Assembly (NCBI GenBank): GCA_949152475.1
Contig: OX424561.1
Span: forward strand, 1,922,001-1,986,000
Length of the DNA: 64,000 bases
Direction of reading: 5' to 3'
From: Terebella lapidaria
Taxonomy: Eukaryota; Annelida; Polychaeta; Terebellida; Terebellidae
Shown: positions 1 to 64,000 of the stretch, piece after piece
Numbering within the stretch: the stretch's first letter is position 1
How the letters are laid out: every line of letters starts with the position of its first letter
Notes under the pieces: model-generated
What the model was told of the DNA's origin: nothing
The model's database searches: none
What the model saw: only the letters and a program-made list of their open reading frames with translations
Program-made: the position numbers and the translations under genes

Positions 1-11
1 ATGTTTACCAG

Positions 12-45
12 CAGAAACCCATAAGCGATTTCTTACGGGTTTCTG
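12..45. repeat. Hairpin of the CAGAAACCCAT palindrome family
   Basis: Two 14 bp arms (12-25 and 32-45) are inverted copies, with one mismatch, around a 6 base loop. The left arm reads CAGAAACCCATAAG. The same core recurs at 4579, 5845, 26621, 36704 and 37375, so this is a dispersed short palindrome and not a chance hairpin. No gene is attached to it. Function unknown. Confidence 0.6.
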
Positions 46-49
46 ATAC

Positions 50-3000
50 CAGGGATCGGTACATGTAGCCGTTTACTACTCTGCAAAGTTTTATTATGTA
101 AAATACTAGCCTGAAACGAATATATTTTGACCGGAATTAATATGACAGGAGCAAGTAACACAAAAAACACCACTTTAGCCAATTTTCCAGTGAATATCCA
201 ATATCTACTCGGAAACATATAATAATATTTCTTTATGACAAAAACAAAAACAACAATTTACACATTACTATTATCTGTTCCTGTACCATGGGCTTGGGTG
301 GCACTTATTTCAGATGTGACATACATTTCAAAATTTCGGTGGTAAATCCCCTTTTTGTGAGTACGGATATGTCAATTATGTAGACTAATTACATGTGTCT
401 GAAAATAGGCAGCGGAAACCGGACATCCAGCAAGTCTGTCACTGCATTAAACATGTACATGATCAGATATAATGACTCTTGTGTGAAAAAAGTTCCTAAA
501 AAGTCAAAACTTCATGAGACATCCTCCTATTGATGATAAATTTGGAAAGTATGTTAAGTATGTAGGTTATAGTATGATATATGAACTGCCACAAACTTTA
601 TGCGAGTCAATGATGATGATTAAAAACTGTTTCTTGAATGAACAATGATTTTTTACAGCGAACTTCCGAGAACCTTCGGCATGTGTCTCTGAAGGGAATA
701 TACTATTGGGACCAAATTCTCGACCTGTATCCTTGCCGACAAAAGTCACGGATACAGCGTATCGTGCTACACATGTATGTATTTCTCTCTGTTTTATCAG
801 CAACAAAATCCTCAAATGTGCAAGAATAACCCCTGAAAACAACTCTTTATCATGTTTAATGTTTGTTTTCCGATATCACAATGATAAGACTAAAAAATTC
901 TTACACATATGATGATGTCAAGACAACCTATTGATATATTCAGTGACATTTTAAAAGTTTTGCCGAGCCGTGTATGTCCACGAGCACTGGCACGTCTCCA
1001 AGTCGACAAGGTTCCGGAAACTACGGAAGCTGCTCTTTTCAGCTGGAGTTTTTTTTATGCTCGAACTTTTGTCAGGGGCCTTTGGATAAATAATGACATT
1101 GTAGATAGTGAAGGAAAGAAAACAATGACCTAGATGGCAAAAGATATATAGTGCTATGGCCGTAGTCGGAAACACACTACGTCATACCATATTTGGTAAA
1201 GTTCTGCTAGTAGTGAATCTATTTGGAAGAGAATTTTGTGGGATGAATAACTTTAATCCTCAGCGTAACCACGGGTGATCTCAATTCCTCGACACAATTG
1301 ACTTTCTGCAAAGTTCTCAACAGAAAAGGAGAAAGAAATAACTTCATTTATATGATTAGATCCATGATTATGTGTATGAAAATGAACATATTTGAAAATA
1401 AAAACAATATTAAATATTGATAATGTGTTTTTCGACTAAGTTTTTTTTTTTTTAAAAAAACAGTTGTTTCTGTTTGCCGAGACGTCACAGTCCGGAAATG
1501 GTCTCGATGGGGGGAGGTCAAACAATCTTGCGCAACACATCACAGGCGCTAAGTCGTCTGGAACCGGTTACTTATGAGTTGGGCCACTGAGTCACATCAC
1601 GTTACGATGTATATTATCATAGCTGGACTTTAGTTTTTGGTCAAAGTTCCTATAGTATCAAGCTATATTTATAACATGAATATCAAAGATATGTGATATA
1701 GTGACGCGATGCGACTTTTCACATGCACAAGCGGACCCAGATCTGCTGATAACGCCATATCTATAGAGGACGGTATTTGATGCGTCATTCTATCAATGAT
1801 ATAATACACATATCTACCATACATGGGGCCGGGGGTGGGTGGGGTGGGGGTACGGTCTGTCTAACGTGACTCTACATGGCGAGTAAATAAATGTCAAGTT
1901 CTTTGTAAATATAGCGACGACAACACTTGTAAGTGTGTGGTTAGTCTATGTAACTTGTGCACTTCGAGCAGATAATATGGGCCAGCATTTTGCCAAATAT
2001 ATACCAGTACATGTATGTTCAATGAATGGACATGTGTAACAAACACTACGTCAGTGTTCTATAAATAAATATGTGTATAAGTTATTCTGTTAAAGTTCGC
2101 ACAAACATACATGTACAATTATTGATATACTGATATGTATAAATAATATTTTCACTTGTGTGAACACAATTATCATCACATTTTCAGTGGAAGTTTTTAA
2201 AAAAACAAACTAGTTTTTCTCCACAACAACCTTAGTCTAGTACTTGGAACAGTTTCCATGTACTAGATTCCATCCATGATTTAATACGTTGTTTTTTTAT
2301 AGTATACTTTCATGACCAAATCATAACTACACTGTATGAGCAGTTAATTGAAAACTGTACTGGAGTTGCTGACTTCACTGTTAAAAATGCAGAGCGTGCT
2401 GTTGTGATATTACGTAATTTAATAGCAATCACGAATGTGTTTTCATAGCACGATTTGTGGAAAGTGTTGTCTAGCAGTGTCGGAGAAAATATAACAGAAG
2501 AAAATCATCGGAATATTCAGATGGATTTCTCAGTTGATATAAAAATTGGCTTCAAACATGATTCAATAATCTGTTTTTCATACACAGCGAATCTAATTTC
2601 AACGACATTGAATTATATCATTGACGAAACGAACTTCACAACATATTTCAATAAATGTTCGATTTATTACTTCAATTGTCATTACAATTTCAACGAGAAG
2701 TCGGAGTGACCCGCGTGCGTCCAAAGTGAGGAGTTATTTGAGTCCAAGTTTTAGCGTTTAGAGGAGAGCGGTGAGATGTCGCGAGGTGGGGCTGGGTTCA
2801 GGGGCACTGCGGTACACTCGGTTTGGGCGGTTCATGGAGTTCGTTTTCCTGTGCACTGAGCGAACTTTTCTATTTATGTTAATTAATTTTACAATGTATA
2901 CAGGACCAATGAGGTATCATTACAACTCCACTAGTATGCGCTATGTCTCTACTGTCAGGTCTTCCGCGATTCTTGAGTATTTCTACACGTTTGATGCGCC

Positions 3001-4030
3001 GATCTATGGTGATAGCAATGTACACTACCGAGTGATAGGGGTCCAGATAAGCAAAACTTTAGAATATATACAACAACAAGAATAGACAGGGTGTAAGATA
3101 TTGCTGCAGAAATATGCCATGTACCATAAACTCATAGGCCACCAAATACAAATGTGGGGTCGTTTGGTGTGAACAAGAGGAGGTTATCGGGTGCAATAAA
3201 TGACCAATATAATGCTGGAAATATGATATAAACCTTAAGTTTCGAAAAAATTCATTCACGTATGATTATTTTAGTTACCCCCCCACCCCCCCCCCCCCCC
3301 CAATATTATTTACGAGGAAAGTGATCATATCAATTCGTTCGATGATTTCGGAAGTGATCGATAATGTCAGGAACTCCGTTTTGGTGTGTCATGATCGGAT
3401 CGTGAGAATGGTGAGATATATATGGTTAATTTATTCCCAACAGAACGAAAAAGAATACAATTTGGCTCGAGCTATTTTATTGAACATGTATTTGCAAATA
3501 TTTATTCGACAATGTGTGCACTGAAACTCAAAATCCATGCTACATAGTTCTGCTTTCATACATATGAATAAGTCTCCTGTTAGAACTGTATTACTTGACG
3601 TTTAATTACCGTCGTGCATCATTGTATACACCCATGTATATTAATATGTTGTTAGATTCAGAAAAAAACAGCCGTGAGTAACAATGTGACATGTTTCCAG
3701 TATTAAATTTAGCCAATCAGTGAAATATATACAGGTCATTTTTTCAAATGATTGCACAAGAATATCTTGTACATGTATTTACTGTACACAGGGCGATGAT
3801 AATTGATGATAATTTGACAACGATAATTTTATATTACACTTGACTTTACATATATATTTATATATATTTATTTGATTTTTATTAAGTTATATTTGTAAGA
3901 CTATATTATTTAAATATAATATAATAGGATAAATATAATAGAGACCTGTATTTGTTAATTTGCACGTACATGGCTACAGAACGAATGCGTTATGACATAC
4001 CGTCGTCCAGTGGCTGCAAAATGAACGCAT
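50..4030. other. Gene-free AT-rich DNA
   Basis: No reading frame here resembles a known protein, and none exceeds about 105 codons. The stretch is AT-rich and contains a long C run at 3278-3301, poly-T/poly-A at about 1440-1460, and a TATATATTTATATATATTTA-like low-complexity patch near 3850. I see no RNA gene or clear transposon ends. Confidence 0.6.
3278..3301. repeat. C run (one A interruption)
   Basis: One of about twenty long mononucleotide G or C tracts in the window. Confidence 0.9.
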
Positions 4031-4059
4031 TATGACATTTCGTCACAACGAAATCCGTT

Positions 4060-4250
4060 ATGACAAGTCGAGTGTCAGTGGCTTGGTGGTTAGGTCGTTC
4101 GACACAGATTCGAATGGTCCCGGGTTCGATCCCGAGTCTCGTCCATCGGAAGAACTTACACCTGACCTGCGACCTGGAGACAACTTTAACTTGCGGCTGT
4201 GTGAGAGAAAGAGATGTTTGGAAATGGAACACTATGGTTAAAAAAAACAT
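4060..4250 (+). mobile_element. tRNA-derived SINE
   Basis: A good internal RNA polymerase III promoter is visible. An A-box-like TGGCTTGGTGGTTAGG lies at 4079-4094 and a near-consensus B box GGTTCGATCCC at 4123-4133, the spacing of a tRNA gene. It cannot fold as a normal tRNA: sequence continues about 110 bases past the B box into an unrelated body ending near an A-rich tract at 4240-4248. That is the architecture of a tRNA-head SINE. Short direct repeats of a GTTATGACAT word lie just upstream (3988-4062) and may be part of the insertion context. The exact ends and family name cannot be given without comparison to other copies. Confidence 0.7.
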
Positions 4251-5840
4251 GCAAGTAGATTTATATATAATTTCAGGGCAATATACATATTCACGGGGAA
4301 TTTACAAGTATTCAATGCAAAAAACCAGGCACTTAATTTGACCAAACACGATTAACCTGTTAACAATATGAACTCTCCATAAATAAAGGGTTGAGATTCG
4401 ATAGGTGATGAAATTGATAGGTAATTGGTATTGAAATTGAATTTGAAAGCTTCAAAATCATCAATATTGATTGGAGAAGATGGCACATCAATATCGATTG
4501 ATTGATTGAATTTCATTCTGAATTATATGCTTCAGACCGCTATAGAAATTTTGACCATGCAGTACATCAGACCAGATGATGGGTTTCTGATCAAACAAAA
4601 ACAGGTCTACTCTGGGCGTACCCTCTGAAAAAAAAACGATGATCGTTCATAACAGCCACCTTGCGAATACAACCTGCATATATATAAACGCGCCCTCTAT
4701 CGAATAGGTTTCCTACAAAGCATAATGCTCCCATGCTGTCTCCACAATGTGAAGCCTCCATTGCGATATTGTCCGTTATGCGGTAGGCCTATCTTTGTCC
4801 ACTCTCACATGTACACGCCCACTCCTGAATCATCACACTTGTCTTACAAATGGCTAAAGTATCAATTCAATTTTGAGTGGGATCAAAAGGATAACAAGAA
4901 AATGCTGATACATATTTTCAAAAAAATATGTTGCGCTGTTCTAGGCTTATGTAATATTTGAGCAAATAAAAACGACAATAAAGACCAAATTAACCTCAAG
5001 GGATAAAATCTACGAGTTTTGATATTTCAAAGATAAAAACTACATATATCCTGAAGAAACAAACAATTTCCCCCACAAATATTCTGATTTTGATATATTC
5101 TTTCAACCTGCATGTTTACAAATGTTTATGTTCATGGTTACGCCACAGTACAATTTGCAGATTTGTCACAAAATTTGACAAATAATGCCTGCTTGTGGGT
5201 TCATAGAACAAATACCGTTGACAGATAACCATGACTTCAGGTATGATATAAATGATTTGATCACCACATTTAATTTATCTTTTTAAATCGATGGATATTT
5301 TTACGGCAAATTCAAGTTGAGATCAAGATTATTCCAAACTTTAATTTGATATACTCTTGGTCTTAACAATTGTTCTTGCACTATTAACTTTCAACTTAAT
5401 TGAAATATTGTCATGTATGATAATCTTTTCTACAATGGACTTGAAACAGTCTTCGAAGACAATTTTGCCTTAAACACAATGATTTCAGTTTTCATTTTAA
5501 CTATACTCTATGGTATAAATATACTTGAGCATTCTGGAAATGAGAAAAGGGCGTGTTTTGCACATCATACATATAATTTGACTCACTTTTAATTGCACTG
5601 ACTTTGTGCCAAATTTCCACATTTGGTGTGATATTTAGCCATGTTCATCATTGTCAGTACAAAAGTCAGAATGTCATCACAATTTTGTAAAGATACTATT
5701 GAGTGCATGATTCTACCCACAATTAAGAGAGCATGTGCCTGTAGCTCCTGCGTTTTCCTCAATTGTATATTTATGCTCAATTCTATATTTCTGATTGTTT
5801 TGTGGCAATTTTTTTCTAATCGTAGTGGAAGAAATGCCTA
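4251..5840. other. Gene-free AT-rich DNA
   Basis: No coding signal. Simple ATTGATTGATTG-like and TTGAAATTGAAT-like repeats lie at about 4390-4520. A half copy of the CAGAAACCCAT palindrome (ATGGGTTTCTGAT) sits at 4579-4591. Confidence 0.55.
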
Positions 5841-5844
5841 AAAG

Positions 5845-5884
5845 CAGAAATACATAACGAGAGACCTCTCGTTATGTATTTCTG
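5845..5884. repeat. Perfect 19 bp inverted repeat, 2 bp spacer
   Basis: The arms at 5845-5863 and 5866-5884 are exact reverse complements separated by AC. The arm begins CAGAAATACATAA, so it shares the core of the hairpin at 12-45. The following ATA matches the base context after that hairpin. It is best read as another member of the same small palindromic family. Confidence 0.75.
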
Positions 5885-5889
5885 ATAAA

Positions 5890-6810
5890 AGCTAAGAACC
5901 GCAACATGATGAAACATTCCCTGATCCCGCTTCGCCCCTGGCATCAAAACCCCGCGAAAAGCTAGCACCGCCAGAGACACGTTCCGCAACATTCCTGGCG
6001 AGCTTCGGACACAAAAAGCTTTGCCTACGGACATCGCAAATCAACAGGTATGCCCTGAATCTGGATCTGTCCAGGTATCGGATAATTGTCTTACAATTAG
6101 TAAGAATGGCATTAATGTAGATCCAGGTTGTTAAACACTCCCCCCCCCCCCCCCTCCTCCCGGACATCGACCAGGGCACGGCTCCATGACAACCAACACG
6201 CGCAGGACGTGTCGCGTGTTAATTACCAGGGTGTCACTCGATCGGGGAAACGACTGTCCGGAGGCGGGTATTCTCATAACCATAGTAACAACTACACAGG
6301 AAAAAATCATTGAAGAAATGATTTCAACATTGTCTCAAATTTTTCCATGTCCAGGGCTATGGCATTTTATATAGCACATTCCCGGAATATGTAGCCTACG
6401 TGCAGGATCGGGACGACACGATCCCTACATGTGATTCAATACACCATATCCTACTAATGTTCGCCTTTTGAATTAGCGTACAATCCCTGCCAAGCCAGTT
6501 TTGATTCTTGAACAGCAGCACATGTTTTAGTCCAAGCCTCCAAGGCCTCCCAACCAATGTGTTTTAGGATGTTTTTGTCAAGAGATTTACGGAAGTCGTG
6601 GGGCCTGTCTAATACGAAGATAGGATCTCAATACCCTTTATCGAAATTTTGCTAGTATTCAGCTAGATTAAATACAGATCTAAATTTTTAACGCTATCAG
6701 CAGGATATCTAGAAGTTATTAGTGTCCAGTTGACCATGACATGTATTTTCCCCTGTCAGTCTGGCATTACATGTAACTGGCCGAGGTCTTGGCGGCTTTG
6801 GCCACGCGGG
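5890..6810. other. Gene-free DNA
   Basis: No protein-like frame. A C run lies at about 6139-6155. The open frames over 5892-6179 overlap on both strands and carry no recognisable domain. Confidence 0.5.
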
Positions 6811-6815
6811 CTGTG

Positions 6816-6827
6816 TGACCTTTGACT
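6816..6827 (-). promoter_or_regulatory. DR1 nuclear-receptor-like site
   Basis: TGACCTTTGACT is the reverse complement of a direct repeat of AGKTCA-type half sites spaced by one base, the arrangement bound by HNF4/COUP-TF/RXR-type receptors. It lies 135 bp from a cluster of E-boxes, which makes a regulatory role a little more plausible. Sequence match only. Confidence 0.3.
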
Positions 6828-6961
6828 GTTCAGGGGTCAGAGGTCCGTATAGATCCAGGTGTCGAACAGTTGTAATCGCCACTTCTCAGTAGCCAATGGT
6901 CGGTTAATGTAGTTATGACGATCGAGAGACTGGGCGGGACATAGCTGTCAGGTTTGTCGAG

Positions 6962-7036
6962 CACGTGGGACCTGCCCAGAACACGTGACGTGTGAGACTG
7001 TGAGCGGCTGCCGGGTCACGTGACCCTGAACACGTG
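6962..7036. promoter_or_regulatory. Cluster of four CACGTG E-boxes
   Basis: CACGTG occurs at 6962-6967, 6982-6987, 7017-7022 and 7031-7036, four times in 75 bp. The third lies in a perfect 14 bp palindrome GGGTCACGTGACCC (7013-7026), which contains the extended TCACGTGA form preferred by MITF/TFEB-type and USF-type bHLH-zip factors. The surrounding 6780-7560 is more GC-rich than its neighbours. This looks like an enhancer or promoter core, but no transcript start or gene is visible beside it. Confidence 0.45.
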
Positions 7037-7962
7037 TCCGCCAAGGTCATGTCAATGTCACATCTATCCGTGACAAGTCTGGGTCTGCGATGATTATCCA
7101 TCGCCTACCTCATCCACGAGCACGAACTGACAGAAAATCTAATCATTGTCCAGAAATCACGGGATTATCACCAGGGCGGGATCCAGATATACTTTCGGTT
7201 AAAAAATATTTTGTTCATTGATATATTGCCTGACATAATTTGTGAGGAAGCATTCCAAAAGATTTAATTATCTCCATGGATGGAGTCCAGCAATCTATGG
7301 AGTTATATTTTGTCCCCTGGGGCAGCGAGTCACGACTTCGGTGATTTGTTGAGTTATATAATACACAACCAGGCACATACTCTGGACGTAAACACCCGCC
7401 CCGGACAGTAGCCATCTGGATCATTAGGGGCTCCCGTGTAATGAACCCCTAGGGACGGGTCGGTTACCAGGGTAACGGCTCCCGTCTCGTGACCCCTGTA
7501 CACCGACAGCCCCGATCAGTAATTGATCCGGCGCTGTCCGACCTGCGATAGATAGTATTTCCAGGACTGGAATAAAGCGAGCTATGAGATTTCTACGGCT
7601 GGCCAGAGTTGATGTTTACATAATCAGCGTGGTTAATGAGTGTCAGAGATTTTAATTAGTTGTGTTCTGTGGGTGGAATTGAAATGGCAGTTTATGGAAC
7701 GTCTGTATCTGGGCATATCTGTTGTCAAGGGCATAGAATATGACATGTAGAACGAAGTCACGTTTCTGAATATTTTGGAATCTAATCTAATAGCAGTCTG
7801 GTTCATTACCTGTAGATTTCTGGATCATTAGCTGTGTCACGATAACATGTGTTATCACTGGATCCTGATTGGGTCAGCCATTAATGTAGTCCGCTCCAAA
7901 CAGTGAGGGGAGGGGTCAAAGAGTTTTTCAAAATAAATGACTAGATAAATAAAATCTAGAGC
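7037..7962. other. Gene-free DNA, GC-richer at left
   Basis: No coding frame with protein-like content. The left 500 bp is GC-richer and includes the X-box-like palindrome; the right half is ordinary AT-rich sequence. Confidence 0.5.
7463..7476. promoter_or_regulatory. RFX X-box-like palindrome
   Basis: GTTACCAGGGTAAC fits the X-box form GTNRCC-N(0-3)-RGYAAC used by RFX factors. Another exact fit lies at 46789-46802, and two more are inside the duplicated repeat near 55.0-55.2 kb. Motif match only. Confidence 0.3.
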
Positions 7963-8226
7963 TTCAAAATGACATATTTTATAGAGTAACTGATCAGCAT
8001 CCTAAAACTGAAAAGAAAATAGGGGGTCAACGTATCCGTTCTCTTGGAAAACAAGATGCAAGATGTGAATATGGGCAAAAAATGTGTAAAAATACCATAA
8101 ATTAAGTCATTTTAGTAAAAGTTCGTGATTTTTGATCGAATATGTCGAAGAAACCAGCACGGTGACCCCCTATTTTCTTTTCAGTATTAGAATGCTGATC
8201 AGTTACTCTATAAAATATGCTATTTT
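7963..8226. repeat. Foldback repeat with about 70 bp arms
   Basis: The arm at 7963-8034 is a near-exact reverse complement of 8157-8226, around a loop of about 120 bp. Both arms contain the ATAGGGGGTCAMCGT-like block plus a CTGATCAG core. A related block (AATAGTAGGTCACCGT) sits at about 11358-11374, just inside the TTAA-flanked element. The foldback may therefore be a fragment or relative of that family. No target duplication is clear. Confidence 0.65.
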
Positions 8227-8229
8227 GAA

Positions 8230-11200
8230 GAGATAATATTCAAGATTTCAAATTTTGACTTTTCATTACCTCTATGTTTGTAGCAGACTACGTTAAATAT
8301 CTCAACAGAAAATTACCGAGAACATTGTGGTCTTTAACTTGCAAATAGTCCAGTAAGATCTAAATTATATTACGTTTGTATATTTGGTGAACGGTGATTA
8401 TTGAATCTGTCATCCAGAGAGGATTATCTCATAAATGTAAACAAGTGAAGAGAAACTATAAACCATTCTTTACGAATATTTCACAAAACGTAAACAAGGC
8501 AGAAATGTGATAAGTTGTTGACCGTCAGTCCGCCACCCCACTCATGATTATTGTTATCATCAGAAAACATGGGTCGAAATGAATGTTACCAATAAAACAA
8601 TATTAATAATGTATATATACCCAACTTTAGATTTACCAATATCGCTAGGATTTGACCTGGATCTTTATCCAATTATATTTTTTTGCCTATAAAATAGTAA
8701 TCAAACAATCAACACGATCCCGGAAGTAATTACTCCTCTATGGTGTTTTTTTTTTTTTCATGGATTGTAAGACTGGACGATAAGAAATACACGTAACAGT
8801 GTTGTTATTGTGGGCCACCCGCGGCTCTCCGATAAAACAATATTCCGTGAAGATTTTCCCACACTTCTTAGGTTCAAATTCCCTGTTACTAGTGGTTGCA
8901 CTTTTTTTTAACCATGAGTCGTCAATTTTCATAACGGAAAACGAACTGTATATAAAGATGGCTCGCATGTCTTTTGTAAACTTGTAGAGGGGAGAGCGGC
9001 TGGAAATTTGTTTGGAGAACTTGGGCACGCGGCGTCTTTTAAGTCTTGGAATAACAAGAATGGTTCAATCTGAAGTGTTGTGTTGAGGAAGAGAGGCAGG
9101 GAAGTGCGAGGAGGGGGGTGGAAGGTTACAGGTGCCCCGACCCTCCCGCCACTCAGGGTCTGTCCTCAGGTCCAGATCGCCTGAGGGTCGCGGTTTTGCC
9201 AGGCTGGATCTGATCCGGAATGTTCCTAGAAGCGACCCGTGACAGCCCCGGAGTCGTGGGAAAGTCCTCTCACGGTCGTTACTTGTGCCATAGAGCTATA
9301 ACCGCCACCCGCCAATCTATCCAGTTTATGGAGTCGACACTGTGCTCTCCACAAATAAACCTATTGGGCCACTTGTACAAATTGCTCTAATTCATCCGGA
9401 TTTTTTTCTGCTCCGACAACAATGTTTGTTTTTGTTTTTTATCACCCCAAGTTTTGTGACAATACCAAATAGACTGGAAGGAATTACAAAGACACTGAAA
9501 GCACTCCATGCAGGAGTAATTAACATTTAATCAAATTCAAAACAATTATGATGGGATAAGTTACTCTGAATCAATTGAATAACAAATACTGATCTCTACA
9601 AGTAGCTTTACAATTTGAAAAATATAATCTCTCTTGAAAATTCATGTTACATTCAAAACATAGTTTCAAGTATAGTTCTTTATCTATCCAATAAGCGTAC
9701 ATGTACCGTAAGACTAATAAAGGTAGGGTCTCTGATATACACAAATTCTATAAGGCAAGTGAAATTAGTCGGAAGTTTTAACGCTACATTCACAATGAAC
9801 GAAAGTTATTTATGTTAGTTCACGGCCCGATTTCAGATACTTTTCACTCAGACTTTGCGGTGGAACGCATCCCTGGGCGTGGGGCTAGAAAAGCGCGGGA
9901 AATTTCTTTGGACTGTCCGGATCGAATCCCGGAGATTTAATTGTACAGTTACCGGGTATTTTATTAGAATGTAGCCTACCTGTAATCAAACTGTACTCAA
10001 TGAAGACACCAGTTGAGTCAAGTGTAGACAGTGAGATTCTGTCGTAATTCCAGGTAAATTAATGCATAAGTTACATGTTCCTCGATAGATAGCATTGTTC
10101 GCATGCGTGCTCGCCGAGGCTGGCAATGCCGTCTAGACTTTGCATTTGAGATTGTGACAAACATTCTGATATTGTATGTTGCTGCTACATTTATTTTGCC
10201 ATGTATCATTCATTCAAATTATTTATTTTTACCCCAGACAACCGAACTTGAATAGACACTGCACAAGGTAAGTTGAAACTTATCAGAATTCGTTTGGAAT
10301 TTGTTTATCCGAATCAATGATCCTGAATATTTGACAACACATTTTTCTTGTATGTCAAACAAAAAAGTGGTGTTTTATTTTGATATTTTACACCAGTGAT
10401 AATGAGCCATGATAAGGGTGTAGAGTTTCTGTGTGATTTATAAGAACCCCTGACCCCCCCCCCCCCCACCTTCCAGGCACAAATGGTCAGTGACACAGCA
10501 GAGGGGCCAGTTAGTGACTTGTACGGTAGACATTAGCATGGCTGTTTATATTCATATATATGACTGGTTTCAAGTTCCACAGTTGTAGATATTGATATGT
10601 CTGTGTTGATATAGGACATGTCCGTGCACTTGTCTGTCAGTGTCAGCACCCTCCCACCCAATATCCGACCTTCAGCAGCTCCCCGGACAATCCTGATGAC
10701 CTTCACAATGACACCTGTCTTCTGTCAATGAAAGAATTTTAGGATCCTGACCATTCTACTTGGTTAAAAAATTAATCACCCCTGTTATACACAATATACA
10801 GAAGAATTTATTTTTTCTTGTGTTTGCCAGTGAAAAATCAGGATATGTGCATGCCCTAACTACCATACGGAGCAGACTTGATTACCTACTGGCTGATAAG
10901 GCAGATAACCCCAGCATAGCCCTAACTTTCCCAAGGGTATTCTGTCCGCAATCGCTCTATCCATCAGCATGTACCCTGGGGGTGGGGGGGGGGGGGGGGG
11001 ATATCCATGGTGATCTGGGACATACTTGAGGTCAGGCACCTATCTGTACACCACAAGGCCATGGCTATAACACAGATGACTTGATAATTGCCTGTGATGT
11101 TACCAACTTGTTCCAATGACAGATTGCCAGATTGCCATGAACTTTTTTCATTCAAGCAGGAATATATCTCTTGTTATGAATTTCTTATTGAAGATATTCT

Positions 11201-11262
11201 GTTTTTAAAAAAACAGAACTATGTTCCTTCCATATGATTAACTTTGAAAATTTCGGATCCAT
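8230..11262. other. Gene-free DNA with homopolymer runs
   Basis: No recognisable coding sequence. It contains a C run at about 10453-10468, a G run at about 10980-11000 and poly-T at 8748-8758. One splice-like microexon candidate (10238-10267) is listed separately. The frames of 60-97 codons have no domain signature. Confidence 0.5.
10238..10267 (+). other. Candidate 30 nt microexon (weak)
   Basis: A T-rich tract ending TTTTTACCCCAG stands immediately before 10238, and CACAAG|GTAAGTTG follows 10267. Both are good splice signals enclosing 30 bases. One of the three frames is open across it. Signals this close together can arise by chance and no neighbouring exon was found, so this is only a pointer. 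Confidence 0.12.
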
Positions 11263-11266
11263 TTAA

Positions 11267-13566
11267 GGTTGTTCGAAACACCCGGGAAGGTGTTTTTATT
11301 GAGTAAAAAGTTATATTTCTTGATAGCTAGATATGTGATGGTTACAAAAAACAGAAAAAAATAGTAGGTCACCGTATGATATTTTTTGCTATGATGCATT
11401 TTGTTGACCTCCTATCAGTCTTGAAAGTACCTCAGCAATAGCCACAATCCATTACATCATGACATGCAATCTAACTGCATATTTTTGCCTAAAACTATAT
11501 ATTTATAGGATTTTTCAGTACAGAACTGTTGTATATGCAACGGTTCATTAAACTGATGAAACAAAATTCGCTAGCACTGAGTTTGATATGTTTCGTGGCA
11601 AGAGTAAGAACATGTGTATATATTTCAGCACTGAAATTTTACAGAAAAAGAGTAACTTCTGATAATCCATACAACGTTGAGTATCACTGCTCGGTCAGTA
11701 ATACAGTATTTTTTTCTAATTTTTTTACACATATTTCTTCAATGATATTTTGGGTTTGTAAAAATAATGTAAAAAATATACCTATCCAGGTTACTTTTCG
11801 CGATATAAGCGTTAAAACATGAAAAGTGTCATTTTATGGAAACAAAAAATCAATAATTTCATGAATTTGGAGTGCATACTATGTCAAATTATTCAAGTTT
11901 TTGTGAGTATGAATTGAAAAAAAAATCATATATTTCATATATTGTATGTTCTGACTTGACTCAGAAATGTATAAAAGGCTGGCATGGTAGATGTGATCAT
12001 TAGCATGAACGGTATGGCTGCTAGAATGAACCACTATAGATGTTGACTGGTCAATTGGCTCAGATGAGATTCTCTCCGGTCGCCAACTCAGTAGGCCTAT
12101 AGTTGAAATATCCCCATCAAATTTGACAAGTCAGTAGAACTTTAGGAATAAATTTCACCCAATTAGCTTGAGCAAGATGACCGCCACATTTGGCACAGGA
12201 TTTTGCGATAACTTGTAGGCCTATACATACGGAAAACGTGAAGATATAGCTTATTAAATGGCTGATAACGGATTTGACTGAGAGGGTAGCGCTGATCTGT
12301 GCGCAGTGAATTTTGGAGATTATTTCGTCTATAGGTCTATTTCATGCATCTCGATGAATTTTGGCAGAAAATCGCCTAACATAGTGTAAATTTCTGGGCA
12401 GATAAGCTGCGGAAACAAAAAAGTTAGCCCCATTCGGCTTACATAGCGGAACGGGTATGGTAGACGAAACGTGTCAAAAATGACAACTGTAACGAAAACG
12501 GAGCCCCGCGAAATCGAGCCTGGTGGGCTGTAAATGTTGCGGCCCAATAAAGCTGAGCTCTTCTTATGATGTATTCCTCTTAAAGAGTGAACATTTGGTA
12601 TATTCAGGCTATATAATGGACAGGCTATAGATGAATTGATGTATGTCAATGGAATGTTGCTTAGTGGAACTGGAAATGCATATGCGTGTTTGGACAAACT
12701 TAGGGGCGCATAGGACAAACTATTATAAAAGAGTGTGTGACGACCTCTGGATATTTTGTGGTGAACTTTGAAGTTCTAAGAGATTGGAATTGTGAAGAAA
12801 ACACTCCACAGGGGCACAAAATGCAGGATTCGGCGGATGGGAGGATGTGGTAAGAAACGGAAGAAACCCTCACACTTGTTTTATTGCACAGATATCATAT
12901 ACAAAGTAATGAGCGCCACTTGCGCCAGCAAACCCCCCCCCCCCCCCCAACCCTCAAATTTGCTCTTGCATTCGTTGTATCTTTTGTCCTTAGTCCACTC
13001 AAGTCAAGTAGCAACAAATTCCATGTGTTATGCCATACTAGTACATTCATGCTTATTAGCCCTACGAGATCTGCAATACCATGAATAGTCTTTCAAAATA
13101 TTATTATCGCTAAGCTTGAGTTGTATTGAAAATTATGCCATGATCCACAGAAGTGTTGTCAATTTATTTAACAGTGTTTTGAATAATTTTACGATCTGTT
13201 TGATTATGTTAATCAGAAGATTTGGAAATTGTTAGGTCTACTAGTTTTGTTGTGCAAACGTTTACTCATATACATATCAAAACTATGTAACGAATGGATG
13301 TTCTAGTAGTATTATCTTCTTAACCGAGGCTGGCCCACTGAAAGATACTAGACATATGCTGTGATGCTTCCAGTACTTTGTGTGTTCAAGTCGAGACTCC
13401 GCCGTACTGACTACAGACCGCCGGATTTTCCAGTACTCCCATTGCACGGCAACATTCATACCCCGCCGATCCCTATTTCACCCCGCCGTTACATTCGCTG
13501 TTTATGACACGTTTGGTCAACCATAGACGGGCCACATTGATGACGCGTTCGGTGTATCGAACAACC
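11267..13566. mobile_element. TTAA-flanked inverted-repeat element, 2.3 kb
   Basis: The left end reads TTAA then GGTTGTTCGAAACACC (11267-11282). The right end is the reverse complement GGTGTATCGAACAACC followed by TTAA (13551-13570). The inverted repeats match at 15 of 16 bases and both are bordered by TTAA, the target duplication used by Kolobok and piggyBac transposons. The interior has no transposase-like frame; the longest (12329-12718, minus strand) shows no domain. It is therefore a non-autonomous copy. Assigning it to Kolobok is a guess from the target site. Confidence 0.6.
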
Positions 13567-13570
13567 TTAA

Positions 13571-15424
13571 GCGTATTCAATTAAAATGAAAGTATACCAG
13601 AACATAATATAATACAAAATGCTATACATGCTAATAATGCCAAAACAGGAAAGTGAAACATATCTAACTTTACACTTGATATATTCAAATGATTTTCAAT
13701 TAATTCATTTCATTTGTATACATCAATACAAGTAGAATAAGGATATTGTCTTGTCGAGAATGGACTGCCTTTTCTCTAGACAATTTGCCACAATGTTCCT
13801 TCCTGGAGTCTCACATAGACTTGTAACCAACCAATCACATACAGACTCCCGAGTCCCTGGATCTGCGAGTGACCTTCACTCTGACCTTGACAGGCTAATT
13901 TTGTAAATTTATATTTGAGGAGAACATTGCCCTTGAGGGTGTCATTTGACTCCGCTATTCCAAGGACCGGAGGGAAAAACCTGCCACTCCCGGGCGGGAA
14001 AGGGAACAAAAACCTGTTTGTTGTTTGGTTTCCATGGAAGATCCCACAAAATGTTGCTGTAGCGTCTTTGCCACGTGCGGCATCTGTTCTTGGAGATCTA
14101 TTGGCAGAAGGGAGAAGACCTAGAAAACAATTAGTTTTTGTTGTTGGGTGGGTGTATTAGTCACTGAGTGGCCTGGATGAGTTGATGGAAGCCGGCTGGG
14201 AAGGTGAGGCAGGCACCTGTTCCTGCCTGGGGGGGGGGGGTGTATGAGGGTGAGGGCTGGTGTACCCCCAACAATCCTCGTGCCCACCCCAAAAATCCCA
14301 CCCTCTCTACCCCTTCACCTCACCCGCCCCATCATGTACGCTGTGTTCACACCCCTAATCCAGGCACAGGGGGTGTGTCCAGGTCACTGACCCCTTCCCC
14401 CCCACCCCCCCCCCCCATCCCTGCCCTGCAACACCCTGCCCCACCCCACAGGACCGGGGAGCCGCGGTGGCAGGTCACCCCATGGAAACACGATCCAGAC
14501 GAGTGAGTGTTTGTATCCCGATCACAGCACGTCATGTGATCAACACCAATCCCTGAGGTGTTTACAGTCGGTGTTGGTTGACCCTCACGATCCCGAGACT
14601 CCCAGAGATCCTGATGCTCCGAGAGCCGGTGAGCAACAGAGCGTTCTAGGAACAAATCCAATTATCCTCTGATAGCATGGATGGTCCTCAAGAGGTTCAC
14701 CCCCCCCCCCCCCCCCCCCCCTGGAATCATCCTCACATCAAAACAAGATCCAGTCACTCACAAATAGAGTTCATCTTTCAAGATAAGTGCCTGAGAAATG
14801 GCCTCATTGTTTTTTAGCTGAAGACAAAAATCGAAGCCATTAGATTCAATGAGGCTTTACACTGTGAAGCGCCTGTGTGGTGTGTGTGTGTCTATCTGTG
14901 TAAGTGGATCCAACAGACACTGGCCAAAGTCTTTACTGGTGGGAGTTTAATGAACTTGACATGGTCACTCAATCTTCCACCACTGATGTCCACTCAACCA
15001 AGGGGACCTTCCCTCTGTTAAATATTGATTCTAGATGACCCGTACCATTGGAAATTGCCGGTGAATTGGTCGCTTTGATCTGGAGAAAAACTATCCAGGA
15101 AAACTGTCCCTAGTGTAGCGATGTTTGTAGTATCAGGCTCCTATTTCATGGAAGGATGACCTGGACTCTAGCTAAGGAGTCTTCAGGAGTTTGTGGATCA
15201 TGACTTTGATCCTCAGTCAGTCATTTATCTAGCGGCAATTACAGGCATATTTTGTGTGTCCCTCACCGTGATTCATTGTTTCCTTGTGGATGTCCACCAA
15301 CAAAGCGGGTGCCCTAATGCTCGGACAATATATATACACAAAGGACTAGATACCATAAATTAACAAACAATATGCATGTTGAATGTACCTTCATGCTCAG
15401 TATATTGTGATACCCATATAGAGT
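13571..15424. other. Gene-free DNA, C-rich low complexity
   Basis: No protein-like frame. It includes a G run (14229-14239), C/A-rich low complexity at 14270-14455 and a 22 base C run at 14700-14721. Frames over 14204-14661 are proline or glycine low complexity created by these runs. Confidence 0.5.
14700..14721. repeat. 22 base C run
   Basis: Uninterrupted C tract, among the longest in the window and able to form an i-motif or quadruplex on the two strands. Confidence 0.9.
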
Positions 15425-15694
15425 ACTGATTTCACAAAACCTCACCAAAATGCTAGCACGCTGAACCTGGTGTTAGCCCAACTTTGTGACCTAGCATCAT
15501 GCGATTTGATGCTAGCATTATGTATGCGAGCATCGGCTGATGCTAGCATTGCTTCTTGGCTGTGGCACACTAAAAGCATTTTGCATTTTTTTTGAAGGCC
15601 ATTATATGCTCGCAAACACAGGTCGCACGTAATTGCACGGCCTAGCATTTAGCATGTAGCATTCGCATGGCTAGTGAGGTTTTGCGAAATCGGT
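15425..15694. mobile_element. Short inverted-repeat MITE, 270 bp
   Basis: The left end ACTGATTTCACAAAACCTCAC (first 20 bases from 15425) is the inverted copy of GTGAGGTTTTGCGAAATCGGT at the right end (ending 15694), with two differences. Inside are several copies of a GCTAGCAT-like word. No coding capacity. I could not settle a target duplication, so the superfamily is open. Confidence 0.5.
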
Positions 15695-16400
15695 CCTGTA
15701 TGTTGAAGTCTGCAAATAAATATTTATCATATACTATGTGCATGTACATGTCTTATGTACCATCAAGATTTTGACTGAGGTTGGTTTCTATTTCAGGTCT
15801 ATATTTATTGACCTGAAAATCATCGCAAACAACAAAACTTATTGAACTAATGTGCCAGTACGTTTACATGTATACATATACATTGAGTGTCAATGTTTGT
15901 TTTCTTCTGATGTGTGCTGGATGCATGTTGGAAGTTCAGGACTTTTTTTTCGGTCTCCAAATGCCCCAACAGGTCCTGCTGACCGGCAACCAGGAAACCC
16001 AAACACAGCCCATGTACATCCAGGCCAGCTTCCAGGATGACCCAGAAACCTGTCAAGTGTGGACCTCAAAGGAAGGGTACAGAATCCAATACCCACCTTA
16101 CTTAAACTGCCAAGTTACATGTCTTCTATACAGTTGACTTTAGTTTACAAACACATCTGAGGGTCCTATTGTGCTGAGCGTTGAACAAACCAAAGACACT
16201 TTCTACTGAGACCCTGGGGTCAGACGGTTTCCATGGTGACCTGACTCCCAGGCTGTGGCACCTCTCGGTGGTGACGCCTCCCATACCCGATACATGTCAC
16301 ATGTGGTCCAGGGCTCTCGTCGCCACCCGATCTGACTCTATACACGTGTTCCAGCGACTTGCGGAAACATTTACTTTGTGGCGTGATATCAGGACAGAAA
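15695..16400. other. Gene-free DNA
   Basis: Several overlapping frames of 60-100 codons on both strands have no domain signature and no consistent splice pattern. Nothing supported. Confidence 0.45.
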
Positions 16401-16526
16401 ATCCTGCAACAAGATAGGGGAGATTCGTTATCATCCTGCAACAAGATGGGGAGATTCGTTATCATCCTGCAACAAGATAGGGGATATTCGTTATCATCCT
16501 GCAACAAGATGGGGAGATTCGTTATC
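16401..16526. repeat. Tandem repeat, 32/31 bp units in a 63 bp higher-order pattern
   Basis: Four units beginning ATCCTGCAACAAGAT and ending TTCGTTATC alternate between 32 and 31 bases. The longer ones read ATAGGGGA and the shorter ones ATGGGGA. The array is therefore two copies of a 63 bp pair. The copies are nearly identical, which indicates a recent expansion. Confidence 0.9.
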
Positions 16527-16994
16527 ATTTTGAAAACAATGACCTGTTGAGTGTCTCATTAGTGTTGTTCTTTCCTGATGACCAAATTTTGTTGTTGTTG
16601 TTGTTGAGTTTTTGGCAGCATAATGGATTGAAAATTGATGACCTTGAAATGAAATGTATCTAAATATATGTACTAATAATAATGTGCTATTATTTCAGCT
16701 TCGAGTCACAATAAGTTTTTCTTGTTCAGAAGTAGGCTATCAATTTTGCTATTCCAGATATTGGCATGTTGTTGTGTTGTGCAGATGCCACAACCTGTGG
16801 AATCATTGCCAGATACAACCAGGAAATATTCCAGTCATAAAAACCAGGCAGAAAACTGCCGATACGTGGAAAGGTTGACATGCGTGTAAAAAAGTGGAAA
16901 GGAATGCCATGGGAACGGGACATTTGATCCGGCCTGAGGGCTGGAAGACGAGGCTACAAAACAATAGGTTTATTGTTAGTGCCTATGTTGCGGT

Positions 16995-17015
16995 GGGGGG
17001 GGGGGGGGGGGGGGG
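16995..17015. repeat. 21 base G run
   Basis: An uninterrupted G tract able to form a quadruplex, lying 140 bp before the 27 bp minisatellite. Confidence 0.9.
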
Positions 17016-17158
17016 AGGGGACCCGATAAACTGACAGAAGGCTGTTCTGGACTTACAGGAAAACTTACAGAAAAAAGAAGGCTGTACTTGGATCCAGGAA
17101 AAGCAACAATTCACCCATCTGTACTGGCTGGAAAACATAACTAGGAAGTCTCACTGCC

Positions 17159-18838
17159 GCCGTGTCATGTGTCACTGCAGCCATGTCTGTGTCATGTGTC
17201 ACTTGCGGCATGTGTCATTGCAGCCGTGTCTGTGTCATGTGTCACTGCAGCCATGTCTGTGTCATGTGTCACTGCAGACGTGTGTCACAGTGTGTCATTA
17301 CTGTGCCCATGTCTGTGTCATGTGGCATGTGTCCACATGTCGTGAAAGTGTCGTGTCACTGCGACCGTGTCTGTGTCATGTGTCACTGGGCAGTGACTGT
17401 GTCATGTGTCACTGGGCCGTGTCATGTGTCACTGCAGCCGTGTCTGTGTCATTTGTCACTGGGCTGTGTCATGTGTCACTGCAGCCGTGTGTCATGTGTC
17501 ACTGCAGCCATGTCTGTGTCATGTGTCACTGCAGCCGTGTGTGTGTCGTGTGTCACTGCAGCCATGTCTGTGTCAAGTGTCACTGCTGCTGTGTCATGTG
17601 TCACTGCAGCCATGTATGTGTCACTGGGTCGTGTCACTGCAGCCATGTCTGTGTCGTGTGTCACTGCAGCCGTGTCTGTGCCATGTGTCACTGCAGCCAT
17701 GTCTGTGTCAAGTGTCACTGCTGCCGTGTCTGTGTCATGTGCAGCCATATATGTCACTGGGTCATCTGTGTCATGTGTCACTGGGCCGTGCCATGTGTCA
17801 TAGTGGCCGTGTATGTGTCATGTGTCATTGTGGCCGTGTATGTGTCATGTGTCACCGGGCAGTGTCATGTGTCACTGCAGCCATGTCTGCCATTTGTCAC
17901 TGCAGCCGTGTCTTTCATATGTCACTGCAGCCATGTCTGTGTCATTTGTCACTGCGGCCGTGTCTTCCATGTGTCACTGGGCCGTGTGTGTCATGTGTCA
18001 CTGCAGCCATGTATGTGTCATGTGTCACTGGGCAGTGTCTGTGTCATGTGTCACTGCGGCCATGTCTGTGTCATGTGTCACTGTGCTGTGTCATTGTTGC
18101 CGTGTATGTGTCATGTGTTACTGGGCAGTGGCATGTGTCACTGCAGCCATGTCTGTGTCATTTGTCACTGCGGCCGTGTATTCCATGTGTCACTGGGCCG
18201 TGTCTGTCATGTGTCACTGCAGCCCTGTCTGTCATGTGTCACTGGGCCGTGTCATGTGTCATTGTGGCCGTATATATGTCATGTGTCATTGTGGCCGTGT
18301 ATGTGTCATGTGTCATTGTGGCCTTGTATGTGCCATGTGTAACTGGGCTGTCATGTGTCACTGCAGCTGTGTATGTGTCATGTGTCACTGGGCCATGTCA
18401 TGTGTCATTGTGGCTGTGTTTGTGTCATGTGTCACTGGGCAGTGTCTGTGTCATTGTGGCTGTGTATGTGTCGTGTCACTGGACAGTGTCTGTGTCATGT
18501 GTCGCTGCAGCCATGTATGTGTCATGTGTCACTGGGCAGTGTCTGTGTCATGTGTCACTGCAGCCATGCATGTGTCATGTGTCACTGGGCAGTGTCTGTG
18601 TCATGTGTCATTGCAGCCGTGTTTGTGTCATGTGTCGCAGCAGCTGTGTATGTGTCATGTGTCACTGGGCAGTGTCTGTGTCATTGCAGCCATGTTTGTG
18701 TCATGTGTCACTGGACAGTGTCTGTCATGTGTTGCTGCAGCCGTGTATGTGTCATGTGTCACTGGGCTGTGTTTGTGTCATGTGTCACTTGGCCGTGTTT
18801 GTGTCATGTGTCACTGGGCAGTGTCTGTGTCATATATG
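17159..18838. repeat. Minisatellite, 27 bp unit, about 1.7 kb
   Basis: The array is built from variants of TGTGTCATGTGTCACTGCAG plus CCATGTC or CCGTGTC, 27 bases in all, with sub-variants in which CACTGCAGCC is replaced by CACTGGGC, CATTGTGGCC or similar. There are roughly 60 units. Because 27 is a multiple of three, stop-free frames of 391 and 495 codons run through the array, with a further one on the minus strand. These predicted peptides are only the unit translated (Cys/His/Val-rich, such as CVMCHCSHV). There are no splice signals and no non-repeat coding flank, so I regard them as by-products and not genes. The unit variants are interspersed, which implies repeated local expansion. Confidence 0.9.
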
Positions 18839-18844
18839 TAGGTG

Positions 18845-19197
18845 TCCTTTCTTCTCTCCTAGAATGGTAGTTGAGTTTTTCTATTATTACTGATGTACAT
18901 GTTATTTAATTATGCAGTAATCAATGATTTCATGTATTGAATTTCCATTGAATCTGATATTAAAACGGTCTACCAGTTCTCTGATTGTTCTAACTCATTT
19001 ACACCAATTTTAGCTCATACATGTATTTTTGCGATGCCGAATGGCATTGTGTTATAACTTGGCATATTCACCTGGGAGTCAAATGGCAATTTTCCACCGA
19101 ATTTTAAAAGATTATTGAGATGCCATTTTAGGGTGACAATTTAACAATAGAATAGATTGCCAACTTTCTTAGTTTTTGCGATAGAAGTCTGAAATTG
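18845..19197. other. Gene-free DNA
   Basis: AT-rich unique sequence between the minisatellite and the hAT-type MITE. Nothing recognised. Confidence 0.5.
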
Positions 19198-19205
19198 AAG
19201 AGAAG

Positions 19206-19624
19206 TAGGGCCCGGACGAGTCGACGGGTACCCGAATTCGGGGCGGGTCAAACAATTACCCGGGTCGGAATTTCAATACCCGTACCCGAGAACGAATAAT
19301 GATATAGTTTTTGTCTTGAAAATTTGAGATGAATGCTAGTAAAATCACAATAATGACAAGAAATTCATGGGGAAAAAATCGGAAGCAGTTTTATGAGATC
19401 TTGTGATCTCTTTCAAACTTGAAAATAAACACCAACGAAACAAATAATATCACGTTATATGTATCAAAGATCGATGACTCGCGTTTACGTGTCACAAACT
19501 GCTCGTATTTGCTCCAATGATTCCCGTTCAAATTTTGATCTATATTTGGACGGGTTACCTGGGGCGGGTCGGGTCAGACCACACGGGTACCCGGGTCGGG
19601 GATATTCGACTCGTCCGGGCCCTA
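19206..19624. mobile_element. hAT-type MITE, 419 bp, perfect 8 bp target duplication
   Basis: The left terminus TAGGGCCCGGACGAGTCGA is mirrored by TCGACTCGTCCGGGCCCTA at the right. Directly outside are identical 8 bp repeats AAGAGAAG (19198-19205 and 19625-19632). TAGGG-type ends with an 8 bp target duplication are the signature of hAT transposons. Both subterminal regions are rich in GGGTACCCG and GGGCGGGTC words, while the middle is AT-rich and non-coding. The perfect duplication and well-matched ends suggest a fairly recent insertion moved by a transposase encoded elsewhere. Confidence 0.88.
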
Positions 19625-19632
19625 AAGAGAAG

Positions 19633-22600
19633 TGAAGTATGTCAAGTTATAATATGATACTATTTATCATCAGAACAGTACAAGCATAAAACGATGTAAA
19701 CGAGTGCAAAAAATTAAGACTTCACCTTTTGCTGGAAAAATGAGGTCTTATCTGACAGGAAGTCTTGTTTCACAGGTTCATCTACATTTTAAATTGATCA
19801 TTGGGGAATACAAAAAAGTCTTTACAGACAGGGAAGTCTTGCATGTATTTCGGAGGTGTCTCATCTTACAGGGATCACAATGCATGAATTTTCAGATACA
19901 CAATGTTTCCTCAACAAAATTGTTTCCAATGGATCAGCGAGAACAGCCAGGTACCAAATATGACAGCTTGTTACACTCGTGCCTAGAAGTAAGCAATTGT
20001 TTCCAGGTTTGGGCTGGCAGGTCCGAAGGTGGATAGTCGATGTTTGGCTTCTTGTCTGTTTGATCCTGACTAACCAGGGGCTTTGTGTTCCAATTCCAGC
20101 ATTTAATCATCTCCTCCTGTCTGACATTCGTCAGTACATTATGACATTGTGACGGGTGTAAATAAGGAAACTGTTACAAAAGATGCTTTGGAGTTTTTGC
20201 ACTTGGAGCCTATTGAGAAAGATTAGCGCTAATCTCCTCCACATTGGCTGCGTATCAGAATTGACAGTCGATTAGAGTCAGGGTAATGGATGTGGGGCTA
20301 AAATTGAGAAGATTGCACAATTCTCAGCACAATAACCTCTCAGTCCACTGAGGACAGGTGCTTCTGCTTACAGGATGTCAGTGGATTTTGGTCCTGATAG
20401 TTTACAAGTTTTGTTGATTTCAAGTCAACAAAGAAATTGAAATTAGTGACTGCATATCTATGTCAATTTTATAGGATGATATAATATTATATTAAATTTT
20501 TAGGTTATTTAAGGTTTAGTTCATGATTTATAATTTAAATTGTTAGTTATGATACTTTTTATAGAATGCTAAATATAAAATACAAGAAATTTGGGTTATT
20601 GATTTGAAATTCAGCCAGTCATACTGTCCATGCATTCAATATGATATCTTTGTGGCAAGGAACTTGCAAGAATTTCTGGGTGCCTGGAACTGCGGTCCAA
20701 AGCTATCCTTGTGTTGTGGCTGTGGTACAAGGGGGGCGCTGGGGGGGGGGGCTGAGTTGGTTCCCACGGCTCTGTCTGGCCCGTCTGTTCGTCCGTCCGC
20801 TCTCAGAGTGATCCGGAGACCTGTACCCGCGCGTGTCCTCCCCACCTGTCTCCTGTCAGTCATCCCAGTCTGATACCAAGAGGCCACAGGACAAAAACAA
20901 CCCCAGCGATTGTCTCTAATTAGAATTTGTCCACTGAGAAGCTGATAAGGGGCTCAAGCATGGTGTGAGAATGTTTGATGTGTTCACAGTTTGACGATCA
21001 AATAGCCGCTTTTGTGCAGGGGTGGAACTGGTTCGTTTATTGAGGTTATTAATTACCAGTAATTATTTTAATTGATACATGGAATAAACCCAATAAACCT
21101 CTGAGTCATGGACCCCTCTTGTTGTTCACAAGTAAATTTGGTTCTTGAGGTGACACATATCCATGAGAAAGTTCAAGCGATTTTTGTTCAATTTCATTGC
21201 AAGATAAAAAGGTATCTAGGGAAAAAGGCAGTGGTTTCTAGGGAAAAAGGCAGTGATGCTAACAGACATATTTGATTTCTTTGCTCACTCCTATCAGCTT
21301 ATCAATCTGTCATCTATCTTTGGTGTCAATGTCCAGGTTTTCATGTAATTGTCTGCAATTAGTTACCAAGGTCAAGGGTTATCTGTCCAGTGTCTCAGCC
21401 AATCAGCACTTGTTACCTATAAATGTGTCAGAGGTCAGGGGTCAACATCATTATTGGGTGTCAGATCAGGGTCAGTGCGGACCAGTGGACAGAGTGGTGG
21501 ACAGTTTTGGTGATAGCGCTTCATGGCCATGCAGTGTCAAGGTCACAGTCAAGGTTGCTGACAAGGTCAAGGACAGAGTTACCCTGGTCAGCGTCTGGAG
21601 CAGTAGGCCAAGGTCTGAGGAGTTATGCAGAGATCAGCCTTAAGTGACGCACTGACAGGTCGTCCTTCTATGATGTATGGCACCAATTGTACAGCAACAT
21701 TTGTAAGAGACATGTCTGGAAGCGATTAAAAGAAAATTCTGGCCAATTGTAAACATGCATAATGGCTATTCATGAATCCTCAAAAATTTTCCCATGGATT
21801 TTGTGTAACTTTCCCAGAAAGATAGTTTTCCCCAATTTACCAGCCCCTCCCTCCAGTTACCATAGCGACATTCCTCTGTAACAGACAACACAGTGGCAAG
21901 GTGGGCAACAGGTCACCAGGGGAATGCCAGCAATGTCTGCGTCCAATTAAACAGCGTTTTTTGTGTCACCTCAGAACTTAGAAATAAGCACTTGTGGTTC
22001 AATACCGATGGATGGGAAACAAAACACTCTGGATCGCTCTGTCAAACTGCCATCAGTTACGTGGCAGTGAACGCCTGCCAACTTGTTACCTCCCAATAAC
22101 TCTCACTGTAACCGTGTAGTCGTTTCCAATTAGAGGAGCAGAATAAACCATCATTTATCTGCGGCAGTAATGGATAAGGTCCGTGAAGGTTGTCAAGCTG
22201 TGGTCCGTGGCAGCGGTGGGAACCTGAACCGACCCGGACACTCTTGCCTGCTTTCTGTACACACTTGGAATAAAAAAACACCAAGTTGGAATCCTATCTG
22301 GTAACGGCCTCAATGACCGTAATTCGTCACTCACAGCGAAGGCAACAAGGTGTCAGGAGAAAGACTGCAAGAAAAAATCTGATACTAGTACTTATAATTC
22401 TGTGCCCCTTTCATCTAATGAGTCACCTTTTTCCTGATAGCTAATTCCAGTTTTTGCTTTTCGAGAATGGAAGTGTGCCTGTGGCAGATGCATGCATGCA
22501 ATTGTATGTTCATATCCTGGCAGATATTTCAAAATTATGGCCTGTTGCTCACCAGATCCTGTCTGGTAGAATGAACTCAGGTATGTTAAAAGATTTTGAA

Positions 22601-23679
22601 GTACAAAAAGCAATAAGGTTTCAGCACCATGCATGATCAGTGATAGTTTTGCCACCTGTGCTATTTAATACTGAGATCTGTCATCAAAGGAGCCCGATGT
22701 ACAGGAACTAAGTCTGTCCGCAGACCTCCATGTATCATCCAATCACTGGCTACTTATCGACTCTGTTAATCCAATCAGCAAGTCTTTGATCTATGGTGTA
22801 ACCTTGTGCAAAGCCAATAACCACATGTAAAATGTCATAAACACACAGTATTTGTTCTGCCTTCTGGGTCAATCTAGCACTGGTAGAACTGTGGGAGTCG
22901 GGTTTTACTGCACATAAACAGAAGATGATGAGGCTAGCCCAGGGATGGGATGGTTATGTTTGAAGTGGTGAAGCAATCATCAGGCCGGGGAGTTATTGTT
23001 TATGTTGGATTTCCTTCAGATCTTTGCTTGATCCAGTCAGGTCTATTACTCATCATACAACAGCCGACAGATGCGAGGTGGTAGTTACCTGATAAAAGTT
23101 TGATTTACTATTAAATGACAAAACCATTGCGGAGAATGGAGTCTGAATGTCGGACAGTGCGGCTATCTGATCTGTCTGGTCTTGGTTCTGACTTCTGTAA
23201 AGCTGTGAATGGATGGACGGGAACTCTGTCTGTCTGTCTGTTATAATCGCTACTATCCAATCTGATCATAGTCAATCACATTCCTACCACTTAAATTCAC
23301 AAACATTCCCCTGATGAGTTATTATCTTCCTGGCAGGGTTCCGGACTTCTAGGAGCTGGCGAGGTGTAGGGACCACTTTAGATCAGAGCGAGAGCAGGTT
23401 GTATCGGGTTGAGGGGACGGCGCTGTGACGCCAGCGAGTCCTGAGCTCCCGAGACTAGAGCTTACGGACGGAGCCTCTCACGGGGAACTGGAGCGTCTTA
23501 TCTCTAATGCGGCTCTATCTCAGTGACAGATTCCGCTATCTGACTTCTCTCAAATGCTGCATAAACACTCTCTCTGTTTGTATCTGACTTGTGTTCCATT
23601 TTTGCTAAATACTCGACAAAGTTTACTTTTTGGATGGAGACAGTAAACACGAGTAGTGTGCGGATGTGGCTCCAGGGGG
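19633..23679. other. Gene-free unique DNA, possible regulatory sequence
   Basis: About 4 kb without transposon ends or protein-like frames. Several stretches (for example 20900-20960 and 22040-22260) are unique and balanced in composition, and carry TAATTA/CAATTA-type homeodomain words. They resemble non-coding regulatory DNA more than decayed repeats. That is an impression which only cross-species alignment could support. A short direct repeat of a GGGAAAAAGGCAGTG word lies at about 21219-21256 and a G run at about 20739-20750. Confidence 0.4.
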
Positions 23680-23692
23680 CACTACCCAGCGG

Positions 23693-24035
23693 GCACTATG
23701 ACGTTGGATCTACGTTGATACAACGTCGGTCCATGACATTGGATCAACGTTGGTTTTACATTGGATTTGGAAGTTGGATCAACGTCTGAAATCCAACGTT
23801 GGATCAACGTCTGAACGTCAACGTTGAATCAACGTCTGAAATTCAACATTGGATCAACGTCTGAAATTCAACGTTGGATCAACGTCTGAACATCAACGTC
23901 TAAATTTCAACGTTGGATGAACGTCTGAACGTCAACGTTGAATCAACGTCTGAAATTCAACATTGGATCAACGTCTGAAATTCATCGTTGGATCAACGTC
24001 TGAACGTCAACGTTCAGATCAATGCATTTAATCTA
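23693..24035. repeat. Left subterminal repeat array of the EnSpm element
   Basis: About a dozen imperfect units of roughly 22-26 bp are built on ATCAACGTCTGAAATTCAACG. The right end carries only a short counterpart (34487-34560). In plant CACTA elements such subterminal motifs bind the accessory protein TnpA. By analogy these are candidate binding sites for a protein of this element, but that is inference. Confidence 0.85.
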
Positions 24036-24144
24036 ACGCTGGGAAATGTATCTGTAAAGCAATATCTCCATTCTGTCGATCTGCCTGATCGAAGCATCAC
24101 TGGTACAAACAAAACAACAAACACCAAACTAATTCATGAACTCA

Positions 24145-27100
24145 TTATTTATTATTAATTTTTCTTCCACCTCCACCGCAGCGGTCAGGAGCGTACTTGA
24201 GATATCTGGACACGGCGTCACTAACGTCATTTTCAGTCCCTTCAAAGGTTTTCAGGGCACTTTCTGAAATAATAATAAAAAAAAATTAAATACAAATGTA
24301 TACAATACATAATATACATAATACATAATATATGTCACACTAATTCCTTTCCTAATAGCAAAACACCTATTTTTCATTGAGGAAAAAAAATAGGCCAAGG
24401 GGAGAAATTCCGCTAAAACATAAACATGATACAATGTTCAGGTACTTTCTGCCAAAATGCCATAATCTGTTGTGACATATTGACTGGAAGTGCAGTATAC
24501 CAGAATAACACACACCTTTTACAGCTTCATACACCCTCGTCCCCATGAAAGCAAACTTCCCCCTCTTTCCTTTCATATTGAGTGATGCCATGAGTTCATT
24601 GGTCATCAGACTGTAAGGAATATAACGAAAAGCTCATTTCTGCACAAAATCCATGCATCTGACAGGCATGTGGTACCTACTGTACCTAGATAATAATGTA
24701 CATAAAAGTTTGGTTTGTACTCCAATTTTCAAACATAATGATAATATCATAATATACCGGCTCAACATCTTGTTAACACTGTCTCGCAGCGAAACCCCGC
24801 CAATTTTAGCCAACCTCGACACCTGAAATACAAGTTGTGAAAGCAGTGTAGTAAAAGTTCAAGGTCACAATATTATTCCTACTGGGAAGAAATTTTACTG
24901 GGAATATCAGTTGCAGTTACCAGCAGCTGTCTTTGTCGCTCAGACTGCAAGGTGGCATTGAGCTGCATCAAGGAATCCACAGACTCCATCTGTTCAAGGT
25001 GGAACTGAGACTTGGGATCCTCAAACTCTTTACCGATACGCGCTTGCCCATCTCTTATTTGAGTTAGCAAGTACAGCACCCGTCGCTGAAATTCTGAATG
25101 AAACAAAACATGTGATTTGCAAGATTCACTAACACTGAACTTCTCTGCAGCCTCAGCTTTACACCATGAGTTTTTAATATTCAGAGTACTAAATGTGATA
25201 GGATCAGAATCAAACTTACTGGCTTCTGACATCGGGAAGGTATCCTGCTGTTGTGGCACTGGATATTTGGAAAAGGGAGTAGTATTTCACCGCTTGTCAA
25301 TATATTATATTTGTGACATATTCATTTCAAACAACATTCAGCGATATGAAAATGATGATATATAGTTGTGTTATCCAATGTGGTAGATTCCTGTATAAAA
25401 CGTGGAAGATCCAGACAATATGTGTAATATTTCATAAAGGAGAGCGAAAGCTTTACATGTGAACAAAGAAAAGATTCTTTGCTACAGTTCTCAACTTGCC
25501 ACTATTATTAAGAAACCTAAATGTACTAATTTGTACCTCCATTTCATTATAATGTTAGTGTCAACTCACTTGTGTCATGCGCTTTCTTTCTGGCAGCCTG
25601 ATCAGCCACAGTCTTTGAAGTATGTCCTGTAAACATACAATACAAATGTTGAAGTGCAATAACCGGTAGTTTTATATTGCATTCATGAAAACCCTCAAAT
25701 CCGATAAGCTCTGATGATGTAGCTGACTCACTTGTACCAGCAGCCGCTTGCAGTTGTGATGCACCCGGACTGGACTGGTCATCACGAGACTTGTTCAGTA
25801 TTCCTGACATTAATTGAAAAAAATCAGTTAAATCCATAAATAATAAGACCAAAAGCTAAATGTTGATTGATATTCTGACTAACTTGAACTGCCAGGTTTA
25901 TATCGAGATTGAACCCGTTCCTCTACCGTCAGTGAACAGTCTTCTGTCAAAGACAGAGAAGATAAATAAAATTGGTTCTGGCTCTCAGGGCAACTATCTG
26001 GATCTGTTACGAGATTGTGAGCAATTATAATAACTGCAACTCAGAACCGGTTTGTGTGAATGATTATGAGATAGAAATACAACCAAAATATTATCCCTAT
26101 CGCAATCACTGCATAGTCAATGAATAAACCCTGCATACACTTACCCACGGCCACATCACCAAGAAAAGATCCTGTCGGAACAATGGGTGATGAGGATCGA
26201 GATGATGATGATGGTGAATCATTCCAATCTGTGTGAAGATTAGCATAATTATATTACAAGAAACGTAACACTTGATGAGTCTTTATTTATTTATATGCAT
26301 AGGTAATAGTACAAAAAGAGCATATTTTACCCTCTTCTCCTGGTTTGTCAGGTGCACTTGCACTCTTTGGTGTGCTGGATCTCAACGGGGGCAGCATCCC
26401 TTTGCCTGCAAGAGGAACTGTTCGATTGAATAAATTTTATCTGAACAATTCGAAAAAAAATCAAAATAGCAGATCAATTCATGTTCAATTCATAATCACT
26501 CAATCATAAATAGGCGTATTTACTTGGAGTGTCCTGAGTAAGAGACTTGTCGCTCTCATCACCACTGCCATTCCCATCCCGGCCTGCCAAGCAAATACAA
26601 TTAATTACTGAAAGTAGTATCAGAAACCCATGGGTTTCTGCCTGTATGCTTTCCCTCCAATGACAGAGTGAAATTGTTCACATATCTAACCTGTTGTTAG
26701 ATCATCATAGCTTTGGTTCCTCGTTGTCCCTATGCCATTCTGGGCCGGTGTTTCACCTTGACTTTTGGCCTGCGGCTTCAGTGTTTTTGTTGGTGGCATT
26801 GGTAACAGCGCCCTGCCTGTAGATTGTAAGCATGGTAAGAGGTTCCGATTTCCAATCAATGAAAATAACTTATCCGTGTAAAGAAATTTAAAAAACCAGA
26901 TGCATACAGGAATCATTATATACAGGAAGCAGAACTGCAGGGAAATATTATACTTATTAAACCATGCCACTTAATGAGAAGGGAACTGCAGGGACATATT
27001 ATACTTATTAAACCATGCCACTTAATGAGAAGGGAACTGCAGGGACATATTATACTTATTAAACCATGCCACTTAATGAGAAGGGAACTGCAGGGACATA

Positions 27101-27822
27101 TTATACTTATTAAACCATGCCACTTAATGAGAAGGGTTACTTACTTGAAGTTTTTTTAGATTTAGACGTGTGGCTATTACTCTCGTCTTCGCTGTCAGTC
27201 GCACCCTGTCCTGCACCAAATGCAATGAAATACAACGCACAGGTTAATTCTTGCAGATATTTTTCAAGTATTACTTCTCCATTAACAGAAACAAACTTTC
27301 CTATATATCTAACCTGATGTAAAATCATCAAAGGTCCGTTTCTTCGGTTTTCTTTTGCCATTAGGTGGTCTTCGGCTCAGGTCGTTTTCAGCTTCTTGAC
27401 TAGAGTTTTGATCTTCCTCTGCTCCCGTTGTAAAGTCATATTCAACGCACTTCTCCTTCTTGTCTGTGGAAGTATATACGTGTATTATCCATGAAACTTG
27501 CATTATTCGATATTCAGAGCATGGGAGTAAATGACTAATCTAAAATGTATCATATGGAGCAACAATACATATTTTATAACATTTTCTGAAATTGTGAATC
27601 ACCAGAGTGGTAAGTGAATGACATTTGTATACCTGACACGTGTTTGATCTTCACAAGCTGGAAAGTGTACCAGCGCGACTTTGGTTGTGCCATCCTCCTC
27701 ATGGCGTCTGCCTCATTTTGGTTGGGCCAGCTCAGCGTGTATTTTGCTACGTTGATCCAACAGAGGGGCACAGTCCCTTCTTCCTCCATATTCCCTTCCA
27801 ACCACACAGCTCGGGCCCACAT
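24145..27822 (-). CDS. DUF4806-domain protein, 15-exon gene inside the EnSpm element
   Basis: Hand-spliced with GT-AG junctions throughout: 27822-27633, 27463-27314, 27210-27145, 26816-26691, 26583-26524, 26405-26331, 26228-26145, 25943-25884, 25803-25732, 25626-25570, 25258-25220, 25093-24921, 24822-24758, 24610-24516, 24263-24145. The total is 1431 nt, 476 residues plus TAA, with no stop. The N-terminus (MWARAVWLEG..., about residues 1-63, with CWIN and LSWPN) looks like the short N-terminal module common in DUF4806 proteins. The middle (about 64-313) is Ser/Pro/Asp/Lys-rich and probably disordered. The C-terminal 165 residues match DUF4806 as I know it: FQRRVLYLLTQIR, then LAKIGGVSLRDSVNKML, MTNELMASLNMKGKRGKFAF, and RYLKYAPDRCGGGG at the end. 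An acceptor-like CAG lies just before the first ATG, so a 5' untranslated exon is possible. It sits 0.3 kb downstream of the transposase on the same strand. Function of the domain is unknown. A TnpA-like accessory role in binding transposon ends is my inference; a captured host gene is the alternative. Confidence 0.85.
26621..26640. repeat. Perfect 20 bp palindrome CAGAAACCCATGGGTTTCTG
   Basis: A self-complementary 20-mer in the intron between exons 4 and 5 of the DUF4806 gene (minus strand). It shares the CAGAAACCCAT core with the hairpin at 12-45 and with half copies elsewhere in the window. Confidence 0.8.
26933..27136. repeat. 51 bp tandem repeat in an intron of the DUF4806 gene
   Basis: Four copies start with AACTGCAGG at 26933, 26984, 27035 and 27086 and are almost identical. 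The array fills most of the intron between exons 3 and 4 and ends about 7 bp from the exon 3 donor. It leaves the splice site intact. Confidence 0.9.
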
Positions 27823-28103
27823 GACTGGAGACAAAACAAATGATTTTGAGTTCAGGGTACAATGTATTAAACAGTTCACCAATGATGGGATAGAGTGGGA
27901 TCCATTATGCATGCTGTTTGGCAGGGTACAAACACATGTATATCTACACCAGCTAATATTGTACTAGCAAATTGACATTTATGCAACATGACTATTCTTG
28001 TTAGTACATTTAATGCTCAAACCCATGCGCCGGAATACAATCATTAAAGAAAACTATATGATAATACGAACTGATCTGTACCTCAAAAGAGCATCTGTTA
28101 AAA

Positions 28104-30104
28104 TCAATATTCCCTTTCGTGCAAAAGTGGTGTAATCACTAAGCCTTCCTCAAAAGGGATGCACGCAGCTTTCCGAGACAGTTCACGGACATTGATCAAC
28201 TTGCGGCGACCTCGTTCTCTTTGTACATCATTTGTTAAGTACATAATGTTGATTACTTTCGACTCGCAAGGCTTGTTGAAGAAGTTTACAGCATGTCTGG
28301 TGTGCACGCATTCACAAATGACTTCTCCATTCGTTCTTTTTTCTTTGACAAAAGCTATATGATCTGTGTGCATAATGAAGCAGCTGTCTTTCTGCTTGCT
28401 CGTCACGAAGGCGTGGGTACGATGAGTTTGCAGCGTCTTTGCAGAATTTTCAAATTCAGCCATGCGTTTGACTGCTTGAACGATTGGATTTGATCCATTC
28501 CGAACCATTTTCTTCAATTTCTGCAGGTAGTTCTCGAATGGGAAAGCAGATACATCATTCAATGAACACTGGAAGAACTGAACATCTTCATGCAAATGGA
28601 TCAGTCCGTGTACATTATACACACAGAATGTATCACCATATACATCTTTGGACTTTCTCACAAAATACACTAGGAGTTCTCGAGCATAGTCCAGTAATGC
28701 AACCCTCTTCTCCATAGTCGATTGTAACATGATCGAGACTGCGACAGATAGGCAAAGAAAATGTTCATATACGTCTGCCGAAACCACACCACGTAGTACA
28801 ATAGGTCCAGTATACAGAAGAAATTGTCTGAATTCTGTGGCTTTCCACCGGTCGATTTCCTTTATCGGTCGTGGTTGTCTGGCGAACTCGCTGGGCATAC
28901 ATCCATTCAGATTTTGCAACTTTTTTGAAATTTCTTCCTTTTGGCGAACAGACAGACGGCAATAATTCGGCCCTCTAATAAGAAAACTGAACATTCGCCT
29001 GACAACACCCAAACAAACGAGATGCATGTAATCTAAGGCAAATTGTTGCACACAGCTCACGCCAGCAGGAACAAGTGGAGAGAGGGAAATCTGGTGGTCC
29101 TTGTAATGAAGAGAATCAAAAAGTTCCCGTGTGCGGAGATCACAGTCTTCTTCAGAATTGAATACAACGCGACCATTCCATCCTCCTTTGATGATGCACC
29201 TTTCACAAGAGAAATATGCGTTGTGACTTTTAATACACTTCAATAAAGCTCTTGCTGGCGCGTCGCAGATGAAAGCTTGAACTTCCACTCGATAGCAAAT
29301 GCCTGCATATGACAATTCCTTCAGATTTCCCATTTCTTCGATCAAATCTGAAAGATAGCTTTCTACTGGATGTGGCTTACTTGTCCCACAAAAAAGAGCG
29401 ACGACAAATGGTACCAAGTTTCCGAGCTGGCACAAAATGGGCCAAAATTCTGTAGTGCTTGACTTGAATAGTGGACACCCGTCAGCATTAATTTTCAGTT
29501 TCAACACGTTGTCTTCTGGTTGATACCTGTGATGTGCCAAATCTTTCAAAACGCCTGACTCGATTCCAAAATATATGTACTTTCCTCCACATTTGTTGGA
29601 TGGGGATACTCTTTTTGGTGTGTGCAGAAGGGTGCGAGCATCCTTCGGAACACGATGACCATTTCTGCGGAAAATCTCCAGAATTTGGTTCACTGAAGTC
29701 CGAGTACACGCATTCTTTGTTGCCCATTCAGCCAAGTCTGCAACAAGTGTCTGCTCTGGGTCTTGAACATCCTCACCATTATCTTCCAGATTTATCTCTG
29801 ATTCAGAGTCGGAAGACGAGTCATTTTGATCATCAGCGGAGGAGATATACTCAAAGTCGGACTCCGAATTACTATCATAGTCTGAACTTAATGGGGAACG
29901 CTGAACAGAATCACATACTGCCTCGCTGTGTGTGATGTTTGTGGTGGACTTATTTGAGTCACTATATCCATGTTCCGAATAGCTGTCACTAGCATTTTCC
30001 TGTTCAGAGAAACCTGCCAAGCTGCCACTATCACTGTCATGTTCCGCCAAGGCTGTGACATCAGCATGGTACTTTCTCCACTGTTTCCGATACATTGTCT
30101 TCAT
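28104..30104 (-). CDS. Tnp2-type (Transposase_21) EnSpm/CACTA transposase
   Basis: Uninterrupted frame of 666 codons from the ATG at 30104. The frame is open a further 8 codons upstream, but has no ATG there and then meets a TGA. Another ATG lies 3 codons inside, and a spliced upstream exon is not excluded. Residues about 1-130 are acidic and Ser-rich. The catalytic region follows the CACTA pattern: D208 in NADGCPLFKSST, D281 in FICDAPARALLK followed by H294 and C300/C303 (FSCERC), H361 in DYMHLVCLGV, and E524 in SAFPFENYLQKLKK. This is a DDE-type enzyme that would cut at the element's CACTA ends in the nucleus. All the landmark residues are present, and the length is within the usual range for animal members. 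It is transcribed toward the DUF4806 gene. Likely active or recently active. Confidence 0.9.
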   Translation of the reverse strand: MKTMYRKQWRKYHADVTALAEHDSDSGSLAGFSEQENASDSYSEHGYSDSNKSTTNITHSEAVCDSVQRSPLSSDYDSNSESDFEYISSADDQNDSSSDSESEINLEDNGEDVQDPEQTLVADLAEWATKNACTRTSVNQILEIFRRNGHRVPKDARTLLHTPKRVSPSNKCGGKYIYFGIESGVLKDLAHHRYQPEDNVLKLKINADGCPLFKSSTTEFWPILCQLGNLVPFVVALFCGTSKPHPVESYLSDLIEEMGNLKELSYAGICYRVEVQAFICDAPARALLKCIKSHNAYFSCERCIIKGGWNGRVVFNSEEDCDLRTRELFDSLHYKDHQISLSPLVPAGVSCVQQFALDYMHLVCLGVVRRMFSFLIRGPNYCRLSVRQKEEISKKLQNLNGCMPSEFARQPRPIKEIDRWKATEFRQFLLYTGPIVLRGVVSADVYEHFLCLSVAVSIMLQSTMEKRVALLDYARELLVYFVRKSKDVYGDTFCVYNVHGLIHLHEDVQFFQCSLNDVSAFPFENYLQKLKKMVRNGSNPIVQAVKRMAEFENSAKTLQTHRTHAFVTSKQKDSCFIMHTDHIAFVKEKRTNGEVICECVHTRHAVNFFNKPCESKVINIMYLTNDVQRERGRRKLINVRELSRKAACIPFEEGLVITPLLHEREY

Positions 30105-30289
30105 ATGACTTTTGAACTTGAACCACAAAAATCTTCACACATCTGCACATAGTATACTGATCTGCAACAAGAAACAAAATCAAGGTCTGTGCATGCATTT
30201 ATCATTGGTGGATACCAGTCTGTCAGCTGCTGTACTACACGAGCGAATAGTATCAGTAGCATGCACTAAATATCGTGGACAACTGTATA

Positions 30290-30582
30290 CCGTATTGGCC
30301 CTAAGAGTGGCACGTGTCCTAATAGTAGAGCACCCCCTTCTTTTTCCAAAAAAAAAAATGTTCAATGTTTGTAAGCTTGTAACACTGTATATCTTTCCAA
30401 TGAAATCTCGGAGTGCTCTAATTCACACAATCATGTTTTTTTAATCATAATAAAGGAGATCGTAGGGTATAAATATTAATATTCAGTGATTTTCTTAAAC
30501 CTCAAGTTTGACCTCATTTTTGCGCGCGCTGCTGCAGGAGGTCTTGCGTGGGCACGCCATGCTACTATTAGGACCAATATGG
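30290..30582. mobile_element. TA-flanked MITE, 293 bp, nested in the EnSpm element
   Basis: The left end CCGTATTGGCCCTAA is mirrored by TTAGGACCAATATGG on the right. Both are bordered by TA, as expected for a Tc1/mariner-like or similar TA-target element. It inserted about 190 bp upstream of the transposase start codon, where a promoter would be expected. It has no coding capacity. Confidence 0.65.
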
Positions 30583-31288
30583 TACATGTAAGTATGCATT
30601 TTCGAACACCGACAAAATCTTTTCTTTTGAAAATGAGAATGAGTGAAAATACATGTAATATACCAATTTGAGAACGCCAAATGCACTCAATACTGTTGTA
30701 GTAAACTAAGCTAAAATAAAATCAGCACAGTTTTTTTTTAGTTATGGGTTGTAATAATCGAATTCCGACCCAGTAGGAACAATATTGCATTAAATGTTTA
30801 CTTTCCTTATTGCTTCGAGTGCAGTGTTTTAATTGTGGAAAGTTTCAAGTCAACACCAGGTCAGCACGGGCTTATTCTGCACGTTGATTATCAACACATT
30901 GTGGCATCTAACTGTAGGTTAGTGGCCCTGCCATACAAAAATGCATTATATACACGTAGCTAAGTTATTCATATCAACGATCCCTTGAATGTTTGTAACT
31001 TAACTAAAAGTTTCTTTGTGAAAGTTTTTAAAAAATTTATATTAATTTAAAAAATATTTAGCCAATAAATAATATGGAGGGATATATCTGTTGATTTATC
31101 AATTTCTTACCGGTACATGTATCTGTCATAGATGATCTCAACAATAAATAATGTCCATGAAATAACATCAATCTTTTTATAAACCGCAATTATAGTCACT
31201 GTTCTCCTTTGTCATTCATACATGTATCTCCAGTAACTGTAATCAATTTCTGTTGTGTTTGCTCTCCTGGACTAGAGGTAATGATCCA

Positions 31289-31335
31289 CCCCCCCCCCCC
31301 CCACACACACACACACATACACACACACACACACT
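31289..31335. repeat. C run followed by (CA)n microsatellite
   Basis: About sixteen C residues run directly into about sixteen CA dinucleotides with one TA variant. The end of this microsatellite belongs to the target site duplicated by the neighbouring insertion. Confidence 0.9.
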
Positions 31336-31357
31336 CTGTACTGTCTGCATTGGGGCA

Positions 31358-31732
31358 TATTGTTGGATTGATACTCTAGGCACTTTCGAACCTCATGGCC
31401 TCAACGTTCAAAAATTTACAAAGTATGACCCTTTGAACAAAAGTAAAAATAAATTCGACATGGTGTATATAGTACCCTTCTCAAAAACAGGTACTCTTTC
31501 AGCCCAAATTGTTAAAAAGCATATGAAACAACTCAACAAAAATACTGATGGTGATATTAAAATAGCAACAGCTTACAAGAAGCATCAAAATCTTAAAGAA
31601 CTTTTAGTCAGAAGCAAACTTAAATAATCCAACAAAATTTGTTCAATGTCGCTCATTGAATTTTTATTGCTGTTTTATGTTATGTGTTACTCTTACAATT
31701 ATCTTGTGCCAGTGCATTTTTTACTCTCCAAA
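31358..31732 (+). mobile_element. 5'-truncated retroelement tail with 35 bp target duplication
   Basis: The 35 bp sequence at 31323-31357 (CA repeats, then CTCTGTACTGTCTGCATTGG and GGCA) is repeated exactly at 31733-31767, bracketing 375 bp of foreign DNA. The insert opens directly into a frame of 89 codons that ends at 31627 with IATAYKKHQNLKELLVRSKL. This pattern (basic, Tyr, then a KNLK-LLVR-KL run) is familiar from the far C-terminal end of reverse transcriptases of Penelope-like elements and their relatives. About 105 bp of 3' sequence follows. A long target duplication plus 5' truncation is typical of target-primed reverse transcription. The family call is tentative. Confidence 0.6.
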
Positions 31733-31767
31733 ACACACACACACTCTGTACTGTCTGCATTGGGGCA

Positions 31768-34480
31768 GGTGGTAAAATATTCAAGTGGCTTTTTACCCGG
31801 TATCTAATCGATCACGTACAATGATTGTTGTTTGCCTTTCCAATTATCTTGATTGTTTCCTTGAATGCATAATCCAGTATTTCTCCTTTTGTGCCATACA
31901 TGTATGACCGCAACCCGTTAGACAAGGATCAACATGTATAGCTACCTCCCACCGCAGCTTAATGGGACATTAGGATTTTATGGTCTGGCATGTTTGTGCC
32001 AAACTCGGGGAGGATAATCAGCGTAGCATCTGCAGTCAGGGGGCAATTTGTCAGTGTCTGGATCCTGCCGGACCCGCAGGGCTTGTGGCTATTTATTTAA
32101 AAAGACGTTAACTGTCTTCTCGGCCAGATCCAAACCCATTTCCTTGCCTCTGTGTGTCGCGATTCTGTCTTTTTACGTATTGATCTTCTTATAGCTCTAT
32201 ATTACAGTCGGGATTTTTACGTATGGGGAAACCCTTATCCAACCTTCATCCAGTGACCGGGAGACCGAGGGCTGGAGTAAATCCACGGGGCTGGAGCCAG
32301 CTGGCCCCGGGCCCTTGCATGTTGGGTGTTCTGTTCTGATCCCGACCTGGAGTGGGGGTAGGCGGTAGGGGGGCATTCGGTCAGGGAGTTGATTGGAAGT
32401 CGGCTGAGTATTAACACACAATTTTTCATTGAGTGATGTATATTGAATCCACAACAAGTTGACCTCACAAACATTATGTAACATTACGAATTAGTAATTT
32501 TACAAGGTGGTATCGTTAAACGGGTGGGGGATGATGCTTGGAGAAACTGATTATCGTAAATCCAAACATACAAATATGGGCTACAAGGGATTTAATCCTG
32601 AAAGCAAATAGTATATGGTGTATGTGTATGCAAGTAACAAAATTCATGAATGTTTAAATTATCAAGAAGGAAAAAGCCAAGGAAAAAATCTAAACAAGAA
32701 GGGAAAGAGGGTGGGAAATTTGAAAAGATGCTTCCACAGGCCTTGAGTAAAACAGATTTACCAGGTTTGAAATATTTTCGCATAGGAGTGTTAGGGTATG
32801 GGTCATTAATGTCAGGATCTAATTAAATAATTGAAAGCAATGACCTGCCCAGGGAACGACCCTCAAGAGGCTCTAACAGCCAAGCTTCCCAAAGAAGCCG
32901 GATTCCCCAGAACCACCCCTGGTGTATGTATTGGCCCCCACTTCACCTTGTGAAGTAGAAAGAAACTGGAGCTGGGCCCTGGGGGAATAACCCTGCACAG
33001 AGTGAATGTACCTTGTTTGATCCCTAGCACCGGGAATTGGATAAGTTTGTTGAATGAATGGCTGGGTTAATTTCAACTGTTCTCACTATAGAAACCCCCC
33101 AGGGCGCTAACTGCCACAAATGATAGTGATGGAGGTTTCTAAAAATCCTTCAAAATGCATATTTTTATTCTATCAAAAGCAGAAATGTATACATGTTCGT
33201 AACTGTCTTTCTACCCTCAATGTAGAATAATGAAACACGATATCATACAATATTATTTTTCCAGTATTCTAACGGTATTTACTCATAGGAGATAATAATC
33301 CTATATCAAAAGGATTTTATATGATATTCTGTTCATTCACTGTTGTAGCAATCCATATATTCGTAGGTAAATTCCTTGCGAATACCAAAATCATACGAAT
33401 CTACAAAAAGTGAATCACATGTACATTTACCAATAGCCTAGCTACATGTACATGTATGGGTCAATCAGTCAAATACCGGCAAAATGTGTTCACACTCTTT
33501 CTAGTATTTACCCGTGAATGCACACAAGTGGGCCTAAAACAAACTTTCATGATTGGAATCAACAGTAATGCATGCAGTAATAAAATCACTTCATAATCCT
33601 AATAAAATCATAATAGGCACCACACTCTGGCTTGCAAACTGTTACTTTTATGAGATCCTCCTAGGATATACTTTCCAGCAATTTAAAATAAACCTTTGAA
33701 TAATCCTATGCTAATATATATAAATAACTTACCTCAACTGAGAAGAAGTGTGGTCACGGCAATTCCAATAGTGTGGTCAAGGTAATTCAAATATCGCGTA
33801 ATCCACTATTCACTGTTTGAAAGCAAGTTCTAACACCGTCTGATCGTGGGAGGTCAAATCTGTGAACTGATGGGGTCACTGCATGGTTCCCTCGCAGGGC
33901 CGCTCGAGAAAGGGACGCGAGTGGGCTGGCTCACGTGACTGATTGGGCGGGAAATCTGGTATCCAGTGAGGGCAGAGTTAGGGAGTAGTGGGGGGGGGGG
34001 GACAAATGTATAAATACAGTATCAACAGTGCCAGCTCAACGGTTTCTCCTATACCTTGTCTGAAGGTAATTACTGCCAAAGTTTGATGAGCTACATGTGG
34101 GTGTTGAAATGTATGAGCGTATTGTGGGAAGAATGGGAGGCTCACAGACATAATTTTGGCAATTGGTATAGCAATTAATAGGCCTAATCACCGCGGGGTA
34201 CCTGCAGGCCAGCACAAATATATACATGATATAACATCGAATATTCTTATTCATTATTAGGTTATTATTATTTATCAATCAATCAATCATTGATGAAAAT
34301 CAAACGAATGAACTATATATATCAACTTAGGTGAGACTTTCATTGTTACGTTAGACAAACGCTCCTCTGTTGTGCAACTGAGCAAATAGGCATTCAATAA
34401 TCCCATAACGCTTTTCAAGAGTTACGTTGTATACGTCAACTATAAAACAACGAGGTGGAGTCCTATAGTGTGTCGGCATT
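31768..34480. other. Non-coding right half of the EnSpm element
   Basis: 2.7 kb between the nested retroelement tail and the right subterminal repeats. No transposon gene is visible, and the frames of 60-95 codons lack domains. It includes a G run at about 33991-34002. It could hold the transposase promoter and 5' exons, or unrelated insertions I cannot delimit. Confidence 0.5.
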
Positions 34481-34486
34481 CACCGT

Positions 34487-34560
34487 TGTTCCAACGTTGA
34501 TACAACGTTGCCGACGTCACGACATAATTTGACGTATTTTCAACGTTGATCCAACGTCGG
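34487..34560. repeat. Right subterminal repeats of the EnSpm element
   Basis: CCAACGTTGATACAACGTTG and CAACGTTGATCCAACGTCGG occur back to back with a GACGTATTTT spacer. They mirror the units of the left array but are far fewer. Confidence 0.8.
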
Positions 34561-34577
34561 GTGCCGGCTGGGTAGTG

Positions 34578-36700
34578 TCTGCGGGATCTTCAGAACGCCA
34601 CTGCAGCAGAAAGTCACTTTCTCTATCTCCCTGGCCGGTCGGGACACAATCTGTGTGAAACCATCGCAGGTATCACCTTGCTCCTGATAGCAGGAGCGAC
34701 AGGTAGAACTAAAAGCAAATATTTATTTGGCTAAGTGGGCTCTCTAGGAAGGAGTTTTGTCACAACTGGGCAAACTGGTTACTTGTTTGTGTGTCTTTTG
34801 TTTAAAAAAAGTTCAACTCAACTCATGCTCAAGAGGTAATCAAAACGGAGGTAGAGATAATCATAAGACCAAACTTGAAACAAATTGTTATATAATAACC
34901 ACAGACCAGACAGTAGCCGCTGGGCTCCGGTAGCTGTCTGATAGCAGAGTGATAAGGAGAGGGGCACCTGTCAGCAGGCAGCAGGTGCCCGTCCAGGTAA
35001 CGTCTGCGTAAAGGCGCCCTACACTGGCAAAACTCAGACACTTCTCCCAGGAAATCTGTGCTAAGTAGTTTTCCAGGATCATGATCGCCTGGGTGTCTCC
35101 TGGAAGGTTACCACGGTTACCAAATCTGATAGCTGGAGGTCGGGATTGTCTCTGGATCTTCTCCGTCCCGTTCCACACCTGGTCTGAGCACCCTAAATCA
35201 TGGCATTAGTCAGACTGACAGGCTATCAGCAGTGATCAGGACACAGTCCAGCTCCGGGCCCTGGATGTGCAGAGGTCAGTAGGGGGTCTGTCTGTGTTAC
35301 ATCATTGCTGTCTCTGTGGGAGGAGAATCCTGTAACCACGGAAACTGACACTGCTGCTGGTCAGTGGCAGCTCAGACATACACAGTGCCAAGTCACAAAA
35401 GTAATGCTATAGATCAGTGTCCACAATTGTCACTAGGTGGCATTCGTTGACCGCTAAATGAGCAAATTCCCACCATGGGGCAGGAATAACTAGTCCCGGG
35501 AGTAATTGTAAACATGTCGACTGGGCCCCATCACAGCTATCGCTATGGTAACTTAATCTCTGCATGTCACGAGCAGTAATTCCAGGGAATTTGATCTCAA
35601 ATCGATTGGTTCCGGATCAGAATGTGTTTTCCTGCCAGTTCAGTGAGTAGTGGAGACTGCAATGCAACTTACAATAAAAATCGGATCAATGTTGAGTAAA
35701 ATGGAGTGAAAACTGGAATGTCTAAAAATATTGAAATTTGTGTCATAATGTATCACTCAATTTACGGAATTTGACCTTAGATTTATATCGATAAATTAGC
35801 TTAGATGGTGACATTATGATTACATGATGACAGATAGTGTGAAAAAATGTTTTCGGCCATGATTATTTCATCGGAACTTCATATGTATTCCTCACAACAA
35901 TAGCCTCCAACCCTTACCCCCACTACCCCCCCCCCCCCCCCCCCACCTCAAGCTATAACCTGACACTTGAGCTAACCTGAGTCAACATTCCTGTACTTTT
36001 GACAGAATCCAGGCTGGATTTCTGTGAGCGTGTCTCCAAGAACTGTCACAATCCGACCCAGGACATGACAGGAACAACAGATCCGGGAACTGTCTGTAAT
36101 AACAAAATTGGTGCAGAGGGCGGTTTGGCAAGACTGGACTGGTCCTAAAAGTTCACTGACATGAATATTTATCATCAACATTTCAGTCACTAAAAATTAT
36201 GTTTCATTCAAAACTTTTCGTCTCCTGCTACCGTACAAAACTCTGGGTCTTGCATGAATTGTATTTATTCCCTAGTGGACATTTCGGATGTACGGGTGTT
36301 GATGGATGAGCTGGTAGGTGGAAAGGGAGAGGAGATATGGATGGGACATGGGGACTCCAGGCATTAGATTACATCATTATCTGGGCTGCCAACTTGATGT
36401 GTCAATCTGTCAACTTGTCACATACTAGTATATTTTATGATTAAATATAAATTTCTTGGAAGCCCTGTATCGAAATGCTACATCTATTTCGCTTTATATT
36501 GGAAATATCATACAGGATATGACATTAATTTGAGATAGCTTGGTTTAAATGCAACATAATTAGTTTCACTTTCTGTGGCAACAATTTTTTCTGGAATTCA
36601 GTGGATGTATAGAGCAGATGGAGAAATCTGTCATAAAAAATGCCAAGATAGTAGATAATAAATGATGCCCTGAACCTGTTTTTTTCATGGATTTGCAGTA
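34578..36700. other. Gene-free unique DNA
   Basis: No protein-like frame and no transposon ends. It holds a C run at about 35929-35945 and an X-box-like GGTTACCACGGTTACC near 35105. Composition is balanced, unlike the decayed AT-rich parts of the window. Confidence 0.45.
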
Positions 36701-36703
36701 TCT

Positions 36704-36719
36704 CTTATGGGTTTCTGAT
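36704..36719. repeat. Half copy of the CAGAAACCCAT palindrome
   Basis: CTTATGGGTTTCTGAT is the exact reverse complement of the left arm of the hairpin at 12-45 plus its flanking AT. A same-orientation partial copy (TTATGGGTTTCTGAT) lies 671 bp downstream at 37375-37389. Confidence 0.6.
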
Positions 36720-36812
36720 TTGACTAAGTAAAGTTTCTTGCCAGTTGTGTGTGTTGTGACAAATGACCATGTATCCTAGCATCAGTGATCCAGATCAGGA
36801 GATCACAGGCCC

Positions 36813-36875
36813 GCTCTGGATGTGGCACCTGCGGCTCTGGATGTGGGACCTGCGGCTCTGGATAGGAGACCTGCG
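36813..36875. repeat. Tandem repeat, about 21-22 bp, three units
   Basis: Three units of GCTCTGGATGTGGGACCTGC-like sequence. The last diverges in the middle. No coding significance. Confidence 0.8.
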
Positions 36876-37389
36876 TTTGTGCACTTGTAGGTTGAGGACA
36901 TCGTCTTTACTCAGAGACTGATGGCCATCGAGGGGAGCGATTTGGTTGCAGCGGGTCAGGATTTGGTTTAACCTCTCGGTGTGAATGATTGGTGAGAGGC
37001 TGGCATTCCCACGGGAACCACGAGGCGTGAGGGAGTGAATACACCATACCATCCTGGACGGAACCTCTTGATATCAAAGGGCTCCTGCCTCCGCAATAAT
37101 GTGTAAATATTTTATTTCCGGTCCTTCCCTGAAAATACATTTTTCAGGATTTTTGATAGACATATTGTAATAGTTTTATACAAACAGATTAAGAGCACCA
37201 AACAATGATGGTGTAGTTTTTGATAGATTCTTTAGCAACAGAAAGCCTCCAAGCAGAAAATTAGCTTCTGCTCTAAGGTAGAGCAAACATAGGATTTTAT
37301 AACTTTGATGTTGGGAACTGGGTACAATGATACCAGCTCATGAATTAGAACTCATACTATTATATAAACTCTTTTTATGGGTTTCTGAT

Positions 37390-40300
37390 GGTGCACAGTA
37401 TACTGTCACTTGAGTGAGGCCCTGAAGACCTGCATGATGTTGCAGTACAGTCCCCGCTGTAGCCGGAGTGCACACGTACGGACACCCTGCGTCTGTTTAC
37501 TCTCGCCACCTGTATGTTTGTTTGGACCACTTCTGTATGTGTTTCTCCAGCTATATTTGTTGACATATACCACAGATATTTGTTGACGAGCTGCTGAAGT
37601 CTATCTCGGGTTGCTGGGGGCGGGGCACGTGGTGTATGTGTCAGGCTTGGAGATGGGGGTCAGGTTTCCATGGTTACACGTACAGGGCCTGTGGCTCAGA
37701 CAGGCAGACGGGTCGGGTTTTGGCGCGAATCTGTGGGCGCTGGGACACGTGGTCCAACCCAGTGTCCAGAGCGTGCTGCCACCTGGTGGCTGAACCTGGT
37801 ACTAGGACTCTGACTGGAGATGGAGCTGTACATTGGTGAGAAGGATCCCAAAACGCCATGGTAACAGTAAAACCTGACCAGAGTGACTGGGTGTTGGGCT
37901 GTTGGCCGTGAGGGTGGATCTGGCCCTTGACCGTGGGTCGGGCACGTGGCCAGGTCTTGTGGGTGGTGGGGGGGAAAGGGGGGGGGGGGGGGGAGGGTAG
38001 AAGGAGGGCAATACTAGGGTCCATAGAAAGTAAAGTGCGGTGAGGTAGGATAAAAAGTATACCTTTAAATGTCCTTTCATTCAAAAAGGAAACCTTCAAG
38101 ATCTATGATTTCATGCGCAAACTGAGTTGAATAGGACTAGTGAATGGCAAAAAGTACAAATATTTTTCTGATACATTGTAAAATGTAACATGTTCATTCT
38201 GAACATTTTGTGAATTAATATTTGTCCTTCGCAACATCGCCCTAAACTCCAGATTTTTCTCCATGATCTCACAGCTGGATAGATTGTGATACAGTGAAGT
38301 TAGCCTGGAATATTTTTGTCAGGTGTGGTGTATTTACTCGGCAATGTTGCTTTGGTCCCGTATTTTAATATGAGCGAGTTTTCCAGTGGAGATAATTTGC
38401 AGACCCCCTATATAGATACAGGGACGGAGAGAAGGTAATGAGACATAACAAAAATCTTCTACGTAGACGCAAAAATATTGCATAGAGAGAATTCCGTGGC
38501 CAACGAAAGACAACAATTACAACCAGCTGTGACAAAAGTCTGAAATTTAATCATGACTGAAATTTTGTCTTGGGAAGATTTCTTGCTTCAGGACCCTGAG
38601 AAGTACTTGCAATAAATTCTATTGAAAAACTGAGGAAAAACTGCCGGAAAGAATGCTCCTTATTAACTTGCCTCATGATACTGCATACGTTTATAGACTT
38701 TATCCCCAGTGCAGGCTTGTGGATTTGGATCTAGATTTGCATCCGACATCTTTTCTGAGCCAGAGATCAGGATTTCTTTCAGAGACCATTTCGATTCCAC
38801 TTTCTAACTTCCTTTGCAGGATAAAAAATATCTGTTGACTTTCCATATTTATTTTGTAATATTATAATTCCTAGTTCTAGGAATCAAATGCTTGACAATC
38901 TAGAATGATGCTAAAAATCCACACACAGGCACATACATGTAAAATACCATAGTAAAGTAGAGTATTTTACACTGGTGCAGAGACTTGGTTGCCATGACAC
39001 CTGTTGTTCCCACAGGTAAGAGGGAATTCTTCTCTGAGCAGGTGTCTGTCAGATAAAGCTCCTTCCCGGAACTGAACACCCTCAACTCTCGCTGATATCT
39101 GGGGAATGAATGCGGATGTCTGGGAAAATTGCACACAGTTTAGCCCAGTTTGATATGTTTACATAACTGGTAATTTTGTTTTGGCCGGAAAATGTCGTTG
39201 ATCCGGGAAGCAGGGAATACATAGTCATTTTTTATGGAAAATTGGTGCCAGGAAACTGGTACTCAACACTTGCCATGGGGGGGGGGGGGGGGGAATTACA
39301 CAATCTCGCATGTTTTTATGACATTAATATTTAATGTTCAAGTGATAGGGAAGAATGGTATTTGTTCAGAGCCCTGTGACAGCATCATCAGTCATATCCG
39401 CTTTGCTGTCAGAACTCGTGGAAGTAAGGGGAAGGAGAGAGGGGGTACTTGGATAAGGGGTAAAGCATAGGATTGTAAAAGAATCTGATTCATTGTGTAT
39501 TATGATGGTAAGATAATTAATTCAGTAACTGTGGTAGTTGCTGAAATATTGGTAAAATGTTATTGAACGTATCTTCTTTCGAAATGAAGAATTGAACTTT
39601 TGACCCATTTGAGTGTGTTTAGCCGCTGTGAAATTTCTGTAAGTCCACGGGGTTGATTGCTTTGATGAGGGTCGATTGCAAGCTAAAATAATGACTATGG
39701 TTCAGACTCCTTTGTGCTGAAGAACATGAAATTTGTTTGGTGAACTGAGTGGTCTTTACTCTATAAGCTGCTGATTCGAGCCATATTCCTGAGGTGACCT
39801 GGCCCTCACCAACAATTATACTTTAAACATCCAGGCCGTCTTGTCACCACGATGATTGTAAGGTGACAATTTATGGCCAGTTTTCAGGAATGTTGTGATT
39901 TTATCGGGTCATTCGATGCTGGAATTATTGAATGACAAAATGAGGAATGGACAGACAGACGGACACCTGGCTGGACGACCCAAGAACAAGTGTCCAGCTT
40001 TAAATATCAGGTTGTGGACCCCGCGCCGTTGAAGACTTCACCCTGTGACATGATGTAAGGCGACAGTTATCACTGAACCCACAGCGTGAAATATCTTAAT
40101 GTTATTACATGTTTATGGCCAGAACTTTAGCAAACTGCATGCCATGGTGGCATTAGGCTGAAAGTTATTGCCAAACTTAGGGGCTAATTTTGACTGTTTA
40201 TTGCAAAGTAAATTCCAGGTTGCGTGAAAAGAAAACCTTGTGGAATTACATGGACTGGATATAAACACGTATTAAAGTAATTTATATTTATCTATGTAAG

Positions 40301-43300
40301 TGCTTGGCTGAGATAAATGCCACCAAGCAGAACCAGGCAAGCCATACTAACCGAGCTGTTCTCTGTTGTTCTTGATTTATATGGAGTGTTTGATAGAGTT
40401 CGCAAATTACTGGTAGATCACCGTTGCTATGACAATTACTGCTGCTAGAGTAATAAGACAACATTTATGTCTGACTGTCTGAGGTGTAATACTTGTTGTA
40501 ATTGTCAAGAGGCCATTCAAGGGAGGATTTAATTCCCTGCTTGTAGGAATAACACAGTTACACACAAAACAGCTGCTCCTATAACGGTGATCAAGAGACT
40601 TTACAATGGTTGATCGAGGACCAATTGTTGTCCACGGAGCATGTATCAGCGGCAGATATTGATATTTCCTTGTCTCCGTTAAGCAGCTTTTCCCTGTTTA
40701 TGATAGAACTCTACAGTTACAGTGATCAGACTGAGTTGTGCTTTGTCAGCTGAGGACAATAGAACTCACAGACCACTGCCCTCTCCTGGGTGATCTGAAT
40801 GTCTTCTCCGACAGCTTCATCAAAGACTGGCCATCAGAGATCACCCAGAAATCTTGTGTCCTACCACCAAAATCTGACTTCAAACAAGCCCGAAACAATC
40901 GCCTACTTTGCATAAATACAGTAGTGGATTGAGTAGTGGTCAGTCAAGCGTGACAGGATGACATTATCCGTGTAATGGCCAGCACAGATATCTGATGTGT
41001 GAGATGCCTCTGTTGTAGAATGGCCCCTGATCACACAGGAGATGGTAATGACTGTTGATTCATGTCGCTGAGGGCTGAGTTCACCGCATCCAAATGGCCC
41101 TTCCAAGAACCCTTCCTCCTCACTTTCCCTGTACATTTGGATAGTCACAAGTCACCCCATTAGGGGGTGTAGAGGGGTGGCCAGGACACAGGGACCCCAG
41201 TCTTAGACCCACTCCTTGGTCCCATTGGTACAGCCATAACTAGCAGCCAATTATGCAAATTAGCAGAGATAATGACAGTGATACTGTTTTATATGTGTCC
41301 AAACTAGGGTCATTCTCAAAGGGATTTTTAAAAGATTCGCCTGTTTATGCATTCAAATAATAAACTATGGACCCGATACAGTGCTTCTTTCACTGCTTCC
41401 AGTCTCTGGTTTTTGTTTCCTAGGTGTGAACTGGGGATGACATCAAGCCAAGGTACCTGGAGAAGTGAGTATAATGGCAAATTTCCGTCATAAAGATTTA
41501 TTTTCAAAGGGCTCTTTTCTGTGGAATAATTGAAGGTTTGTGATTTTATGTACATAACTGCTTTAGTCATAAGGTCTTGTACTCAACTTGCTGAGGTCAA
41601 GCAAACTTGAGAACAGAGCTAACAACAATTATAAACAGTAGACAAATAGGGGAGTTATCTGGCCTCAGTGGCTCTGACAGACAAAGTATGTCCTTTCGCA
41701 ATAACACAATTTCCCTCCCGTTGGTCTGCAGTCTGCTTGTTTTGAAACAATTAGAAAGGTACCCCTATATTTTGTTACCCCATTTTCTTGTGGTGGCAAT
41801 GTCGAGTTGCTCATGAAGGCAGTGTTTACCTCAGTATTTCCAGCACCAGGCAGCCACCAATTTCTGATTCGTGTTCAGTTTATGCAGCAAAATTCAAAGC
41901 CACTGAATAAATATTGCTCCCTGAGAATTCCTTAAGAAATACATTCCATAATTGCATTTAATCTAAAAATACCGATTGATATTGAAAATTAATTCCTGGA
42001 AATATGCCTGTTGGGCCAAAAACCCAATGTATATAGACTGGGCGCTAATGACAGTGACTGTTTTCATGACAATATTGTGCCAGACAATGTGAGTATGACC
42101 TTTGACCCCTCATCACATTCAAAACAAGGTTTTTGATGTACGGGCACTGTCCCCTGTCCAGACTCACTGACTACACCATTAATAAAGCCTGGTACAGCCC
42201 CCATGCTGTGTCCAGGAAACTTTGAAGTCGCGACCTTGACAGTTCAAACTAGAATTAATAAGCCTAAAATTTAAAGCACATGTTTACAAGAGTGGAGGTG
42301 TGAGACTTCACATAATTCCGGAGAAATACTGGACCAGAACTAACCATCCGCTCTCTGATGTGCTAAAGGGCATGTAAATTAGTTATGTCAACAGTAATTG
42401 GTCGCTGCCTGTGCTAACTGGAACACCCCGTACCCCGTACTCCCCCTTTTACTTGTAAAATAAATCTTGGCATTGGTCCTAATTCCAGGACCCCCCCCCC
42501 CCCCCCCTTGTGTTACTCAATACTCTTGGGAAACTGTGCTGTCCCTTCAGGATTGATTTGAACAACTGAACTCAGCAAACCGCCTGACGCATGCAGATGA
42601 GAAATAAATAGATGTTTTCTTTTTTAACAGACTTGAAATTTTATCTGGAAATGTTTACATTCTGTAGGTTTTATTTCAACAATTAGCTATCTAAAACCAA
42701 ACACAAAGATATCCAAGCAACATCATTAGTTTACAGGAAAATAATTCATTTTGAGAACCCTCACACCCCCCCCCCCCCCCTTATATATTTGAACAATATA
42801 ATAAGTAAATTTGTGATTACAAAAAGAAGAATATTCTTTTACATGTTGTTTATAGTTTTTCCATGGACCTCTGGTCCCAGTAATAAACGGTTCCTGCTAA
42901 CTACAGATACACGTATGTACACTCATCCTGGAGGTTATTGTGACAGCGTACTCCGGAAAGTAAAGCTACACCTGTGATACTGTAATCCTAATTTTGGGTT
43001 GGTGGCAATTTCCACAGACTTATAGAGGCTCTCAGGTTTGTGAGATCCCTGTCGGTGGAAGGAAGGTGGAGACATTTTCTGCTAGGCTGGCGCTGGAGAT
43101 GAAATTGGAGTCCTTGATAAGCTGGTGGTATGATCTTCTGTCACCTGTTGAATGCAGCATAATGATGGGACGTTGATGCTTGAGAAATGTAATTTATTCC
43201 CTTGATGATGAGCGAGTGAATGGAGCCAGTGTTCGGCTGATGCAGGCAGCTAGATTGATGAGCCTCTCTTCAAGGTAAAACTTAATTCCGTGGCTGCAGA

Positions 43301-46300
43301 AAATGTGTTTCTGGTGGATGTGATTTCTCTATGGAACAAGGAAGTCTCTGTATCTCTGAGTGGTTAATAACAGGTACTCACAGAATATTTGATGGCTGAT
43401 TCATTATTACTTGACATATTAAAGATGGTTCTGCATTGTGCACAGAATGAGTTGGGTATAGGTTCACCTGTGTATATCAATGCTTTGATTTTATAGGCCT
43501 CTCCTTTACAGCATAATACGGAGGATAGTGTTACAGGTACTCTACATATTTCCATGATACAGCTTAAAATATTCATGGATTTAGATGTCAGGATGTGTCA
43601 TACTTCAGGAAGATTAACCAACATGAATTCTATGGCTGTATCAAAATTAATATTTCATGAGTGACATGCATCAGGATTTATGTTTTGAAATTCATCAAAC
43701 TAGTTTTATGCTTCATATATGCCAAAAGCCTTTCGAGATGTCATAAATACCTGAACATGTTTGGCAGGAATTATATTCAAGTCCTGATTAAGTTTTAAAG
43801 ATAGAAGTAAGAAGGAAATAATATGCACTTTATTATGATGATCCGTTGCTGAGGGCAAAATGTCAATTTTGTGTCGATGTTCATTGACTTGGAAACTCAG
43901 TCGCAGGATTAGCGAACTGAGTCGAAGGCTTCATGTAAGTTTATATATGGAATTGGTTTGTCAGGTTCTGGTTTGTTGTCATCATCGAGGCTGCAGATAA
44001 ATAGTTTGGAAAAAAAAAACAGATTTCACATAGAGATGAATAAATTATTTGTATGGTTCATGTATATTCTTTATCTTTTATCTACCTCATGTAAGTTGTA
44101 ATTGCTGAGACCACACAAGCTATTTTCGATGATGACATGCAGTGTCGTTCCTCAGAGTTCATTCTCTGTTCATTGGTGTGGGTGTTAACTTGTAGGTGGA
44201 GAAGGAGGGTTTTCTCAAGCAAAGGTCATGAAGATATTAATCTTATTGATAGCTGATTGTTCATTGTCACATGTTTTTCACAGTGCAGCGTCAGGACAGA
44301 AAGGTGAATCATCTTGGTGATTGGAATTCTTCAGCTTCTATTTGAAGCTTGGCATTATTATTGTAGAGCTCAGTCGAGTGTTGTCGCATAAGATCCAGCG
44401 CACGTAGTCGTAGGCTCTCAGAGGGCGCTCACCAAAGGACACTTGCCAGTACCCGAGCGTTCAGGCCTTCAGGCACACTGTGGAAATGCGATATTTATGT
44501 GGCTGTGTACGTACAACATCAAGTGGTGGTTATGATGTGTGACTGCAGGTACATCGGTATATTACTTTCTAAACCCGACAGAGGTTACCAGTAATGCACG
44601 AGTTCCACAAATGTAAACAGATATATTCAGCCTGACTGGATTTCAAAACCATTAAAATTTAATATCTTATCGCAATTTTTTGAAAGTCTTTCAATATTTC
44701 TGTGCTTGTTAAATATTTGACTTAGTGGATGGGAAGAATGGCTGAAAGGACCCGGTTACTTTAAAATCCTCCCCAAATGCCCCCGTTACAAAAGCAATCA
44801 TTTTTCCCAGACAACTTTAGAGATTTTACCCAGGGATCTACTGTTACATACAGATTGGACAATACCCACTTACATATATTGGCTGCTGTACATGTATTGT
44901 ACCACTTAGCCCACGTCACAAATAACTGCACGGTATTTTTTCAATGTATCAAGTTGTAGTGTCTGAGTACTTGTTGCTCTGTACCCTGAGTGGGAAAGTC
45001 AACAGATCAGACCTGGCCGTAGCACAGGTACAGACAGCTAACACAATTATCTCCTGATATTGAAGTCGCCCAGTTATTACCGGTTATAGAAGTCATCCAT
45101 TTGTAAGAAGATCAAAGAGGGAGACCCGAGGGCTGGGGAAGGGGCCCTGGGGCAAATGTGTGATATCAACGCTACCCTACCCTAGCGCATAATGTATATA
45201 TCTCCATAGTTTCATTACCCTTCTAAGATTGATATTGCAAACACATTCATGTCATTTGCCCACTCAAATTAACGATTGATGAGGCTTCAGTTCCATACTG
45301 TTTTTGAAAAAAGGGTTTGAAATAAGAAAAAAAAATGGAGTTAACTTGTACATTATAGAATTGTGATTGTGCAAATTACAGTCAATGCAGTTTATGTAAC
45401 ATTATATGACAATTATAGGCACTGGAATAGCTATATATGACACTGTATTCATCTTGATTCACACCATAAATCAAGGGTGAATTTATCAATTATCATGATC
45501 ATACTCAGTTTCAAGTGTAAATTATTGCTTGGAATGTAAATATTGTAAACAAAAATTTGGTTGGAAGAGGGGGGGGGGGGGGGGAGGAATAAAATGTGAC
45601 AATGGAGAAGTTGAGATATTTGAGGAGAAGTTTTGCCGCGAGAGTTTCAATGGATGATGTCATGTGGATGACGCGTCTGTCAGGTCGCTCTTAGTCATTG
45701 AAATCGCCTCCACTTTATCTACTCAGCGAAATTTTATCTATTCATCATCCGAGTCAAAAGACTTGAATGTAACTCGCTACAAAAGTGAAAAATGAAACCG
45801 CCTACTGACTGCGCCTAAAAAAATACTGTTAAAAACGCTGGTCACGGACTGCTGGCTTCCTTTGCTATGCCAGAAATCCAAGCCCGAGTAATGATAGGCC
45901 GACGCGGAGTCCTCGCTTGAATGGAGTCAGTCGGGGGTGTCGAGGTGCAGTTAATGTGAAATTTTACAGCAGAAAACGCTGCCAGAAGGATGCAGGAATT
46001 TCACCTCGCTCATAATAATGGCATAAAAATTGTATTTTATGTGATGTGACAATAACAGTTGAAGTGTAAACGCGAAGTTCTTAGGCGTGTGAGGAATGGT
46101 GGTGGTTGAAATAACATGCCAACCACGCGGGGCTTGGAATGACAGTATTTACATGTACAGGCATTGAACAGTCTTTTTTGTGAGCTTTCAGTTGTTAACT
46201 TTTTGTTAGATGAAGGTATCACTGATGAATTAGCAAATTCCACAGCTTTGTTTAACTGGTGGAGGTGAAGTTTGTGAATGGTCAATGTAAGACGTAGAGA

Positions 46301-46788
46301 CAATTTTGGAAATAAAATATTAGACAAACTCGTCATCTTGCACAAGATACATATTTTACTATATTTACTATAGTCCATCAAAACCTTCACCTAGGAAATA
46401 TTTGCAATAAAGTTTTCTGTTATTTACCCCCCTCATAATGTAAGATATCAATACACAATATGCCCTACCGGTATTTCAGATCAGCGTCTCGACATGTCAA
46501 CATGAATATAATTATGTATTTATTTGGTCTAGTTATTATTCTCTTTCAGCAAGTGAGATGTGGTTCTGTGGAGCCTGATTATGTCACAGCAGCACCTCAC
46601 TAGTCTCTGTCAGCCTGTCAGATGTTCTCAAGGATTGATGTAAGCTGAGGATATTGACATCACCTACTGTAATTTACCCCCCTCTCCCCTTTCACCACAA
46701 GTAGAGTTATTTCACTTAAACTGTTCTATATTAGGATCAGCAAGGCAGCAGGTCATGTCTCAGATCGCGTACATGTCACATTCAACAG
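37390..46788. other. Gene-free unique DNA with long G/C runs
   Basis: About 9.4 kb with no recognisable coding sequence or transposon boundary. Long homopolymers lie at 37978-37993 (G), about 39279-39293 (G), 42491-42507 (C), about 42766-42780 (C) and about 45569-45582 (G). A DR1-type nuclear receptor site is at 42096-42108, and an ATGCAAAT octamer beside ATTA words near 41252. I see no splice-linked exons. Confidence 0.45.
42096..42108 (-). promoter_or_regulatory. DR1 nuclear-receptor-like site
   Basis: TGACCTTTGACCC is the reverse complement of a near-perfect DR1 (GGGTCA A AGGTCA). Motif match only, without a nearby promoter. Confidence 0.3.
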
Positions 46789-46802
46789 GTAACCATGGTA
46801 AC
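46789..46802. promoter_or_regulatory. RFX X-box-like palindrome
   Basis: GTAACCATGGTAAC fits GTNRCC-NN-RGYAAC exactly. No gene start is visible next to it. Confidence 0.3.
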
Positions 46803-49800
46803 TGTGAGCAGTGAGAGGTGAAGGTATCGGAGTAAAACACCTCAGAATGTTTATTTATCGAATTGAGAAAAGGTGAAAATTCCCTGAAAGGCAAGTAACC
46901 ATATGTGGCAAGATATCGTGTCATATATTAGACTTAACCACTGGAGGGTGAAAGGCAGATCCTAAACATAAATATGTTGAGTTGAAGTAGTTTGTGAAAG
47001 CCGTTTGAGAGGGATTGGTTGTAATACGACAACCCTCGATTCCAAGAATTCCCAAGAACATTCGCTGACAGGCTGTGTTGAATCTGAGCAGCGTCCACAC
47101 AAACACGTGGTACAGATGTCTTGATCGTACACTGTGAGAAAAATACAGGGTAAGAAATGTTACACACATCCTTCATGCTTGTATTAAAAGTTCGGCACAT
47201 ACCCGGTAGATCATAATGCATCTCTGTGAATGATGGTGATATTTTAGAATGGTACTACATGTACATATAGACCAGACATTTCCCGAGGTTCCATGTTGGA
47301 GAGCTTCAAACTCTTGAAGCCATTGTTAATTAACATTCCAGAATCCAGTCTTCTGCTTTCACTTTTGTCAGAAACCTGAGGACTCCAGGCTCTTAATTGC
47401 ACACCAATTAAGGAAGCAACAATTTGTGTAAATAAAGCTCGCCACAAGCTTAGCGCCCTCAGCCTTGGCTCTAACTTGCCCAGCGGCCAGCCTATAGCTG
47501 GGTTCTAATTGTCGCAGCCTTTGATCAGACTGAGAGCCGCTATTTACAGGCACAATAGAGGTACACAGTCTCCCCACTCAGTGGTCAGTTGATCTGTTCC
47601 CTGTCTGTGGACAGCAGTATTACACATTCCATCACCTTTGAAGGTCTTGTTCCTCCTCAGGGACACATCGACATTGGAGACAAGGGTATTGTACCTGGCC
47701 TGCTTTCTCAAGTCCTTGCTTATTATGGGTTTTTGTGTTTGGTCGGCTGTGCGCTATGTCTGTTTGTCTATCTGTCTGTCTCATCTATTTACCGTCGCAG
47801 CACGCCTGCGGTGGACCCACTGTCCCCAGAGTGGGACCCATCTGCTGCCTGCTTCACGCATTCCACTACGTGCGATGGAGGACATTGAGGTCCCCTGCAA
47901 GCGTCATCACTTCCCCAAATATCTCTGTAATTGGTTGCTAACAGCCCATCTCTCTCAAAACCTAAGTAAAGGCCTGGTCTAACACTGTTCCTCAATGGGG
48001 GACAACGTAATGATGTGAGCTGGCCACTCTGGCATTGAAGTCCAGAGAGTGGAGTTCTCCGTGTTCTACTGAAGCCTTTGGAGTGCTGTGTGGAGTGTGT
48101 GAGAGCTAATAAGATCAAAGTCTGCTAGAGTGACCAGCCGACCACTTGAGATAGGAGGGCAGTCCTCGATAAGGGAGACGGGTCCAAGTGGGTCCCCTTC
48201 CTTCCCTCCTTGTGACCTCTAGAGCTGGAGGAGACGTTATTGTCTGCAGTGTGTGGTCAGTGTGCACTGGCCGCCCCTAGGACTGACCATCACAGGAAGT
48301 GGGTCAATGTTCAATGGTGCCTTACTGACCATGCACTAAAAGCGGTGAATAATTATGGCTACAATCAAGCGGCTCACAGACCTCCCAGAAATGTCACCAG
48401 AGCCCACAACAATAGCATTATGCAAAGCTGATTACAGCTGGTGCTAACTTTGATGCTGGGAGAGTCTTAGTCCAGTGATCTTCTCGTTACTATGGTGATA
48501 GGTAATCTCTTGCCCCCATTAAGACAGGATATGTGGGTCATGTTACACTTTTGACCATATTTGCGATGAGGTTCATCAGTTCTGAGACTCCAGCCCCATG
48601 GCACCCCATCCCCCCTCCCACACACACACACCTCAGTCATGGAAAAAATAAAAGACTATTAACAATCAACATTTTACATCATACATTTACATACAAGTCT
48701 ATTTCCACATTTACACAATTTAAAAGTTGATGAATGCATGATTCAAGGTCCTGGAAAAATATACTCATCTATCTGGAAATCAGTCCAGCTCTAGATAGAC
48801 CTGTGTAAATCTTACATCCTTGTTTGTCTGCTTGAGCTCCTCACCAACTGTAATCATTAGTCCTCAAGAATTAGATATGTGGCATTTCACAAATAATCCT
48901 TTATTACTTTATTCCTTCTAATACCAATATAAGCCATGGAATTTCAGTCATAATATACATGCTAATGCAAACATAAATAATACTGTATCAAACCCACTGT
49001 TGAATAACACCTCTCTGTGAAGAACAGACCCTGTATACCTACACATCTATATCTATATCTTGTAATACGGATGAATACTCCCAGTGATACCTAATTAAGG
49101 GAGGAGTGATCTACTTTCTTGATTCCATTTACATTGCAGAAGTTTGTAACTGGATGCCTGGGTAATTGCTTGAGATCAATCAGAGTAGTTATGAGCCTTT
49201 TACGTCGGCTCAAGGTCCCATTATTAGCCTGTGGAGCCCTTTCTGTGCCCCTGCTGTGGCCCCCTCTCCTTCTAACTGTATGTTTTAATTGTGTTTAATT
49301 AACAAACTGTGCTCAGAATCCAACACGGAATTCCAAAGCCATTAGCAAGCTTCAAAGAGCTTTTAAATGCACAGCATGATATTATATATAAATGGAAAGC
49401 TGAAAATAACACACAGAAAACAGAAGAAGGTTTTCAGATAGAGTGTGCTGTGTTGAGGAATTTGTCACGAGAGTTTCCTGGCTCCCCGAGTCTGTGCTGG
49501 TCGCCATGGTAGCGTCGCCATAGTAGCAGGCATGTGATCACTTAGCCAGGGACACTCTGACTGCCTTTTGTCCCGCCAGGAAACAGGAGTCGACTTCAAA
49601 GAGCCTTGAGTGTGACATAACTCCTTATATGGACCTCGCTAGCTGAGGGGAAACTTTTCTTTGGAAGCAAGATATTTGAGGAACTTTGAAGAAAAGTGGC
49701 AGTGAATTTGTGGGGTCAGGGGTCGGTATGCCCAGGTGGCCATGGCGTGTGTGATGGTGACTAATGTCACAGGAAGGAAGGGTTCTTCAACTTCTCCATG

Positions 49801-52800
49801 ACTCAACGGGTCATGTTACATCGTTGTCCTCTCCTGGAAGTAACAGTAACAGTCGGGCTTTGACACACAGTGATTGATCTTTGATAGCGGGGGTTTTGTA
49901 ATACGTTATATTCCATGCAGCCCTTGTTTGCTAATTTTACTGGACACTAGAGGTGATAGAAAGGAGGAAGGAAAAGCCATGTTTGATGTCTGATACTTGA
50001 ATATTAAATGACATCTTGTGTCCGTTAGGCCAGTCCAGTATCTGTTGGGTCTCCCATCACATTATAAAGCCTGTCTTATTGCATTTGTCTTCAGGAATGG
50101 TGGCATCTCTCCCTTTTCACGTACATAAATAAATGCCAGTATATATTTGAAAGGGTATATCCCAAAATAAGACCCAAACCAACTTTAGTCCTTCACAAGT
50201 GACTTTCAAAAGTGTCATCATTGCCATAATGTAGTGTTGAAGGGTACGCCACTGAAATTACATGTATGTTTGAAATATAAACAGACACGTAAGTGGCAAA
50301 GGGTGTTGAGTACTTGTGTAGTTATATCTGGTTGCCGTTAAGTGAGTCGATGGTTGTTGTGGTGCGTTGTCGTGTCTACGGTGAGGATGAAGAGGTCTGG
50401 TGTCGCAGACCCTGGGAGCTGTGGTGGGAGACTTCGATTCCGAGTACGATCACTCCGACCCTTCATTCTCCAATCTTACAGCCTCATATTTCTCCGAGTT
50501 GTTTGCGTGTACTTGGGTGTTTTTGGGTGCCACCTATCGACAAGTCAGTAAGGGTTATATCGTCGACATTCGAAGAGATCTGAACTCACTCCAGGCCGAG
50601 TCAAAGGCCCTCGTAGGTGCAACATCGTCATCAATGCAGTGTGGATGGGCTGCTCCCGGCCAAAAGTCAACAGACGGGTGATCATAGTGTAAATTGAGTA
50701 ATTCTCATAGTGTTTTGATCAATGAAAGTATTGTGTTCTTGCTGCAGAGGAAAGACATATTTATTCATTATTTTCAACATCACTCTAATGAAATTCTTAT
50801 AACTTTTTCAGAAGAAATTCAAATTGATTTTGCCCTAATATTCGTTTCAATAAGGAACTCAGAACAACTTCACAGTGTACACCCTAACTGAACAAGAGGA
50901 AGGCATTTCCGAAATGTAATTAATTTTCCATTTGATTACCCTCAGTTTTACTTGTGTAACCAAGTTTACATTGAAGCTGTTGCTGGTGTTCAGATAGATT
51001 GGTGTTTGATTGCGACATCAGACAACATGACCATGAGATCTGACCACTGACAGATGTACTGTTGATCACTCAGGCCCTGTGGGGAGCTGATCAGAGAGGG
51101 ATGACCAGTCACAGATCTGTAAACCCCTTGACTCTATGGACTGCCCCCTAGTGAGCAACGATATAACTAACTGGTGACATCACAGTTTCTACAACTGTAA
51201 TACCTAAACACAACAATGCCTCCCCTAGCTGAAAGCATGGAAATGATCAGAGAGCCTTGGCCAGTTTGGGATGACCGTGTTACGTAACCCCAGTCTGAAG
51301 GGGTAGTGCCCTCACAGACCCCTGTCTGCCCAGGAACACTACAGAGGCCTTTGATGTCTCTCCTCATGTGATCAATATTAATTTTTTCCCACCCAATAAC
51401 TTGGACAATGCATGGAGCAGCTGAATTTTTGTTCACACTCTACTCCCAGGAAAAGTAATAAAACTGGACAGTTTTCCCTATTGTGCCTGGTCCTGGGGAG
51501 GGCCGGCTGATCGTTCACAGATCACTGCACATTGGCTGTTTGAAGCTTGCATTCCACCACAGCGTTCAGTTCCTGCCCCCTGTATTTGTTGCCCCTGATG
51601 TGTTTGACCTAGCCACACCCCACTGGGACTCTGCTATGTCATGCCTCAATAGCCTTTCTGGGATATTGTCCTAAATGCCTGTAATTTTCCCTGTTATTCC
51701 ATTGAATGTTGTGTGTATTTCCATAATCGGGCAGTTTCTGTCATCAGATATCTCCGGTCGGTCGCCCTGAGCCCAGGAATGTGCCAGCTGCTCCTGTCAT
51801 ACCATCGCGATCAGGGAACTCCAAGCCACAGTCCACAGACACACTCGGGGAAAGCAAATTTGACAAATTCCGGCCATGGTATGCACCGATCAAACGAGCA
51901 GAATTTAATATTCCCCAAGCGATGCTGCCAGAGACAGGAGTAGAAATTTATAAGGAGATGGGGGATAATATTAAGGTGTCATATATCAAAGTAAAAATGA
52001 TGTTTCCGGTGGCTTGCTAAACATATGCAGTGAGCCCCTTTAATCGTGTGACAATAACAGGAGACCAGACTGATTTCTACAGCCACAGGTCTGTCTTTCG
52101 CCTACTTAGCAGTCAACCGGGCATCAGAGGTCAAGTGTCGGTTCTACAGAATCCATGAAACGGATGTTTGATGCCGTTAACCTCCAGATAGACCTTCTTG
52201 CTGGGATTTATTAATAATTTCCGTGATCTCTAGACTTCTAAAAGACGCAGGACATCCACAGGCCCAGTGGTTTATGTACAGGGCCCAGCACTGGTTCAGA
52301 GATTTCACTCCAGCCGGAGAGCTCAGGTGTGGAAGTTCTAGGTGATTGAGCAACAGGTGTCTGTCTTCTAGGAATGGGAGACCAGAGTGGAGAATTGGCC
52401 CCAGGGTGGGGGGGGGGGGGGGTTTGTGGGGAAATAAAATGTGAGGTATGATAACATAAGCTTGCATGGACATAATTATCCTGGAGAGATCAGACTGCTC
52501 AGGATTTATTTGACAACAAAAGACCATGTTTGTGTATGATCAAGATCCGGATCAGTGGGTTTTAGCCAGTGGGAGATGTGTGATTTATATCTGGATCCTC
52601 ATCAGTCAGTTGGGATCAGAGGCTGATACTGAGAGCCAGCAGTAATTAATTCATTAACACTCACCAGCTAGGCCGGCTAATTAGTGGGTATTATGAGCAG
52701 ATCTGAGGTGTTACCTGCTGCAGAGGGAAAAACATCCAAGGGAAAATAAACTTAAAACATATGGTCAGAAATCTGTGATCTATACCTTTCAAGGAAAATG

Positions 52801-53035
52801 ACCTGAATAACCCACAATAGGACAATCAGTATCAGCTGTCCTGTGAGAACTAGACGCTTCCGGTCGCCTACGACCGCTTGGGTGTATCCCCCGTAGCCCT
52901 ATCATCTCTGTTGCCCCAAATATATCACTGTCAAGTGTGAAAAACTAGAGCAAGGGCTAAAAAAGATTACCAGAGAAATATTAAAATCTCAAGTCACAAC
53001 TGTTTTCTTTTCCCCACCAAAACTGCTGCACTGAT
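46803..53035. other. Gene-free unique DNA, possible regulatory sequence
   Basis: 6.2 kb without supported genes. Segments at 47380-47560 and 52620-52710 are unique and dense in TAATTG/TAATTA homeodomain-type words. Frames at 47589-47982 and 50293-50681 were examined and show no domain or splice context. A G run lies at about 52407-52422. Confidence 0.4.
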
Positions 53036-53039
53036 TTTC

Positions 53040-53836
53040 CGAGGTTATTGAAGGTCGAATTCAAAATCACCACTGAAATCTCTTTATATGAATTTCCATT
53101 CGACATGTTTGATAAAATAACGAAAATACAGATAGATCAATCTTTTCACCTATTTATATTTCAACTCAGAATATTTTACAAACTTGGTTCCAAGTTGAAA
53201 TTCAAAGTAAAATTTGACCAAAAATGCATTTCAAGATGACGAAATTGGAGCTAGATTGAACTTCTCACCATAAGTTATATTTCGATTCATAATACATGTA
53301 TGTGCCAAACATGGTTTCAAGTTGAAATTCAAAGTAAAAGTTAATCAAAACTGCATTTCAAGATGACAAAATTGGAGCCAGATCAAACTTTTCGTCATGA
53401 GTTATATTTTAACTCATAATACCTGCCCAACTTGATTTCCAGTTGAAATTCAAACTAAAAGTTGACCAAAACTGCATTTCAAGATGACGAAATTGGACCC
53501 AGATCAAACTTTTTGCCTTGAGTTATATTTCAACTCATAATATGTGCCAAACTTGGTATTAAGTTGAAATTCAATGTAAAAGTTGACCAAAACTGCATTT
53601 CAAGATGACGAAATTGGAGCCAGATAGAACTTTTCGTCATAAGTTATATTTCAACTTATAATATGTGCCAAACATGCTTTCAAGTTGAAATTCAAAGTAA
53701 AAGTTGACCAAAACTGCATTTCAAGATGACGAAATTGGAGCCAGATCGAATTTTTCACCATATAAAGTTATATTTTAACTCATAATTTGTGCCAAACATG
53801 GTTTCAAGTTGAAATTCAAAGTAAAAGTTGATCAAT
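53040..53836. repeat. Satellite-like array A, about 123 bp unit
   Basis: About six units plus a degenerate first one. Each contains GTTATATTTCAACTCATAAT, then TGTGCCAAAC, CAAGTTGAAATTCAAAGTAA and CAAGATGACGAAATTGGAGC. Unit starts (GTTATATTT) fall near 53274, 53400, 53521, 53642 and 53766. Units differ by a few to ten per cent by eye, so the array is of moderate age. Confidence 0.88.
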
Positions 53837-53845
53837 GTTTTCATA

Positions 53846-54700
53846 AAAAGCTATTGTGATCAATAATAGACTTAACTAGCAAAAAAATAATGTTAACTTA
53901 TTTGGTCACAAACATAAAATCTCTACTGGACAAAGCCTTCACCTTGTTGAGCCCAATAATAAATATTTCTTGTCTTAACTATTTTCATTGTGGTCAATAA
54001 TAGACTTAACATGTAAAAATAAAGTTAACTTATTCGGTTACACCCAGAAATTTCTACCGGACAAAACCTTAACCTTGTTGAGCTCAATAATAATTGTTTC
54101 TCATCTTAACTATTTTTATTGAGGTCGATAATAGACTTAACTAGCAAAAAAAATGGTAACTTATTTGGTTACAGACATAAAATGTCTACTGGACAGAATC
54201 TTTACCTTGTTGAGCCCAATAATAAATATTTCCTGTCTTAACTATTTCGTAAAAATAATGTTAACTTATTCAGTACACCCATGAAATCTGTACTGGACAT
54301 ACTTTCACCTTGTTGAGCTTAATAGTAAATATTTCTCATCTTAACTATTTTTATTGTGGTCAATAATAGACTTAACTATTTTTATTGTGGTCAATAATAG
54401 ACTTAACTAGTGAAAGTAATGTTAACTTATTCGGTTACACCAATGAAATTTGTACTGGACAGAACATTTACCTTGTTGAGGTTAATAATAAATATTTCTT
54501 GTCTTAACTATTTTTATTGTGGTCAATAATAGACTTAACTATTAAAAATAATGTTAACTTATTCAGTTACACCCATGAAATTTGTACTGGACAAAACCTT
54601 TACCTTGTTGAGCTTAATAATAAACGTTTCTCGTCTTAACTATTTTTATTGTGGACAATAATAGACTTAACTAATAAAACTAATGTTAACTTATTCAGTA
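53846..54700. repeat. Satellite-like array B, about 130 bp unit
   Basis: Six to seven units of GTGGTCAATAATAGACTTAA followed by TTAACTTATTCGGTTACACC, TTTGTACTGGACAAAACC, TTACCTTGTTGAGCTTAATA and CTTAACTATTTTTATT. One unit is internally short (about 54247-54354), and a 31 bp piece is doubled at 54355-54416. The array directly follows array A but shares no unit with it. Confidence 0.88.
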
Positions 54701-54960
54701 ATATTGTCCTGTTTTCACTGAAAACTTCAGTTCTCCATTCTGAACAAGAAACCAGTGTCATTACCTTCCACTGTACAGGCTATTGGAATGATCGTACATG
54801 TCAAAATGGATATTTCAAAATTCTGTAATAAGTTAGGCTGTTAACATATTAATATTTATATGATCATTCTAAAAAACGATTGGTTTCGTGTGACAGCCCT
54901 TCCCAACAACACTTCCAAATATTATCGAGATTCGTCAAAAATTGCCATCTGTAGAGCGTT

Positions 54961-55296
54961 CACAAGCCATGTGTCTCAAACAGGCTGTTTTCAATGCAAA
55001 ATGTGTCCCCAAACGACCAATTCAGTTGCCACGGCAACCAAAATCGATTGGTGTCGAGATCTTACCATGATATATGTGCCTGCAAAAAATAATGGTGATC
55101 GGGTGAGAATTGCGGCCTGTAGCGCGTTCACAAGCCATGTGTCTCAAACAGGCTGTTTTCAATGCAAAATGTGTCCCCAAACGACCAATTCAGTTGCCAC
55201 GGCAACCAAAATCGATTGGTGTCGGGATCTTACCATTATATATGTGCCTGCAAAAAATAATGGTGATCGGGTGAGAATTGCGGCCTGTAGCGCGTT
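54961..55296. repeat. Near-identical 168 bp tandem duplication
   Basis: CACAAGCCATGTGTCTCAAA begins at 54961 and again at 55129. The copies are nearly identical by eye, so the duplication is recent. A third start (CACAAG) at 55297 immediately diverges. Each copy includes GTTGCCACGGCAAC, an X-box-like palindrome. Since 168 is a multiple of three, a 162-codon frame spans it. I judge that frame non-coding because it holds no known domain and simply translates the duplicated unit. Confidence 0.88.
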
Positions 55297-55376
55297 CACA
55301 AGAAAATCTCTGCGGACACGGACGCGGACGACGAAGCCAAATCCATAGTATCCGCCGAACTTTGTTCGGGGGATAC
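55297..55376. repeat. Tail of a dispersed repeat ending in a hairpin
   Basis: A GGACACGGACGCGGACGACG block is followed by TATCCGCCGAAC-TTT-GTTCGGGGGATA (about 55350-55376), a 12 bp stem with one mismatch and a three base loop. GGACG-rich blocks followed by such hairpins are familiar to me from abundant invertebrate repeats. I believe the duplicated 168 bp unit upstream belongs to the same element, but its ends are not defined here. Confidence 0.45.
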
Positions 55377-55379
55377 AAT

Positions 55380-57977
55380 TATACAAAAGCAGAGCTTCAG
55401 GCATCCAAATATATGTCTTATGTATGATATCCAGAAATCATGTTTTTTGTGCAATATGGGACCAAGGCAAGAGAAATTACCATTTATTTCATGAAACTTA
55501 TTTAGATATCAACAAAAGCGGTCAGTGCTCTTTGGTGACCAGTGCCAATTAATTCTACACCCCAGTGCAATTTGATGTTTGTTCTATAAACCCTGGAGCA
55601 CACAGATAAACTGGCTCTGTAACAAATGACCAGTCTGGAAATAAATGACCGTTTCAACAAAAGGGTTGTAGATTTTAGAAAAAGTCCAAGGCCACGGGAC
55701 CATAAATCTGTAAGACAAGCGACTTCTGTGATCGGCATTGCCTGCACAAGCAACATGTGGTTCATGTGTGCTGTAATTTGTAGAGGTGACGGATCATTAG
55801 CAGAGAGCCATTTCTGGGCCTGGTTCCCAGAAGCTTTTTCTGAACTCTCAGGGCTGAATTGTCAGATATTGGAATGTTGAATTATTGGGCAAAACGTAAA
55901 AAATCAGGACAGTGCTGAAATATTTGTAGGACTGTCATGGGTTACTTAATCTGCAGTAAACCATACATCCTTTTGGCTAGGGGTCTGTTAGAACAATCCT
56001 CCGTACAAGTCATAAACATGGGATTGTTTTTATTATCATCATTTCTCTTCCAGCTACAATGTACTTGTAAATTAGTAATTTTTGGCATTTCCAGCATGCA
56101 TACAATCATATCGTCAACAGATTGAGTTGCTGACAGTTTTCAAGCCTTGTGACTGCCTGTCAGTGAGACTGGATAGATTAGCTGGTGCTGCCACCTGGAG
56201 CTGTGACTGTCAGTGCCTGACACTAGGGGGCAGCACTGAGCCAGACACCTGTTGGACATATTTCTACTGTGGGGATTCGTTCAATACTTGGAGGGGTCAA
56301 TAACTTGTACTCAGTTATCTCCATTTGGTAACTTTGATGTAATGGTCAGCATTAAGTTCATTTGTCATTTGTTATCCTAGCTGGGCAGATTGTCATTGAA
56401 AGGTTAAAATCAAATGTTCAGTCAATATACGTTTAAATGCAATGACAACCATTATTCATTTGCTCCATCAAAAAATCATAATGCTTTATGAAAATTTTTG
56501 TGTGAACAATTTGTCTGTTTATGAGAACTTGAACAATTGTTTATGGTCTTTACATGGGGACCAAAGGGACATTCAATAGACATTAGAAACATGAAAGGTT
56601 TGAAATAGACTTGGATGTTTTAGCTAATTTGCATATGTATGATGTATGCGATAGATGCAGCAGGTATAAATGGTAATTGTACAACATTTATTGAATAATT
56701 CATGACTTTTTGCATCATTTTGTAGTGAACAGCATAATTATACACAAGCTGCCAAAACGTAGTATACTTTTACTAAGTAATAGGCCACTTGAAAGACTTG
56801 TGCATAAATACATGTACCTGTGTGTGTGTGGGGGGGGGGGGTGGGGGGGGAAGCATGGATATTTTATAATATAGGGAAGTCCAGTATTTAGCCATGTGAG
56901 GTAGAGTGATTTGTACAGTTCTGGATCAATCACCATGACGACCACCCAGCCTGTCCCCCACAGCACCCAGTCTTACACCAGACACACTGAGACCTAATCA
57001 CAGGGATCTAGCCACAAGATCAAGAGCAATCAGTCATTAATTATTGATCCCCCCTTACCTGGGTCCCCCCCCCCCCCCCCTCTCTCCATCACCTCCTACT
57101 GGTTTCCAGGAACGTTCAGATCTGTTCCCTTGGAGCCAGTCAATGGGAGTCAAGCGGAGCGTTAGATGGAATGGGCTGGGGAAGAGGTCCTGGTTTATAG
57201 CACCAGTCTGGGGAAATTTATCCCTTTTGGCGGGAAAATTGCCAGGTTAGTAACAGTAACTTTGGTTGTGATTAGGGATCTGGATCCTAATGCTGAGGAT
57301 TCCGTATAGAATTGGCAGGAAGACAGGATCCAGTGGGTAGGGAGGGGGTTGGTCTGCTCCAGGTGGCCGCAGCACACCTAGGATCTATGCCAGGATTTCC
57401 CGGCATTTGTTGATATTTGTTTAGTTTGATATCATTCCCAGGACACCTGGCCGTGGGCCCGAGCTGTAAACAAGGTGTGATTGGGACATAATTGACCGAT
57501 CAACGTCCTAGGTACAAAATTAACAGCTCTCATTCATAGCAGTTTCGTGGCGGCATGTGTTACCAGATCCAGCCTCTAGTGCATGCCGCTTTAAACTTTT
57601 ACTTCGGGCTACCTGACAAGGAACTATCAGCTTCTCTGGTCTAATTTGAGTCCTTCAGCTGTCGATGAAATAAACTTCACACGAGGGGAGCATGTAGCTC
57701 TGCGGTCAAGGACATTATTTAGCCAGATTTGCACTGCTGATACATTAGAACCTCGTTTCTTGTGGGTGAGTTTTCTAGGAACAAAGTATTCAGCCTTTCT
57801 TCATGCTACATTCTCTCATGTGTTTTTGATTACTGATCGAGCTCCCGGATCAGGAATATAGTGAGTGAGATAGCATAATAGACTCGAGATATGCAGCAAA
57901 TCTCCCCGGCAAATTCTCAGTCCATTTGGCACAGATCCCGATTCTAGCTGATTTGTTTCTGTTAGCCACAAACATGT
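55380..57977. other. Gene-free DNA
   Basis: No supported gene. Homopolymer runs lie at 56830-56850 (G with one T) and about 57066-57081 (C). Frames of 60-87 codons lack domain signatures. Confidence 0.45.
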
Positions 57978-58916
57978 ATAAGGGTCATTCCATGCCATTT
58001 CAACCATTTTTCAACACTTCCCACGCACTTGGTCTCAGAAAATTCTGAAAATTGTACCAGATGCTCCCCTACTATTCTGGACACATCATGTAAAATTTCA
58101 GTGTGGTCAGTCGAGAACTTTTCGAGATATGACCACTTTAGTAGGGGGGGTATCCATCAATTTTGATGCAAAATTTGCGGACCCTTATTTCTTATCGATT
58201 TTCACAGATCAATTTCTCAGCAACTACTTCACATAGGCACCTGAAATTTCAAAATCTAGTACATATTTTTCTGGTCTTTCAGAATATACAAACACATTTG
58301 GAATACATCTAAGCAGTTGGGTATGCTGGCCCTCCAAAAATGGGAAAAATTTCATGGTCGTTAGTGGCTGAACCATGTTTAGGCCATCAGATATTGTCTT
58401 TCCAGATGCATTAGACAGCTATAACTTCTAGTATTTGTGAATACTTACATGTCCTTTGAGAAACTAAAGCCATTTGACATATACATGTTTTTGTGTCTGT
58501 GTAGCAGACCTCTAAATCTCCTGAAATCTGTTTCGGATCAATTTTTCAATCTGCCAAAACCCAATGTGGGAATGTATGAAAACCTCCAATTTTTTTTTCA
58601 TTCTGAAGCACAAAGAGTAGGCTTTTTGAGGATATAAAACTTTTTTTCTTTATGCCACCCCTTCATTTTTTATTTTCATGCTCAAAACGTGAATAATTCA
58701 CCATTCTCACCATTTTCGAATGTTCAAATTCATTTACCTTAGATCATCTGAACAGTCAATTTTTTGTTGCTTCATGAGTGTGAATTCATGTATTGTTTGT
58801 TTCAAGAAAACAACATCTCAAAATATACTTCATTTATTATTGTACAGGCTGAACTTTTACATGTTCTCTCCATGTGGTACCGTGTTAATTGTCATTGTCA
58901 TTGCTGCTTCTAAGTA

Positions 58917-60141
58917 CAGTCAAACCTGTCTATGTGAGACATGCTGGGGACTTTGACAAAATGTCTCGCTTATGGAGGTGGCTCTGTTATCCAGGGTGAG
59001 ATAGCTGGGCGCCAAGTGAAATTTTAACATATATGTTAATGTACAAATCCAAAAATCTAAAACAGACTTGATAGACATACAGTACTTTTTACGACTTGGT
59101 GCCTTTGTCTGAAAAAAATAATAAAATGAAATCCAATTAAATGTTTTTTTTCTTGTTTTTCACTTGTTTCTATTCCGAGTTGCACATTTTAGATTTTTTA
59201 TTGTCATCTTCATAATCTCAACTTGATCATTGGTCCTGACACCTAAACTTGTCGAGTGGTCACGTCAGTGAACCACCGCCGTGTTAGAGTGTTGATTTCT
59301 TCATTGCCAGTTTTTCTGATTTTTCGTTTACGATCGCTTGGGGCATTGCTCTCAAACTCGTCCAAAACTTCAGCCTTGCGCTTGACAAGCCGATTTATCT
59401 GGTCTTTGCTGACCCCAAAAGCATCGACAACTTTGCGCGAACTTTGTAATTTATCATACAGTTCAATCGCCTTCACTTTGTGGGCGAGTTAGAGCGTTAC
59501 AGGTTGAGATTTTGTTTTTGGTTTAGACATGATTGTTGATTTGCCAGTAAGTACTGATATTAAATAAAGCGAACTTCTTAAATTGTATTAATCTACTCGG
59601 CAGTCAGCTACTCGATTTGTTATTACGTGTCACCCGTGTCAACAAAAAGTAAGAGTCACTATGTCTGCGACTTGAAATCACATCAGGGAACACAACCAGC
59701 AGTGTGACCAGGCTTCATTTAGTCACAATCTATTACAGTGTATTTTAATTGAAAATTGGTCATGTATGCGATATTGATAATGTACGTGCTATAACGGCAA
59801 TCAATGAAACGTGACAGCGATGCCCCGCCCATAATTAACCCCAGTGATGGAATCCGCTACAGCCATTGGTTAACAGCATGTGACGACACCGATCAATAGC
59901 GGGAATCACCGTGCTTAATTGGCGTTGAACAATCGACCGGTGACATCGCTCATGTGACTGGCGCTCATACATAGGGTTATCGTAGATTGCGGACTGCAAA
60001 TCACTGGCGCTCGGCGCCGTTGAGCAGGTGTATCGCATTCACAGTACATTTAACATGGCAGAGGGATCGGGACTTTGAGAAAACGTCTCGCTTGGGCAGG
60101 TGTCGCCCATATAAAGGTGTATCGCTCACCAGGTTTGACTG
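58917..60141 (-). mobile_element. Tigger/pogo-type transposon derivative, 1.2 kb, nested in the long-arm element
   Basis: The termini CAGTCAAACCTG and CAGGTTTGACTG are perfect inverted copies for 12 bp and are bordered by TA on both sides (58915-58916, 60142-60143). A further internal match reads GGACTTTGA-AAAA-GTCTCGCTT on both ends. TA target duplication, CAGTCAAACC ends and a CENP-B-like N-terminal domain inside identify the pogo/Tigger group. At 1.2 kb against a typical 2-3 kb, most of the transposase is missing. It sits inside the left arm of the larger element, so it is the younger insertion. Confidence 0.85.
59240..59530 (-). pseudogene. CENP-B-type N-terminal fragment of a Tigger transposase
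   Basis: From the ATG at 59530 (MSKPKTKS...) the frame runs into an in-frame TAA at codon 14. It continues as KVKAIELYDKLQSSRKVVDAF with GVSKDQINRLVKRKAEVLDE next, the psq-like helix-turn-helix of CENP-B/Tigger proteins. Then come RKIRKTGNEEINTLTRRWF and the start of the second DNA-binding helix bundle, which meets a stop after about 97 codons. A following VSGPMI matches the family, but the frame then ends. The DDE catalytic domain is absent. It cannot encode a working transposase. Confidence 0.8.
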
Positions 60142-60179
60142 TACTCACTTCCTCATATCGCTGAAGCCTTTGCTTATAC

Positions 60180-60800
60180 TGCTTGAATTTTTGACTCAGT
60201 CTCCTACAACTGGTGCACAAGAGTGACTCCTCTGATTCACATGGCTGATTGACATCTACAGTTCCCTGGTACTGTGAGTCTTGTGGCTCATCGTCCCAGC
60301 AAAGTGCTGGACTTGTGTTTTCTTCGTCCCATGGCGATCCGAAGATATACTCACTTTCCTGAACAGAAATTCGCAAGAATTAGCATGCTCCTGTTGATCC
60401 TGCCAAGGTACATGTACATGTATGCTTGTGCTATGAAGCTTGTACTAAGTGACTTGTCTCATTACATGTACCTGATCTGGTGACTCCAACAACAATGGGA
60501 ATTGTTCTTTCAAATTGTCACTTAGAGGTCCTGTACTGCTTGCTTCTTGGGCTTCTGTCGGTCGACCTTCAGATGTGATGCCATCCTTCCTGTCTATCAT
60601 GTTGTCAGGGTTCAAGTCAACTGTTTGGTCACTGTCATTTTCTGCATTTTGTACCCCCACATCTACTGTAACATCACTGCCATCAGAGGTTGATGAAATC
60701 TCAATGCATGTGGCATTTTCTTCTTCTGATTATGTGTAGAGTGGTGAGCTCCCTGGTGCATATTTTCTTGCCATTTCCTTGCTCAACACAACATTCATGA
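60180..60800 (-). pseudogene. Two-exon coding remnant at the centre of the long-arm element
   Basis: On the minus strand an acidic frame (about 60735-60477, including SDGSDVTVDVGVQNAENDS) ends at a good donor CAG|GTACAT. A good acceptor TTCAG|GAAAGTG at about 60360 continues in phase with ESEYIFGSPWDEE and later LLCTSCRRLSQKFKQYKQRL, reaching the inverted arm. An ATG (MARKYAPGSSPL) lies near 60774 but meets a stop before the first exon frame, so it would need an intron. The short CxxC plus coiled-coil-like segment suggests the N-terminal part of a transposase whose catalytic part was lost between the arms. I do not recognise the superfamily. Confidence 0.4.
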
Positions 60801-61772
60801 GGAGATCTCAAGCAGTATAAGCAAAGGCTTCAGCCATATGAGGAAGTGAGCAGCATCGATGACGATGACAATTAATACTGTACTGCATTGAGAGAATATG
60901 TGAAAGTTCAGCCTGTATAGTAATAAATGAAGTATATTTTGAGATGTTGTTTTCTTAAAACAAACAATACATGAAATTACACTCATGAAGCAACAAAAAA
61001 TTGACTGTTCAGATGATCTAAGGTAAATGAATTTGAACATTCGAAAATGGTGAGAATGGTGAATTATTCACGTTTTGAGCATGAAAATAAAAAATGAAGG
61101 AGTTGCATAAAGAAAAAAAGTTTTATATCCTCAAAAAGCCTACTCTTTGTGCTTCAGAATGAAAAAAAATTGGAGGTTTTCATACATTCCCACATTGGGT
61201 TTTGGCAGATTGAAAAATTGATCCGAAACAGATTTCAGGAGATTCAGAGGTCTGCTACACAGACACAAAAATATGTATATGTCAAATGGCTTTTGTTTCT
61301 CAAAAGACATGTAAATATTCACAAATACTAAAAGTTATAGCTGTCTAATGCATCTGGAAAGACAATATCTGATGGCCTAAACATGGTTCAGCAACTAACG
61401 TCCATGCAATTTTTCCCATATTTGGAGGGCCAGCATACCCAACTGCTTAGATGTATTCCAAATGTGTTTGTATATTCTGAAAGACCAGAAAAATATGTAC
61501 TAGATTTTGAAATTTCAGGTGCCTATGTGAAGTAGTTGCTGAGAAATTGATCTGTGAAAATCGATGAGAAATAAGGGTCCGCAAATTTTGCATCAAAATT
61601 GATGGATACCCCCCCTACTAAAGTGGTCATATCTCGAAAGGTTCTCGACTGACCACACTGAAATTTCACATGGTGTGTCCAGTATAGTAGGGGAGCACCT
61701 GGTCAAATTTTCAGAATTTTCTGAGACCAAGTGCGTGGGGCCTCCGTTGAAATGGCATGGAATGACCCATAA

Positions 61773-63704
61773 CAAATCAACAGGGAAACGGATCAATCCC
61801 TGAACACAATGATATCGGGCGCTCTGGAAGGATGTCGAGGCCGCCACCAGTGGACTGTGTGAGGAGTGTAACCGGCTAATTGTGTTTATTGTTCCATCTG
61901 CGGTCAGATCCGGGACCAGGTCAGATGGGGTTCAAGTCATTTTATCCCTGGTTAATCAAGTCAAGTTTCTGTCCTGGATATTTCCTAGAATATTTTATGG
62001 GGGGAGAGAGTTTGGTTGATTACACGGTGTCAACTTTTACTGGTTTCAGGCCATGAGAGGCTGTGTGAATGGATTATTATATTCCTGTAATGGACCGTGA
62101 CAAGAGAGAAACACCAGTACTTGGATAATAAATAGATTTGACAGGGTTTTTTTATTTATACTTGGCAGATTTGAGTGCAAAGAAATGTCGAGGAAGTGTT
62201 GACATGTGGTTACTGTGGCAACAGAAGTCCGACAGGATCCAGCTGGATTTGACAATTTCTCCCACAGAAAATAAAACAGCGAACAATGAGCACCAACAAA
62301 AAAATATGATCATATTACAACAATCATTCCAAATGTGCAGAGAACATCTCAAATGCCAGAGGTATCAGAAGAAGGGGCAGGACTTTTATTGGACCAAAAA
62401 TAACCAAAATATTGACAATACTCCATAAACAACACCCTCTGACCTTTCTCTTGTGAGACAAACTCAAACTCTAGCCAAATGATTTTTCAGCAAATATTAA
62501 TTTTGCAGAATATTTAATCATAACTTCAAATCGGCCTATCGTTGTATCCTCAGTTATCAAGGATCTCTTACATATGTTGAAAAAACTCTTGTTATTGTTA
62601 GTACGGTCAGGATGTGATGTTATGACAACTGTATCAGATGGGGCGATTGTGCTGGGTTGTTTACAGGCCCGCGGCCCCGAGTCGAGTGCCCCTCTACTCT
62701 CAAACCCTGCGTCACGACATCCGCAGACACGAGAGAATTCCTCCCAGCGCAGAGGTCGCGTAGCATTGTTATCATCCTCAGCTCGACAGATGTTCAAAAC
62801 CGCGCAAAACTTTTTACCTAGTTATTTCTGAAATGTTCTGCATGGCAATGCAGGTGCAGTGTTTGGTTTTCTACACAAAGAACTATGTCAAAACTCGTAA
62901 TCTGATTATCGCCATTGTGATTCACACAACAAGGCCCCTAACAAGTTAGCCGAGAAATATTTGCACATCTGTTAGCATTCTGCTGATCTTGTTATTGTCT
63001 AATTGATCGTGAGAAGACTATCTACTCTGATACACTTGTTGCTTGTATGCAAGTTTCCTTCCTCTGCTGGAGAGTTCTCCCTGGACCACTGCAGACCACC
63101 TGTACCAGTTGGTTGCCGCGGGTTACCTCCTGACCTGTTACCATGGTTACCTCAGATTACCTCACCGGTACCAGGTTCTGTGTGATGAAATGTCAATGGA
63201 CTTGCCACCTGTGGATCCACTCCTTTGATCCGGATGGACACTAGGATCAGGGAACACCCAGGCTAATCCAGACAGCTCCCCATGTAGCCCTGTAACAAGC
63301 CTCCAGGGCATGTAGTGCAGCGTCCCACACACCTACAGGGTATCCCAGGGATGGTTACCATGGACGCCTCGACACAATCCCCCTGGATTCTCCTCGTGCC
63401 TTCCTGATCCAGACCCCCAACCCACAACCCCTTCGGCCAACACATAAACCTAAAACAAAATGAGTACAATCATTGCCGTAATAATTGGTTTGGAGATGTT
63501 TGAACATGACAATTGGTTGACGTCTGGATTTATAACTTGCTGTTTTAGATGTTCAGAGACTGATGTAATCATAGAAAGTGTGGGAAAGCACGTAAATGTC
63601 AAATTATTGTTGATCTAAAATAGCAAGTTCCATACATGTGTACTCGCATTGGTGTCATAAATGATTGTGTTGCTCTGTAAGCTCATATTCTGTTCGCTCC
63701 ACAG
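61773..63704. other. Gene-free unique DNA
   Basis: No supported coding sequence or transposon ends. A GTTACCATGGTTACC word lies at about 63137-63151. The frames at 62138-62831 on both strands have no domain. Confidence 0.4.
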
Positions 63705-63883
63705 ATCGTGAAGACAGCCATCAAATGCGCTGTGCCGTGGAGATTCCGGAGCCGATCCTGAACACACCTGGGGCAGCTGATCCCTGAGAATGCTGGGTTA
63801 TGTGGTGGAGGTCGACTTCTAAGTCAGGAGCGATGGCGCAATCTATCCGGGGGCCCAGAGTTCCAGGAATGTGAGGCAGCCAG
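63705..63883 (+). other. Exon-like segment, possibly untranslated
   Basis: A pyrimidine-rich TTCTGTTCGCTCCACAG precedes 63705, and a strong donor GCCAG|GTAAGAT follows 63883, enclosing 179 bases of balanced composition. All three frames contain a stop somewhere. One frame is open for the last 41 codons to the donor (HLGQLIPENAGLCGGG...). It could be a 5' untranslated or non-coding RNA exon, or a shorter coding exon using an internal acceptor. It is the best host exon candidate in the window, but still weak. Confidence 0.22.
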
Positions 63884-64000
63884 GTAAGATAACACACACA
63901 GGTGCCCCTGTAGCTACAGGTGTGTGTGATTTAATAACTCCGTCCTGCCCCTCTGGCCCACGATTTATGGCTCATCTTCTCCCACTGATAGCTATGTAAT

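Follow-up and report, generated by a model that had tools for sequence, protein, structure and literature searches.

A two-gene TRC-like transposon encoding a RAG1/Transib-like transposase and a DUF4806 protein

The window is the whole stretch of DNA that was analysed, 64,000 nucleotides in length (C7:1922001-1986000). It was compared with the genome to which it belongs (761.6 Mb in 438 contigs), and all family counts given below refer to this one genome. The window contains a real two-gene transposon, as the initial annotation had proposed, although its ends had been misread there. The following features were located (window coordinates):

23683..23684: target-site duplication TA, left copy, placed from the flanks; the CAC just before it is host DNA
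23685..34572: whole transposon, 10,888 bp, ends CCCAGC...GCTGGG, placed from the start of homology among independent copies and from the flanks
23685..23696, plus strand: left terminal inverted repeat CCCAGCGGGCAC, from comparison of the ends
23700..24022: ACGT-centred repeats (GACGTT/AACGTT, ATCAACGT) arrayed next to the left end, with as many as 21 ACGT in 300 bp
24145..27822, minus strand: second gene, 14 exons, 538 aa; small N-terminal beta domain, Ser/Pro-rich middle, coil, DUF4806, basic C-terminus
24516..25258, minus strand: exons 11-13 of the second gene, coil and DUF4806 match (residues 425-490)
27633..27822, minus strand: exon 1 of the second gene, N-terminal domain, predicted (mean pLDDT 95)
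27825..27826, minus strand: AG of a predicted splice acceptor, two bases before the ATG of the second gene (p 0.022 against random places)
28104..30104, minus strand: transposase coding sequence, single exon, stop included; D208, D281, C300-C303, H499-H503, E524
34340..34560: subterminal repeats at the right end; the last 500 bp contain 9 ACGT
34561..34572, minus strand: right terminal inverted repeat CCCAGCCGGCAC, from comparison of the ends
34573..34574: target-site duplication TA, right copy, placed from the flanks

The element had been labelled EnSpm/CACTA, with inverted copies of CACTACCCAGC as its ends. These copies are present at 23680 and 34577, and the boundary lies inside them. A genome search with a 471-bp left-end probe gave 41 match rows at 16 other places, two of them 3 kb apart. 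Three of these copies (L044, L045 and L046, 98% identical to each other) start at CCCAGCAGGCAC, and the bases preceding them are unrelated save for shared target dinucleotides. Since independent copies (approximately 98% alike) start at CCCAGC and the complete elements are flanked by 2-bp duplications, the element spans 23685-34572 and is flanked by TA, and the CACTA and TAGTG of the window are the halves of a target CACTAGTG in which TA was doubled. CACTA as a terminus was thereby ruled out: it lies outside the element, which has no canonical CAC..GTG terminus. The consensus of the terminal inverted repeat, with its boundary fixed by the independent copies, was CCCAGC(A/C/G)GGCAC and thus has the CCC start of TRC elements. 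The termini (CCCAG..CTGGG) also differ from the 5'-CA..TG-3' termini of the CACTA-Mirage-Chapaev-Transib (CMCT) clade, which the part of the clade description cited here gives for 'most cases' only (PMC12730594). A search of the genome for the end pattern returned 34 matches, compared with one for a control pattern, and ten facing end pairs were found among them, with spacings of 2.1 to 10.8 kb. The 2-bp duplication described for TRC elements was exact in six of eight elements (TA in the window, then AT, TA, AT, AG and TA). Among the seven elements whose flanks were compared, a single base matched in the seventh; L040, the eighth, whose right end is decayed, had no duplication when read by eye. 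None of the seven had a matching 3-bp duplication, as would be canonical for CACTA/EnSpm, and this length was ruled out.

TRC elements were described in 2006, reportedly in a paper with DeMarco as first author. They comprise SmTRC1 of Schistosoma, a 9.2-kb element of Aedes with the terminal inverted repeat CCCAGTCAAC and an element of Tribolium; 2-bp target duplications were given for 7 of 14 SmTRC1 copies (PMC1636069). By description, they have in common with the present element the CCC-starting terminal inverted repeats, the 2-bp duplications and a second ORF after that of the transposase; their transposase is CACTA-related, as the present one probably is too. The CCC ends and 2-bp duplications observed here are therefore those of animal TRC elements, a branch of the CACTA superfamily, with SmTRC1 compared by description, and not those of canonical CACTA/EnSpm (PMC1636069). 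Spongebob (EnSpm-4N1_HM) of Hydra, with the terminal inverted repeat CCCAGCCAACATTGAC and 2-bp duplications, has also been assigned to TRC; unlike in the present element, no second gene is mentioned in the part of its description cited here (PMC4298943).

The transposase frame was uninterrupted, as initially annotated, and encoded 676 aa on the minus strand with the first Met at 30104. Eleven family members in the genome, 31-58% identical to it, had kept its acidic residues as well as its C(2)C and H(3)H motifs. In the 12-row family alignment, numbered by its first row, D208, D281, C300xxC303 and H499xxxH503 were invariant and E524 was nearly so. By their pattern, D208, D281 and E524 are the putative catalytic residues. 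The arrangement is that of a CMCT-clade DDE transposase, with C(2)C and H(3-4)H between the second D and the last E, and acidic residues with C(2)C and H(3)H are reported as common to this clade (2025, PMC12730594). Profile searches bore out the designation 'Tnp2-type' weakly at best. For the transposase of the window the sole match was DUF4218 (E 0.04), a Pfam family found in 11 of the 12 members (best 1.8e-5), whereas Transposase_21 (PF02992) was found in two of 12 members (best 3.9e-4) that did not include the window; Plavaka (Pfam) was likewise found in two of 12. A structure search with the predicted fold (mean pLDDT 73) returned 17 matches at E<=0.001, every one of them to RAG1 or HzTransib. 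The transposase is thus a RAG1/Transib-like DDE enzyme. Pattern searches for relatives in collections of viral contigs and of genome contigs gave 17 and 16 matches, respectively, none of which was confirmed.

The second gene had been annotated as a fully spliceable gene of 476 residues on the same strand, ending in a DUF4806-like domain. Strand, spliceability and domain were confirmed, but the modelled protein was longer: 14 exons separated by 13 introns, all GT-AG, gave 538 aa without a stop. An animal host is suggested by the intron-rich structure of this gene and by DUF4806. The coil was read by eye. The Pfam profile of DUF4806 (PF16064) matched the window protein at E 1.9e-5 and 25.3 bits, marginally above the curated cut-off of 25. 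Single DUF exons from other loci scored below the cut-off (L068, 16.3 bits; L070, 18.8 bits) or had no match to PF16064 (L059, L061, L062 and L067), and a search of the genome with PF16064 found nothing, the likely cause being that three exons share the domain. DUF4806 has been described as a BEN DNA-binding subtype (Pan et al. 2023, as cited in PMC11075544). The DUF4806 part and the basic C-terminus were conserved in five families. A structure search with the predicted N-terminal domain returned no solved relative at E<=0.001, and six further frames of the window had no Pfam match.

The DUF4806 protein had been proposed as the element's own second factor, and the other transposase places of the genome bore this out. 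The transposase search gave 70 match rows, which were merged into 58 places, and the second gene was searched for with the window protein and two chimeric queries from other families. A place was counted as positive when a second-gene exon on the transposase strand lay within 10 kb on the 3' side. This was the case at 30 of the 35 places with a transposase match of at least 1,400 bp (28 at E<=1e-3), and at 34 of all 58 places (31 at E<=1e-3; 31 of 58 in a first count); approximately 0.03 coincidences in all were expected by chance. The stricter counts drop window-protein rows weaker than E 1e-3, and one of the 30 positives (C12) stands on a match of E 0.96. The first count drew on 71 of 77 window-protein rows, six with E above 1.9 being omitted, and on 39 of the 72 rows obtained with the first chimeric query, the remaining 33 being additional exons at places already represented; rows of the second query did not enter it. 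In the recount, which used place lists compiled by hand from the searches, the second chimeric query was added and one or more rows were taken per place. Of the five negatives, C6:28801458 was broken, and the other four (C8:4361970, C9:6534084, C15:6734281 and C2:26814929) lack the gene as far as the exon search shows.

Reading of the 30 loci with 1.5-kb flanks gave the same picture. A profile of the N-terminal domain matched 28 of the 30 at E<1e-3, just downstream of the transposase and on its strand; the upstream flanks and the opposite strand had no match at E<1. At the two loci missed, the domain lay 2.3 kb on, beyond the flank (L007), or the copy was broken (L027). The profile had been built from ten families, and three loci left out of it were nonetheless recognized (L005, 3e-17; L011, 3e-13; L016, 7e-4). 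A profile of the DUF4806 region (A1) likewise matched loci left out of its construction (L068, 1e-15; L067, 2e-13; L070, 2e-8) and had no match at E<=20 in the 53 kb of the window outside the element. In L064-L066, the N-terminal domain was in a long first exon and DUF-like exons were recognized by eye, A1 scoring no better than E 1.6. Second-gene exons were present at near-constant spacing in all nine copies of the L018 family, which were 99.4-100% identical in protein and spread over seven contigs, and in all five copies of the L012 family. Both genes lay between CCCAGC ends in the window, and so they did in three more elements that were complete (C2:18432478-18443217, C5:18498526-18508018 and C8:18875383-18885758, in the last of which the transposase was matched in part only). 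The initial annotation had named two observations that would speak against an element-borne second gene: copies with the same ends and transposase that consistently lack it, and the gene at a syntenic place free of transposon ends. The genome yielded neither, but many fragments of the second gene were found with no transposase close by.

The two genes have also diverged together. Distances between transposases and between N-terminal domains were correlated across the 12 families (Mantel r 0.87; 0 of 20,000 permutations), four of the 12 N-terminal domains having been assembled by eye across an intron. When the window was compared with L058, its nearest relative, nonsynonymous differences of 0.29 were obtained for each of the two second-gene parts sampled and of 0.27 for the transposase, and synonymous sites were saturated (0.76-0.91), a sign of constraint on both genes. 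Blastn between the two second genes found nothing in exons or introns; since the exons were empty as well, this comparison is uninformative on the introns. Chance adjacency of the two genes was ruled out by the 30 of 35 places against approximately 0.03 expected, by the 28 of 30 loci read and by the co-divergence. The two genes are associated and move as a unit, and the architecture is real, repeated and old, within a branch of transposons already known.

The subterminal arrays were confirmed. The window had 17 copies of ATCAACGT, where 2.0 would be expected, with 11 of them at 23712-23999 and two at the right end, and ACGT outside the element reached at most 5 per 300 bp. An ACGT array beyond the second gene exceeded this background maximum in 10 of 14 loci, corresponding to 9 of 12 families; 'subterminal' is shown for the window group only, and the arrays of the L061-L070 families are placed by their position beyond the second gene. 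The best counts per 300 bp were 21 in the window, 20 in L068, 12 in L067, L059 and L060, 10 in L058 and L062, 8 in L061 and L065 and 7 in L064. L059, L060 and L063 were approximately 98% alike, and the first two are both among the ten positive loci. The array was not seen in L063 (5 per 300 bp, the locus being cut before its end), L070 (4), L069 (3) and L066 (1). The context was mostly AACGTT or GACGTT (window, L058, L059/L060, L065, L067 and L068), TACGTA in L062, while L061 and L064 had a mixture; L070 (9 GGCC) and L066 (7 CCGG) had other repeats instead. Palindromic sites of this kind would suit a dimeric binder.

Predicted splice acceptors preceded both start codons. An AG acceptor lay 0 to 18 nt before the ATG of the second gene in 9 of 11 families; it was 46 nt away in L060, and in L061 the best-scoring acceptor was 38 nt away and a CAG also abuts the ATG. 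These acceptors beat random places at p<0.1 in seven of the 11 families and were no better in four (p 0.18-0.41), with a combined p of 4e-7 over the 11 families. For the acceptors at the transposase ATG, the combined p was 0.002 over 12 families, three of which were below 0.05 (in the combined values, 1/6000 was put for values of 0.000). Predicted acceptors in front of the two start codons are consistent with a single transcription unit that would be spliced in alternative ways. Together with the short spacing and the fixed gene order, they suggest one leader exon that would be spliced to either ORF. SmTRC1 offers a precedent, since most of its messages, short spliced ones among them, skip the transposase, and one has a second ORF after that of the transposase (PMC1636069).

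Maize En/Spm, too, has a transposase (TnpD) and an accessory protein (TnpA), and it carries subterminal repeat arrays, as does the present element; unlike here, its ends are CACTA, and TnpA is not known to be a DUF4806 protein. Its two products come from one unit via alternative splicing (PMC1636069). We consider it probable that the present element is a two-gene cut-and-paste transposon of the TRC branch in which the DUF4806 protein is a TnpA-like cofactor binding the subterminal repeats, with both proteins made from one transcription unit. A TnpA counterpart is the best reading of the second protein, and its binding to the subterminal repeats is plausible. In the mechanism we propose, the second protein would dimerise through its coil, and its DUF4806 (BEN-type) domain would bind the arrayed ACGT-centred sites beside the ends. 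It could then join the ends or load the transposase, and could control a promoter at the ends. A common leader would be spliced to the transposase, or past it to the acceptor before the second ATG, as in maize Spm.

A less likely but still substantial alternative is that the second protein is element-borne but acts mainly as a chromatin or transcription factor, for anti-silencing or self-regulation, and is dispensable for strand transfer. Its putative sites could serve a promoter at the ends, and other DNA transposons carry non-catalytic genes that are thought to be anti-silencing, such as TET/JBP in fungi (PMC12730594). These fungal elements resemble the present one in having a CMCT transposase and a second gene inside the ends; the part of that account cited here describes their cargo as an enzyme that moves from one transposon lineage to another, unlike the co-diverging, putatively end-binding protein found here (PMC12730594). 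The presence of the second gene in most relatives with a long transposase match, together with the tight co-divergence, argues for a core rather than an optional factor. The chromatin-factor and cofactor readings overlap, since maize TnpA also regulates its own promoter (PMC1636069).

It is improbable that the second protein is a non-DNA-binding partner of the transposase, acting for example via its N-terminal beta domain, while the transposase itself binds the ACGT arrays. That domain is the most widely found part of the protein and a high-confidence prediction with no solved relative at the threshold used above; against such a role, the DUF4806 part and the basic C-terminus are conserved too.

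If the second protein is the TnpA-like cofactor that we favour, several earlier observations gain a context. Which protein fills the role of TnpA was left open in the 2006 description because the candidate, SmTRC-PrA, had no relatives; none were detectable in other elements, and the authors asked for a test (PMC1636069). In contrast to SmTRC-PrA, which is without relatives and unplaced, the second protein here is of the DUF4806 type and common to 12 families. With it, the second protein of the present elements is identified, and a conserved candidate and its probable binding sites are at hand. A role would be given to a domain of unknown function, and the many copies of DUF4806 genes in some animal genomes could be explained. 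DUF4806 (PF16064, IPR032071) was counted 69 and 54 times in two Hydra species and 0 to 6 times in five other cnidarians (PMC7642931), and it has been reported on zebrafish chromosome 4 (PMC11075544). In the parts of these two accounts cited here, no link to a transposase is drawn, unlike in the present analysis. As far as the articles' text was available, no DUF4806-transposon link was found in the open-licence PMC literature, though Repbase may carry such an annotation; nor, to the same extent, did that literature link the BEN domain with EnSpm, CACTA/transposase or transposable elements, the single article in which BEN and CACTA co-occur naming BEN solely among its references. We tentatively extend the reading to a wider proposal that may or may not hold: DUF4806 would be transposon-born, the whole TRC branch would have a DUF4806/BEN TnpA, and lineage-specific palindromic operator arrays, mostly ACGT-centred, would have co-evolved with it. 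The transposase and the cofactor would be splice alternatives like the two products of maize Spm. In Hydra, zebrafish and insects, many of the dispersed DUF4806 genes would be such cofactors or their tamed descendants. The two-component elements with open frames provide a starting point for an animal CACTA-type system in a cell line.

That a host DUF4806 gene came to lie beside a transposon by chance, or was captured once, is very improbable, and for these elements in this genome it was ruled out by the association, the loci read and the co-divergence: many second-gene places have no transposase nearby, as a host gene would, but the association recurs in 12 diverged families with approximately 0.03 coincidences expected, and over a third of such places in the first count are near element ends, like deletion derivatives. 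In numbers, no transposase was found within 10 kb at 58 of 92 second-gene places, or at 37 of 68 when window-protein matches were limited to E<=1e-3. Of the 36 transposase-free places in the first count, 14 were within 6 kb of element end sequence, as judged from 35 end matches from the end-probe and end-pattern searches, and these 14 look like deletion derivatives. Short derivatives had kept the ends and the last exon of the second gene.

The second gene of the transposon, which codes for a DUF4806 protein, was predicted to encode a small beta domain at its N-terminus (mean pLDDT 95). A structure search with this predicted domain retrieved no solved relative at E ≤ 0.001. An intron of the gene contained a 51-bp tandem repeat in four near-perfect copies (window 26932–27136).

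27634–27822, minus strand: N-terminal domain of the second protein (predicted fold)
31323–31767: probable insertion with flanking duplications (duplicated ends)

In two related families lacking the ACGT array, other palindromes were clustered: GGCC in L070 (3333–6001; nine per 300 bp) and CCGG in L066 (1–1700; seven per 300 bp). It looks as though the operator, the putative binding sites of the second protein, had changed together with its protein. Two further families, L067 (3837–4728) and L068 (2431–3499), had in common a tandem repeat of 134 bp, which contained AGGTCAAAGGTCA-like motifs and lay beyond the ACGT array in L067 and between second-gene exons in L068.

When the genome was searched with the window's second protein, one DUF4806 exon matched weakly at seven scattered places, each time with the same score (E 0.52 over 30 residues). 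No transposase was found near these seven, which perhaps represent a further transposon family. Many places in the genome matched second-gene exons of the L064 and L061 types at E 1e-6 to 1e-9 and had no transposase match close by; these could be derivatives, unread families or host genes.

Matches to second-gene exons with no transposase found nearby (contig:position)
DUF4806 exon, equal score: C7:19880533, C4:41860332, C4:44668245, C7:32074360, C11:14685121, C16:23921350, C13:18134287
L064/L061-type exons, examples among more: C13:23834987, C13:23842314, C13:23865928, C6:7519576, C7:17019144, C16:17457857, C13:5899035, C13:5909024

Within the transposon, a 375-bp stretch (window 31358–31732) was flanked on either side by a perfect 35-bp direct duplication and is probably a later insertion. 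Its 3' frame (PFSKTGTLSAQIVKKHMKQ...NLKELLVRSK) looks like the last part of a retroelement reading frame; a Pfam search of the frame in this stretch gave no match.

Elsewhere in the window, a 1.6-kb minisatellite (17209–18833; 27-bp unit, 63 copies, 71% matches) had several open frames. Arrays with 121-bp and approximately 132-bp units, plus a 168-bp tandem pair (98% identical), occupied 53154–54696 and 54949–55302.
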